A stretch of 36,923 nt of DNA, taken from positions 1 to 36,923 of IMG/VR virus record IMGVR_UViG_3300012936_000058; one strand, written 5' to 3'. This stretch comes from a virus. The translations under genes were made by a program, and so were the position numbers. Of this stretch, positions 1 to 36,923 are shown piece after piece. The notes beneath the pieces are model-generated. The model did no database searches, was not told where the DNA came from, and saw only the letters and a program-made list of their open reading frames with translations. Positions within the stretch are counted from its first letter, which is position 1, and each line of letters begins with the position of its first letter.

Positions 1-33
1 AATACTATGTTAAACACAAACAACGAGGGCAAT

Positions 34-384
34 ATGCAAAACATCACAGACATACACTACGAAGCAACACAATCAGCAAAGAACGCTGTATCCAATTTCT
101 TAGATGATTGGAATAGCAAGACAGGTGGCAACGAATACGGAGAGCCAATGTACTGTGGCTTTGCTTGGGTTGATGTAAGTGTAACAAGAACCAACAGTGC
201 TGAAGCAAAGGCACTTGAGAGCATAGGCTTTAAGAAGTCATACAGAGCAAAGACTATGACTATGTGGGATCCTGCAAAGCATAACGGACAGAGCATGGAC
301 TGTAAAGAAGTGGGTGCTCAAGCCTATGCTGACGTACTCCGTAAGTATGGGTACAAGGCTTACATGGGTAGCAGAGCAGACTAA
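34..384 (+). CDS. Conserved-looking hypothetical protein, 116 aa
   Basis: I do not recognise this protein. It is soluble, mixed alpha/beta in appearance, with an aromatic-rich middle (MYCGFAWVDV) and a basic, tyrosine-rich C-terminus (LRKYGYKAYMGSRAD). I chose the ATG at 34 over the one at 7 because a GAGGG Shine-Dalgarno lies at 25-29, whereas nothing precedes position 7 in the window. The gene is immediately followed by a strong rho-independent terminator, so it closes a plus-strand transcription unit whose promoter lies left of the window. No cysteine cluster, signal peptide or membrane segment is visible. Function unknown. Confidence 0.7.
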   Translation: MQNITDIHYEATQSAKNAVSNFLDDWNSKTGGNEYGEPMYCGFAWVDVSVTRTNSAEAKALESIGFKKSYRAKTMTMWDPAKHNGQSMDCKEVGAQAYADVLRKYGYKAYMGSRAD

Positions 385-414
385 CAGAACTCGAGTAGAT
401 CCAGTTAGGATCGG

Positions 415-447
415 AACGGAGCAGGGAGACTTGCTCCGTTTTTTTTT
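415..447 (+). terminator. Rho-independent terminator
   Basis: A perfect 9-bp stem (AACGGAGCA at 415-423 with TGCTCCGTT at 432-440) encloses an 8-base loop and runs straight into nine or more T residues. It ends the plus-strand unit that finishes with the 116-residue protein. It is the clearest intrinsic terminator in the window. Confidence 0.93.
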
Positions 448-455
448 GAACGAAA

Positions 456-505
456 GGTCGAGGGGCATGAGAAATAAAAAAATCTTTTCGATGGTCGAGG
501 GGCAT
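456..505 (+). repeat. 13-bp direct repeat pair
   Basis: GGTCGAGGGGCAT occurs at 456-468 and again at 493-505, 37 bases apart, just downstream of the terminator. The first copy is followed by an ATG that opens a 19-codon frame crossing the second copy; I do not call this frame as a gene. The purine-rich core resembles a ribosome binding site, so the repeat may be a leftover duplication of a small-gene leader. Confidence 0.55.
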
Positions 506-641
506 ATAACAAAAATCTCAAATTGACATTTTGAGTGAGCAGGCCTCCAAATCACCACCTCAAAGACCTAAGTACTTCTTTATATTTTTCCGCACGGCGT
601 CAAATCACAGTGCAGGACCCTTTTCACAGTTTAAATACAGT

Positions 642-821
642 ATGAGCAAGTTAGATCCCTACACATACAGTCAGGAACGTAGAACGCATATACGTGAGCG
701 TCTTGATTCGCTATACTGGGAGTTTTTGGTGGAAGCATATAATGACTCTACACAAGCACGAATAGTATCACTTAAAAAACGTATTAAAAACTTCTCCCAA
801 AAGTTGTCAAGTACTTCGTAA
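642..821 (+). CDS. Small hypothetical protein, 59 aa
   Basis: An unrecognised, charged, probably helical protein (starts MSKLDPYTYSQERR, ends in a lysine-rich stretch). The open frame extends back to a TTG at 531, but the upstream residues look non-coding and the ATG at 642 is the natural start. A TTAAATACA motif lies at 631-639, directly before the start; if that is a phage promoter the message would be nearly leaderless. No good ribosome binding site is visible, which lowers confidence. Function unknown. Confidence 0.45.
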   Translation: MSKLDPYTYSQERRTHIRERLDSLYWEFLVEAYNDSTQARIVSLKKRIKNFSQKLSSTS

Positions 822-947
822 ATTTTTTTTGCGTTTACTTTTTTTCTGTGTAGTACTCTTTTCGGGTAGTATGGTACGTTGTTTAAGCAAGTATTGGGTC
901 AATGGATTGTTAAGTACATATCCGCTGTATTTGCTACGTTTAGCCAT
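807..947 (-). CDS. Possible basic micro-protein, 46 aa
   Basis: This frame reads MAKRSKYSGYVLNN at the start and ends in a very lysine/arginine-rich tail. Its last 15 bases overlap the end of the plus-strand gene at 642-821. The composition resembles small phage nucleic-acid-binding peptides, but there is no clear Shine-Dalgarno, and T-rich plus-strand sequence automatically gives lysine codons on this strand. If it is not a gene, 822-987 is a non-coding gap. Confidence 0.3.
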   Translation of the reverse strand: MAKRSKYSGYVLNNPLTQYLLKQRTILPEKSTTQKKSKRKKNLRST

Positions 948-987
948 TTGATTTTACTTATCATTCGAGTGTGCAATAAGTAATAAT

Positions 988-1218
988 ATGAGCACCACAG
1001 TACAACTACAGTTCACACGCAAACTCGGACAGCAATCAAACTTCATTGTGGAAGATGCTCATACGCACAGTGCTTGTACCACACTGCTCCTTCAACACGG
1101 CATACACACTACACAATCAGATCACTGCACTATAGAGTTTGAAACCCAACAACAAGCATTGCTGGGACTTATGTTCTTGTCAGGTTCAGATCTCTACACG
1201 GCACGGTTGCTGACGTAG
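988..1218 (+). CDS. Small hypothetical protein, 76 aa
   Basis: I do not recognise this protein. It has alternating beta-like segments (TVQLQFTRKL, HCTIEFETQQQ) followed by a hydrophobic helix (ALLGLMFL), giving the look of a small compact alpha/beta fold. There is no obvious Shine-Dalgarno before the ATG at 988. It shares the style of the 83-residue protein at 1433 (short, beta-rich, ending after a small helix), and the two may be distant relatives. Function unknown. Confidence 0.45.
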   Translation: MSTTVQLQFTRKLGQQSNFIVEDAHTHSACTTLLLQHGIHTTQSDHCTIEFETQQQALLGLMFLSGSDLYTARLLT

Positions 1219-1294
1219 TCTTGCAACACAGTTAAACACCCTTGCACACAGTAGAGAGGCCAAGAGATCCCGCTTACCGATCTTTGCTACCGCA

Positions 1295-1391
1295 GTGCTT
1301 CGCACGTTCTAAAAAAACCGCTTCCGCTTCGCTTACGTAAATTGTGCGTACCGCAGTTGCGGCTTTTGCTGGTGTGCTACCCGCTTCGCGG
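1295..1391 (+). repeat. Cluster of short GC-rich hairpins in a gene gap
   Basis: The 214-base gap between genes is notably more GC-rich than its surroundings. It holds at least three tight hairpins: GTGC-TTC-GCAC (1295-1305), CCGCA-GT-TGCGG (1351-1362) and CCGC-TTC-GCGG (1381-1391). Two share a TTC loop, and the flanks repeat the words CTACCGCAG/GTACCGCAG and CTACCCGC. They are palindromic, so strand is uncertain. They could be a transcript-stabilising or terminator-like array, or degenerate REP-like repeats. Confidence 0.5.
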
Positions 1392-1432
1392 CGATAAGTA
1401 CACATATAGGCAACACATACACAGGGGGATAT

Positions 1433-1684
1433 ATGTGGACACTATTCATTTCAATATGCAGTCTTGGACAGTGTGGCTGGCTTGAAGTACAACAGCCTAC
1501 GTATCAGGACATAGTATCGTGTGAAAATTCAGCACACACCATACGGGTAGAACTGTACACACAACTCAACGATGATAGAATACAGATACGCACAGAGTGT
1601 GTGGGACCTGAATCGCTTGAACAGTTTAGGCAAGATCTACTCAAAGACGACCGTTTAACAGGCCGTATGACCTTAACCATTTAA
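1433..1684 (+). CDS. Small hypothetical protein, 83 aa
   Basis: Unrecognised protein with a predicted beta-rich body (TIRVELYTQL, RIQIRTECVG) and a C-terminal helix plus strand (FRQDLLKDDRL...MTLTI). A purine-rich GGGGG Shine-Dalgarno at 1424-1428 sits just before the ATG, supporting translation. The first ten residues are hydrophobic, but there is no clear signal peptide cleavage site. It sits alone between the hairpin cluster and a 151-base gap. Function unknown. Confidence 0.55.
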   Translation: MWTLFISICSLGQCGWLEVQQPTYQDIVSCENSAHTIRVELYTQLNDDRIQIRTECVGPESLEQFRQDLLKDDRLTGRMTLTI

Positions 1685-1809
1685 ATACAACTATAACACA
1701 AGGGGTTGTTGGCTGAATCAAGTAAGCAAAGAACCATTTAAAACACAGAGTTCACCAGTCGGCTCAAACAACAGTGTGTTAATAAACAGAGTATTTTACT
1801 CGTGATCAA

Positions 1810-1816
1810 CTAAATA
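1810..1816 (+). promoter_or_regulatory. Late-type phage promoter (CTAAATA)
   Basis: CTAAATA resembles the T4-type late promoter core TATAAATA. It sits 20 bases before an ATG (1836), with a good GGGAGGA ribosome binding site at 1824-1830, the expected geometry for a start just after the motif. The motif is flanked by a short inverted repeat, TGATC (1803-1807) and GATCA (1817-1821). The rest of the 1685-1835 gap shows nothing else I can name. Confidence 0.6.
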
Positions 1817-1835
1817 GATCATAGGGAGGATACTT

Positions 1836-2039
1836 ATGAGTAAGATGAGAGAATTCGTTTTCTGGGATGGAAACGAAAACAAAACCGTTGAAGCACTGTC
1901 CTATAAACGGGCGGTTAAGTCTTTCCAAGGCAACACCAAAGCCTCAAGTGTTAGAGTAGAGTGGCGTGCCAAAAAAGGCGTTGTACACACTATTGAGCAA
2001 TCACTACCGTTGGGTAGAAAAAAGAAGTTAGGACGTTAA
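1836..2039 (+). CDS. Small basic hypothetical protein, 67 aa
   Basis: First gene of a tight plus-strand operon of four small genes (1836-2591). It begins MSKMREFVFWDGNENK and ends in a run of lysines and arginines (GRKKKLGR), which suggests binding to nucleic acid or another acidic partner. Start choice is supported by a strong Shine-Dalgarno and the late-type promoter just upstream. No named domain recognised. Confidence 0.7.
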   Translation: MSKMREFVFWDGNENKTVEALSYKRAVKSFQGNTKASSVRVEWRAKKGVVHTIEQSLPLGRKKKLGR

Positions 2040-2040
2040 T

Positions 2041-2184
2041 ATGAGATTACATTCATCAGTAAGCATTCATGTTTCAACACCAAAGAAAAGTTCACAGGCA
2101 GGACGCAAACGTTCATGCAAGATGAGCTCTATGAACAAACACAAAAAACGCAGTCATAAATTTTATCGAGGACAGGGGAGATAA
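2041..2184 (+). CDS. Very basic micro-protein, 47 aa
   Basis: Starts one base after the stop of the previous gene, with an AGGA ribosome binding site inside that gene's last codons. The protein is unusually rich in Ser, Lys, Arg and His (ends MNKHKKRSHKFYRGQGR) with almost no hydrophobic core, so it is likely disordered and may bind DNA or RNA. It is followed two bases later by the next gene, whose Shine-Dalgarno (AGGGGAG) lies in its final codons. Operon packing is the main evidence that it is real. Confidence 0.6.
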   Translation: MRLHSSVSIHVSTPKKSSQAGRKRSCKMSSMNKHKKRSHKFYRGQGR

Positions 2185-2186
2185 TC

Positions 2187-2399
2187 ATGGAACTATATGT
2201 GCTTGTATTGAGTATGTGGGGTAAAACCGCAATGGGTAATTGGGAGTACATAGGCAATCAGTATGCTTTCAATTCACCAATGACACTGGAACAGTGTGAA
2301 GAAATAATTGATCCATATCACTGGTCATGGAACATCAACAATGAATACTATAGAATTCAAATGGACTGTATGCCTGAAAGCAGTGAACTAAAGGATTAG
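2187..2399 (+). CDS. Small hypothetical protein, 70 aa
   Basis: Third gene of the small plus-strand operon, preceded by a strong AGGGGAG Shine-Dalgarno. The protein is acidic and aromatic-rich (multiple W and Y), reads like a small secreted or structural domain (N-terminal hydrophobic strand MELYVLVLSMW, then EQCEEIIDPYHW) and has two cysteines that could pair. I do not recognise a family. Confidence 0.65.
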   Translation: MELYVLVLSMWGKTAMGNWEYIGNQYAFNSPMTLEQCEEIIDPYHWSWNINNEYYRIQMDCMPESSELKD

Positions 2400-2402
2400 A
2401 CT

Positions 2403-2591
2403 ATGGCTGGTATCAAACAACGTGGACCAAAAAGCATACACATTCCAAGAACCTACAAGGGCAAGGCAGTGAGACCAACACGCTATATCAAAGGTGCAGG
2501 CAAAGGCATCATGTGTGGTATTGTGGTTGAAACTGATGAACTTGTTAGGGGCGCAGACGGAACTCCAACACCTTGGAGCCAAATAAGTTAA
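2403..2591 (+). CDS. Small basic hypothetical protein, 62 aa
   Basis: Last gene of the small operon; its ATG follows the preceding stop by three bases, with AAAGGA upstream. It is glycine- and lysine-rich (KQRGPKSIHIPRTYKGKAV) with a beta-like C-terminal half. It converges with the PAAR gene on the other strand, the two stop regions overlapping by four bases, so no terminator separates them. Family not recognised. Confidence 0.6.
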   Translation: MAGIKQRGPKSIHIPRTYKGKAVRPTRYIKGAGKGIMCGIVVETDELVRGADGTPTPWSQIS

Positions 2592-2878
2592 CCACCCGCG
2601 AATACGTTGGGTGAACCTTCAGCAACAGAAGTACAACCGCTGATGGCATCTCCTATACGTCCAGTTCCAAGCATATTTGTAAACACCGTGGTTGAACCCA
2701 CAGCAATAGGAGCCTCATGGCTGGGACAGGGTATGCCTGGCAGTAGGTGTGAAGTGTTTACATCACTCTGTCTACTCACAGGTATGTTGTTGGCAAACAC
2801 ATTGGGTGAACCCACAGCACGGGTCATGCCCGAACAGTGTGATACATCAGCATCGCCGATTCGTGTTACCGCTGGCAT
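2588..2878 (-). CDS. PAAR-motif spike-tip protein
   Basis: The 96-residue protein is a PAAR domain: a small cone of beta-hairpins that caps the central spike of contractile tails and is sharpened by a metal ion. The sequence shows the diagnostic repeats (TRIGDADVSHCSG near the start; SPNVFANN, STTVFTNM and SPNVFAGG as three copies of the 'sxnVfvng' strand; GTGRIGDAISGC), with His and Cys residues spaced for metal binding. Length fits T4 gp5.4-type tips. It is co-transcribed behind the zinc protein at 2878-3018 through a TAATG stop/start overlap, so the trio is likely a late tail module. This strongly indicates a contractile-tailed phage. Confidence 0.92.
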   Translation of the reverse strand: MPAVTRIGDADVSHCSGMTRAVGSPNVFANNIPVSRQSDVNTSHLLPGIPCPSHEAPIAVGSTTVFTNMLGTGRIGDAISGCTSVAEGSPNVFAGG

Positions 2879-3018
2879 TATGCTTTCTCCAACACGTACT
2901 TGATGTTGCAGTAGCCACAGATGGCTTCACCATTTTTCAGTGTGTAGTATACCTTAGGATGATCATCGTTCTCACCTGTGCATGAGATGTGTTCTTCAGT
3001 TACATAAACAGTTTTCAT
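2878..3018 (-). CDS. zf-CHCC-type small zinc protein, 46 aa
   Basis: Short gene with the pattern C-x(6)-H-x(13)-C-x2-C: Cys13, His20, Cys34 and Cys37, in the words SCTGENDDHPKVYYTL and AICGYCNIKYVLEKA. This matches the zf-CHCC family (the zinc-binding domain of NDUFS6 and bacterial relatives). A GGGAG Shine-Dalgarno precedes the ATG. Its start overlaps the stop of the upstream gene (ATGA) and its stop overlaps the PAAR start (TAATG), so the three are translationally coupled. The role in a phage is unknown; a link to the PAAR tip or tail assembly is only inferred from coupling. Confidence 0.75.
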   Translation of the reverse strand: MKTVYVTEEHISCTGENDDHPKVYYTLKNGEAICGYCNIKYVLEKA

Positions 3019-3209
3019 TTTTTCTCCCTTTGAATAAGTTCTTCAAGCAACTCGGGCCACTTGGCCATTTCGTCATGCTGTGCCTGTGTGTGTGGCGGTT
3101 CTGGTACGCTTGGAGCAAATTCAATTATGTGATCAAACTCCATGGGTATGTCTTCAAACCGTGAGTATGTGTGTAGTTCGTTGTTGTGCTTGATTACAAA
3201 CTTATGCAT
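3015..3209 (-). CDS. Small acidic hypothetical protein, 64 aa
   Basis: First gene of the PAAR trio. It starts MHKFVIKHNN and is proline- and glutamate-rich, ending with a charged helix (LLEELIQREKK). An ATG also exists at 3215, but it overlaps the promoter-like ATAAATA, so I prefer 3209. No Shine-Dalgarno is visible for either, so translation may be leaderless, or the frame may be only a leader to the zinc and PAAR genes. The downstream ATGA overlap with the zinc protein argues for a real coding frame. Family not recognised. Confidence 0.6.
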   Translation of the reverse strand: MHKFVIKHNNELHTYSRFEDIPMEFDHIIEFAPSVPEPPHTQAQHDEMAKWPELLEELIQREKK

Positions 3210-3214
3210 ACACA

Positions 3215-3221
3215 TATTTAT
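3215..3221 (-). promoter_or_regulatory. Late-type phage promoter (ATAAATA) of the PAAR operon
   Basis: On the minus strand this reads AAATAAATATGTGTA, a 15-base word found again ahead of the virion-type gene at 10476-11252. ATAAATA matches the T4 late promoter core. It is correctly oriented to drive the three-gene PAAR module. Its closeness to the first ATG (six bases) is the main oddity. Confidence 0.5.
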
Positions 3222-3259
3222 TTGTTTCCGATCTATGTGTTTTTCACAGGCCTGCTATG

Positions 3260-3266
3260 CTAAATA
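3260..3266 (+). promoter_or_regulatory. Late-type promoter (CTAAATA) driving the riboswitch
   Basis: CTAAATA followed by CTTATA lies six bases before the first stem of the riboswitch at 3273. If transcription begins about that distance downstream, as for T4-type late promoters, the RNA would start almost exactly at the aptamer. Same motif as at 1810 and 5983. Confidence 0.55.
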
Positions 3267-3272
3267 CTTATA

Positions 3273-3317
3273 CGTTCATCCCTGTTCGGGACGGAAGTAG
3301 CATTATGCGAAGGAACG
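3273..3317 (+). ncRNA. Glutamine riboswitch (glnA / Downstream-peptide type)
   Basis: The segment has the architecture and conserved bases of the glnA/Downstream-peptide RNA class, which binds L-glutamine. P1 is CGTTC (3273-3277) with GAACG (3313-3317). A hairpin TCCC (3279-3282) with GGGA (3288-3291) is followed by the conserved CGGAAGTAG (3292-3300). A second hairpin GCA-TTA-TGC (3300-3308) is followed by the conserved GAAGGAACGC. It lies between a late-type promoter and a small peptide gene with an AAGGAGAG Shine-Dalgarno (3332-3339), the standard context of the Downstream-peptide class. Recognition is from memory of the consensus, not a covariance search. Confidence 0.88.
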
Positions 3318-3343
3318 CACTCAACTTTAAAAAGGAGAGTGTT

Positions 3344-3541
3344 ATGAACAGATTCGATCACTTACACAAAACATACCGTGAGCAACGTGTGAAAGCACGT
3401 AAGGAGCGTATCCTACAGAGTACAAGACCTGTGGTAGACGCTAATGCAAATGGTACGAGTGGATACGTAATCAAGCATGGCGAGAATGCTGGTTCTATTG
3501 CTGGACATCAATCAGTAGAACATCCAAACAAAACCTTTTAG
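3344..3541 (+). CDS. Riboswitch-controlled 'downstream peptide', 65 aa
   Basis: The small basic protein under the glutamine-type riboswitch. The open frame extends upstream to 3257, through the aptamer, but the ATG at 3344 follows a strong AAGGAGAG and is the true start. The first half is a highly charged helix (HKTYREQRVKARKERI), the second half glycine-, asparagine- and histidine-rich and probably disordered. Known relatives of this arrangement in cyanobacteria include the glutamine synthetase inactivating factor IF17, also a small basic helical protein under this riboswitch. I cannot show homology here, only analogy of size, charge and control. A regulator of host glutamine synthetase is therefore a hypothesis. 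Confidence 0.75.
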   Translation: MNRFDHLHKTYREQRVKARKERILQSTRPVVDANANGTSGYVIKHGENAGSIAGHQSVEHPNKTF

Positions 3542-4140
3542 TGGGTAAATTCTAACCAAGTGGTGATGCAGTATTTGTCACCACTTAAAGGTGGATTGCC
3601 TCTATGGGTATGCGTGTAGCCTGCGGGACAGAACATTATAGTTCCTTGTCTTGCAGGTATGCGTAGGCTTTGATATAGAAATTCTGTTTCCCCACCCTCT
3701 TCAACTGTGTTCAAATATGCCATAGCAAGTATAGCACGTTGTCCTGTGTCTCTGCTGGCGTGTTCACAGTGCCATATATGATAACCTTCTGATGGTTTGG
3801 TGTGTTGTATTTTGATTGAGTGTGATATCTGTATTGGGTTTACATTTTCAAATATACCAAATTCTGATATGTAATCATTTACACAGTTCTGCATTGCATT
3901 GTAGTATGGTTGCAGTAGTTTGTTCATGCTCAGTGCAAACGTACCCGATTCTCCTTCGTCATACAGCATAGCACCGTCCTTGTTCATTTTTGGTGCAGAC
4001 TCTGATGCTGTTTGTCTTGTGAGTATACGTGTGCCTTCTTGCTGATGATAGTAATCAATTACTTCTTGGCAGTATTCTGGTGATAGTGCGTTGTCCCATG
4101 TTCTTATAAAGTTCTGCATATTGTTATTTAAACTACGCAT
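3538..4140 (-). CDS. 2OG-Fe(II) oxygenase (prolyl-hydroxylase-like)
   Basis: Member of the 2-oxoglutarate- and Fe(II)-dependent dioxygenase fold. Visible landmarks are the iron-binding first His in YHIWHCEHASR, the strand LAMAYLNTVEEGGETEF typical of prolyl 4-hydroxylase-like proteins, and the distal His in GYTHTHRGNPP, followed by KYCITTWLEF. The acidic ligand appears to be Glu (HCE) rather than the usual Asp, and the 2OG-binding Arg is not obvious. Length (200 aa) is normal. An alternative start is Met8. It has its own sigma70-like promoter at 4204-4232, and its stop overlaps that of the riboswitch peptide on the other strand. Substrate unknown. Confidence 0.8.
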   Translation of the reverse strand: MRSLNNNMQNFIRTWDNALSPEYCQEVIDYYHQQEGTRILTRQTASESAPKMNKDGAMLYDEGESGTFALSMNKLLQPYYNAMQNCVNDYISEFGIFENVNPIQISHSIKIQHTKPSEGYHIWHCEHASRDTGQRAILAMAYLNTVEEGGETEFLYQSLRIPARQGTIMFCPAGYTHTHRGNPPLSGDKYCITTWLEFTH

Positions 4141-4203
4141 ATAATAGGTGCTTTAAACGTGGTTAAAACGCTGTTGCCCGTGTAGAATACCCGGTTGCTA
4201 TAC

Positions 4204-4232
4204 AATATACCATATTTGCATTAAGTAGGCAA
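4204..4232 (-). promoter_or_regulatory. sigma70-type promoter of the oxygenase gene
   Basis: Reads TTGCCT (4227-4232), a 17-base spacer, then TATATT (4204-4209) on the minus strand, about 65 bases ahead of the oxygenase start. It lies in the 187-base gap between the polymerase and oxygenase genes. A weak AAAAC/GTTTT hairpin near 4310-4325 could be a poor terminator for the polymerase gene. Confidence 0.55.
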
Positions 4233-4327
4233 ATAAGAGCCATTTAGGGGTGATTTTCGTGCATTTAAGACGCCTGTCGCAATGGGGGTATTTTAGCCAC
4301 GAACAATTATAAAACTTGTTTTTTCAA

Positions 4328-5956
4328 TTATCGCCACTGTGACATAGTATAGAGTTTGGCATCGTTGCAATCAATATAATCTGAATTATTTGAGTGTCTT
4401 ACTCTACCAGTTCCGTGAATAACATCACCATCTCTGTATGCAAATGGTTTGTGTATAACAACGTCAATGTATTCTCCATAGTCAGTGCCAAGTGTTACAA
4501 ATGTAACGTATCTTCCTTTGTTACCTTTGTATACTCTACCATTGGCAACAAGTCCACTGAACTCTACCCTATCCAACCATTGGCTTCTTACACCAAGTGC
4601 AGGAATGAATCCATTCTTCCACCAACCGTTCTGTGTTGGTATGCCATGTCTATGTGCTTCACTTTGATATACCCAACGTCTATATGAACCTTCGCAGTGC
4701 TTGATACAGGCCGCCCAAAACTCTTTGGGGTTATGTGCTTTTTGATATGCCAATGCCCATATAAGCCTACCAAGGTTTACTGCATGGGCTCTGCATAATC
4801 CAAAGCCACCAAGTTGTTGCAGTGCCGCCATTGCTTCTTTCTTCTTGGGGTGGTTACCAAGACGTTCCATAAACTCCATTATCTTTTCATCATTCTTTTT
4901 TGCAAATGCTCTGCGATACATATCTGCTTCGTACATATCAATATCAATTAGACTTGCAATTATTTCAATAGCATCATCTTCAAACACCACACTATCCTGT
5001 ACTGCTTCTTTTGACCAGTCATGAAACATTGCGGCCTTTTGTCTTCCACTCAATGCTACCGGACGTATCAGTGCAGTTGCAAAAACACAGTCGTGAACAC
5101 TCTTAGGTTGTATAGCCCTAAACAGTCTACGCATCGCAGGTGACTCGCCCTGTGTTACTCCAAGCACATCACCACGTGATAACAATGCACTTGTCTTTTC
5201 ATCTTCTTGTGGATAGTATTCTAATTTGGTTACACCATCTATTTCCAACAGTTGTGATAAACCTCTGTTGGCAAGTATATCAACTTTCAAATGTTCAAGG
5301 TCTTCAATTTCATACTTGTCCAAAAGTATTTGGTTGTCTTGTGATATTAGACTTTTTGGTAACTGTCTATCAAACATAATAATACCACCACAGTGTTTTG
5401 ATATTGCACGTTTCTTTCCGAGCAGTTTCTTTTCAATTCTTTTCGCCTCTTGTACATCTATATCATAATCTTCATACTTGAAGTTTCGTGGCAAGTTACC
5501 TGTTGCACCCAAACGTTTGGCCGCTTCTTTCTTTGCACTCTTTTCTCTATACATTACATAGTTTGATAGACGTGCAGTCTTACCTGGCCACTTCTTGAAT
5601 ATACGTTGCATTACTTCGCCCTGTTGATGATGTTCAAAGTCAATGTCTACATCAGGTAAGTCGTCACGTAATGGATTCATAAAACGTGCCACTGGTATAT
5701 TCCATTTGATTGGATCTACATCTGTGATACCTAACAGATAACAAATTAAACTGCTACCCGCAGAACCTCTTGTCATGTGTTGTAGATCTTGTGTTATATC
5801 GATGATGTCACAGATTTTGTGAAAGTATTGTGTGAACCTTTGATTAAGGATAAGTTCAAATTCCTCTACAAGCCTGTCTTTATATTCTTCGCCTTGTGGT
5901 ACTGTTCTTTTAAATCGAGATATCAGACTCTGTATGTTTTCTAAATCGTTAGCCAT
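4328..5956 (-). CDS. C-family DNA polymerase (PolIII alpha-like), PHP-less, 542 aa
   Basis: Homologous to the catalytic core of bacterial DNA polymerase III alpha (DnaE). Landmarks in order: TRGSAGSSLICYLLGITDVDP (62-82, cf. GRGSAAGSL), palm motif PDVDIDF (101-107) with catalytic Asp104 and Asp106, SKHCGGIIM (186-194), LKVDILANRGL (223-233) with the third catalytic Asp226, GVTQGESPAMRRLFR (266-280, cf. GVFQLES), ATALIRPVALSG (293-304), and FGLCRAHAVNLGRLIWALAYQKAHNP (fingers, 385-410). An OB-like C-terminus follows. It lacks the N-terminal PHP domain and the tau-binding tail, about half the usual DnaE length. Start fixed by an AGGAGG Shine-Dalgarno and a CTAAATA motif. T4 itself uses a B-family polymerase, so this is unusual. 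Confidence 0.9.
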   Translation of the reverse strand: MANDLENIQSLISRFKRTVPQGEEYKDRLVEEFELILNQRFTQYFHKICDIIDITQDLQHMTRGSAGSSLICYLLGITDVDPIKWNIPVARFMNPLRDDLPDVDIDFEHHQQGEVMQRIFKKWPGKTARLSNYVMYREKSAKKEAAKRLGATGNLPRNFKYEDYDIDVQEAKRIEKKLLGKKRAISKHCGGIIMFDRQLPKSLISQDNQILLDKYEIEDLEHLKVDILANRGLSQLLEIDGVTKLEYYPQEDEKTSALLSRGDVLGVTQGESPAMRRLFRAIQPKSVHDCVFATALIRPVALSGRQKAAMFHDWSKEAVQDSVVFEDDAIEIIASLIDIDMYEADMYRRAFAKKNDEKIMEFMERLGNHPKKKEAMAALQQLGGFGLCRAHAVNLGRLIWALAYQKAHNPKEFWAACIKHCEGSYRRWVYQSEAHRHGIPTQNGWWKNGFIPALGVRSQWLDRVEFSGLVANGRVYKGNKGRYVTFVTLGTDYGEYIDVVIHKPFAYRDGDVIHGTGRVRHSNNSDYIDCNDAKLYTMSQWR

Positions 5957-5982
5957 ATTGCCTCCTAAATGCCTTATGAAAT

Positions 5983-5989
5983 TATTTAG
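5983..5989 (-). promoter_or_regulatory. TAAATA-type promoter of the polymerase gene
   Basis: CTAAATA on the minus strand lies 27 bases before the polymerase ATG, with a near-perfect AGGAGG ribosome binding site between them. It is the same core as at 1810 and 3260, which suggests the polymerase belongs to the phage-specific promoter class rather than the sigma70-type class used by gp41, gp61 and uvsW. Confidence 0.5.
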
Positions 5990-6020
5990 TGAGGAAAAAA
6001 TTAATGATTGTTAATTTTGG

Positions 6021-6569
6021 TTAACCTAAATGCCACACACTGTTGACACTTACACGCATAGGCCAATCGTCTGGAGCAAGTCCGGCGTGTGGTATACTGC
6101 TTGGAAATATCACAGCACGATTGGGTTTGTACTCCACTGTACGTGAAGGATTGACTATGTCAACCTGTGATTCCCAGAAGCGAAGATCTCCGCTACTGCC
6201 AAAGGGCCACCATACAATACTCACTAATCGTTCTGTGTCATCTGCGATCATATCGCAATCACGATGTGGATATTGTTTACTTGCTGGTGTCGTGCCGTTC
6301 AATCTTAATACTTCTAAACTCTTAGGTCCACCTGGCAATAGTTCAAGTGCAAAACAACTTGCCATTACATTGCTTAAACCTTTTAGTGGATCTTCTGCTT
6401 CAGGATAATTCTTGTGCCATAATACGCAGTTGTAGTAGTTTTCATACTCATCTTCATATGCACTTTTTACTCTGCCATATTCCCATTGCTTTAAATTACT
6501 AATACCATTTTGAATTGTAGTTAGTAGCCAATTGGGGAATACATCATCAATAACTTTAATGTCAGTCAT
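6021..6569 (-). CDS. 2OG-Fe(II) oxygenase-fold protein
   Basis: Second of the dioxygenase-fold proteins. Metal ligands appear as HxD in QYPHRDCDM and a distal His in SSIPHAGLAPDDWP, followed by the 2OG-binding Arg in MRVSVNSVWHLG; the middle strand SIVWWPFGSSGDLRFW is typical. Length of 182 residues suits a minimal double-stranded beta-helix. Its start overlaps the end of the gp41 gene by eight bases, so it is co-transcribed with the helicase. Possible targets are a protein side chain or a nucleobase; nothing in the sequence decides this. Confidence 0.82.
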   Translation of the reverse strand: MTDIKVIDDVFPNWLLTTIQNGISNLKQWEYGRVKSAYEDEYENYYNCVLWHKNYPEAEDPLKGLSNVMASCFALELLPGGPKSLEVLRLNGTTPASKQYPHRDCDMIADDTERLVSIVWWPFGSSGDLRFWESQVDIVNPSRTVEYKPNRAVIFPSSIPHAGLAPDDWPMRVSVNSVWHLG

Positions 6570-7989
6570 TGCCTAAGTTACCTAAAAACTCTCTTAACTT
6601 TGTACTGTCTGTTTCTGCTTTGATCTTACCAACAGTTTTTCCTTCACTTGGATCTACTGGTTGTTGTGGTTGTTCTTCACCTGGAGTTGAAGTACGTTTT
6701 ATTTGATCAAACACTGTGCTTGAACGTTTTGTAAATTCTTGATATTCTTCATCTTCTGCAAGATCTCTAATACGCAAACTATCAATATCAAATTCAAGAT
6801 CAATCTTGCTACCAACACCACTTGAACTTCTTGTTTTCATAAGTTGTATTTGATATCTACCACGTTCACGCATTGCTCTACTTGTAAAGATACCTATAAC
6901 ATTATCTGCTGTTTGTATCTTAGATAGTCCACCACTAATATGCGAATGATCAAATTCTATTTCTTCTACTGCACCTCTGTTCAACTGTGCCGCAGTAACA
7001 AATACTGTTTGTGTTTCCATTGCCAAGTTACGTAGTTCTTCAGATACAAATTTATCTTTAATAAACAAATCACTTGGAGATACTTTTCTACTCATTGGCA
7101 TCATCAAGTCCAAGTAATCAATCAACAATACATCAATCTTCTTACCTGTTTTAATTTCATATTCTTTAATATAACTTCTTATGTCATTTGCATTCTTACC
7201 ACTTGGCATATACTTGACTTGGAATGCACCTGCTTTCTTTCCAATCATCTTGACTTTCATTTCTACGCCATCAAGATCTTTGAATATTTCTTTTGTTGGA
7301 ATATCAGTAAACATACTATCTACACGCATTGCGACAAGTGCTTCACTCAATTCAAATGTTAGATACAATACGTTCATTCCTTCAAGTGCCCAGTTCACAC
7401 CTAAGTTTGCCAAGAACAAACTCTTACCTGCACCACTACCACCTGCAAAAATGTTTAGTTCACCTCTATTGAATCCACCAAACAGTTTCTTATCAAGTGT
7501 TCTCCAACCTGTGCTTACTTGTCCATTGTTATCTTTCAAACCCATAAGTCTACCTTTAGGATCTGCAAAGTAATCAATACCTAAGTCTTTTTGTAAACCT
7601 ACTTGTACTGCATTTTTAATTTTGTCTTCTACTGGACCATAGTTGCCTTCTTCAAGTAAGTTTGCACTTTCAAGAATTGCACGTTCAAGTCCTTTGTGTC
7701 TTGTAAATGTTTCAAACTCTGCAAGTAACCAATCATAGTGTTCTTCACGCAATCCTTCTGGAGTTTTTAAATTTGTATTGCAAGTTGCATTAACCATTTC
7801 TTCTGTAGGCAATGCATTGTGTTCTGTTACATATGTGTTTATAAAGTCTGCCGCTTCTTGTAGTTTACGATCAAATAAAGATGGATCAAAGATAGTTTGA
7901 CAACGCACAAAACTTTGTGCATCGCTTAACATCATTTCCAGATATACTTTCTGGACATCATATCCATATTCTTTATTTTGTTTTGCCAC
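6562..7989 (-). CDS. gp41: Replicative DNA helicase (T4 gp41, DnaB family)
   Basis: Hexameric 5'-3' replicative helicase that works with primase at the phage fork. At 475 residues it matches T4 gp41 in length. An N-terminal helical domain is followed by a RecA-type core: Walker A GGSGAGKS (183-190), the acidic LTFELSE (210-216), Walker B IDVLLIDYLDL (285-295), and TAAQLNRG with an arginine-finger region (SRAMRERGRYQIQLMKTR) further on. The C-terminal tail is charged, Pro/Gln-rich and probably disordered. The start codon is GTG, preceded by AAAGGA. It overlaps a 50-residue ORF upstream, and both follow the sigma70-type promoter at 8131. Confidence 0.96.
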   Translation of the reverse strand: MAKQNKEYGYDVQKVYLEMMLSDAQSFVRCQTIFDPSLFDRKLQEAADFINTYVTEHNALPTEEMVNATCNTNLKTPEGLREEHYDWLLAEFETFTRHKGLERAILESANLLEEGNYGPVEDKIKNAVQVGLQKDLGIDYFADPKGRLMGLKDNNGQVSTGWRTLDKKLFGGFNRGELNIFAGGSGAGKSLFLANLGVNWALEGMNVLYLTFELSEALVAMRVDSMFTDIPTKEIFKDLDGVEMKVKMIGKKAGAFQVKYMPSGKNANDIRSYIKEYEIKTGKKIDVLLIDYLDLMMPMSRKVSPSDLFIKDKFVSEELRNLAMETQTVFVTAAQLNRGAVEEIEFDHSHISGGLSKIQTADNVIGIFTSRAMRERGRYQIQLMKTRSSSGVGSKIDLEFDIDSLRIRDLAEDEEYQEFTKRSSTVFDQIKRTSTPGEEQPQQPVDPSEGKTVGKIKAETDSTKLREFLGNLGND

Positions 7990-8125
7990 TATATATTTCC
8001 TTTACTAACTTATCTAATAGATCTATAAAATTATAAACTGCTTTCTTCTTATCTTCTTCACTGACTGCACTGTGTACTGTCTTTAATAGTTTTGGATATT
8101 CTTTATTTAGAGTTTTGTTTATCAT
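7973..8125 (-). CDS. Micro-protein upstream of gp41, 50 aa
   Basis: Small lysine-rich helical protein (begins MINKTLNKEYPKLLK, ends VKEIYSGKTK). Its start overlaps the carbamoyltransferase stop as ATGA and its last 17 bases overlap the gp41 start, so it is either a small helicase partner or a coupling leader for gp41. It lies immediately after the TTGACT-N17-TATAAT promoter, whose transcript would begin about at its ATG, making it leaderless or very short-leadered from that promoter. Family not recognised. Confidence 0.6.
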   Translation of the reverse strand: MINKTLNKEYPKLLKTVHSAVSEEDKKKAVYNFIDLLDKLVKEIYSGKTK

Positions 8126-9087
8126 ATCTTATTATACCACATTTTACTATCAAAGTCAATATGTTTGTTTTCCGAAGCAAGTACTGCCCCTATGCATGAA
8201 CCAGGATCGCCAGGATTTGGTGGTATCCAAAGTTGATCCCAATTTGGTTTGATATTATCCATTGCATCTTTGTTCAAAGCACAACCACCAGTAACAATCA
8301 AATTCTTACTTGGCATATTGTTTGCCATACTTGTAGTTAATTGTAAAATAAGTTCCTCAAATACAAACTGAACTGAAGCCGCCAAATCTTGATTATCATC
8401 TTCTTTAATTTCAGGTCTCCACCAATTTAAACCCCTATGGCAATTTTCTTTAAACTTAATATGACATAATGGATCAAAAGAAACTTCAAAGAAGTCGTCC
8501 ATGATCATATCTCTGTATTTGTATTTGAAACCACCTTTAGCCATTTGCGATACTATAAATTCTTCTTTGTTAGGTATGTGTCCAAGACGTTGTGTCATTG
8601 CACTATACCATAGTCCTAAACTGTTTGGATATGCTTGACTCTTTACTTTTGTCAGTATGTCATGTTCGCCCTTCCACATAGTCAAAGTTTCAAACTCCCC
8701 TATGCTGTCAAGACATATAATACTTGCATTGCGTAATCCACTTGTGTAATAACCATAAGCGGCATGACTGTGATGATGTTGTACATATTCAATTGGACAA
8801 GTAATATCCCATCTCTTTAAATAATTTTTAATATTGTTTTCTCTAAACAACCAACCTTGTCCTGCACGTAGTTGTCTTAGTGATTTTAAAAAAGGCTTTT
8901 CGTACCATACTACTTTGTCAGGCTCACCACACATATCTTTTGCGGCACTAATAATTGACCAGTTAAAGTCTGGATCATTTGCTACGCCTGAAAAGTCTTT
9001 TGATAAGGCCGCCCATACAAGGTTACCATTTTTAAATACGGCAAGACTTGCGTCATGACTGTTTCCTACCATACCCCATGTAATCAT
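8122..9087 (-). CDS. Carbamoyltransferase (NodU/CmcH N-terminal domain), short form
   Basis: O-carbamoyltransferases of the NodU/CmcH/TobZ group use carbamoyl-adenylate to carbamoylate sugars or antibiotics; their Kae1-like domain performs the transfer. This protein shows that domain: GNSHDASLAVFKNG (8-21), metal-binding VQHHHSHAAYGYYTSG (about 101-116), a phosphate-binding region around CLDSIGEFETL and LIVTGGCALNKDA followed by PNPGDPGSCIGAVLA. At 321 residues it stops there, lacking the YrdC-like C-terminal domain that normally makes carbamoyl-adenylate (family members are typically well over 500 residues). It may depend on a host or phage partner. ATGA overlaps with genes on both sides place it in the gp61-DUF2061 operon. 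Confidence 0.88.
   Translation of the reverse strand: MITWGMVGNSHDASLAVFKNGNLVWAALSKDFSGVANDPDFNWSIISAAKDMCGEPDKVVWYEKPFLKSLRQLRAGQGWLFRENNIKNYLKRWDITCPIEYVQHHHSHAAYGYYTSGLRNASIICLDSIGEFETLTMWKGEHDILTKVKSQAYPNSLGLWYSAMTQRLGHIPNKEEFIVSQMAKGGFKYKYRDMIMDDFFEVSFDPLCHIKFKENCHRGLNWWRPEIKEDDNQDLAASVQFVFEELILQLTTSMANNMPSKNLIVTGGCALNKDAMDNIKPNWDQLWIPPNPGDPGSCIGAVLASENKHIDFDSKMWYNKI
8131..8159 (-). promoter_or_regulatory. sigma70-type promoter of the gp41 operon
   Basis: TTGACT (8154-8159), 17-base spacer, TATAAT (8131-8136), with an extended TG one base before the -10. It lies within the last codons of the carbamoyltransferase gene and drives the 50-residue ORF, gp41 and the oxygenase. One of four near-identical promoters in the window. 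Confidence 0.85.
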
Positions 9088-9329
9088 TTCTTACCTCCAC
9101 GGTACCATTTCCATACTTTGTGCAGAATATAAAACCACACTGAATTAATTGCAGGTTCAACAAGTGCTACTGCACCTGCCTCCCATAAACTTGCGCCTGT
9201 TATCATACTCACAACTGCCATTGCGATAATAACGTGTCCGAAGAAAAATATTACGGCAAGTATTAGACTCTCGTCTAATTTATTTTTAACAGCGTTGTAT
9301 AGGCCTCGTGTAATCTCTGTCATAAGCAT
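9084..9329 (-). CDS. DUF2061-type membrane protein, 81 aa
   Basis: Small integral membrane protein with two hydrophobic segments (SLILAVIFFFGHVIIAMAVVS and GAVALVEPAINSVWFYIL). The second contains the EPxxNSVWFYxLHKVWKW signature of the DUF2061 family, found in bacteria and marine phages; its function is unknown. Start at 9329 is chosen because the ATG overlaps the stop of the 40-residue gene as TAATG. It overlaps the carbamoyltransferase start at its other end, so it is a middle gene of a coupled operon. Confidence 0.8.
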   Translation of the reverse strand: MLMTEITRGLYNAVKNKLDESLILAVIFFFGHVIIAMAVVSMITGASLWEAGAVALVEPAINSVWFYILHKVWKWYRGGKK

Positions 9330-9451
9330 TATTTGTATATAAAAGGATCCCTCTTTTTGAGTTCAGCGATACGTTTTTGTAAACGTCTTCTCTCCTTCCA
9401 TTCTTTATATGGATTTGTAATTTTCTTCCATAAATTTTTTAACCAAACCAT
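9329..9451 (-). CDS. Basic micro-protein, 40 aa
   Basis: Very basic amphipathic peptide (starts MVWLKNLWKKITNPYKEW, ends LKKRDPFIYK). Its ATG lies inside the 3' end of the primase gene and its stop overlaps the next start (TAATG). The aromatic N-terminus and the DPFIY ending resemble short conserved peptides I associate with T4-like marine phages, though I cannot name one. Tight coupling between primase and the membrane protein supports it being real. Function unknown. Confidence 0.65.
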   Translation of the reverse strand: MVWLKNLWKKITNPYKEWKERRRLQKRIAELKKRDPFIYK

Positions 9452-10440
9452 TTCTTACTCCGTAGTTTAATTTTTAGTTCATTGCTCTCACTTGCTGAAA
9501 TGATAGAATGTAATGTGTATATCTTTCCATACTTTATTACTGCGTCATTTACATCTTTGACATCGTCATGCCATTCAGGCATACTTACACTCCAACCAAG
9601 TTCAATTGCTTGGTCAATTAGTTTGCTACCTGCTTCATCACGATCTGGAACAATAACTTTAGTTGTATTTAAACTGTTGAGGAGCATCGCTTGTTGATCT
9701 TTGATTTCACTTCCAAGCAATGCACACCCTTCAACAGCAATAGCATCAAAAGGACCTTCTACAACTACTGTGTATATGCGATTAAAATTTTGAGCATCGA
9801 GATTAAACACATATCCTGGTTGTTGATCACTTAGATACTTTGGATTCCCATCTTTGACTTTACGTGCAGTATAGCCAACAACTTCGCCTTTATAGTAGAA
9901 CGGAATGATAATTCTATCTCTATAACCAAGTTCAGGAGTCCAATAAAAATCATAATCCTCTAAGAATAAGTTACGTGTCTTCAAGTACATACTTACATTC
10001 AAAAGATTATTATCAATGCCTGTTGGCTCAAGTGCTTGCCAATCATCCCACGCATCAATCTTTCTTGCACCGTTGGGCAATTCTTTTTTTACAAACTTAG
10101 GCAAGTCAATTTTAATTTGACTGTCACCTACTTCAGCAATTTGTAAACATTGTAGAGCAAGTTTATTAATAACATCATCTGGAGTATTAAGCCATTGAAA
10201 CAGTTTACGCATTTTGTATGATAACTGTCTACCTGGAACATAACTTGCTTTGAATCCGCAATTGAAACAATGATAACTTACACCGCCATCAGCATTAGTA
10301 ATGAGTCCGCCACGTTGTCTTTTATCTGCACTGTCACCATTATGAATACAACAAGGTGCATTGAAACTTGTCCAACCACTTGGAGTAGTCTTCCGTTTCG
10401 AAGGCAAGTGTAGTGTAAGTGTTTCTAATACGATGCTCAT
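9439..10440 (-). CDS. gp61: DNA primase (T4 gp61, DnaG-type)
   Basis: Synthesises RNA primers with the gp41 helicase. The zinc-binding domain is visible at the N-terminus: Cys30/31 and His33 (APCCIHNG) and Cys58-x2-Cys61 (YHCFNCGF). The TOPRIM domain follows, with VVVEGPFDAIAVEG (catalytic Glu228) and VIVPDRDEAG (Asp266, Asp268), as in gp61/DnaG. Length of 333 is close to T4 gp61. The gene starts a minus-strand operon from the TTGACT-N17-TATAAT promoter at 10447; the transcript leader is only a few bases long. The downstream 40-residue gene overlaps its end by 13 bases. Confidence 0.95.
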   Translation of the reverse strand: MSIVLETLTLHLPSKRKTTPSGWTSFNAPCCIHNGDSADKRQRGGLITNADGGVSYHCFNCGFKASYVPGRQLSYKMRKLFQWLNTPDDVINKLALQCLQIAEVGDSQIKIDLPKFVKKELPNGARKIDAWDDWQALEPTGIDNNLLNVSMYLKTRNLFLEDYDFYWTPELGYRDRIIIPFYYKGEVVGYTARKVKDGNPKYLSDQQPGYVFNLDAQNFNRIYTVVVEGPFDAIAVEGCALLGSEIKDQQAMLLNSLNTTKVIVPDRDEAGSKLIDQAIELGWSVSMPEWHDDVKDVNDAVIKYGKIYTLHSIISASESNELKIKLRSKKWFG

Positions 10441-10446
10441 ACTATT

Positions 10447-10475
10447 ATTATAGCGTCAACGTACTTAAAAGTCAA
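10447..10475 (-). promoter_or_regulatory. sigma70-type promoter of the primase operon
   Basis: TTGACT (10470-10475), 17-base spacer, TATAAT (10447-10452), ending seven bases before the primase ATG. It fills exactly the gap between the primase and the preceding virion-type gene. Same hexamers and spacing as the promoters at 8131, 12373 and 21778. Confidence 0.88.
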
Positions 10476-11252
10476 CTAATTTCGGACAAGAACTTTGTCA
10501 ATACTTCCTGATGTTTTGGTATACTTTGCTCTTAGATAATTGAACACACCGTTGAAATTAATTGGCGTAGGTTGTGTTGGATTTGCTAAAGTTTCAGTAG
10601 CAATGTCTACCCAATTTGTAGGATTTTGATTTTCCAAACTTACTTGAACAGTAATGTCACCTGCAAAGTCTGTAGAATAAAATACCGCAGTGTGTAATGC
10701 TTCGTTACCATTTAACGCAGGCTCCGCAGAAATAATTTCACTTACAAATGTATCTGTTTCTGTTTCTGTAAATTGTGTTACACTGTAACTATCTTTAGGT
10801 CCTGGAAATGCTTCTTTATGTAATTCTATTGTGCCTGTCATTTCAAAATGTGAATTTGCATATGTAATTACATCTGAGTTATCGCTATTTTTAACAAGAT
10901 ATACAGCATAACTTAAGAACTGATCATCTAAACTTAATAAGTCATTTGCTGTTAAGTTTACTGTAAATTGTCCTTTGAAACTTGGTGTGCTTGTTTCTTT
11001 GATAGTCCCATCTTTAGCAACAACTTGGACTTCGTTCTCATCATAGGCAACAAACTTGGGGGTGTAAGTATTTAAAATACTAATAGGTTTTTGATCGTTA
11101 TTCTTAATTACAAAAGTAAGAACATTGTCTATACCTCTGTATACTTTTAAATTTTTTTCGTACACTTTTCTATACTCCGTTGTTGACCCGTTAGCCAAAT
11201 TTGCTACGAGATTGGTTTTGTCAGTTGCTAAATATCTGGGTGTAAGTTGCAT
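10476..11252 (-). CDS. Probable virion structural protein, 258 aa
   Basis: Beta-rich protein without catalytic motifs. It has an immunoglobulin-like look in the first two thirds (VLTFVIKNNDQKPISI, FTVNLTANDLLSLDD, LSYAVYLVKNSDNSD) and a second beta domain at the C-terminus (AVFYSTDFAGDITVQVSLENQ, NYLRAKYTKTSGSIDKVLV) of the kind seen in phage tail and baseplate decoration proteins. It is preceded by an ATAAATA late-type promoter (11275-11281) and an AAGGA at 11265-11269, unlike the replication genes around it. Late-type control plus fold suggests a virion component; the exact role is not identifiable. Confidence 0.65.
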   Translation of the reverse strand: MQLTPRYLATDKTNLVANLANGSTTEYRKVYEKNLKVYRGIDNVLTFVIKNNDQKPISILNTYTPKFVAYDENEVQVVAKDGTIKETSTPSFKGQFTVNLTANDLLSLDDQFLSYAVYLVKNSDNSDVITYANSHFEMTGTIELHKEAFPGPKDSYSVTQFTETETDTFVSEIISAEPALNGNEALHTAVFYSTDFAGDITVQVSLENQNPTNWVDIATETLANPTQPTPINFNGVFNYLRAKYTKTSGSIDKVLVRN

Positions 11253-11274
11253 AATTATTTTACGTCCTTACACA

Positions 11275-11281
11275 TATTTAT
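11275..11281 (-). promoter_or_regulatory. Late-type phage promoter (ATAAATA)
   Basis: Minus-strand TTAAATAAATATGTGTAAGGA, with the late-type core ATAAATA 22 bases before the ATG of the virion-type gene. It shares AAATAAATATGTGTA with the PAAR operon promoter. The same 43-base divergent spacer must also serve the plus-strand gene at 11296. Confidence 0.65.
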
Positions 11282-11295
11282 TTAATAAAGAGACT

Positions 11296-11661
11296 ATGTT
11301 AAGAAAAGATATCGAAGAAAAATTCCCGTTTTTAAGTGTGGTAACTTATGGTGGGCAAGAATATGTAGGAATTGTCAATAACCAGGACAATTTCATTACA
11401 TCTATGTACGTACTCAGCGACTTACAAGATGGGCATAGAGATAAGTTTTTAGAGATGGGCGATGTATGGTGGTGGGAGTCAAATCGAATGATTCCGATCA
11501 ATATCTTCCTACGTCATGAAATGGATCACTTCAAATACTGTATGGTGAACATGAATAGTAAAGATGTAAAGATAATACACGGTCCAACAGTAAACTTAAA
11601 GAACTTAACAGTCAAGCGTGTTAAAAGACGCTCAGTACAATTAATCAAAAAGCCTAAGTAA
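11296..11661 (+). CDS. Conserved T4-like phage hypothetical protein, 121 aa
   Basis: Begins MLRKDIEEKFPFLSVVTYGG, includes a characteristic GDVWWWESNRMIPINIFLR and ends in a basic strand (VKRVKRRSVQLIKKPK). I recall similar uncharacterised proteins in T4-like marine cyanophages, so it is probably a conserved lineage gene. The frame extends upstream to 11125, but that part is antisense to the virion-type gene; the ATG at 11296 follows AAAGAG and is preferred. It is an isolated plus-strand gene inside a minus-strand region and its end overlaps the mini-polymerase stop by eight bases. Function unknown. Confidence 0.78.
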   Translation: MLRKDIEEKFPFLSVVTYGGQEYVGIVNNQDNFITSMYVLSDLQDGHRDKFLEMGDVWWWESNRMIPINIFLRHEMDHFKYCMVNMNSKDVKIIHGPTVNLKNLTVKRVKRRSVQLIKKPK

Positions 11662-12211
11662 CTTGTTCGCAGATTAAGTTCATCTGCACAACTATAGCAT
11701 GAGCATATGCTACTGCATGAGCCTTCTTGAAAAAGTATCCACCATCACTTGGCTTTTGCCAAACTTCCTTGTGTATCTCTTCCCAACTCTTGTTTGCCAG
11801 ATGTCTCTTTGCTGGTCTGATTATCGCTAACACTGCCGCTAACTGTTCTATTGATTTGGGTTGGAGTGTCTTTAGTAGACCACTGTGTTCTCCTACGTGA
11901 AATAATTTGGTTACGAATTCTTGATGCGTGAGTAAATCCCATAATGGCTCCTTCTTCATGAGTGACAAAAGATGCTGTTCATCTTTTATATCTTTATATA
12001 GCGAAACATTTAAAAAGTCAAGTTTAAAGTAACCTCTATCTTCTGCTTCTTCATATTCTATTGTGGATAAATTGTCTACAGGATTATGTGGACACTCTGT
12101 GACGTAAACACCAGTGTTGTGTTTCTTACCTGTACCAAGTTTTGCAACTCTGTGTTTTACTTTGTCAAGTACAACTTCTCTATCTGCAAAATCAATATCT
12201 ATATCAGGCAT
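11654..12211 (-). CDS. Miniature C-family polymerase relative, 185 aa
   Basis: A drastically reduced relative of DNA polymerase III alpha. It starts directly at the palm motif MPDIDIDFADR (catalytic Asp5 and Asp7), keeps the third acidic position in YFKLDFLNVS (Asp65), a GEHSGLLKTLQPKS segment corresponding to the GVFQLES region, AVLAIIRPAKRH (cf. ALYRPGPM), and FKKAHAVAYAHAIVVQMN (cf. FNKSHAAAYALVSYQTAYLK). The nucleotide-binding middle and all N-terminal domains are missing. Both this and the 542-residue protein have their own PDxDIDF motif, so they are paralogues and not halves. It is coupled to the 53-residue ORF upstream by an eight-base overlap. Activity is uncertain; a regulatory or accessory replisome role is possible. 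Confidence 0.8.
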   Translation of the reverse strand: MPDIDIDFADREVVLDKVKHRVAKLGTGKKHNTGVYVTECPHNPVDNLSTIEYEEAEDRGYFKLDFLNVSLYKDIKDEQHLLSLMKKEPLWDLLTHQEFVTKLFHVGEHSGLLKTLQPKSIEQLAAVLAIIRPAKRHLANKSWEEIHKEVWQKPSDGGYFFKKAHAVAYAHAIVVQMNLICEQVT

Positions 12212-12365
12212 CGTCTTTATCCTTAATATGTTGGTAATCTAAATACTGTGAACACCATTCGTAAAACTGTCTGTCTGTATCAGGCCAACACTCTGCGAAC
12301 GTAGGATCGTTCTTTCGCAACTGTCTGTATTCATCTCTTACTTGTTTTTCAGTGAGTGTTGTCAT
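12204..12365 (-). CDS. Micro-protein, 53 aa, leader of mini-polymerase operon
   Basis: Acidic, aromatic-rich small protein (MTTLTEKQVRDEYRQLRK at the start, FYEWCSQYLDYQ near the end) with no recognised domain. It is the first frame after the TTGACT-N17-TATAAT promoter at 12373, whose transcript would begin about at its ATG. Its stop overlaps the mini-polymerase start by eight bases, so the two are translationally coupled and may form a complex. Confidence 0.65.
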   Translation of the reverse strand: MTTLTEKQVRDEYRQLRKNDPTFAECWPDTDRQFYEWCSQYLDYQHIKDKDDA

Positions 12366-12372
12366 AGTTAAT

Positions 12373-12401
12373 ATTATACTTGATAATTTGATTTAAGTCA
12401 A
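12373..12401 (-). promoter_or_regulatory. sigma70-type promoter of the mini-polymerase operon
   Basis: TTGACT (12396-12401), 17-base spacer, TATAAT (12373-12378) on the minus strand. It sits precisely in the gap after the zinc-finger gene stop and eight bases before the 53-residue gene. Third copy of the shared promoter. Confidence 0.88.
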
Positions 12402-13082
12402 TCATAGATTTGCTTTTTGAGCAATCTCTTTTACCAGTTCGACATCAACAGGACTACGTCTAAAACGTAACGCCCAATGTTGTGGATCCATAACATGATA
12501 AACAATTTGCAACTGCTCGTCATTAAATTTGCTCATCATTTCTTTTCCGCTTTTGCAATTCAATACAAGCCAAGCACTAATTTTTCCATCTTTCAAATGT
12601 TGTGTTACACGATTCAAACTTGCGTATCTAAAATAATCTTCCCACGGTGCTTGTTGTTCATCACCCCAGTCCATCATAGTTTTGATAGAACGTTCAACTG
12701 CTGTTTCTACACCTTCCTTCTTAATAAGTTGAAGTGCATATTTTTCATACAGTTCTTCTCTACACCAATGATCAAGTTTTACTCCTGATGTTACAACATA
12801 GTCTACGTACTTCTCTGGATATAGTGGTCGGACGTTGTTTACAAAACTACCAAACTTTACAAAAGCATTGTAGTAACTTGATTTACAAAATTCTTCATAT
12901 GTCTTTGGCTTCTTTACATTTTGACATAGTTCATAAAAACGTGTGAAAGCATAATAACCAAGTTGTACGTGCTTTTCATTTTTTTGTAATGCTCTACGTT
13001 TCTGTTCACACATATGTACTGCAAGAGTTTTTTCTCTTGTGTATCCTACACCACAGTACTTGCACACATAAGGTTTATCCAT
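12402..13082 (-). CDS. Zinc-finger phage protein, 226 aa
   Basis: The N-terminus holds a single C2H2-like zinc finger (YVCKYCGVGYTREKTLAVHMC: Cys, Cys, His and a final Cys). It is followed by about 190 residues of helical, aromatic-rich protein without a recognised fold (YYAFTRFYELC, WGDEQQAPWEDYFRYASL). I chose Met at 13082 rather than 13112 because its ATG overlaps the stop of the upstream gene as TGATG. The family seems familiar from T4-like marine phages, but I know no function. DNA or RNA binding is suggested only by the finger. Confidence 0.78.
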   Translation of the reverse strand: MDKPYVCKYCGVGYTREKTLAVHMCEQKRRALQKNEKHVQLGYYAFTRFYELCQNVKKPKTYEEFCKSSYYNAFVKFGSFVNNVRPLYPEKYVDYVVTSGVKLDHWCREELYEKYALQLIKKEGVETAVERSIKTMMDWGDEQQAPWEDYFRYASLNRVTQHLKDGKISAWLVLNCKSGKEMMSKFNDEQLQIVYHVMDPQHWALRFRRSPVDVELVKEIAQKANL

Positions 13083-13885
13083 CACATTCCTCTTATGTAA
13101 TGTTTGTTGCAATCATATCCTGCTTCTTTAATTGCTTGTCCTATGTCGTTATAGTTCTTACAATTTACAAGTGCGTCTTGCATCTTCATTGCAAACTTTT
13201 TATCAATTTGAATATTCAATGTAGTTTGTATTCTTTCTACTAACCATTTGTAGTACATAATAGGAGTTGGGTGATAATCCATTGTTGGTTCTTCACTTAA
13301 ATCTCCTAACCTTGCACCTTTAAATGATAAACGTTCATCACAGTTTTGCACTGTCCAGTTGTATATGTCACTGTCAATCCAGTAATTGTTTTGTATAAAT
13401 TTTCTATAATTTTTAAATTCTTTACTTAATAGTTCAGGGCGTAAGTCTTGTCCAAATGTCATTAATACTCTACATCTTGTTTGTCTTGCTAATGCAACAC
13501 CGGCGTAAATGTAATTAAACGTATGCATCTGATAACTTTTCTCATTCCACATTTTGTTTATTACAAATCCTTTCATAGGATCTGCTTCTGTGGAACTAAA
13601 AATATTTCCACCTGGATACCAACTCTCTGGAAGTTCTGGATCCCATATATGTTGATCAAACCTATGATAGTCTGTCCATTGAATAATAATTACATCATTG
13701 CCTGTGAAGTCTATACGTGCAACAGCCTCTGCAAATCTTTCCATTATTTGTCTGTTACCTGCACCTCTGTTTGCAAAGTTATAAAACTCATCAAAACTTT
13801 GTCCAAGTATATCTGCCCATGTAGGCCAATGATATCTTGTTAAACTACAACCAAATGTAAACAGTCTTCCGTTATTGACTCCCAT
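13082..13885 (-). CDS. SGNH/GDSL-like hydrolase, 267 aa
   Basis: The blocks of an SGNH hydrolase are present: FTFGCSLTRYHWPTWAD (block I, Ser), NRGAGNRQIMERF (Gly in block II), VIIIQWTDYHRFD (block III region) and the block V Asp-x-x-His as MDYHPTPIMYYKW. Such enzymes cleave or transfer acyl (often O-acetyl) esters on glycans or lipids. It begins inside the last codons of the preceding gene (14-base overlap) and its stop overlaps the zinc-finger gene start. The block III Asn is replaced by an aromatic/charged stretch, so activity is not guaranteed. Confidence 0.72.
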   Translation of the reverse strand: MGVNNGRLFTFGCSLTRYHWPTWADILGQSFDEFYNFANRGAGNRQIMERFAEAVARIDFTGNDVIIIQWTDYHRFDQHIWDPELPESWYPGGNIFSSTEADPMKGFVINKMWNEKSYQMHTFNYIYAGVALARQTRCRVLMTFGQDLRPELLSKEFKNYRKFIQNNYWIDSDIYNWTVQNCDERLSFKGARLGDLSEEPTMDYHPTPIMYYKWLVERIQTTLNIQIDKKFAMKMQDALVNCKNYNDIGQAIKEAGYDCNKHYIRGM

Positions 13886-14318
13886 TATATTCCTCTATAA
13901 ATTTTTCAACATCTTTCTTTTTGTTCAGATCCACAAGCATTTTAATTTCATCTTCCTTCATGTTTGGAAAAATCTTTTCAAGTTCTTTACCTGTTTTGTT
14001 TGTAGCACCTTTTTTCTTTTTGTATCCTATCCATTCATGATACTGTATTTTCTTTTCTGCATTAGATGTCATGCACAATAATTGCCATAATAGTTTTTGA
14101 TGTTTAGCAATAGTAAAATAATTCTTGTTGTAGTATTCATTTGTTTTAAACACTGCAAGTTCTTGGCTTTCACGTTTACCTTTTACTACACTGCAATATC
14201 TATTCAACAAATAAAAACTTACTTGTTTACGTTCTTCGTCAGATAGTTCGTCCCAAACGTTTTTAGCACCCATATCAATTGCGGCCAGTATATCTTTTAA
14301 AGGTAATTTATTCTTCAT
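13872..14318 (-). CDS. Probable clamp-loader small subunit (T4 gp62-like)
   Basis: A 148-residue, strongly helical, lysine-rich protein with the layout I associate with phage clamp-loader A subunits of marine T4-like phages: N-terminal MKNKLPLKDILAAIDMG, then VSFYLLNRYCSVVKGK (cf. the 'FVINRCLSYF' core of cyanophage gp62) and a later KIQYHEWIGYKKKK (cf. 'RKRKRFSKW'). gp62 joins gp44 to load the sliding clamp. Divergence is large, no catalytic residues are expected, and no gp44 or gp45 lies in this window, so the call rests on pattern memory and on the replication context. Confidence 0.5.
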   Translation of the reverse strand: MKNKLPLKDILAAIDMGAKNVWDELSDEERKQVSFYLLNRYCSVVKGKRESQELAVFKTNEYYNKNYFTIAKHQKLLWQLLCMTSNAEKKIQYHEWIGYKKKKGATNKTGKELEKIFPNMKEDEIKMLVDLNKKKDVEKFIEEYNGSQ

Positions 14319-14892
14319 TTAATTTTGTTTCTATGCTATATGTCATTCCTATACTAACACGAAATGGCACAGAAGTCACGTCCATAGTGTGCCAATAATG
14401 TGCAGGAAATAAAACACCATTGCCTTTCTTATACTTTGTTCTTTTTAATTCTGTCTTTCCTTCATCTGAAAAGAATATTGTATCTCCATCTGCATCATTT
14501 ACATAATATACAAATGTCCATAGTCCAGGTAAACCATTTCTAACATCATTATGTGGACCATAATACATACCTTGCACAGTACCATTTAATCTTGTTCTTG
14601 TAACTTGATTAACTTGTGCATCTGGAATATACTTTGGAATAATATCTCCAACTAATGCTGTGTGTAGCATTTTACTTAATTCTTTATGATCGTCAAGTAT
14701 GTTGCTTTGTGTACAATACATTACGTTTGTAAACAATGCTGGTGTTCTATAGTTGCCGTCGACTTCGTCTTCTTCTGGTACATTTACAAACTGCCAATTT
14801 ACATCTTGGGTTTGATCTTCGATGTACTTTACCATCCAGTCTGGAAACGGCTTTTCTATATCAAAAATTCTATTAGGATCTCTCATTACCAA
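14308..14892 (-). CDS. 2OG-Fe(II) oxygenase-fold protein
   Basis: Prolyl-hydroxylase-like dioxygenase fold of 194 residues. Iron ligands: HxD in YYGPHNDVRNG and distal His in PAHYWHTMDV, followed by the 2OG-binding Arg in PFRVSIGMTYS. The strand LWTFVYYVNDADGDTIFF is typical of the family. The gene overlaps both neighbours (11 bases with the clamp-loader candidate, seven with the 75-residue gene). Substrate unknown. Confidence 0.88.
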   Translation of the reverse strand: MVMRDPNRIFDIEKPFPDWMVKYIEDQTQDVNWQFVNVPEEDEVDGNYRTPALFTNVMYCTQSNILDDHKELSKMLHTALVGDIIPKYIPDAQVNQVTRTRLNGTVQGMYYGPHNDVRNGLPGLWTFVYYVNDADGDTIFFSDEGKTELKRTKYKKGNGVLFPAHYWHTMDVTSVPFRVSIGMTYSIETKLNEE

Positions 14893-15113
14893 TTACTTTC
14901 TTTAATTAGATTATACAATAATTTTACTTTCTTTAGTGCAATTTGTAAAGACTTATTTCCTTCATTTGCATAATCTACTACTTCCGATATCTCCAATTCT
15001 GTCAAATGCCAGTCTGGATACTTTGGTTCTTCAATCAATATACGAGTCCCTTTGACAGTATCACGTTCATAAATTGTGTTACCTCCGTCTGGGGACTCGT
15101 ATATCTTAGTCAT
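14886..15113 (-). CDS. Small hypothetical protein, 75 aa
   Basis: Starts MTKIYESPDGGNTIYERD, continues with a beta-rich half (TRILIEEPKYPDWHL) and ends with a helix (SLQIALKKVKLLYNLIKES). It lies between YhhQ and the oxygenase on one transcript, starting three bases after the YhhQ stop. The 'SPDGGxTIYxR' opening recalls small uncharacterised marine phage proteins, but I cannot assign a family or a function. Confidence 0.65.
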   Translation of the reverse strand: MTKIYESPDGGNTIYERDTVKGTRILIEEPKYPDWHLTELEISEVVDYANEGNKSLQIALKKVKLLYNLIKESNW

Positions 15114-15116
15114 GTG

Positions 15117-15758
15117 TTACTTCAATTTTCCTCTTAGGAATTTGAGTAATATACCATATGCTGGTAGGAATACAATTAGTCCTACAACAATTTTAGTAAG
15201 TGTATTGTTTTGTGCAACTACGTGCCAGTTAGCACCAATCCATGATAGGTTGCCTTCTGCATCTAACGAACCTGCAAACGCCACATAAAAGAATGAATAT
15301 GTGTCAATGATGTTCGCCGCTATAGTTGAAAGTGCTGGTGCCGCCCACCAAGCATCTGAACGTTCTCTAATTGCTTGGAAAACGTACACGTCAAGCATTG
15401 TACCAATTGCATAAGCAGTACCACTTGCAAAACCAACTCTGTATGCGTGTGGATCATCTAATGCTAACAGTACAAGTACTGATGCTACGATAGCCGGAAT
15501 AATTGCCATTGCAACAACGGCTCTTCCTGCTTCTTTACCAACCATACGCACCGTAAGGTCAGTTGCTACTACAACGATCGGAAATGTAAACGCCGCCGCC
15601 GCTAACGGAAATGATCCAAACAATGGCAAGTCTGCACCAGGGAATAAATCAAATCTGATTGTAACCAAGTAATTACTTACTGCAATTACAAGTGTGTGTA
15701 GTATTACAAGTTTAGTTACTAATGCTTTATCTACACCTTCTAAAAGTTTATTGAACAT
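15117..15758 (-). CDS. yhhQ: Queuosine-precursor transporter (YhhQ / VUT family)
   Basis: Integral membrane protein with about six hydrophobic segments. It carries the family landmarks of YhhQ, which imports preQ0/preQ1 (7-deazaguanine precursors of queuosine): LHTLVIAVSNYLV near the start, FPIVVVATDLTVRMVGKEAGR, GTMLDVYVFQAIRE, WWAAPALSTIAANIIDTYSFFYVAFAGS and VVGLIVFLPAYGILLK. The length (213 aa) is normal and an AGGAGGA ribosome binding site precedes the ATG. In phages such transporters may supply 7-deazaguanine for DNA modification or for host tRNA. No DpdA, QueC or other deazaguanine enzyme is visible in this window, so the purpose is inference. Confidence 0.93.
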   Translation of the reverse strand: MFNKLLEGVDKALVTKLVILHTLVIAVSNYLVTIRFDLFPGADLPLFGSFPLAAAAFTFPIVVVATDLTVRMVGKEAGRAVVAMAIIPAIVASVLVLLALDDPHAYRVGFASGTAYAIGTMLDVYVFQAIRERSDAWWAAPALSTIAANIIDTYSFFYVAFAGSLDAEGNLSWIGANWHVVAQNNTLTKIVVGLIVFLPAYGILLKFLRGKLK

Positions 15759-15772
15759 AAAAGTCCTCCTTC

Positions 15773-16126
15773 TTATTGTTTCTTAACTTTTGTACCAGCA
15801 GTCCTTCTCACTATATCGTCGTGATTAAATTCTGCCCAATACAGTTCAAAGGCTACGCCGTCTTCGACACCTTCAAACTGATGTACCTTACCAGGTTTAA
15901 CCTGTGTAAAGTCACCAGGTCCAAGAATAGTTTCATCAACCAGTCCTTGGTCTTCTTGCCATACACGTACGAGCATTTTGCCCGACTCGACAAAGAATCC
16001 GTTCCATTTAAATTTGTGTTCATGTTCAGAACACTTATAGCCTTTTTTAAATTGTATTCTATGAAATTCAAGAACTCCATTAGCATGAATAAGTTCTGTT
16101 TGTCCCCATATCTTACCTGCCTTCAT
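15773..16126 (-). CDS. Cupin-domain protein, 117 aa
   Basis: Single cupin barrel. Motif 1 appears as CSEHEHKFKWNGFFVESGK (His-x-His ... Glu-like), and motif 2 as PGDFTQVKPGKVHQFEG, so a metal site of three His/Glu ligands plus His is plausible. The frame extends to 16150, but the ATG at 16126 overlaps the preceding stop as ATGA and I prefer it. Related barrels include sugar-phosphate isomerases and small-molecule dioxygenases; the sequence does not say which. It sits directly upstream of yhhQ, separated by the AGGAGGA leader. Confidence 0.8.
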   Translation of the reverse strand: MKAGKIWGQTELIHANGVLEFHRIQFKKGYKCSEHEHKFKWNGFFVESGKMLVRVWQEDQGLVDETILGPGDFTQVKPGKVHQFEGVEDGVAFELYWAEFNHDDIVRRTAGTKVKKQ

Positions 16127-16332
16127 TTGAAGTACCTTTCTGAATACCATTTATAAAATGCTTTGTCCGTAAATAAATCTGCTATATGACTTGCTGGTAC
16201 TTGATCACTTCTGATACAAGCCGCAAGTGATTCATATTCATATGTGTCAACTTTACGTTGCATAGGTTTGTTTTTAAAGTTTTCTGCTAAAGTTTTAACC
16301 ATTCGGTCATTGTTCTCTTGCTGTCTACTCAT
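16123..16332 (-). CDS. Small hypothetical protein, 69 aa
   Basis: Charged helical protein starting MSRQQENNDRMVKTLAENF and ending in an aromatic tail (TDKAFYKWYSERYFK). It is linked on both sides by ATGA overlaps to the 35-residue membrane peptide before it and the cupin after it, and has AGGTAGG upstream. It has the look of a small DNA- or protein-binding adaptor, but no family is recognised. Confidence 0.65.
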   Translation of the reverse strand: MSRQQENNDRMVKTLAENFKNKPMQRKVDTYEYESLAACIRSDQVPASHIADLFTDKAFYKWYSERYFK

Positions 16333-16436
16333 TTTCCTACCTCTTCGATTTGTTGTTGTATTGTTGTATCTCTACCTGTGTCTGTTACAACTGCTACAGC
16401 CGCAAATAGAACTAAAATAAAAATTAATAATTTCAT
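16329..16436 (-). CDS. Membrane micro-peptide, 35 aa
   Basis: Very short gene whose N-terminus is one hydrophobic helix (KLLIFILVLFAAVAVV) followed by a short polar, Gln-rich tail. This fits a single-pass membrane peptide or a signal-anchor. Its start overlaps the upstream stop (TAATG) and its stop overlaps the downstream start (ATGA), so it is embedded in the operon by translational coupling, which is the main reason to consider it real. Function unknown. Confidence 0.62.
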   Translation of the reverse strand: MKLLIFILVLFAAVAVVTDTGRDTTIQQQIEEVGK

Positions 16437-17149
16437 TACTTGCCCCTCCTTTTCATTCGGTTTATAAACTTCATATAACTTCCAACACCCATCATCAAAC
16501 TATTAAGTTTAGCAAGTTCTTGGCTTGTAACCAAATGACAGTTTAGTTTAATTCTTTTGTCAGTCAGTGGTACTAAATGTAACCAAGGATCACCTGGCTC
16601 AACAGTTAGTTCAGTGTTGAAAGGAACCATTAAGTTTACAATAGTTGCGTGTTGATATTTGAATTCAGATATGGCAGGTACTGTCCAATAGTGCAATGGA
16701 TTTTTCATATGCCATTGTGGTGATGTCCATAACCAATCGATTCCGCTCTTCTCTCTTATCTGCCAAGGACTCATTACCTTGCCATGAAAGAAACCTGGTT
16801 TGTGATGTGCATAGTCCTGTGGATCATGCGGTATAACAGGACTGTTCTCTGGATACGTTTGTATCATTGCGTGTTCACAGTTATCAAATGTTTTTATTTT
16901 AAGTTGCATCCAAGCAGGAAAAATTACACCTGTTGTTAATAATTTGTTTACGTGTGGACAACGTTTTAGTGTTGCGTTGTCTAAACCTTGATAAGTTGGA
17001 CTATCAAATTTACGTGTGGCTGGCATATCTTTCCACCAGTCTGGCATCCAGTCTTTTGCCAACATTGGTTCATATGCGTCGTGAATGACTCGTTGATCAG
17101 TAAAGCAATCTAATGTAACAGTGGTAGGTTTTTTCCAAATACTAAACAT
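16436..17149 (-). CDS. Hypothetical protein, 237 aa, Trp/His-rich beta protein
   Basis: Begins MFSIWKKPTTVTLDCFTDQR, then a very Trp-, His- and Pro-rich segment (LAKDWMPDWWKDMP, SGIDWLWTSPQWHMKNPLHYW), and a final beta region (ATIVNLMVPFNTELTVEPGDPWLHLVPL) that looks like a cupin/jelly-roll strand pair. I associate this pattern with uncharacterised proteins of marine T4-like phages, often near 2OG oxygenase genes, as here (eight-base overlap with the oxygenase upstream). A full HxD...H set is not evident, so an enzymatic role is not claimed. Confidence 0.75.
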   Translation of the reverse strand: MFSIWKKPTTVTLDCFTDQRVIHDAYEPMLAKDWMPDWWKDMPATRKFDSPTYQGLDNATLKRCPHVNKLLTTGVIFPAWMQLKIKTFDNCEHAMIQTYPENSPVIPHDPQDYAHHKPGFFHGKVMSPWQIREKSGIDWLWTSPQWHMKNPLHYWTVPAISEFKYQHATIVNLMVPFNTELTVEPGDPWLHLVPLTDKRIKLNCHLVTSQELAKLNSLMMGVGSYMKFINRMKRRGK

Positions 17150-17774
17150 CTTTCTCGATATGCCTATTGTCAGTTTGAGGTGGACGTTCTAAGGCACAAT
17201 GCCAATTCATTCCCATTACAATTCTACGTTGTAAAGATTTATTTGGTTGGCTTCTGTGACTTAACCACCCAGGAAAGAAAACAACATCTCCTTGTTCGAC
17301 TTCAACCTCTGTGTAATAATTATGTAGTTTACTCTTGTTTTGCGGGAAACGTGGATAATGAGAAAACAATGTTCTTTGGCTGTTTTCAAATTCTAAGTTT
17401 CCTCCATTTTCTGGTTGTTGAATATAAACACTACAAACTAAATGTGCATCACCATGATCGTGTGAATCAGTCCATGCACCTTCATAATGACTGTTTACCC
17501 AACTCTTTGATACACCAAAACTGTTAAAATTCAAGTCCCAACTTTTTAAAACTTCTTCTGCTCTTGTATCAAACCATTTGCGTAATACTAACATCTCTGG
17601 CCATAAGTGTGGAGCATCAAGATGTCCTGTGCTTGTTACGCCGCCTTCTTTTTCTACTTCTCCTGGATCAACTATCTTGTCCAATAGTTTTGCACTTCTT
17701 TCAGCAAGTGGTGATAAATCCAAAGGACACTTTGCTACTTGCACTAATGGTGGAGAAATATTAATCTGTTTCAT
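17142..17774 (-). CDS. 2OG-Fe(II) oxygenase (PF13759-like)
   Basis: 210 residues with the pattern of the 'putative 2OG-Fe(II) oxygenase' family common in marine phages. Visible parts are WTDSHDHGDAHLVCSVYIQQPENGG (metal His/Asp and the SGVYY-like strand), the strand EVEQGDVVFFPGWLSHRSQPN (distal His), and RRIVMGMNWH (2OG-binding Arg). The N-terminal third (PPLVQVAKCPLDLSPL...) is typical lead-in. It overlaps the next gene by eight bases and follows the methyltransferase gene (14-base overlap). Confidence 0.9.
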   Translation of the reverse strand: MKQINISPPLVQVAKCPLDLSPLAERSAKLLDKIVDPGEVEKEGGVTSTGHLDAPHLWPEMLVLRKWFDTRAEEVLKSWDLNFNSFGVSKSWVNSHYEGAWTDSHDHGDAHLVCSVYIQQPENGGNLEFENSQRTLFSHYPRFPQNKSKLHNYYTEVEVEQGDVVFFPGWLSHRSQPNKSLQRRIVMGMNWHCALERPPQTDNRHIEKDV

Positions 17775-18309
17775 TAACTCTTTTCTTTCTGCATTCCATA
17801 CTTACTCGTCTACCCTTCCAAAACATATTATTAAGAATTGTAAAGTTAGTAACTGTTTGTACTTTGTTTGTCCACCATTCTTGATTTTCAATAATTAAAT
17901 GTGCATTACGTCCATCTGGTAAATTTTTACCTGCTGGTTGCGTATCAATAATCAAGTATGCTACATTCAATGTTAAACTTTCAATATCCTTTAACACATT
18001 GTCAATTAGGTCTGGTTCAATATGTTCTAATACATCTGCACATATAACTAACTCCGCAGGCTTACTTGGTCTTTTGGTAAACTTTGCATAACCTGGATCA
18101 TAGTTTGTACATCTTATTAATGGAAATCTTTTTTGTATATTATCAAGCACATGACCTTTACCGCAACCGTAATCAATAATACTATGACACCTATTGTTTT
18201 CTAACCATTGATCTATATGTTTGTAACGTCCACTGTCACCAAACGACTCTTTAATATCGTGTAAACGTTGTAACTGTTTTGCGTAGTCGTCAGTAACTGT
18301 TTTTGTCAT
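17761..18309 (-). CDS. SAM-dependent methyltransferase (class I)
   Basis: Rossmann-fold methyltransferase: motif I SIIDYGCGKGHVLDNI, the acidic loop CTNYDPGYAKF after strand 2, and motif IV-like ELVICADVLEHIEPD. The HLIIENQEWW segment and C-terminal strand complete the fold. It has 182 residues, i.e. a minimal core. It overlaps the oxygenase gene by 14 bases and the previous gene's stop by one base. The target (protein, small molecule, RNA cap or DNA) cannot be read from the sequence; there is no DPPY-type DNA adenine or PC-type cytosine motif. Confidence 0.88.
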   Translation of the reverse strand: MTKTVTDDYAKQLQRLHDIKESFGDSGRYKHIDQWLENNRCHSIIDYGCGKGHVLDNIQKRFPLIRCTNYDPGYAKFTKRPSKPAELVICADVLEHIEPDLIDNVLKDIESLTLNVAYLIIDTQPAGKNLPDGRNAHLIIENQEWWTNKVQTVTNFTILNNMFWKGRRVSMECRKKRVNETD

Positions 18310-18815
18310 TAAAATAATTCTCCATAATCTATTGTTTCCATTTGTCTGCTAACATCTTTAATAAAGAATGCACACAATGGATTCTTTCCTTCTGTTATTG
18401 GCACACTTAAAAGTTGACCATTCTTTGTTTTAGGTACGTGCCATTTAACATCATTGTAGAAGTTTGTAACTTTAAGTTCTAAGAAGTCAGGCTTATAACT
18501 TTTCAGCGGATTAAACACAAACGCTTCAAAGCCTCTGTCGTTAATACTTGTTAAAGGCAATACTTCTAAGTCATTACCGCTTTGACTATCTCCTACTGCA
18601 ATGTGCCAATCTAATGGCATACTAATTTCCTTTCCACCTATTTCTAATACTATAGCCGGTGAACTAAAACTTTCTAAAAAGATAAGCGGAATAAAAAAGA
18701 AGTCAGGTTCTCCAGGCGTACTATTATCAAGTACACTGAATCTTATGTCTTCTTCAATCTGCTCAGGAAGATTGTTTAGGGAAAAGGCTTCGTTATCTAA
18801 TGTTAATATATTCAT
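18309..18815 (-). CDS. Hypothetical protein, 168 aa
   Basis: Beta-rich acidic protein (MNILTLDNEAFSLNNLPEQ; PDFFFIPLIFLESFSSPAIVLEIGG; LEVLPLTSINDRGFEAFVFNP; PFCAFFI-like ending). It lies between the SH3-like 75-residue gene and the methyltransferase on one transcript and shares one-base stop/start overlaps with both. The position just downstream of uvsW and the pattern of alternating hydrophobic strands suggest a conserved T4-like marine phage gene, but I do not recognise the family and no catalytic motif is evident. Confidence 0.7.
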   Translation of the reverse strand: MNILTLDNEAFSLNNLPEQIEEDIRFSVLDNSTPGEPDFFFIPLIFLESFSSPAIVLEIGGKEISMPLDWHIAVGDSQSGNDLEVLPLTSINDRGFEAFVFNPLKSYKPDFLELKVTNFYNDVKWHVPKTKNGQLLSVPITEGKNPLCAFFIKDVSRQMETIDYGELF

Positions 18816-19042
18816 TATTTTTTCTTATCCATAATTTGTTTAGGCGTTAGTTTGCCCGTATCAGGATCGAGTTTTTGTACACGACAAGTAAACAATTTCT
18901 TTTTACCTTTCGATGTTACAAGCACAGGTTGTCCATGCTCATCTAACTCAATACTTTTAATTTTAGTTGCTACATTACGAAAACGTCCTACTTGTATTTC
19001 GTCACCGACTTTAATCTCTACTGTAAACTTCTTCATTGCCAA
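18815..19042 (-). CDS. SH3/KOW-like small protein after uvsW, 75 aa
   Basis: Small beta-barrel-like protein: VEIKVGDEIQVGRFRNVATKIKSIELD, then GQPVLVTSKGKKKLFTCRVQKL, resembling KOW/SH3-type nucleic-acid-binding folds. It overlaps the end of uvsW by ten bases, as a small gene (uvsW.1) does in T4, but the T4 protein is helical, so I do not use that name. A role as a helicase partner is inferred only from position. Confidence 0.7.
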   Translation of the reverse strand: MAMKKFTVEIKVGDEIQVGRFRNVATKIKSIELDEHGQPVLVTSKGKKKLFTCRVQKLDPDTGKLTPKQIMDKKK

Positions 19043-20496
19043 TCTACCTTTTCTATAGTGAAAGGATACTGTGCTTCTTTGTAGAATTTTTTACGTTGAG
19101 TCAAGTGTCTTTTTGCATACTTGCAAGTACTCGTAATATCCCATATTTGTACAAAGTCTTTATCTTCTGCCTTTCTTACGCCTCTACCTATTGATTGAAT
19201 TACACGTACAAATGACTTGCCTGGTTCAATTAAAACTAAATTGAAGATACGTGGAATGTTAATACCAACTGCCGCAACACCATATGTTGCAATAATAACT
19301 TTTTTATCCGCAGTTTTAATTTCATCATACGTGTCTTTTCTATCTTGTAGTTTTACATCGCCTTTGACAAATGTTGCATCTGGAATAATCTCCATAAGTT
19401 TTTCACCTGCACTAATTCTGTCAACAAGTATTAATGTGTTGCCTGAGTCTGATACCTTTGATAAAAGTTTGCCTATATAGTCTATCCTGCTGTCATCTGT
19501 AACAAGATATTTTAATTCTGATTGATAATCACGATGTTCTACAACGTCCATAAGTTGTACAATGTTAACATGACAATCTGATAATACACCTTTGTCTTGT
19601 AATTCTTTCGCAGTAATGGATCCAATTACAGGACCTAAACTTGCAAGTATACTTTGGAACTCAAACTGTTCTTTTGGTATAGTACCAGTAAGTCCCCAAC
19701 GTATAGGTGCGTTCTTTAAATTTTGTGTAAGCAGTTTTTTAAGTACATCTGCTTTTGCTTGGTGTACTTCGTCAACAATAATTGTTTTTACACCATCAAG
19801 AAATTCTGCAAGTGATAATACTTCTTCACCATTTTTATTTCTTTTGTCAAGTATGTTTAGACTTTGCCAAGTACAAATTGTATGTGTCTTACCTAATTCT
19901 TTTCTATCACCAAAGTAAACACCAACATCTAATCCGCAGTTTATGTAATCTTCTTCTGTTTGTGTTACAAGTGATTTGTTTGGCACAACAACAATGCTTC
20001 TACCTAAGTCTTCTGTTAGATGTGATAGCGTTGCAGTTGTTATTGTTTTACCTGCACCTGTTGCAATTTCTTGTAAACTTTGCGGATTTTGTAAAAAGTT
20101 ATTGATTGCTTCTACTTGATAATCACGTAAAATAATTTCCTCACCTGCCGCAGGATGTCCTTCTGGCCAACGCACTCCTTGGTCTGCCCAGTAACGTTCT
20201 GTTATAAGATCAAACTTCAAGTCATGCTTTGCTCTGTTGTCTTCAATCTCTGCTACTTCAACTCCTTGTTCATGCAACACTTGAAGTACAACATCAAGAT
20301 GATTAATATAACCACTGCCACCAAGACCAAAGAAGCCTACAGTTCCGTCCCATCTACCAAGTTTGTATTGTGGTAGATATCTTGCATATGGCACTTGCCA
20401 TTTTAGTTTATTTGCAATCTTACGTCTTACATCAACTTCAAGACCTTCAACCTTAAAGTTTACTTCATCATGAATAACTATTCTACAACTACTCAT
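19033..20496 (-). CDS. uvsW: UvsW-type DNA helicase (SF2)
   Basis: RecG-like SF2 helicase that remodels branched DNA and dismantles R-loops to switch T4-like phage replication to recombination-dependent mode. Landmarks: N-terminal dsRBD-like domain with LPQYKLGRWDGTVGFF (about 41-56), Q-motif-like LRDYQVEAINNF (123-134), Walker A ATGAGKT (145-151), motif II VDEVH (241-245), motif III GLTGTIP (268-274), and C-terminal ATYGVAAVGINIP and QSIGRGVRKAE (about 435-445). Length 487 fits T4 UvsW (503). The four-base overlap with the 420-residue gene upstream places it in the operon that starts from the promoter at 21778. Confidence 0.96.
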   Translation of the reverse strand: MSSCRIVIHDEVNFKVEGLEVDVRRKIANKLKWQVPYARYLPQYKLGRWDGTVGFFGLGGSGYINHLDVVLQVLHEQGVEVAEIEDNRAKHDLKFDLITERYWADQGVRWPEGHPAAGEEIILRDYQVEAINNFLQNPQSLQEIATGAGKTITTATLSHLTEDLGRSIVVVPNKSLVTQTEEDYINCGLDVGVYFGDRKELGKTHTICTWQSLNILDKRNKNGEEVLSLAEFLDGVKTIIVDEVHQAKADVLKKLLTQNLKNAPIRWGLTGTIPKEQFEFQSILASLGPVIGSITAKELQDKGVLSDCHVNIVQLMDVVEHRDYQSELKYLVTDDSRIDYIGKLLSKVSDSGNTLILVDRISAGEKLMEIIPDATFVKGDVKLQDRKDTYDEIKTADKKVIIATYGVAAVGINIPRIFNLVLIEPGKSFVRVIQSIGRGVRKAEDKDFVQIWDITSTCKYAKRHLTQRKKFYKEAQYPFTIEKVDWQ

Positions 20497-21755
20497 ATTG
20501 TTTCAACTCCTGTGTTGTATTGACCACTGCCTCTTTTAGTATATTGTGAAATAATACTATCTTGTTTTGCATAATGTATTTTAAGATCAAATTGTGTTTC
20601 ATATGAATTTAACAACCATCCTTCTAAACGACTATTACCGAAGTTGAACATACAGACAGGACGCCATGATGAATTGATTATAGGTTTGGTAATTTTCTTT
20701 CGATTAGCAATTACAATTTTCGTGTTCTCGCTTATACTATTATTTAATCTCTTGGTCTGGATGAATTGGTTAAATTCACCATACTTCTTGTTGCTCAATC
20801 TAAACATAACGGATATGTCTTTGTTATCCATAACACCGTTGAGTGCATTGTATATAGAAACTAATTCATCATATGCTGTTTCTTCATTTAGCAAAATGAT
20901 CATAGGGAATCTATTTAGGATTCTTAAAGATTCGAATATTTGATTAACATTCCATACATCACTACGTACTACAACATTGGCACTATTTCTGTCATAAATT
21001 TTTGATGCTAAAATGTTATCAACAGTAGGAACAGAATCAAAATAGTGTAAACCATATAGTCTACGCTTGTCATATAGTTCACTAATATTGTTTGCATTGG
21101 GTTTACCAACTTCTTTTTCAATAAGGTTGTAAGTTGCTTGTGAAACATTTTTAAGTTCATAATTATATACTCCTGGTATGAATTTTTCTTTATTCATGTC
21201 GTATTCAACAAGACTGTTATAGTATTCTTGAATATCAGAGTCAATTTCAAATTGGTCTTTGAACTTGAGTGCAACGCCTACAACTCTGTAAACATTTACT
21301 TCGTTGAACGTAAAATAATGAACGTGCTTATCATAATGATATCCACCATCTTTTGTATTACGTTTTAGATCATTTATCTTGTCAATAACTTGATTACTAA
21401 AAGGGAATCTAATTGCAATGTAATCTGACTTGTCTTTGGCAACGTGTCTTACCCAATGACTTTTATCAACTTCTCTGTGTGGCTCACGTATCTTGTCAAC
21501 AATGTTTTCAATTTGTATACCAACTTCACTAAATTGTTCTTGATACCAATCCAACATTAATTTTTTAACAAGTTCGTGTTGCTTCTCAGTAAGTGCTTTA
21601 CCTTTGAATACTTGTCTACCAATACTTGATAGAACCTTTTCATTTTCAGGATACAATTTAAAAACATTATCACGCCAAGTTTTACCGGGCAGATTAGTTA
21701 GTCCTATCAAGAACTCGAGACAGTCTTCAATTGTGTAGTCATGATATGATTGCAT
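20493..21755 (-). CDS. UvsW-linked protein, 420 aa, possible inactive helicase-like
   Basis: Unrecognised protein, coupled to uvsW by an ATGA overlap. An N-terminal helical part is followed by a segment (YIAIRFPFSNQVIDKIND ... HVHYFTF) reminiscent of the HARP domain of fork-remodelling helicases. The C-terminal half (NANNISELYDKRRLYGLHYF, RFPMIILLNEE, NTKIVIANRKKITKPIINSSWRP) has RecA-like strand spacing but shows no Walker A (GxGKT), DExH or arginine-finger motif. It may be a degenerate helicase that partners UvsW, or an unrelated fork-binding protein. First gene of the operon from the promoter at 21778. Confidence 0.7.
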   Translation of the reverse strand: MQSYHDYTIEDCLEFLIGLTNLPGKTWRDNVFKLYPENEKVLSSIGRQVFKGKALTEKQHELVKKLMLDWYQEQFSEVGIQIENIVDKIREPHREVDKSHWVRHVAKDKSDYIAIRFPFSNQVIDKINDLKRNTKDGGYHYDKHVHYFTFNEVNVYRVVGVALKFKDQFEIDSDIQEYYNSLVEYDMNKEKFIPGVYNYELKNVSQATYNLIEKEVGKPNANNISELYDKRRLYGLHYFDSVPTVDNILASKIYDRNSANVVVRSDVWNVNQIFESLRILNRFPMIILLNEETAYDELVSIYNALNGVMDNKDISVMFRLSNKKYGEFNQFIQTKRLNNSISENTKIVIANRKKITKPIINSSWRPVCMFNFGNSRLEGWLLNSYETQFDLKIHYAKQDSIISQYTKRGSGQYNTGVETI

Positions 21756-21777
21756 GATTAATTCCTTATTCTTAAGT

Positions 21778-21806
21778 ATTATACTATACTATAGACAAGA
21801 AGTCAA
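21778..21806 (-). promoter_or_regulatory. sigma70-type promoter of the uvsW operon
   Basis: TTGACT (21801-21806), 17-base spacer, TATAAT (21778-21783) on the minus strand, about 23 bases before the operon's first ATG, overlapping the 3' end of the GT-B-like gene. An AAGGAAT is between them. Fourth copy of the shared promoter, giving the left boundary of the accessory island. Confidence 0.88.
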
Positions 21807-22637
21807 GCGTTTTAGTGGGATTCCTTGAGATATTTCAGGCACACTCCATTCTGAATATGCCAAATTGTTTAACCATTGTTGTCTATCATAGACAATTGGA
21901 TTTTCTATGTTTACCAATACAGGGTTTGCTACGTCCCATGCAAGGCTTTCTGGACCAACAAAAGCGTGGATACCTTCAATGGTTGCAAGTGTGGCCGGAT
22001 TGCTTGACCAATTTACAACTGCGTATGTGTTTGTCAAGTCCAAATCAAAATCATCATACGTTCCTTGTATGTGTTCAGGACGTTGTAATTTTACATTATC
22101 AAATTCGTGTTGTATGCCATCAAGTTTGCAACGTGGGTGTGGACGAATAATTATTTCTCTATCTGTGTGTTGACGTAATGTACTAATTGTTTCTATTACC
22201 CAATTAGATATAGGAGGCATTGATCGCCATTGATGACTTTTATCATGTTGTGTGCAAATTAGAATATGTCCTTCTTTGCTTTCACGCATAGGTTTTAATT
22301 TAAGTCCAAGACTGTCTGCACGTTCACTGTTGTTACCAACAGGACCAAAGTTGGCCTCTCTGTTAATGCCATTGACACCAACCTTCCACATGATCCCTCT
22401 TTTCAATGCACCTACTTCTAAAACTATTACTGGTTTGTTTTGTTTGCGAAACAGTTCCCAAACATTTTTGTTTGCTGTCATTCTTCCGTGCCATAGCACA
22501 CTCCATATGACTGCAACATCTGCGTTGTTGTCATTGTAAACAACTTCATGTCCAAGTTGTCCACAACCTTGTGCAAATGCTTCAAACACAGGTGCAGAGT
22601 TTAATGCTCCGTTATTTGTAAACAAACTAAACTTCAT
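21789..22637 (-). CDS. GT-B-like glycan-modifying protein, paralogue A
   Basis: Rossmann-type protein of 282 residues with capsule-synthesis-like features: EGHILICTQHDKSHQW (start of the second domain), a conserved REIIIRPHPRCKL phosphate-contact strand, then NTYAVVNWSSNPATLATIEGIHAFVGP, the acidic/ribose-binding part of the nucleotide-sugar site (cf. KpsC/KpsS and related GT-B folds). It ends with the motif W-LNNLAYSEWSVPEISQG, also present in the next two paralogues. It overlaps the 25-residue membrane peptide before it (ATGA). Probably transfers or polymerises a sugar; substrate unknown. Confidence 0.75.
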   Translation of the reverse strand: MKFSLFTNNGALNSAPVFEAFAQGCGQLGHEVVYNDNNADVAVIWSVLWHGRMTANKNVWELFRKQNKPVIVLEVGALKRGIMWKVGVNGINREANFGPVGNNSERADSLGLKLKPMRESKEGHILICTQHDKSHQWRSMPPISNWVIETISTLRQHTDREIIIRPHPRCKLDGIQHEFDNVKLQRPEHIQGTYDDFDLDLTNTYAVVNWSSNPATLATIEGIHAFVGPESLAWDVANPVLVNIENPIVYDRQQWLNNLAYSEWSVPEISQGIPLKRLTSCL

Positions 22638-22711
22638 TTCTTTAACTTTCTAATAATCCAGGCAACCAATGCCATTATGGCAGTTATTAATGCTCCTATA
22701 CCTAACTTCAT
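22634..22711 (-). CDS. Transmembrane micro-peptide, 25 aa
   Basis: Reads MKLGIGALITAIMALVAW followed by IIRKLKK: one uninterrupted hydrophobic helix with a positively charged end, i.e. a single-pass membrane peptide. It fills exactly the gap between two glycosyltransferase-type genes, with ATGA at both junctions, so the ribosome could pass straight from one gene through it to the next. It is too short for a routine gene caller. It may anchor the adjacent enzymes to the membrane or simply keep coupling; both are guesses. Confidence 0.6.
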   Translation of the reverse strand: MKLGIGALITAIMALVAWIIRKLKK

Positions 22712-23535
22712 GAAATGTTTTTCCAGTAGTCTTCTTCTCTTACTCTGAATAAATCTCTTTTGCGACTTGATCCTTCTTTTTTACGAGCACCTTTTAAATG
22801 ATCAAAGTATGCTCCAAGTTCTGTATTAATTAAAGGATGTCCTTCCCCTTTGACAAGATGTCCGCTTAGATCGTGTATGTTATTGTGTGCAGTTCTAATC
22901 TTCTTAAGCACTTCGTCAAATACATAACTATCGTGCCATTCTTCCATAGTGAAGATACCTTGTTCTGCTTGTTCATATACTCGTTCAAACTCTGCTAAAA
23001 ATAATTTTGCAGATTCTGTTTTTATATGCAAACCATAAAAGCCACACTCAGGCCACTTGTGTCCTCTACCTAAGTAACTTAACCAAGTGTTGGTTGGAAA
23101 GAAACTAATAAATTTTTCATATGTAATTGGACTATGGCACACTGTATCTGCATCCATCCAAACAACTAAATCATATTGCTCGTCTTGGCAAGCATCAAAC
23201 ACTGCATAAACTTTATTGGCAAACCTTATAGCGTCCCACTTGAATTCTTTATGCCAGTCTCTTGGACGTTTTGCTTTTATTTCTGGAGGACACTTACCGT
23301 TTGCTTTTGGTATATCTTTCCATTTAGTTTTAAATTTTTGTAATTTTTCAAGATTTGTTTCAGCACTCCATATACCAATTCTATCATCTCCTGTCGGCAC
23401 AGTAGGATTACAGTCTTCAGCATATACACGTAAACTTATTTTTTTATCAACGTTTTTGCTAAACGTATCTATAAAACGTTGTCCATACTGTTCCATACCT
23501 GCTTGATGAAAAGTAGTTACTACAAGTACTTCCAT
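22708..23535 (-). CDS. GT-A glycosyltransferase, 275 aa
   Basis: Nucleotide-sugar-dependent transferase with a DxD-type metal motif in YDLVVWMDADTVCHS. N-terminal strand MEVLVVTTFHQAG and the later ECGFYGLHIKTESAKLF and HDSYVFDEVLKKI match GT-A family elements. The frame extends to 23565, but the ATG at 23535 overlaps the previous stop as TAATG and gives the natural start. Last-but-two gene of the GT block; its product probably adds a sugar to a glycan built by the neighbours. Confidence 0.85.
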   Translation of the reverse strand: MEVLVVTTFHQAGMEQYGQRFIDTFSKNVDKKISLRVYAEDCNPTVPTGDDRIGIWSAETNLEKLQKFKTKWKDIPKANGKCPPEIKAKRPRDWHKEFKWDAIRFANKVYAVFDACQDEQYDLVVWMDADTVCHSPITYEKFISFFPTNTWLSYLGRGHKWPECGFYGLHIKTESAKLFLAEFERVYEQAEQGIFTMEEWHDSYVFDEVLKKIRTAHNNIHDLSGHLVKGEGHPLINTELGAYFDHLKGARKKEGSSRKRDLFRVREEDYWKNIS

Positions 23536-24461
23536 TATACAAACCTCTTCATATGTTCCCAACATTCGCCTGTGCGTAATTCATCTAACCTCCAATGACA
23601 CATTGCAAGTTTTTCAAGCCATGCGCCTCTATCAAACTGCTTTGGATTATTCAAGTCTATAAAGTTTGTATGTGCAACATCTTTTGCTTGACTTCTTCCT
23701 GCGTCTGATAAAAAGATAGGAACGCCTTCAATAGCGGCAATAATTGTTGGACTGCTGTTATGTCCAACACAGGCTTTAGCATGACGTAAGTCATCAAATA
23801 AACTTGGTGATCTACTTACGTTTACATCAATTCCTAATTCTTTTATACGTGCTGGATATTCATCACGTTGTTTGTCACCTGGATGAAATCTAACAAGTAT
23901 TGGATCATGGCAAACTGCTTTTATTCTTGCAACAGTTTGTGTTAGCCATTGTAATACATTTTGTCCTTGCATACTCCAACCACCGTCACGTTGACAAGTA
24001 ATTAGAATATATTGGCCTTCGTCTTTTTGTTTCCAAGGTTTGACTTCAATTCCTAAATCCTTTTTAAGTTTTTGCCATCTTGCAGGATTAACTTGTGAAT
24101 TACAATATTCTCCTGTGTTAGCAAATATGCCATCAAAACTATAACGCAAATATGTTTTGCTGTTACCTTTATCATATGCAAGAAATAAATTACTATCAAC
24201 AATACAACAACGTTTACCTCTACGCATTTGATTTTCGTAAACAAGTCTACGTAATTTTAAGTGTGGTGTATTTTTACTGTTAGCATGAACAAAGCCTTGT
24301 ATAACAGCAACGTCTGTGTCTAAAGGGTGTAGTGTGTTAACTATCATACCTTTGTCGCCCATTCTGTTAACGCCTTCAATATAATTTTTAAGTAGTGCAG
24401 GCTTCTCTGGATTTGAATTACCAGGCGGGATAACTCTCATGTATGATGCTACTGTTAACAC
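23535..24461 (-). CDS. GT-B-like protein, paralogue B
   Basis: Second of the tandem paralogues (308 aa). Same order: GQYILITCQRDGGWS, PILVRFHPGDKQRDEY (the RPHP-type strand), ACVGHNSSPTIIAAIEGVPIFL (nucleotide-sugar site with the 'NSS' step), and FDRGAWLEKLAMCHWRLDELRTG (shared C-terminal tail). The N-terminal half is divergent and carries HPLDTDVAVIQGFVH. It overlaps paralogue C by seven bases and the GT-A gene by one. Likely the same type of reaction as paralogue A but a different acceptor. Confidence 0.75.
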   Translation of the reverse strand: MLTVASYMRVIPPGNSNPEKPALLKNYIEGVNRMGDKGMIVNTLHPLDTDVAVIQGFVHANSKNTPHLKLRRLVYENQMRRGKRCCIVDSNLFLAYDKGNSKTYLRYSFDGIFANTGEYCNSQVNPARWQKLKKDLGIEVKPWKQKDEGQYILITCQRDGGWSMQGQNVLQWLTQTVARIKAVCHDPILVRFHPGDKQRDEYPARIKELGIDVNVSRSPSLFDDLRHAKACVGHNSSPTIIAAIEGVPIFLSDAGRSQAKDVAHTNFIDLNNPKQFDRGAWLEKLAMCHWRLDELRTGECWEHMKRFV

Positions 24462-25279
24462 AAGTTTAACTCCTCTATAATTGATAGTGCTGTGCCGTTT
24501 TCTAATTCTGCTGTACTGAAGTTACAGTATGCTAACCAGTTTTGCCATGCAACAACTTTGTCATGATCGGCCCTATATGGATTTTCAATGTCTGCTATAT
24601 TCTTTGTACACAATGCATCAGCGGCACCTGGTGCAGTTGCTATGGCTGGGATTCCTGAACTAATTGCTTCTGTTGCCGCAATACTATTGTAAGTTACAAG
24701 TGCGTAAATTTGATCTCTATCAATTTGTGCAGGTACACTATTGTCTCCTACACGCATTACTCTGCCTACTTTATCACGTACAATTATTTTTCTGTCGGTA
24801 TGTTTTTTTAATTCTTGCATAGTATCAAACAACCATTGGTCTCTGGTGATGCCATAATACATACAAGGTTTTTCTGAAGGTGTTACAACAAGAATAGGAC
24901 CGTCATGATTTTTCCAACCTCTAAATCTTAGTTTTTCATTTGCTCCTGGCAATCGCATAAATCTATCTTCTGGCAAATCATATCTTGGCGTAAAATGTTG
25001 TACATCATTTTTTACAACTCTGTGCCAGTCTTTACGTTTTTGCAAATTACCCATATACCCTGTATCAATATAGTAAAATGTTCTGCCTGTCTTAAGACAG
25101 AAACGCATGATTTTACGTTCAGTAAGTCCTCTTACAACAATAGGAGTATTAGTATGCCATTCGTCTAATTGTAATTCTTTTAAACTTGTTGGGATAACTT
25201 TTTCAAAACAGTTTGTTAAAAGTTTACTAATAGCATCACTGCTATCTGCTACAAAACATTCAGGCCTTTTCTTTATCAT
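24455..25279 (-). CDS. GT-B-like protein, paralogue C
   Basis: Third paralogue (274 aa): GPILVVTPSEKPCMYYG, DRKIIVRDKVGRVMRVG (here the HP of RPHP is replaced, so the site is modified), ALVTYNSIAATEAISSGIPAIATAPGAA and KVVAWQNWLAYCNFSTAELENG (same tail as A and B). The loss of the RPHP histidine suggests it is either inactive, a structural partner of A and B, or specific for a different donor. It overlaps the 155-residue gene by four bases. Confidence 0.72.
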   Translation of the reverse strand: MIKKRPECFVADSSDAISKLLTNCFEKVIPTSLKELQLDEWHTNTPIVVRGLTERKIMRFCLKTGRTFYYIDTGYMGNLQKRKDWHRVVKNDVQHFTPRYDLPEDRFMRLPGANEKLRFRGWKNHDGPILVVTPSEKPCMYYGITRDQWLFDTMQELKKHTDRKIIVRDKVGRVMRVGDNSVPAQIDRDQIYALVTYNSIAATEAISSGIPAIATAPGAADALCTKNIADIENPYRADHDKVVAWQNWLAYCNFSTAELENGTALSIIEELNLC

Positions 25280-25743
25280 AGTCTGTTTCTTAACTTCCTT
25301 CTTTTGCTTACGTAGTGGTCGAATTGATCTTTATTATAGTTATTATAGTAACCCTTCTTTTCTAACTCAAGACTGGCATCATCAAGTTTTGTAATTTTTT
25401 GTATAAAGATCATTGTCCATTCATTGTGAAATCCTAATAGCCAAATGTCTTTACCACGTTTATTTAAACTATGATTCAAACCTTCAACAGCGCCTTCAAG
25501 ATAATCTAAGCCAAAAGGATTATGTATTGAATATACAATCACAACATCTTTTTCGCCATCAAACTTTTCTATTTCTGTATTGACAACATCTAAAAATTCT
25601 CTATAGTCTGCTTCAACAAAAGAAACCTTGTCATTAACAAATGTTGCTTTAGCATAAGGGCATGGCGATAGATTGTTAAACTGTTCACTTACTCTTGATA
25701 GTTGACCGAATGCCCAGTCTTTAACTTTTTCCTGTATCGTCAT
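25276..25743 (-). CDS. Hypothetical protein, 155 aa
   Basis: Contains a CPYAKATF segment and a beta-alpha-beta body (KDVVIVYSIHNPFGLDYLEG, IWLLGFHNEWTMIFIQK) and ends in a charged helix. The NLSPCPYAKA word recalls the short Cys-Pro-Tyr/Phe-Ala signature of DUF1415-type proteins, but the match is weak. It overlaps both neighbours (4 and 23 bases), so it belongs to the glycosyltransferase transcript. Function unknown. Confidence 0.65.
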   Translation of the reverse strand: MTIQEKVKDWAFGQLSRVSEQFNNLSPCPYAKATFVNDKVSFVEADYREFLDVVNTEIEKFDGEKDVVIVYSIHNPFGLDYLEGAVEGLNHSLNKRGKDIWLLGFHNEWTMIFIQKITKLDDASLELEKKGYYNNYNKDQFDHYVSKRRKLRNRL

Positions 25744-26428
25744 TAGTATACATCATGTCTGTTAGATATTTTTTCCAAACATCACCATAGGCGCAGTGTC
25801 TGTAATTTTCAAACCAAGGACCGCCTTCTGTGTAGTGTAAGGCTCTTGGGGTTCCGTCTTCAGGTTCTTGATACCAACCTACAAGCCAGTTCCATTCATG
25901 ACTTAATTGACCTATTTCTTCATCTTTCAACCAACTAAATCTATGCAAATATTTTCCTGTTGTGTCTTTGTTGTTAACAAGTTCTGTTGTTAATGCTTTG
26001 TTACTTGGATGGCCACAGTTGTATAAGATTACACTTGACCAGTTCTTTCTTGGATATAATGTTTGTACTTGTCCGTCCATCTTCATACCAGGCTTAGGTG
26101 TATAATCATGATGCACACACATAACAGCATACTTGTCATCTGCTTGATCAAAAAGGTTTTTAACATTTTCAAGAAACACAATATCGCTATCACAAAACAA
26201 TGCCCAACCTTGGAAGTTAGTCAGTTCTGGTACAAGGAATCTACTAAATGTAAATTCTGTTGAACCTAATTTATCTTCACCCCTCCAATACCAACCTTGT
26301 TCTTTTAGTTCTGATAATTTTAATGGGTGTACTTCTGCTGTTGGCGAATTAACTTCTATGCTATGCTTACAAACTTGCCAAGCAATATCTTCTCTTGTGT
26401 CGTATCCTACGTAAATTTTTTGTGTCAT
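25721..26428 (-). CDS. GT8-like glycosyltransferase, 235 aa
   Basis: Starts KIYVGYDTREDIAWQVCKHS, like family-8-type transferases, and has the metal-binding DSD of ALFCDSDIVFLENV and a later WSSVILYNCGHPSN and GGPWFENYRHC near the acceptor site. The fold and length suit a GT-A transferase. Overlaps the nucleotidyltransferase-cupin gene by four bases. It probably uses the NDP-sugar produced by that neighbour, an inference from order only. Confidence 0.82.
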   Translation of the reverse strand: MTQKIYVGYDTREDIAWQVCKHSIEVNSPTAEVHPLKLSELKEQGWYWRGEDKLGSTEFTFSRFLVPELTNFQGWALFCDSDIVFLENVKNLFDQADDKYAVMCVHHDYTPKPGMKMDGQVQTLYPRKNWSSVILYNCGHPSNKALTTELVNNKDTTGKYLHRFSWLKDEEIGQLSHEWNWLVGWYQEPEDGTPRALHYTEGGPWFENYRHCAYGDVWKKYLTDMMYTNDDTGKS

Positions 26429-27192
26429 CTTCTCTCTATATCTTCCTCAACACATTTGTCGCCATACTGTACCTCGAGTATATGACAAGGTTCTGTTGAT
26501 TCGTTTACTCCTTTGTGCCATACTGTTCTGCCTATATCGTATGACCTATTTGTATTCAACACTTGCACATCGCTTCGTCCTTCGTACTCTGTTTCAATTT
26601 TACATTGACCTTTAAGTACGTACCAGTTTTCTGCTCTATGCTTGTGCCTTTGCATTGACAAACTACTATTAGGATTTATAACAAGTTCTTTTACTTTGTA
26701 ACCTTCTTTGTCATCAAGCACTCTGTACCAACCCCAATTACGTTGCGTCTTTGGGTGTTTGTAATTTTCAAGTATCCAACTTGAAGAATTCTTTTTATCA
26801 GTGCCGCCTACACCAAACACAAATGAAACTCTTTCTGTGTTGTCGTAGACATCCATTTCAGGAACATTACCGTCTACTCTATCACCACCATTAGCAACAA
26901 TGATCCTGTCGTTCATTCCTGTAGTTGAAAGGAGTTTGAATATAGCACCGCCGGCATCGTCAAACTTATCGTCATTCATTACTTCAATGACTCTATCAAC
27001 TACTTCAAGGCTCTCTATAATTTGCACACGTTCTTCCCATGGCATAAACGGAGCACCTTTTTTACGTGTCAACCATTCGTCTGAATTAATCCCTACTACC
27101 AATTTGTCTCCAAGTTTTTTAGCCGCTTTAAAGTATGCTAAATGACCTGAGTGTAGAGGATCGAAGCCTCCTGTAACCAACACGTACCTCAT
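26425..27192 (-). CDS. Nucleotidyltransferase-cupin fusion, 255 aa
   Basis: Two domains. Residues about 1-130 are a cytidylyl/adenylyltransferase of the RfaE/HldE-TagD type: YVLVTGGFDPLHSGHLAYF (HxGH), WLTRKKGAPFMPWEERVQII, and VANGGDRVDGNVPE. Residues about 160-255 are a sugar-isomerase-type cupin: SSLSMQRHKHRAENWYVLKG, GRTVWHKGVNES and HILEVQYGDKCVEEDIER, matching the C-terminal cupin of type II phosphomannose isomerase/GDP-mannose pyrophosphorylase. The combination would make an activated sugar (NDP-heptose or NDP-hexose). I recognise no standard bacterial gene with this exact fusion. First gene of its strand segment, with a possible TTAAATA motif six bases ahead. Confidence 0.88.
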   Translation of the reverse strand: MRYVLVTGGFDPLHSGHLAYFKAAKKLGDKLVVGINSDEWLTRKKGAPFMPWEERVQIIESLEVVDRVIEVMNDDKFDDAGGAIFKLLSTTGMNDRIIVANGGDRVDGNVPEMDVYDNTERVSFVFGVGGTDKKNSSSWILENYKHPKTQRNWGWYRVLDDKEGYKVKELVINPNSSLSMQRHKHRAENWYVLKGQCKIETEYEGRSDVQVLNTNRSYDIGRTVWHKGVNESTEPCHILEVQYGDKCVEEDIERR

Positions 27193-27257
27193 GTGTATAT
27201 TTAATTTACAGCCAAATACACAGCATTATTCTTGGCTTCAAAATAAGTAATATTACT

Positions 27258-27851
27258 ATGGATACATTAAATTTATTTGTTCAAACCATTACTCGTGTCA
27301 AGTTTTCCAAGCATGATGAAATGAAAAAACTGTTTGGTAGAGTAGTTGAAGATTACAAAAAGCAGTCCAACAACACAAACATACAGCACATTAATACTTG
27401 GCAAAGCAAAGACAATTTTCAAACTAATAATGCATTTAAGCATATTAGTGAAAGCGAAGATGTTAAGAATTTTTGTAAAGAAATTAATGAAAAGTTAGAC
27501 ATTAAACAAGGACAACACCTTGCAATTACAAGAGCAAAAATACAATGTATACACCCAGGAGGTTGCTTAACTAAATCAAAGAACACTGGTAGTTTTTATA
27601 CTGGTATGTATTTTGTTACAAGTGATCCAAAAAGCGGAGGACTTGTAGTAGACAATCCCGTATCTCAATATTATTTTGATAATATCCCTGTAGAGAACAA
27701 AAATCCATTTAATAGTTGGCAAACATATCTGCCTATGCCTGAAGGCGAACTATACTTTGTTCCTGGGTACTTTGATATTAGTACAACACCAAATTTAAGC
27801 GAATCAGTGTTAGATATAATTACATTTGATATTGAGATAATTAAAAAGTGA
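27258..27851 (+). CDS. Degenerate 2OG-oxygenase-like protein, 197 aa
   Basis: First gene of a three-gene plus-strand block. The second half follows the PF13759 pattern (IHPGGCLTKSKNTGSFYTGMYFVTSDPKSGGLVVDNP; MPEGELYFVPGYFDISTTPN), but the expected metal histidines are missing: the HxD position holds Lys/Asn and the distal His of the usual 'FPSWLxHxxxPN' is replaced (GYFDISTTPN). It therefore looks like a non-catalytic descendant, perhaps sugar- or partner-binding. ATG is preceded by a short AT-rich leader without a clear Shine-Dalgarno. Overlaps the next gene by four bases. Confidence 0.7.
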   Translation: MDTLNLFVQTITRVKFSKHDEMKKLFGRVVEDYKKQSNNTNIQHINTWQSKDNFQTNNAFKHISESEDVKNFCKEINEKLDIKQGQHLAITRAKIQCIHPGGCLTKSKNTGSFYTGMYFVTSDPKSGGLVVDNPVSQYYFDNIPVENKNPFNSWQTYLPMPEGELYFVPGYFDISTTPNLSESVLDIITFDIEIIKK

Positions 27852-28267
27852 AACACATAGATAAACTGTTTGCGGACAGTAACCAAAATAAATTTAGTTA
27901 CGTTCTTATGTTACCTTTAGGAGATAATGTGCTTGAAGCACATCTAACAAATTGGTTAAAGGAACGTGTAAACCTGGTTAAAACGTCTTTTAACAGCGAT
28001 GAAGAACTAATGTATATGTTTGACAGTGCAGACTATGTCTTGTGCAGTGTAGGTGCTTTAAAATGCGTTTTAGACACCACTAAACCGGTGTTTGTAAACA
28101 TACATACTGATAATTTAAAAATTACTAACAAAGAAAATATTTTTGTTTTTGATCCTTATAGAAATGAAGACAAAACCAAAATTGATTACAAACCATTTCT
28201 TAATTTAGCAACCAAATGTTTAAAAGCAGACTTAGATAACCATTGGATACCTTATCATGAAGTGTAG
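27848..28267 (+). CDS. Hypothetical protein, 139 aa (GTG start)
   Basis: Small Rossmann-like protein: FSYVLMLPLGDNVLEAHL, LMYMFDSADYVLCSVGALKCVLD, KPVFVNIHTDN and NIFVFDPYRNED, a beta-alpha pattern close to the nucleotide-binding half of GT-B or methyltransferase folds but without motifs I can name. It starts at GTG inside the previous gene's last codons and overlaps the radical SAM gene by 11 bases. Probably a partner of the radical SAM enzyme that follows, by position. Confidence 0.65.
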   Translation: MKHIDKLFADSNQNKFSYVLMLPLGDNVLEAHLTNWLKERVNLVKTSFNSDEELMYMFDSADYVLCSVGALKCVLDTTKPVFVNIHTDNLKITNKENIFVFDPYRNEDKTKIDYKPFLNLATKCLKADLDNHWIPYHEV

Positions 28268-29192
28268 TGCATTTTGGAATCATACTAATATACGCAGTGG
28301 CAACAGAGTGTATCCTTGTTGTAGATTCAAATATTCTGTAGCAGAATTTGATGGCGATGTTGGTAATGTATTACACAGTGATGCATATAAAAAATTAAGA
28401 GAACAAGCATCACAAAACAAATTTATAAAAGGTTGTGAAAAGTGTTTGTATGAAGAAAAAATTGGACACAAAAGTTTAAGACAAGAGTTTAATGAGAAAT
28501 ATTCTATGGATAAAGTAGAATTAAAGTTTCTTGAAATTGGATTCGATAACTTATGTAATCTTACGTGTGATGGGTGTAACTCAGAGTTCAGTACAAGTTG
28601 GATCGTAAAAGAGAAAGAAATTTACGGTGCACCAAAACATAAGTTAATGGAGATTGATGCAGTAACTAATGTACCAGATACAATCGAGAAAATTTTATTT
28701 TTAGGAGGTGAGCCTTTAATTACCGAACGTCATCTGAAGTTACTGCATCAAGTCTCTCACAAACAAAAGGTAGAAGTCATATACAATACAAACGGCACAT
28801 TTATTCCTACAGCACAAGTTGTAGAAGAACTTAAACACTACAAGCACGTTACATTTATATTAAGCATAGATGGTATAGGTGCTCTTGGAGAGAAGGTACG
28901 TGGCGGTACAAAATGGTCAAATGTTGTTAAGTTTATTGATTGGGTATACGATAATAATTTTAATTTAGAATTTAACAGTGTGTTACATAAAAACAATTAC
29001 ACTGGCTTAAAAGAACTAAATGATTTTTGTAGACGATTTCCTGCACGTTGGTATATTAATGTTTTAACTTATCCTTTTGATTTAGATATTAGGTTGCTTG
29101 ATAAACAAGCACAACATAAAATAATAAATGATGCAAAAGAATATAACTTACCCAACAAAGACTTTATTATAAATCATTTACAAACTGTTTAA
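28257..29192 (+). CDS. Radical SAM protein with N-terminal SPASM/Twitch region
   Basis: The [4Fe-4S]/SAM motif CNLTCDGC (CxxxCxxC) lies about 100 residues in, followed by LFLGGEPL (the GGEP motif), VIYNTNGT and FILSIDGIG, typical of the partial TIM barrel. Ahead of it, at 1-65, is a SPASM/Twitch-like cysteine set: KCSAFW, VYPCCRF, DVGNVLHSDAYKKL and GCEKCLYEE, which would hold an auxiliary Fe-S cluster. It is 311 residues and ends convergently, overlapping the exostosin-like gene by 26 bases. Members modify peptides, sugars or nucleosides; the target here is unknown. Confidence 0.92.
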   Translation: MKCSAFWNHTNIRSGNRVYPCCRFKYSVAEFDGDVGNVLHSDAYKKLREQASQNKFIKGCEKCLYEEKIGHKSLRQEFNEKYSMDKVELKFLEIGFDNLCNLTCDGCNSEFSTSWIVKEKEIYGAPKHKLMEIDAVTNVPDTIEKILFLGGEPLITERHLKLLHQVSHKQKVEVIYNTNGTFIPTAQVVEELKHYKHVTFILSIDGIGALGEKVRGGTKWSNVVKFIDWVYDNNFNLEFNSVLHKNNYTGLKELNDFCRRFPARWYINVLTYPFDLDIRLLDKQAQHKIINDAKEYNLPNKDFIINHLQTV

Positions 29193-30324
29193 TCTTGTGT
29201 AGTAATTCTACAGGTTGCTTGTGTTCAAATAGTTGCAAGTAATGTTTCCGATTATATTCTAATATAGGTTGAATACTGTTATACATATCACGTAATTCAT
29301 GTATGTTTTTTTCATTTAATATTTTGACTTGTTCCATTGCACTATCTAATCTTAAACTTGCATCTTTGATAGTATCATAACGTTCGTCTATAATATCATT
29401 AAATGTTATGAAGCCTAACTCACGTAAAAGTTTAAGTGTATTTTGTAATCCTACAATTACAAACGGATGTTTATACAAGAAACATTTTAAAACTTTTTCT
29501 GTAAACGCTTGCCTATCTTGATCATAAAAGTCGCCTTCTGTAATAATACTAAAGTAACTTTCAGAATAAAAATACTCGCCAGTAGGTAAGTTTCTCGCCA
29601 TAGAAGTGTAAGTGTTTTCATTTAAATCTAATTCAATAGGTAAATTTTGTTTGAGTCTTTCAACAACTGTGTCTTGTAATTTTACATTATGTAAACTAAC
29701 ATCAAGATATTTTCTATGCTCTTGTTGTTCTAAGTTGCCTTCAAGAACATACTTGTACTTACCAAGTGGGCAACTTAAAAATGTATGTTTTGCAATATCG
29801 TGTTGTAGCAAATAGTTCGTTACTAAAAGTCTATGCAAACGTTCTTGCCTGTTTAAACACAAAAACTTTTTTGCACGTAAATTACTATTGCCATTCCAAT
29901 CATTTATTAAATGATTACGTACATCTATACCATCATATCTATCAAGATGTAATTGTACATTAAAGTATATCTTGTTAGGTGTGTTTAATAATTTGTTGTT
30001 TGTTAATATTACCCAATCTACAATGTAAGGATTGTCTAATACAGTTTGCTCTACCAACGTAAGAAATGCATCGTCTGTAAGCCCCTCGTATGAGTCATCG
30101 ATAACAAGATAGGTCGGAACTTTATAAGTTTTAAAAAAGTTAGTAAACGTTTCGAAAGTAAAATCATTGTCTCCTACATATTCAAAAAATACAACAAGTT
30201 TCTCACTGTTATCGAGTATCTTGTCGTTATGTCCTTCAAATTCAATAATGTCTTTGAAGTTCTCAATAAAAGTACCAAGACTTCTTGAGTTGTTATCCAT
30301 AGTTATCAAAGGTACTTTTTTCAT
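29167..30324 (-). CDS. Exostosin-like protein, 385 aa
   Basis: Glycosyltransferase-like protein. The C-terminal half matches the GT47/exostosin-like pattern seen in marine phages: SYFSIITEGDFYDQDRQAFTEKVLKCFLYKHPFVIVGLQNTLKLLRELGF, then FNDIIDERYD. The N-terminal half has an alpha/beta Rossmann layout (KVPTYLVIDDSYEGL). No DxD metal motif is needed in this fold. It starts with an ATGA overlap from the radical SAM gene and ends overlapping the opposite-strand radical SAM gene. Likely adds a sugar to a glycan. Confidence 0.72.
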   Translation of the reverse strand: MKKVPLITMDNNSRSLGTFIENFKDIIEFEGHNDKILDNSEKLVVFFEYVGDNDFTFETFTNFFKTYKVPTYLVIDDSYEGLTDDAFLTLVEQTVLDNPYIVDWVILTNNKLLNTPNKIYFNVQLHLDRYDGIDVRNHLINDWNGNSNLRAKKFLCLNRQERLHRLLVTNYLLQHDIAKHTFLSCPLGKYKYVLEGNLEQQEHRKYLDVSLHNVKLQDTVVERLKQNLPIELDLNENTYTSMARNLPTGEYFYSESYFSIITEGDFYDQDRQAFTEKVLKCFLYKHPFVIVGLQNTLKLLRELGFITFNDIIDERYDTIKDASLRLDSAMEQVKILNEKNIHELRDMYNSIQPILEYNRKHYLQLFEHKQPVELLHKIKQFVNDL

Positions 30325-31187
30325 AATAAGTGTTTCACATTTTTAACCACTGCTTCTTCTTGTGGTTTAAGTTCTGGATTAGCAGGACACATAGCACAAA
30401 TGGTATGTGGCTCAAATATATTTTTTACAAACTTTTCCATTTCGTCTGCACTACAGTTTGCTTCTAATCCTTCATATTCTAAGTATGGCGACCAGTCGGC
30501 ATCATCAAGCATATTAAATTTTGTTGCATGAGTTCGCAACATACTAATAGGTGGACATTTATATAACTTTCCTTTGTATATAATAGGATAAATGTTTACT
30601 CCACACTTTTTATAACTTTGTGTAGGATTGCGATCATCCCATGGCTTCATTTGTCCGTCTACTATACGTCTATAATCATACCAACCCCCTTGCGTAGGAT
30701 CTGTTACTTCAATAGTTACTCCGTCTTGTTCATGTGCAATATCATTTACTATACGCCAATCACCTTGTCCGTAAAATGCATTCCATAAATTATTTTCAAT
30801 TAACGATCTTACTTTAGGATCTTTATTATGCAAACTGCAACTTACTTTTGCATTTCCTATTTTACGCAATACAGATAATAGTTCTGGACGTTTAGGCAAT
30901 AAAAAACCATTTGTGTAAACTTCGATGGTTGCATGATCAAATACACGTCTTGCTTCTTTTAGTATATCATAAATGCGAGGGTGTAGTAAAGGTTCTCCTC
31001 CTATAATAGTAAAGTGATCTGGATCAAGTCTACGAAACCATTTTTCCATATTCTCAACTATGTCATCAAACTTATCTACATAAGCATGACCATAGTCAAT
31101 AAATCGATCACACCCTGGACAAGCCAAGTCACAACTCGTTGTGATCATATATTCAAGATTGGGTATATGATGTCCGCGGTTAGTCAA
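30321..31187 (-). CDS. Radical SAM protein, 288 aa
   Basis: Cluster motif CDLACPGC near residue 18 (CxxxCxxC), then FTIIGGEPLLHP and EVYTNGF, so it is a radical SAM enzyme. C-terminal cysteines (KKCGVN, KLYKCPP, ANCSADE, TICAMCPAN) fit an auxiliary SPASM-type cluster. Its start overlaps the amidinotransferase end by eight bases and its stop overlaps the exostosin-like gene, so these three form a chain. It is the second radical SAM enzyme in three kilobases. Chemistry unknown; Fe-S loading may be aided by the SufE-like neighbour. Confidence 0.92.
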   Translation of the reverse strand: MTNRGHHIPNLEYMITTSCDLACPGCDRFIDYGHAYVDKFDDIVENMEKWFRRLDPDHFTIIGGEPLLHPRIYDILKEARRVFDHATIEVYTNGFLLPKRPELLSVLRKIGNAKVSCSLHNKDPKVRSLIENNLWNAFYGQGDWRIVNDIAHEQDGVTIEVTDPTQGGWYDYRRIVDGQMKPWDDRNPTQSYKKCGVNIYPIIYKGKLYKCPPISMLRTHATKFNMLDDADWSPYLEYEGLEANCSADEMEKFVKNIFEPHTICAMCPANPELKPQEEAVVKNVKHLL

Positions 31188-32241
31188 AGTAACTTTCCAA
31201 AGTGCCTTTACGTTTAGTATCTAACGTAACACAATGGAAGCCACCGCTTAATGTACGTGCTTGACGCATAGGTAAACCAATAGACTCAATGCCGTACTTG
31301 TCTAATACCTTACGCAGTTCATGTTGATTTTCATCGCAAATGACAAGTTTCTCATTTACACTCATAAAGTTTAGACCGATGTACTTACTACATGGTGAAA
31401 CGTTGTTAGGCAAGTTTGTTCCAATGTCATGCACCTGATCACCTGGGAAGAATATTTTATCCCATGATTTAAATATAGGTGGATACCAGTCTGGATTAAT
31501 TCTATCGCCGTTAAATAAAACTAAACCAGGACGTAAAGGAATTACTGTACTGTCAAAGTGTGAATAACTATAAAACTTTTCAGCAAGATGAATTTTATAT
31601 CCTAATGGTTCAAGGATAGTTTTTAACCACTGTCCTCCTAATAGTGTGCCACTGTTGCTTACTTGATAAATTAGATCTTTACCAAGTCTTACTACATTAG
31701 GCGCATCAAATACAATTTCTTTGTTTACAAGTGTAGGAATACTAAGGTCCTCAAGTTGATAACTTTCGTCAAGTAGTCTTGGGCGAGGTGCACTTATCCA
31801 TTGTGTTCCACCTTCCATTGCTTCATATAAAAAATCTCTGTATGCAGTAGTTTCATATTGTCTTGCTCTCATTGCTCCTGGACAATCAATAATTAGGTTA
31901 TTCAATGGTAGTAATAAATCTCTTGGACAATATGTATACCAACCAGTAGTTTTCCAATCTGGTGATCCAAATTCAACACTATGATCAATTGATGCAGGAC
32001 GTCTTACTTTAACACCTAAGTTAGTTAATACTTTTGCAAAGCCATCAAGGTCTTCGTTTGCTTCATCAATTACCCATTGTGGACTTGGCCCTTCTAAGTC
32101 TTTGATGTGTTCATAACTGCAATCAGCAAAGCCAAACGAGTGTGTTGATTTATCTACTGTTGGAATACGTGCATGATCTGCAATACCAACAAATACTTCT
32201 TCTAATGGATCCCAGTCATTGTGACTACTTACTATTGTCAT
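31180..32241 (-). CDS. Glycine/inosamine-type amidinotransferase
   Basis: Full-length member (353 aa) of the Arg:glycine/inosamine-phosphate amidinotransferase family, which moves an amidino group from arginine to an amine, making a guanidino product. Landmarks: DWDPLEEVFVGIADHARIP at the start, PAPRPRLLDESY-like ISAPRPRLLDESY, VFDAPNVVRLGKD, the catalytic His in YSHFDSTVIPLRPGLVLFNG and the catalytic Cys in SGGFHCVTLDTKRKG near the end. Sits beside an aminotransferase-like gene (17-base overlap), the arrangement of amination followed by amidination. Substrate not identifiable. Confidence 0.93.
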   Translation of the reverse strand: MTIVSSHNDWDPLEEVFVGIADHARIPTVDKSTHSFGFADCSYEHIKDLEGPSPQWVIDEANEDLDGFAKVLTNLGVKVRRPASIDHSVEFGSPDWKTTGWYTYCPRDLLLPLNNLIIDCPGAMRARQYETTAYRDFLYEAMEGGTQWISAPRPRLLDESYQLEDLSIPTLVNKEIVFDAPNVVRLGKDLIYQVSNSGTLLGGQWLKTILEPLGYKIHLAEKFYSYSHFDSTVIPLRPGLVLFNGDRINPDWYPPIFKSWDKIFFPGDQVHDIGTNLPNNVSPCSKYIGLNFMSVNEKLVICDENQHELRKVLDKYGIESIGLPMRQARTLSGGFHCVTLDTKRKGTLESYFD

Positions 32242-33097
32242 TTAATTTTTCTCCTATCAACTCGCTAATGCATACTCTGTTTACACTTCCGCCTCGATTG
32301 AAATCTTTATATTCTTCTCCGCCAAGTCCAAACATAATACAGTCAGTTGGTGTTAGTTTTTTTTCGGTTATAACTTGATTGTAAATGTTATTATACTGTA
32401 ACCAATTCCAATCAACATCAAATGTTTTAATTAATTCATTTGCTATACTTAACGACATACGGTTATGCATATCAACGGAATTGAAAACATCTATACCGTC
32501 ATCTGTGTCCAAACGTTCACAACGCATACCTACACGTAAAAATTCTGCCCCATAAAATGCTTTGCTAATACTAAATGTAATTGTTTCTACACATTTCCAT
32601 TTTGTTAAATCTACATTAATATTTTTTGTACAAGGGTAATATGCAAAGTCAAGTAACACAGGAATATCTAAACTATTACAAATATGTAAAATAGATTCGA
32701 GATCATGATGCTGTCTACCAATATCACTAAAAGGCACACTTGTAATAAATGCATCACCTTGTTCAAGTATGTCGTCTTCAATATACGCCCAATCACAACC
32801 GTGTTTCAGACAAGCCTGATGATACATAAATTCGCCTTTGTAAAATCTAAAACGTTTGTTTTTATGTCGAAAGTAAAAATGATCAAATGCTTGTATTGTA
32901 CCTGCACATAATTTTACATTACTGAAATCATCTACACCTTTAAGATTATTGTTGCCACTTGCAAGAATCCAATTTAAAAAATTAGTTTTAAATTCTTCTG
33001 CTAAAGTTTCATTATATAAATCTTTTGTAGGATTTATTTTAGTAATAAAGTCTTTGACTCTATTATCATTAACAGGTTTAGCACCCCTTAAATTCAT
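32225..33097 (-). CDS. PLP-dependent aminotransferase-like protein, 290 aa
   Basis: Compact aspartate-aminotransferase fold: NVKLCAGTIQAFDHFYF (cf. the cofactor phosphate loop), YIEDDILEQGDAFITSVPFSD, IPVLLDFAYYPC (the Asp that contacts the pyridine nitrogen, in D-x-A-Y) and TFSISKAFYGAEFLRVGMR with the Schiff-base Lys in SISKAF. At 290 residues it is shorter than usual family members (about 350-420). Overlaps the amidinotransferase start and the oxygenase end (20 bases). Together with the amidinotransferase it could convert a keto group to an amine and then a guanidine. Confidence 0.85.
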   Translation of the reverse strand: MNLRGAKPVNDNRVKDFITKINPTKDLYNETLAEEFKTNFLNWILASGNNNLKGVDDFSNVKLCAGTIQAFDHFYFRHKNKRFRFYKGEFMYHQACLKHGCDWAYIEDDILEQGDAFITSVPFSDIGRQHHDLESILHICNSLDIPVLLDFAYYPCTKNINVDLTKWKCVETITFSISKAFYGAEFLRVGMRCERLDTDDGIDVFNSVDMHNRMSLSIANELIKTFDVDWNWLQYNNIYNQVITEKKLTPTDCIMFGLGGEEYKDFNRGGSVNRVCISELIGEKLNDNSK

Positions 33098-33596
33098 TCT
33101 TTACTCCAGTTATTTGCATAGTGTACTTAGGCACCATACCATTATTTGCACTCAGATGCGGTTCATCTTTTTCTATTATTATAGCATCACCACGTTTCCA
33201 ATGCAAGATAGGTTGTTCATTTATTTCAAAGTAATGACCCGATTGCCAATCTTCTAAAAAAATATTAACCCTTATACAGTCATTTGCATCTACACCAAAT
33301 TTTTTAGATACCATGTAAAATGTATCAACGTGTGATGGTAAAGTTTGTCCAGGCATTTGCCACATAATTGCAATAGTGCATCTATCAAAAAGTGTTGCAC
33401 TATAATCAGTAAATTGATTTGTGGAAGGAAATGCTTGTTTGTATTTTGTATTATGTGTTGTATAACCTGCTAAATGATATTTTTTATTTTGTGATTCAAA
33501 TGCAGTTGCTCTACCTTCGTCACTTACATTATCTTTTTCGTCCCAGTGTAGTTTCTTATATTCTAACTTAGGTAATTTTAATTTTATTTGTTCCAT
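33078..33596 (-). CDS. 2OG-Fe(II)/cupin-type oxygenase, 172 aa
   Basis: Small double-stranded beta-helix protein with HxD in LPSHVDTFYMV, a middle strand VNIFLEDWQSGHYFEIN and distal His in IIIEKDEPHLSANNG followed by YTMQITG; the 2OG-binding basic residue appears to be Lys rather than Arg. Related to Asp/Asn beta-hydroxylase-type folds. It overlaps the neighbouring oxygenase gene by 13 bases and the aminotransferase-like gene by 20, so the two oxygenases probably act in one pathway. Confidence 0.82.
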   Translation of the reverse strand: MEQIKLKLPKLEYKKLHWDEKDNVSDEGRATAFESQNKKYHLAGYTTHNTKYKQAFPSTNQFTDYSATLFDRCTIAIMWQMPGQTLPSHVDTFYMVSKKFGVDANDCIRVNIFLEDWQSGHYFEINEQPILHWKRGDAIIIEKDEPHLSANNGMVPKYTMQITGVKNEFKGC

Positions 33597-34330
33597 GGCT
33601 GATCGTATGGTGTTCCTGTTTTTTCATCATACCAATATAAACTTCTATGTGGTGGATGTTTATCATCGTGTTTAGCATTGCTAACATAATAGAACAACCT
33701 TATACCCTTTCTGCTTACGCCTTCTGGACAAGACATAGGGTCTGGATATCCATGAAATGCAAAATTATTGTAATTCCAAATGACACAATTTCCTGCACCT
33801 ACAGGAACTTTTGTGTGAACAGTTTTTCTTTTTGTATCATAAAACTGTAACTGTCCTCCCCATTCTTCTTTCCAATCATCATTCAAATAAATTACTACAC
33901 TTAACATACGATGTAATCTTAATTCTTCATTCCAATTAAAATCAGAGTGTACCTTTAAACTATCGCCAGCAAATGATTTCATATAGCCTGCACCTATTAA
34001 GTGTGGATCAGGTATCAAGTCTACAGTGTCTGTTACTTCTTGTAACCATTTGATAAAAGTTGAACTGTGCATTGCATGAATAACAGCGTCTTGTACTGGT
34101 GTGTGGTCAACTTTGTTATACTCATACATACAACTACCTGCTCTTGTAAAATGCTTACAATCTTCAAGTGGAATATCGTCAAGTTCTTTTGCCATTGCTG
34201 TAACTAAATCTTTTGGAATAAAATTATCAATAGTCAACAAACTGTAGTCTGGGTGACTTCTGTATGCTTTTTGCAGTGCGTATGTGTCTGGAAAGGTATC
34301 CAGTATGTGATTAACCAGTTGCTGTTTCAT
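33584..34330 (-). CDS. Prolyl-4-hydroxylase-like 2OG-Fe(II) oxygenase, 248 aa
   Basis: Classic PHD fold: HxD in LKVHSDFNWNEELRLHRM, strand LSVVIYLNDDWKEEWGGQLQFYD, distal His in NFAFHGYPDPM and the 2OG-binding Arg in SRKGIRLFYYVS. Length of 248 and the NWNEELRLHR segment are typical of phage/marine P4H relatives thought to act on proteins or sugars. The gene follows the GT gene after eight bases, with ATG at 34330. Confidence 0.93.
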   Translation of the reverse strand: MKQQLVNHILDTFPDTYALQKAYRSHPDYSLLTIDNFIPKDLVTAMAKELDDIPLEDCKHFTRAGSCMYEYNKVDHTPVQDAVIHAMHSSTFIKWLQEVTDTVDLIPDPHLIGAGYMKSFAGDSLKVHSDFNWNEELRLHRMLSVVIYLNDDWKEEWGGQLQFYDTKRKTVHTKVPVGAGNCVIWNYNNFAFHGYPDPMSCPEGVSRKGIRLFYYVSNAKHDDKHPPHRSLYWYDEKTGTPYDQPWNK

Positions 34331-34338
34331 GCAAATAT

Positions 34339-35034
34339 TTAAGTGAGGTCGGTAAAACGAGGTGCCTGTTTTGGTCCACGTGCAATAGTTCTATTTGGCC
34401 AATGACTTCTACGAGAAGATTTATAATGTGTTATTTTGGCGTGTAGTTGTGGCTTTTTAAATCTCCAATTATTATAGATTGTGCAAGGAAATAATTTAAA
34501 ACGTGTGTCTTCTACATTAATAATTTTTAGATTCCAATCCCATGGTAAGTTTCCTCTTAGAAAATTATTCATTTCTCTTTGATCACTTTTACCTTGTTTA
34601 CTATCTGGTAATGGTTCCATGTGTTGTATCCATTTGTCTACAAATTTCATTGTTGCTTCTGTTTTTCTAAAAAACATTACACCTGCATTGATAGGTTGAT
34701 CTCCAAAGAACTTTGTACCCCTTACTGTAACACCTATGTCATAATTATCTTGAATACCGTGAAGTGTTGCCCACAAAATTGTATCAGCGTCCATCCATAC
34801 AACATACTCTCCAGGTTTAATCATACCGAGTGCTTTCTTGATCATTAATGGTTTGCTTGGTATTTTTCTACCTTCTTCTTCACATACTTTGCCGTCGAAA
34901 GGTTCGCCGTATCCTAATTCTCCTAAGTCAAATATATGATGTTTATGTCTTAATTCAACAAGTGAACGCACTAACACATCACACATATGTTTAAATTTTT
35001 TATTTGCGGCAGTTATGACTAAAATATCATTCAT
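34339..35034 (-). CDS. GT-A glycosyltransferase, 231 aa
   Basis: Glycosyltransferase with a DxD-type motif in YVVWMDADTILWA, almost the same word as in the 22708-23535 enzyme (VVWMDADTVCH), so the two are paralogues. It contains NDILVITAANKKF (first strand), QPINAGVMFFRKTEATMKFV and HAKITHYKSSRRSHWP (acceptor/C-terminal part). It overlaps the SufE gene by eight bases. Probably adds one sugar residue in the pathway. Confidence 0.88.
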   Translation of the reverse strand: MNDILVITAANKKFKHMCDVLVRSLVELRHKHHIFDLGELGYGEPFDGKVCEEEGRKIPSKPLMIKKALGMIKPGEYVVWMDADTILWATLHGIQDNYDIGVTVRGTKFFGDQPINAGVMFFRKTEATMKFVDKWIQHMEPLPDSKQGKSDQREMNNFLRGNLPWDWNLKIINVEDTRFKLFPCTIYNNWRFKKPQLHAKITHYKSSRRSHWPNRTIARGPKQAPRFTDLT

Positions 35035-35431
35035 TGTTTTTTGCTATTGCTATAATTTTTTCTATTAAACTTCCAAAGCCTATTTGTCTTTGCATTGTAA
35101 GTAATTCTCTTATACCTAATCCATTAAAACTTTCTAACGTTAGTTTTGCAACATCATTTTGTTTTGCGCCGTTGACTAAATCGACTAAAAGTTTTGCAGT
35201 GCCTTTAGTAATAAAAGCATCAGCATCATGTTTGTAATACATACAACCGTCTATGCATTCTCCAACTAACCATAAATTACTTGCACAACCCCTAATTTTA
35301 TTATCGTCTACCTTTTCTTTGTCAGTTAATGGTTCTACTTCTCTGGCAATATCTATAAGATAATGTAACCTATCATGTCCTTCTAAAGGCTCCATTAGTT
35401 CTGCTTGTTTCTTTATTCTTTCTTCAATCAT
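35027..35431 (-). CDS. sufE: SufE-like sulfur acceptor (Fe-S cluster assembly)
   Basis: A 134-residue SufE/CsdE protein. Landmarks: YLIDIAREVEPL (N-terminal helix), the active-site cysteine loop IRGCASNLWLVGE (Cys accepts persulfide from SufS/CsdA), FITKGTAKLLVDLVNGA and GLGIRELLTMQRQIGFGSLIEKI at the end. SufE passes sulfur into SufBCD for Fe-S cluster building under stress or iron limitation. A phage copy beside radical SAM and Fe(II) enzymes may sustain cluster supply for them, an inference. Overlaps neighbours by eight bases each side. Confidence 0.95.
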   Translation of the reverse strand: MIEERIKKQAELMEPLEGHDRLHYLIDIAREVEPLTDKEKVDDNKIRGCASNLWLVGECIDGCMYYKHDADAFITKGTAKLLVDLVNGAKQNDVAKLTLESFNGLGIRELLTMQRQIGFGSLIEKIIAIAKNNE

Positions 35432-36140
35432 TTTCTAATACTGTTAGTTTTTTGTAATTATAAATGCTACATTTTTTATTTTGTAGTTTAGATTGCACAG
35501 TTCTATTGTCTTCAATAAAGTACACATAGTTACTGTTTAAGTGTGGCATAAGTGTATCTAAAGTATTAATAATACTAATATCACTATGATGTCCATCGTC
35601 AATAGCAAGGTCAATTTTTCTCCCTTTTAATATTTGGTTTATGTTATTTTTATTATCTGCAAATTGATCATATTCATAAAGTTCAGGTTCTTTATGTTGA
35701 AATGCTCCTTTGTCTTTTAGAAACTGTAAGTTATTTTGTGCATGACTAATGTCAATATCTAATCCAATAATATCAGCATTAGGAAACAATTGACTCCAAA
35801 TTGCCAATCCGGTTCCTTTCAATATACCACATTCTACAATAGTATTAATGTTGTCACGGTCTATCAAATGTTTACTATAATAAGTTGCATATCCATGACG
35901 GGTCATACGATCTCCTCCAGACATACCTGCAGGATTTAATTTTGTTTTAGGTGCAAGTGGACTTACTTTGTTACGTGGCACAGTGTTATGATAGCCACCA
36001 AAGCTTTCTTCCATCTGTTGCAACCATTGTACTGATCCTACTTTAATCATACGTTCCCTTTTGTGTCGTTTAGATTGTGCTAAACCTATTTTCAATATTT
36101 CTTCTTCCTTTGGCCATTCCTCATCAAAGTATCTGGTCAT
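35424..36140 (-). CDS. SAM-dependent methyltransferase (MycE/CmcI-like), 238 aa
   Basis: Rossmann methyltransferase with motif I TIVECGILKGTGLAIW, the acidic GLDIDI after strand 2, and the DDGHHS word in IDLAIDDGHHSDISIINTL followed by YFIEDN, as in macrocin/mycinamicin O-methyltransferases (MycE, TylF/CmcI-type metal-dependent enzymes). The N-terminal 60 residues are basic and unique. Could O-methylate a sugar of the glycan. Overlaps the TupA-like gene by four bases and sufE by eight. Confidence 0.83.
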   Translation of the reverse strand: MTRYFDEEWPKEEEILKIGLAQSKRHKRERMIKVGSVQWLQQMEESFGGYHNTVPRNKVSPLAPKTKLNPAGMSGGDRMTRHGYATYYSKHLIDRDNINTIVECGILKGTGLAIWSQLFPNADIIGLDIDISHAQNNLQFLKDKGAFQHKEPELYEYDQFADNKNNINQILKGRKIDLAIDDGHHSDISIINTLDTLMPHLNSNYVYFIEDNRTVQSKLQNKKCSIYNYKKLTVLEND

Positions 36141-36922
36141 GCTAAAACTGGTTCCTTGGTAGTTGTTAAATTAATATCTAACATTTCTCCAAACTTTAAA
36201 TTATCAGGAGTTTTGTAACAACCGCCTCCTGGCCAAAAAGTAAGTTCACCTAATTTAGGTTGTCCTTCCCAATATAAATCAACTCTAATATATTTCCATC
36301 TTGCAGATATCTTTTCTGCTATCTTTTTCATTTCAAAAAAGTTTTCTAAGCCATCAAATGGTTCTTGTTCTACGTGTTTCATTGTGTGTACTAAATGCAA
36401 TGGTGTAGTTTTTCCATTAGGATCTAATATAGATTCTTTCTTTTTACCACCATGCCTATCCCAAGTCATAGTTACCCATTTTACTTCGCCATGCACACAA
36501 TTAAATTTATAGTCAACACCTGTGCCTTCTAATTTAACTTCTTTGACTACCCCAGGTGTAATAAGTCTGTATGCCCATTCACCTTTACCTTTTCCGTAAG
36601 GCTTTGATGCTTTTGCTTTACAAAATTCTTCTGCTTGTAATTCCTCTTGTTTATTATTAGCAAAACGCACACCACCTGAACCGTTGTTTGCTTTAATAAC
36701 CATAGGATATGTTGTCGTGTTAGGTATAATTAAATCATTACCAAAGTCTTTAGAAATAAAATCTTTGACTGCTAATTTATCACAACAAGTAATTTGATCT
36801 TTGTCTTGATCGTAGATTTTCAACCAAGCAATTTTTTCATTGAATGTTTTTGGATTATCTATGTCAGGCCAAGTACCTAACTTCTTTTTGTGCCAATGTG
36901 TTGCTTCGTGTTTAATACTCAT
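36137..36922 (-). CDS. TupA-like ATP-grasp protein, N-terminus at window edge
   Basis: ATP-grasp ligase of the TupA family (teichuronopeptide biosynthesis-like). Characteristic NPKTFNEKIAWLKIYDQDK near residue 24, CDKLAVKDFISKDFG, the ATP-binding VIKANNGSGGVRF, IRVDLYWEGQPKLGELTFWPGGGC and a C-terminal helix. Such proteins join an amino acid or sugar acid to a cell-surface polymer. The ATG at 36922 is the first in the frame but is one base from the window edge, so the real start may lie upstream; relatives start close to here, so the gene is probably complete or nearly so. Last-known gene of the island. Confidence 0.9.
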   Translation of the reverse strand: MSIKHEATHWHKKKLGTWPDIDNPKTFNEKIAWLKIYDQDKDQITCCDKLAVKDFISKDFGNDLIIPNTTTYPMVIKANNGSGGVRFANNKQEELQAEEFCKAKASKPYGKGKGEWAYRLITPGVVKEVKLEGTGVDYKFNCVHGEVKWVTMTWDRHGGKKKESILDPNGKTTPLHLVHTMKHVEQEPFDGLENFFEMKKIAEKISARWKYIRVDLYWEGQPKLGELTFWPGGGCYKTPDNLKFGEMLDINLTTTKEPVLA

Positions 36923-36923
36923 T

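Follow-up and report, generated by a model that had tools for sequence, protein, structure and literature searches.

The RNA in front of a 65-residue basic peptide in the window (the whole 36.9-kb virus fragment analysed here, which lacks tRNA and tmRNA genes) is, judged from its sequence, a glutamine-I riboswitch whose predicted ligand is L-glutamine. Our best reading, which draws partly on modelling, is that the peptide would be the phage's version of a SAR11 nitrogen-status protein, which high glutamine turns on at a late stage. The explanation as a whole, a late-transcribed translational glutamine-I switch in a SAR11-type phage with a host-type peptide that tunes host nitrogen assimilation, is one we regard as somewhat probable.

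The aptamer and its late promoter

The aptamer lies on the plus strand at positions 3271 to 3321 and matches the Rfam glutamine-I (glnA) model, RF01739, with 53.2 bits (gathering score 35; E = 4.3e-9 over the window). The alignment is full length with all pairs intact: P1 joins CGTTC (3273-3277) to GAACG (3313-3317), P2 joins 3279-3282 to 3288-3291, and P3 joins 3300-3302 to 3306-3308. The conserved CGGAAGTAG and GAAGGAACGC are present, and the P1-P2-P3 junction carries the conserved CGGAAGUAG / GAAGGAACG by which members of RF01739 are recognized. These are the paired strands, two hairpins and conserved segments that the original prediction had pointed out. Its joint assignment to the glnA and Downstream-peptide RNAs holds for the former, on the high covariance score just given, and fails for the latter. 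Although Downstream-peptide (glutamine-II) RNAs share the ligand class and short downstream ORFs, their model, RF01704, gives the window RNA 16.6 bits against a cut-off of 33, and membership in that class was rejected. That the element is a decayed or chance aptamer-like sequence without function is very improbable, as this is contradicted by the score, the conserved order of elements, the tandem duplications seen in other phages and the coupled expression platform.

The aptamer occupies a 5' leader position with an expression platform, and 22 nucleotides separate its end from the start codon. The Shine-Dalgarno sequence AAGGAG (plus strand, 3332-3337) is placed 6 nucleotides before the ATG at 3344, and the ORF (plus strand, 3344-3541) encodes the 65-residue basic peptide MNRFDHLHKTYREQRVKARKERILQSTRPVVDANANGTSGYVIKHGENAGSIAGHQSVEHPNKTF and ends with TAG at 3539-3541, in keeping with the strong Shine-Dalgarno sequence and basic peptide originally described. 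With its stop codon the ORF reaches into the end of a convergent 2OG-Fe(II) oxygenase gene (3538-4140), so late transcripts would run antisense into that gene.

A late promoter proposed at 3260 is borne out by the core CTAAATA at 3260-3266 on the plus strand; with a TAAATA-type -10 element at the probable transcript start, it has the form of a T4-type late promoter. Of 65 distinct phage loci, 47 have TAAATA within 30 nucleotides of the first aptamer, compared with 0.8 expected from control windows, and 12 have tandem aptamers. Within the window's own peptide family, 26 of the 27 distinct phage loci have TAAATA at this distance and so keep promoter, aptamer and peptide together. The cassette is found in contigs with B-type polymerases as well as in contigs with PolIII-alpha polymerases, which represent different phage lineages.

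The phage origin of the window, assumed from the outset, is supported. Its DnaB-type helicase is 53% identical to that of jumbo phage PA5oct, and its PolIII-alpha-like polymerase has its nearest relative in a 484-kb uncultured phage, which suggests that the window is part of a jumbo T4-like phage. The source is probably a marine phage of this kind with SAR11 as host; on sequence grounds, the SAR11 members of the peptide family described below point to SAR11, rather than cyanobacteria, as the host. The polymerase appears to be split, with NTPase and finger domains at 4328-5956 and another polymerase-family ORF at 11654-12211. Elsewhere, radical-SAM, 2OG-Fe(II) oxygenase and unknown genes cluster beside a nucleotidyltransferase-like gene (27258-32241), possibly as a sugar or surface-modification island.

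Expression platform and direction of switching

An anti-Shine-Dalgarno hairpin (plus strand, 3317-3342) was identified as the expression platform from arm/tail complementarity, an ensemble calculation and an arm-shuffle control. Its outer stem pairs GCACTC (3317-3322) with GAGTGT (3337-3342), and its inner stem pairs CTT (3325-3327) with AAG (3332-3334). The hairpin and P1 have G3317 in common, and the hairpin also uses C3318, the first base after P1, which we take to pair within the aptamer in the published glutamine-bound crystal structure. Across families, the CAYYY that follows P1 finds its partner in RRRTG, which overlaps the last nucleotides of the Shine-Dalgarno sequence. Arm/tail complementarity across families is 9.90, versus 8.49 for permuted sequences, and none of 20000 permutations was as high.

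Secondary-structure energies agree in direction. The calculated cost of opening the Shine-Dalgarno zone is 6.9 kcal/mol for free RNA versus 4.2 kcal/mol with P1 formed, and P1 formation eases opening in 46 of 48 sequences and hinders it in none. When the 5' arm and loop are shuffled, the opening gain is 0.55, compared with 2.68 for the real sequences. Accessibility is calculated here as an 8-nucleotide opening energy with the arm-shuffle control, which does tell the states apart; an average over 4 nucleotides gave no separation of the P1-formed and free states. Taken together, the complementarity, the opening energies and the shuffle control predict that glutamine switches translation of the peptide on, and by the same modelling an ON-type platform would be common to several phage peptide families. 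We also considered competition between the 5' strand of P1 (GTTCAT) and the start-codon region (ATGAAC), which are perfectly complementary in the window. Only 18 of 24 family members have AAC as the second codon, and the complementarity is absent in other families, so this competition is auxiliary at most and was rejected as the main switch.

In the proposed mechanism, transcription would begin at the late promoter just upstream, as its sequence and conservation indicate, so that the aptamer forms the 5' end of the mRNA. Without glutamine, the nucleotides 3' of P1 would keep the Shine-Dalgarno region closed by pairing with its 3' end, whereas bound glutamine would stabilize P1, withdraw these nucleotides and turn translation on.

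The opposite arrangement, in which glutamine shuts the peptide down and the peptide is made under nitrogen shortage, is improbable. The same aptamer does occur in SAR11 amt and glnA leaders, where shut-off by glutamine would make physiological sense, but those leaders have a different platform of ~90 nucleotides, and the phage platform frees the Shine-Dalgarno sequence on P1 formation in the 46 cases noted above. Moreover, activation by glutamine is the known behaviour of glutamine-I and -II switches, as reported for both type 1 and type 2 in cyanobacteria (PMC6316151). An ON switch, which we prefer, resembles the Synechocystis gifB glutamine-I system (PMC6316151) in its aptamer, its small basic downstream protein and its predicted direction. 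Unlike gifB, the window switch belongs to a phage and follows a T4-type late promoter, its peptide is unrelated to IF17, and its host group is SAR11.

The peptide family in phages and SAR11

A peptide search detected 46 relatives of the window peptide in IMG/VR. A single or double aptamer stands directly upstream in 43 of these, among them all 42 closest, and CTAAATA precedes it in nearly every case, so the predicted pairing of riboswitch and peptide exceeds chance. A separate DNA-pattern search for the aptamer returned 58 phage contigs, in which every marine phage aptamer with a readable downstream ORF precedes a basic peptide of 19 to 65 amino acids. The peptide families following the aptamer comprise MNRFDHLHK (the window's, with divergent RFxH variants), YRG repeats, MNTIIxQL, MTKYxxxRFxRAVK...NPWY, MxLWSxYCR, MDSFTLYQFK and MNYRDF.

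The window peptide matches the PHROGs profile phrog_32989 over residues 17-53 (E = 7.5e-7; down to 1.4e-11 for close relatives), and a profile comparison of the two families with hhalign gives 96.6% probability and 5.5e-10. This family has no assigned function, and its core members are SAR11-phage proteins of 53 to 54 amino acids (MRDTKKLEEF...NGTQKYVIKKGINKGKVI). The core type is present at at least 566 IMG/VR loci and differs from the window in its control: the aptamer is missing from all 80 closest relatives of the riboswitch-free type that were examined. Peptides of the phrog_32989 type are located among the late genes of SAR11 phages HTVC019P, HTVC011P, HTVC027P, Eistla, Kolga and HTVC008M, and riboswitch-free phage copies in general are found among late, packaging and tail genes, including near DNA maturase. 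A tblastn search of named phages with the window peptide gave no match, whereas distant family members did match. In HTVC008M, an unannotated copy at ~1915-2087, flanked by the DNA end protector gene and baseplate genes, has a frame apparently broken by a shift. AlphaFold2 predicts a helix at residues 5-27 of the window peptide, with low confidence for the remainder; the mean pLDDT is 67, and the model was therefore judged too weak for a fold search. The predicted helix is strongly basic.

The original prediction had invoked the cyanobacterial glutamine synthetase inhibitor IF17, and a link by descent does not hold up. A true cyanophage inactivating factor of the IF7/IF17 family, acquired from a cyanobacterium, would account for a size, charge and riboswitch that are the same as in gifB/IF17, and the layout of a small, basic, glutamine-switched protein is indeed alike. 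Homology is not detectable, however: the hhalign probability against cyanobacterial IF7-like proteins is 0.1, and the window peptide has no Pfam match, DUF4278 included, although one tested member of the YRG-repeat family matches that domain. The relatives are instead SAR11 and SAR11-phage proteins. Since the homology evidence already contradicts it, we give this origin almost no credence.

Homologs are found by profile search in 293 of 397 SAR11 genomes, almost always as a single copy. Among 385 genomes drawn from the Alphaproteobacteria, three have a homolog, all three belonging to the SAR11 set, and no homolog was found in the sampled genomes outside SAR11. The window peptide clusters with the SAR11 host proteins, with which it shares the core NGxGTxGYxxKxGxNxGK. 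In a tree, the host copies split into two clades. Clade A groups with riboswitch-free phage copies (support 98/100), and clade B, whose members bear a structured leader, groups with riboswitch-controlled phage copies (88/88). All 27 clade A copies examined lie tail-to-tail with glnA. The spacing to this glutamine synthetase gene is mostly no more than tens of bases but reaches 0.5-0.8 kb in two cases; suf-type genes also precede the clade A copy in one contig (L337). The remaining host copies outside the glnA neighbourhood have unrelated gene contexts. In two SAR11 genomes, one of them a single 1.28-Mb contig, the leader of the peptide gene is itself a glutamine riboswitch (60.2 bits); these two peptides are roughly intermediate and have no resolved place in the tree. 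A Pelagibacteraceae contig (L157) carries the aptamer and a homologous peptide on a piece of chromosome with mnmA-, recX- and helicase-like neighbours. One SAR11 genome (G264; L330 and a second match) contains a host copy plus a phage-like copy beside phage genes, and possibly derives from an infected cell. In another contig (L328), a sub-threshold alpha_tmRNA match (29.4 bits, cut-off 50) overlaps the 3' end of the peptide gene at 1455-1547.

The 5' leader of clade B consists of two consecutive compact pseudoknots whose loop/tail pairs covary, as CAC/GTG, CTC/GAG and GTC/GAC in a first set and as CTAC/GTAG, TCGC/GCGA, CGAC/GTCG and GCC/GGC in a second. Pairing of the second hairpin was checked by script, since MAFFT misaligned it, and in leaders with an inserted hairpin the second tail, which the script missed, was read by eye. 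Of 397 SAR11 genomes, 78 have the pattern, each of them once, with no matches in a reversed control, and no Rfam family matches the leader. Leaders were located upstream of the peptide ATG in contigs L318-L329, L331-L336, L339-L345, L366-L373, L376-L379, L383-L385 and L393-L395. Three genomes have the leader before a second, unrelated small basic protein (MFYKDF...), which is homologous to the phage MNYRDF peptide, whose gene has tandem glutamine aptamers. The host leader and the glutamine aptamer therefore front the same two protein families. MFYKDF... proteins occur in four genomes, all of which lack the window-family host protein, and the two may substitute for each other. Judged by its sequence pattern, the double-pseudoknot leader is apparently undescribed and a candidate new class of regulatory RNA.

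The glutamine aptamer class and its occurrence in phages were already known (PMC2864571, PMC9004378, PMC9964418). Glutamine riboswitches have been described as restricted to cyanobacteria (PMC6316151), a statement that fails in current genomes, as the aptamer is present on SAR11, SAR86 and betaproteobacterial chromosomes. It precedes amt and glnA in SAR11 and glnA in SAR86, often in tandem, and small basic proteins resembling other phage peptides lie under tandem aptamers in SAR86 and a betaproteobacterium. For at least four of the phage peptide families, relatives are encoded on bacterial chromosomes. Glutamine-I aptamers, again often tandem, were also noted in genome contigs L115-L234 from SAR11, SAR86, SAR116 and other marine bacteria. 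The phage-borne RF01739 aptamer of OM43 phage Melnitz (MZ577097, 2503-2672) is 88.6% identical to the window stretch and has been read as controlling ssrA/tmRNA (PMC9004378). It lies 3' of the permuted tmRNA, not upstream, and precedes an unannotated 32-residue basic ORF (MTLYQQWCYLKAQKEYRRRQKILMYFRIRLKG), so the published reading is doubtful; a tiny basic ORF follows the aptamer in both phages.

Proposed role of the peptide

The family to which the product belongs spans most SAR11 genomes and hundreds of contigs of SAR11 phages. Phages are thus equipped with copies of the host type, partly under a glutamine switch and partly without a detectable one. By analogy with cyanobacterial inactivating factors, the protein may adjust host nitrogen assimilation, most likely through glutamine synthetase, so that the phage would engage it once the late-infection glutamine pool suffices. 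Glutamine synthetase is a plausible, if somewhat doubtful, target. It is suggested by the glutamine switches of phage copies and of some host copies, by the glnA adjacency of host copies, by the small size and strong positive charge that recall the inactivating factors, and by a SAR11 response to nitrogen limitation without PII, as announced in the title of Smith et al. 2013 (cited in PMC5069961). Action on glutamine synthetase or nitrogen control, as first proposed, accordingly gains from the clade that is tail-to-tail with glnA and from the riboswitch in two host genomes, and stays conjectural. The adjacency may count for less than it seems: SAR11 synteny is conserved, so the 27 cases may be one ancestral event, and suf-type genes also precede the peptide there.

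Alternatively, the peptide might be a late virion, packaging or nucleic-acid-binding accessory that does not target nitrogen enzymes; glutamine would then only signal translational capacity and thereby time production of the peptide. The late promoter and the strongly basic helix would suit such a function, and the riboswitch-free copies near DNA maturase and tail genes fit a virion role too. However, a single copy in most SAR11 chromosomes, the glnA neighbourhood, and the riboswitch or structured leader that host copies bear argue for a cellular role, and we hold this alternative to be rather unlikely, both for the function and for the timing cue.

The host-derived nitrogen reading, which we prefer, can be extended. 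SAR11 nitrogen assimilation might be run by unnamed small basic proteins akin to glutamine synthetase inactivating factors, with a new double-pseudoknot sensor, and phages might take over this control; the leader of one clade would read glutamine or another nitrogen signal and be interchangeable with the glutamine riboswitch, and phages would carry such proteins with a glutamine switch or without a detectable one. As a joint proposition this is speculative, and we would not expect all of it to hold.

Phage glutamine riboswitches were previously listed without a convincing target, and now appear consistently before tiny basic peptides. Relative to the literature we found, the new elements are this consistent phage pattern of a late promoter or tandem aptamer with a tiny basic peptide, the ON-type platform predicted across peptide families, the SAR11 host homologs in the glnA neighbourhood, and the candidate double-pseudoknot leader. 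The host protein is encoded once per genome in most SAR11, which are among the ocean's most abundant bacteria, and in one clade it lies beside the glutamine synthetase gene. A vague idea of nitrogen-sensing phages thereby becomes testable, and SAR11 gains a candidate for its missing nitrogen regulator.
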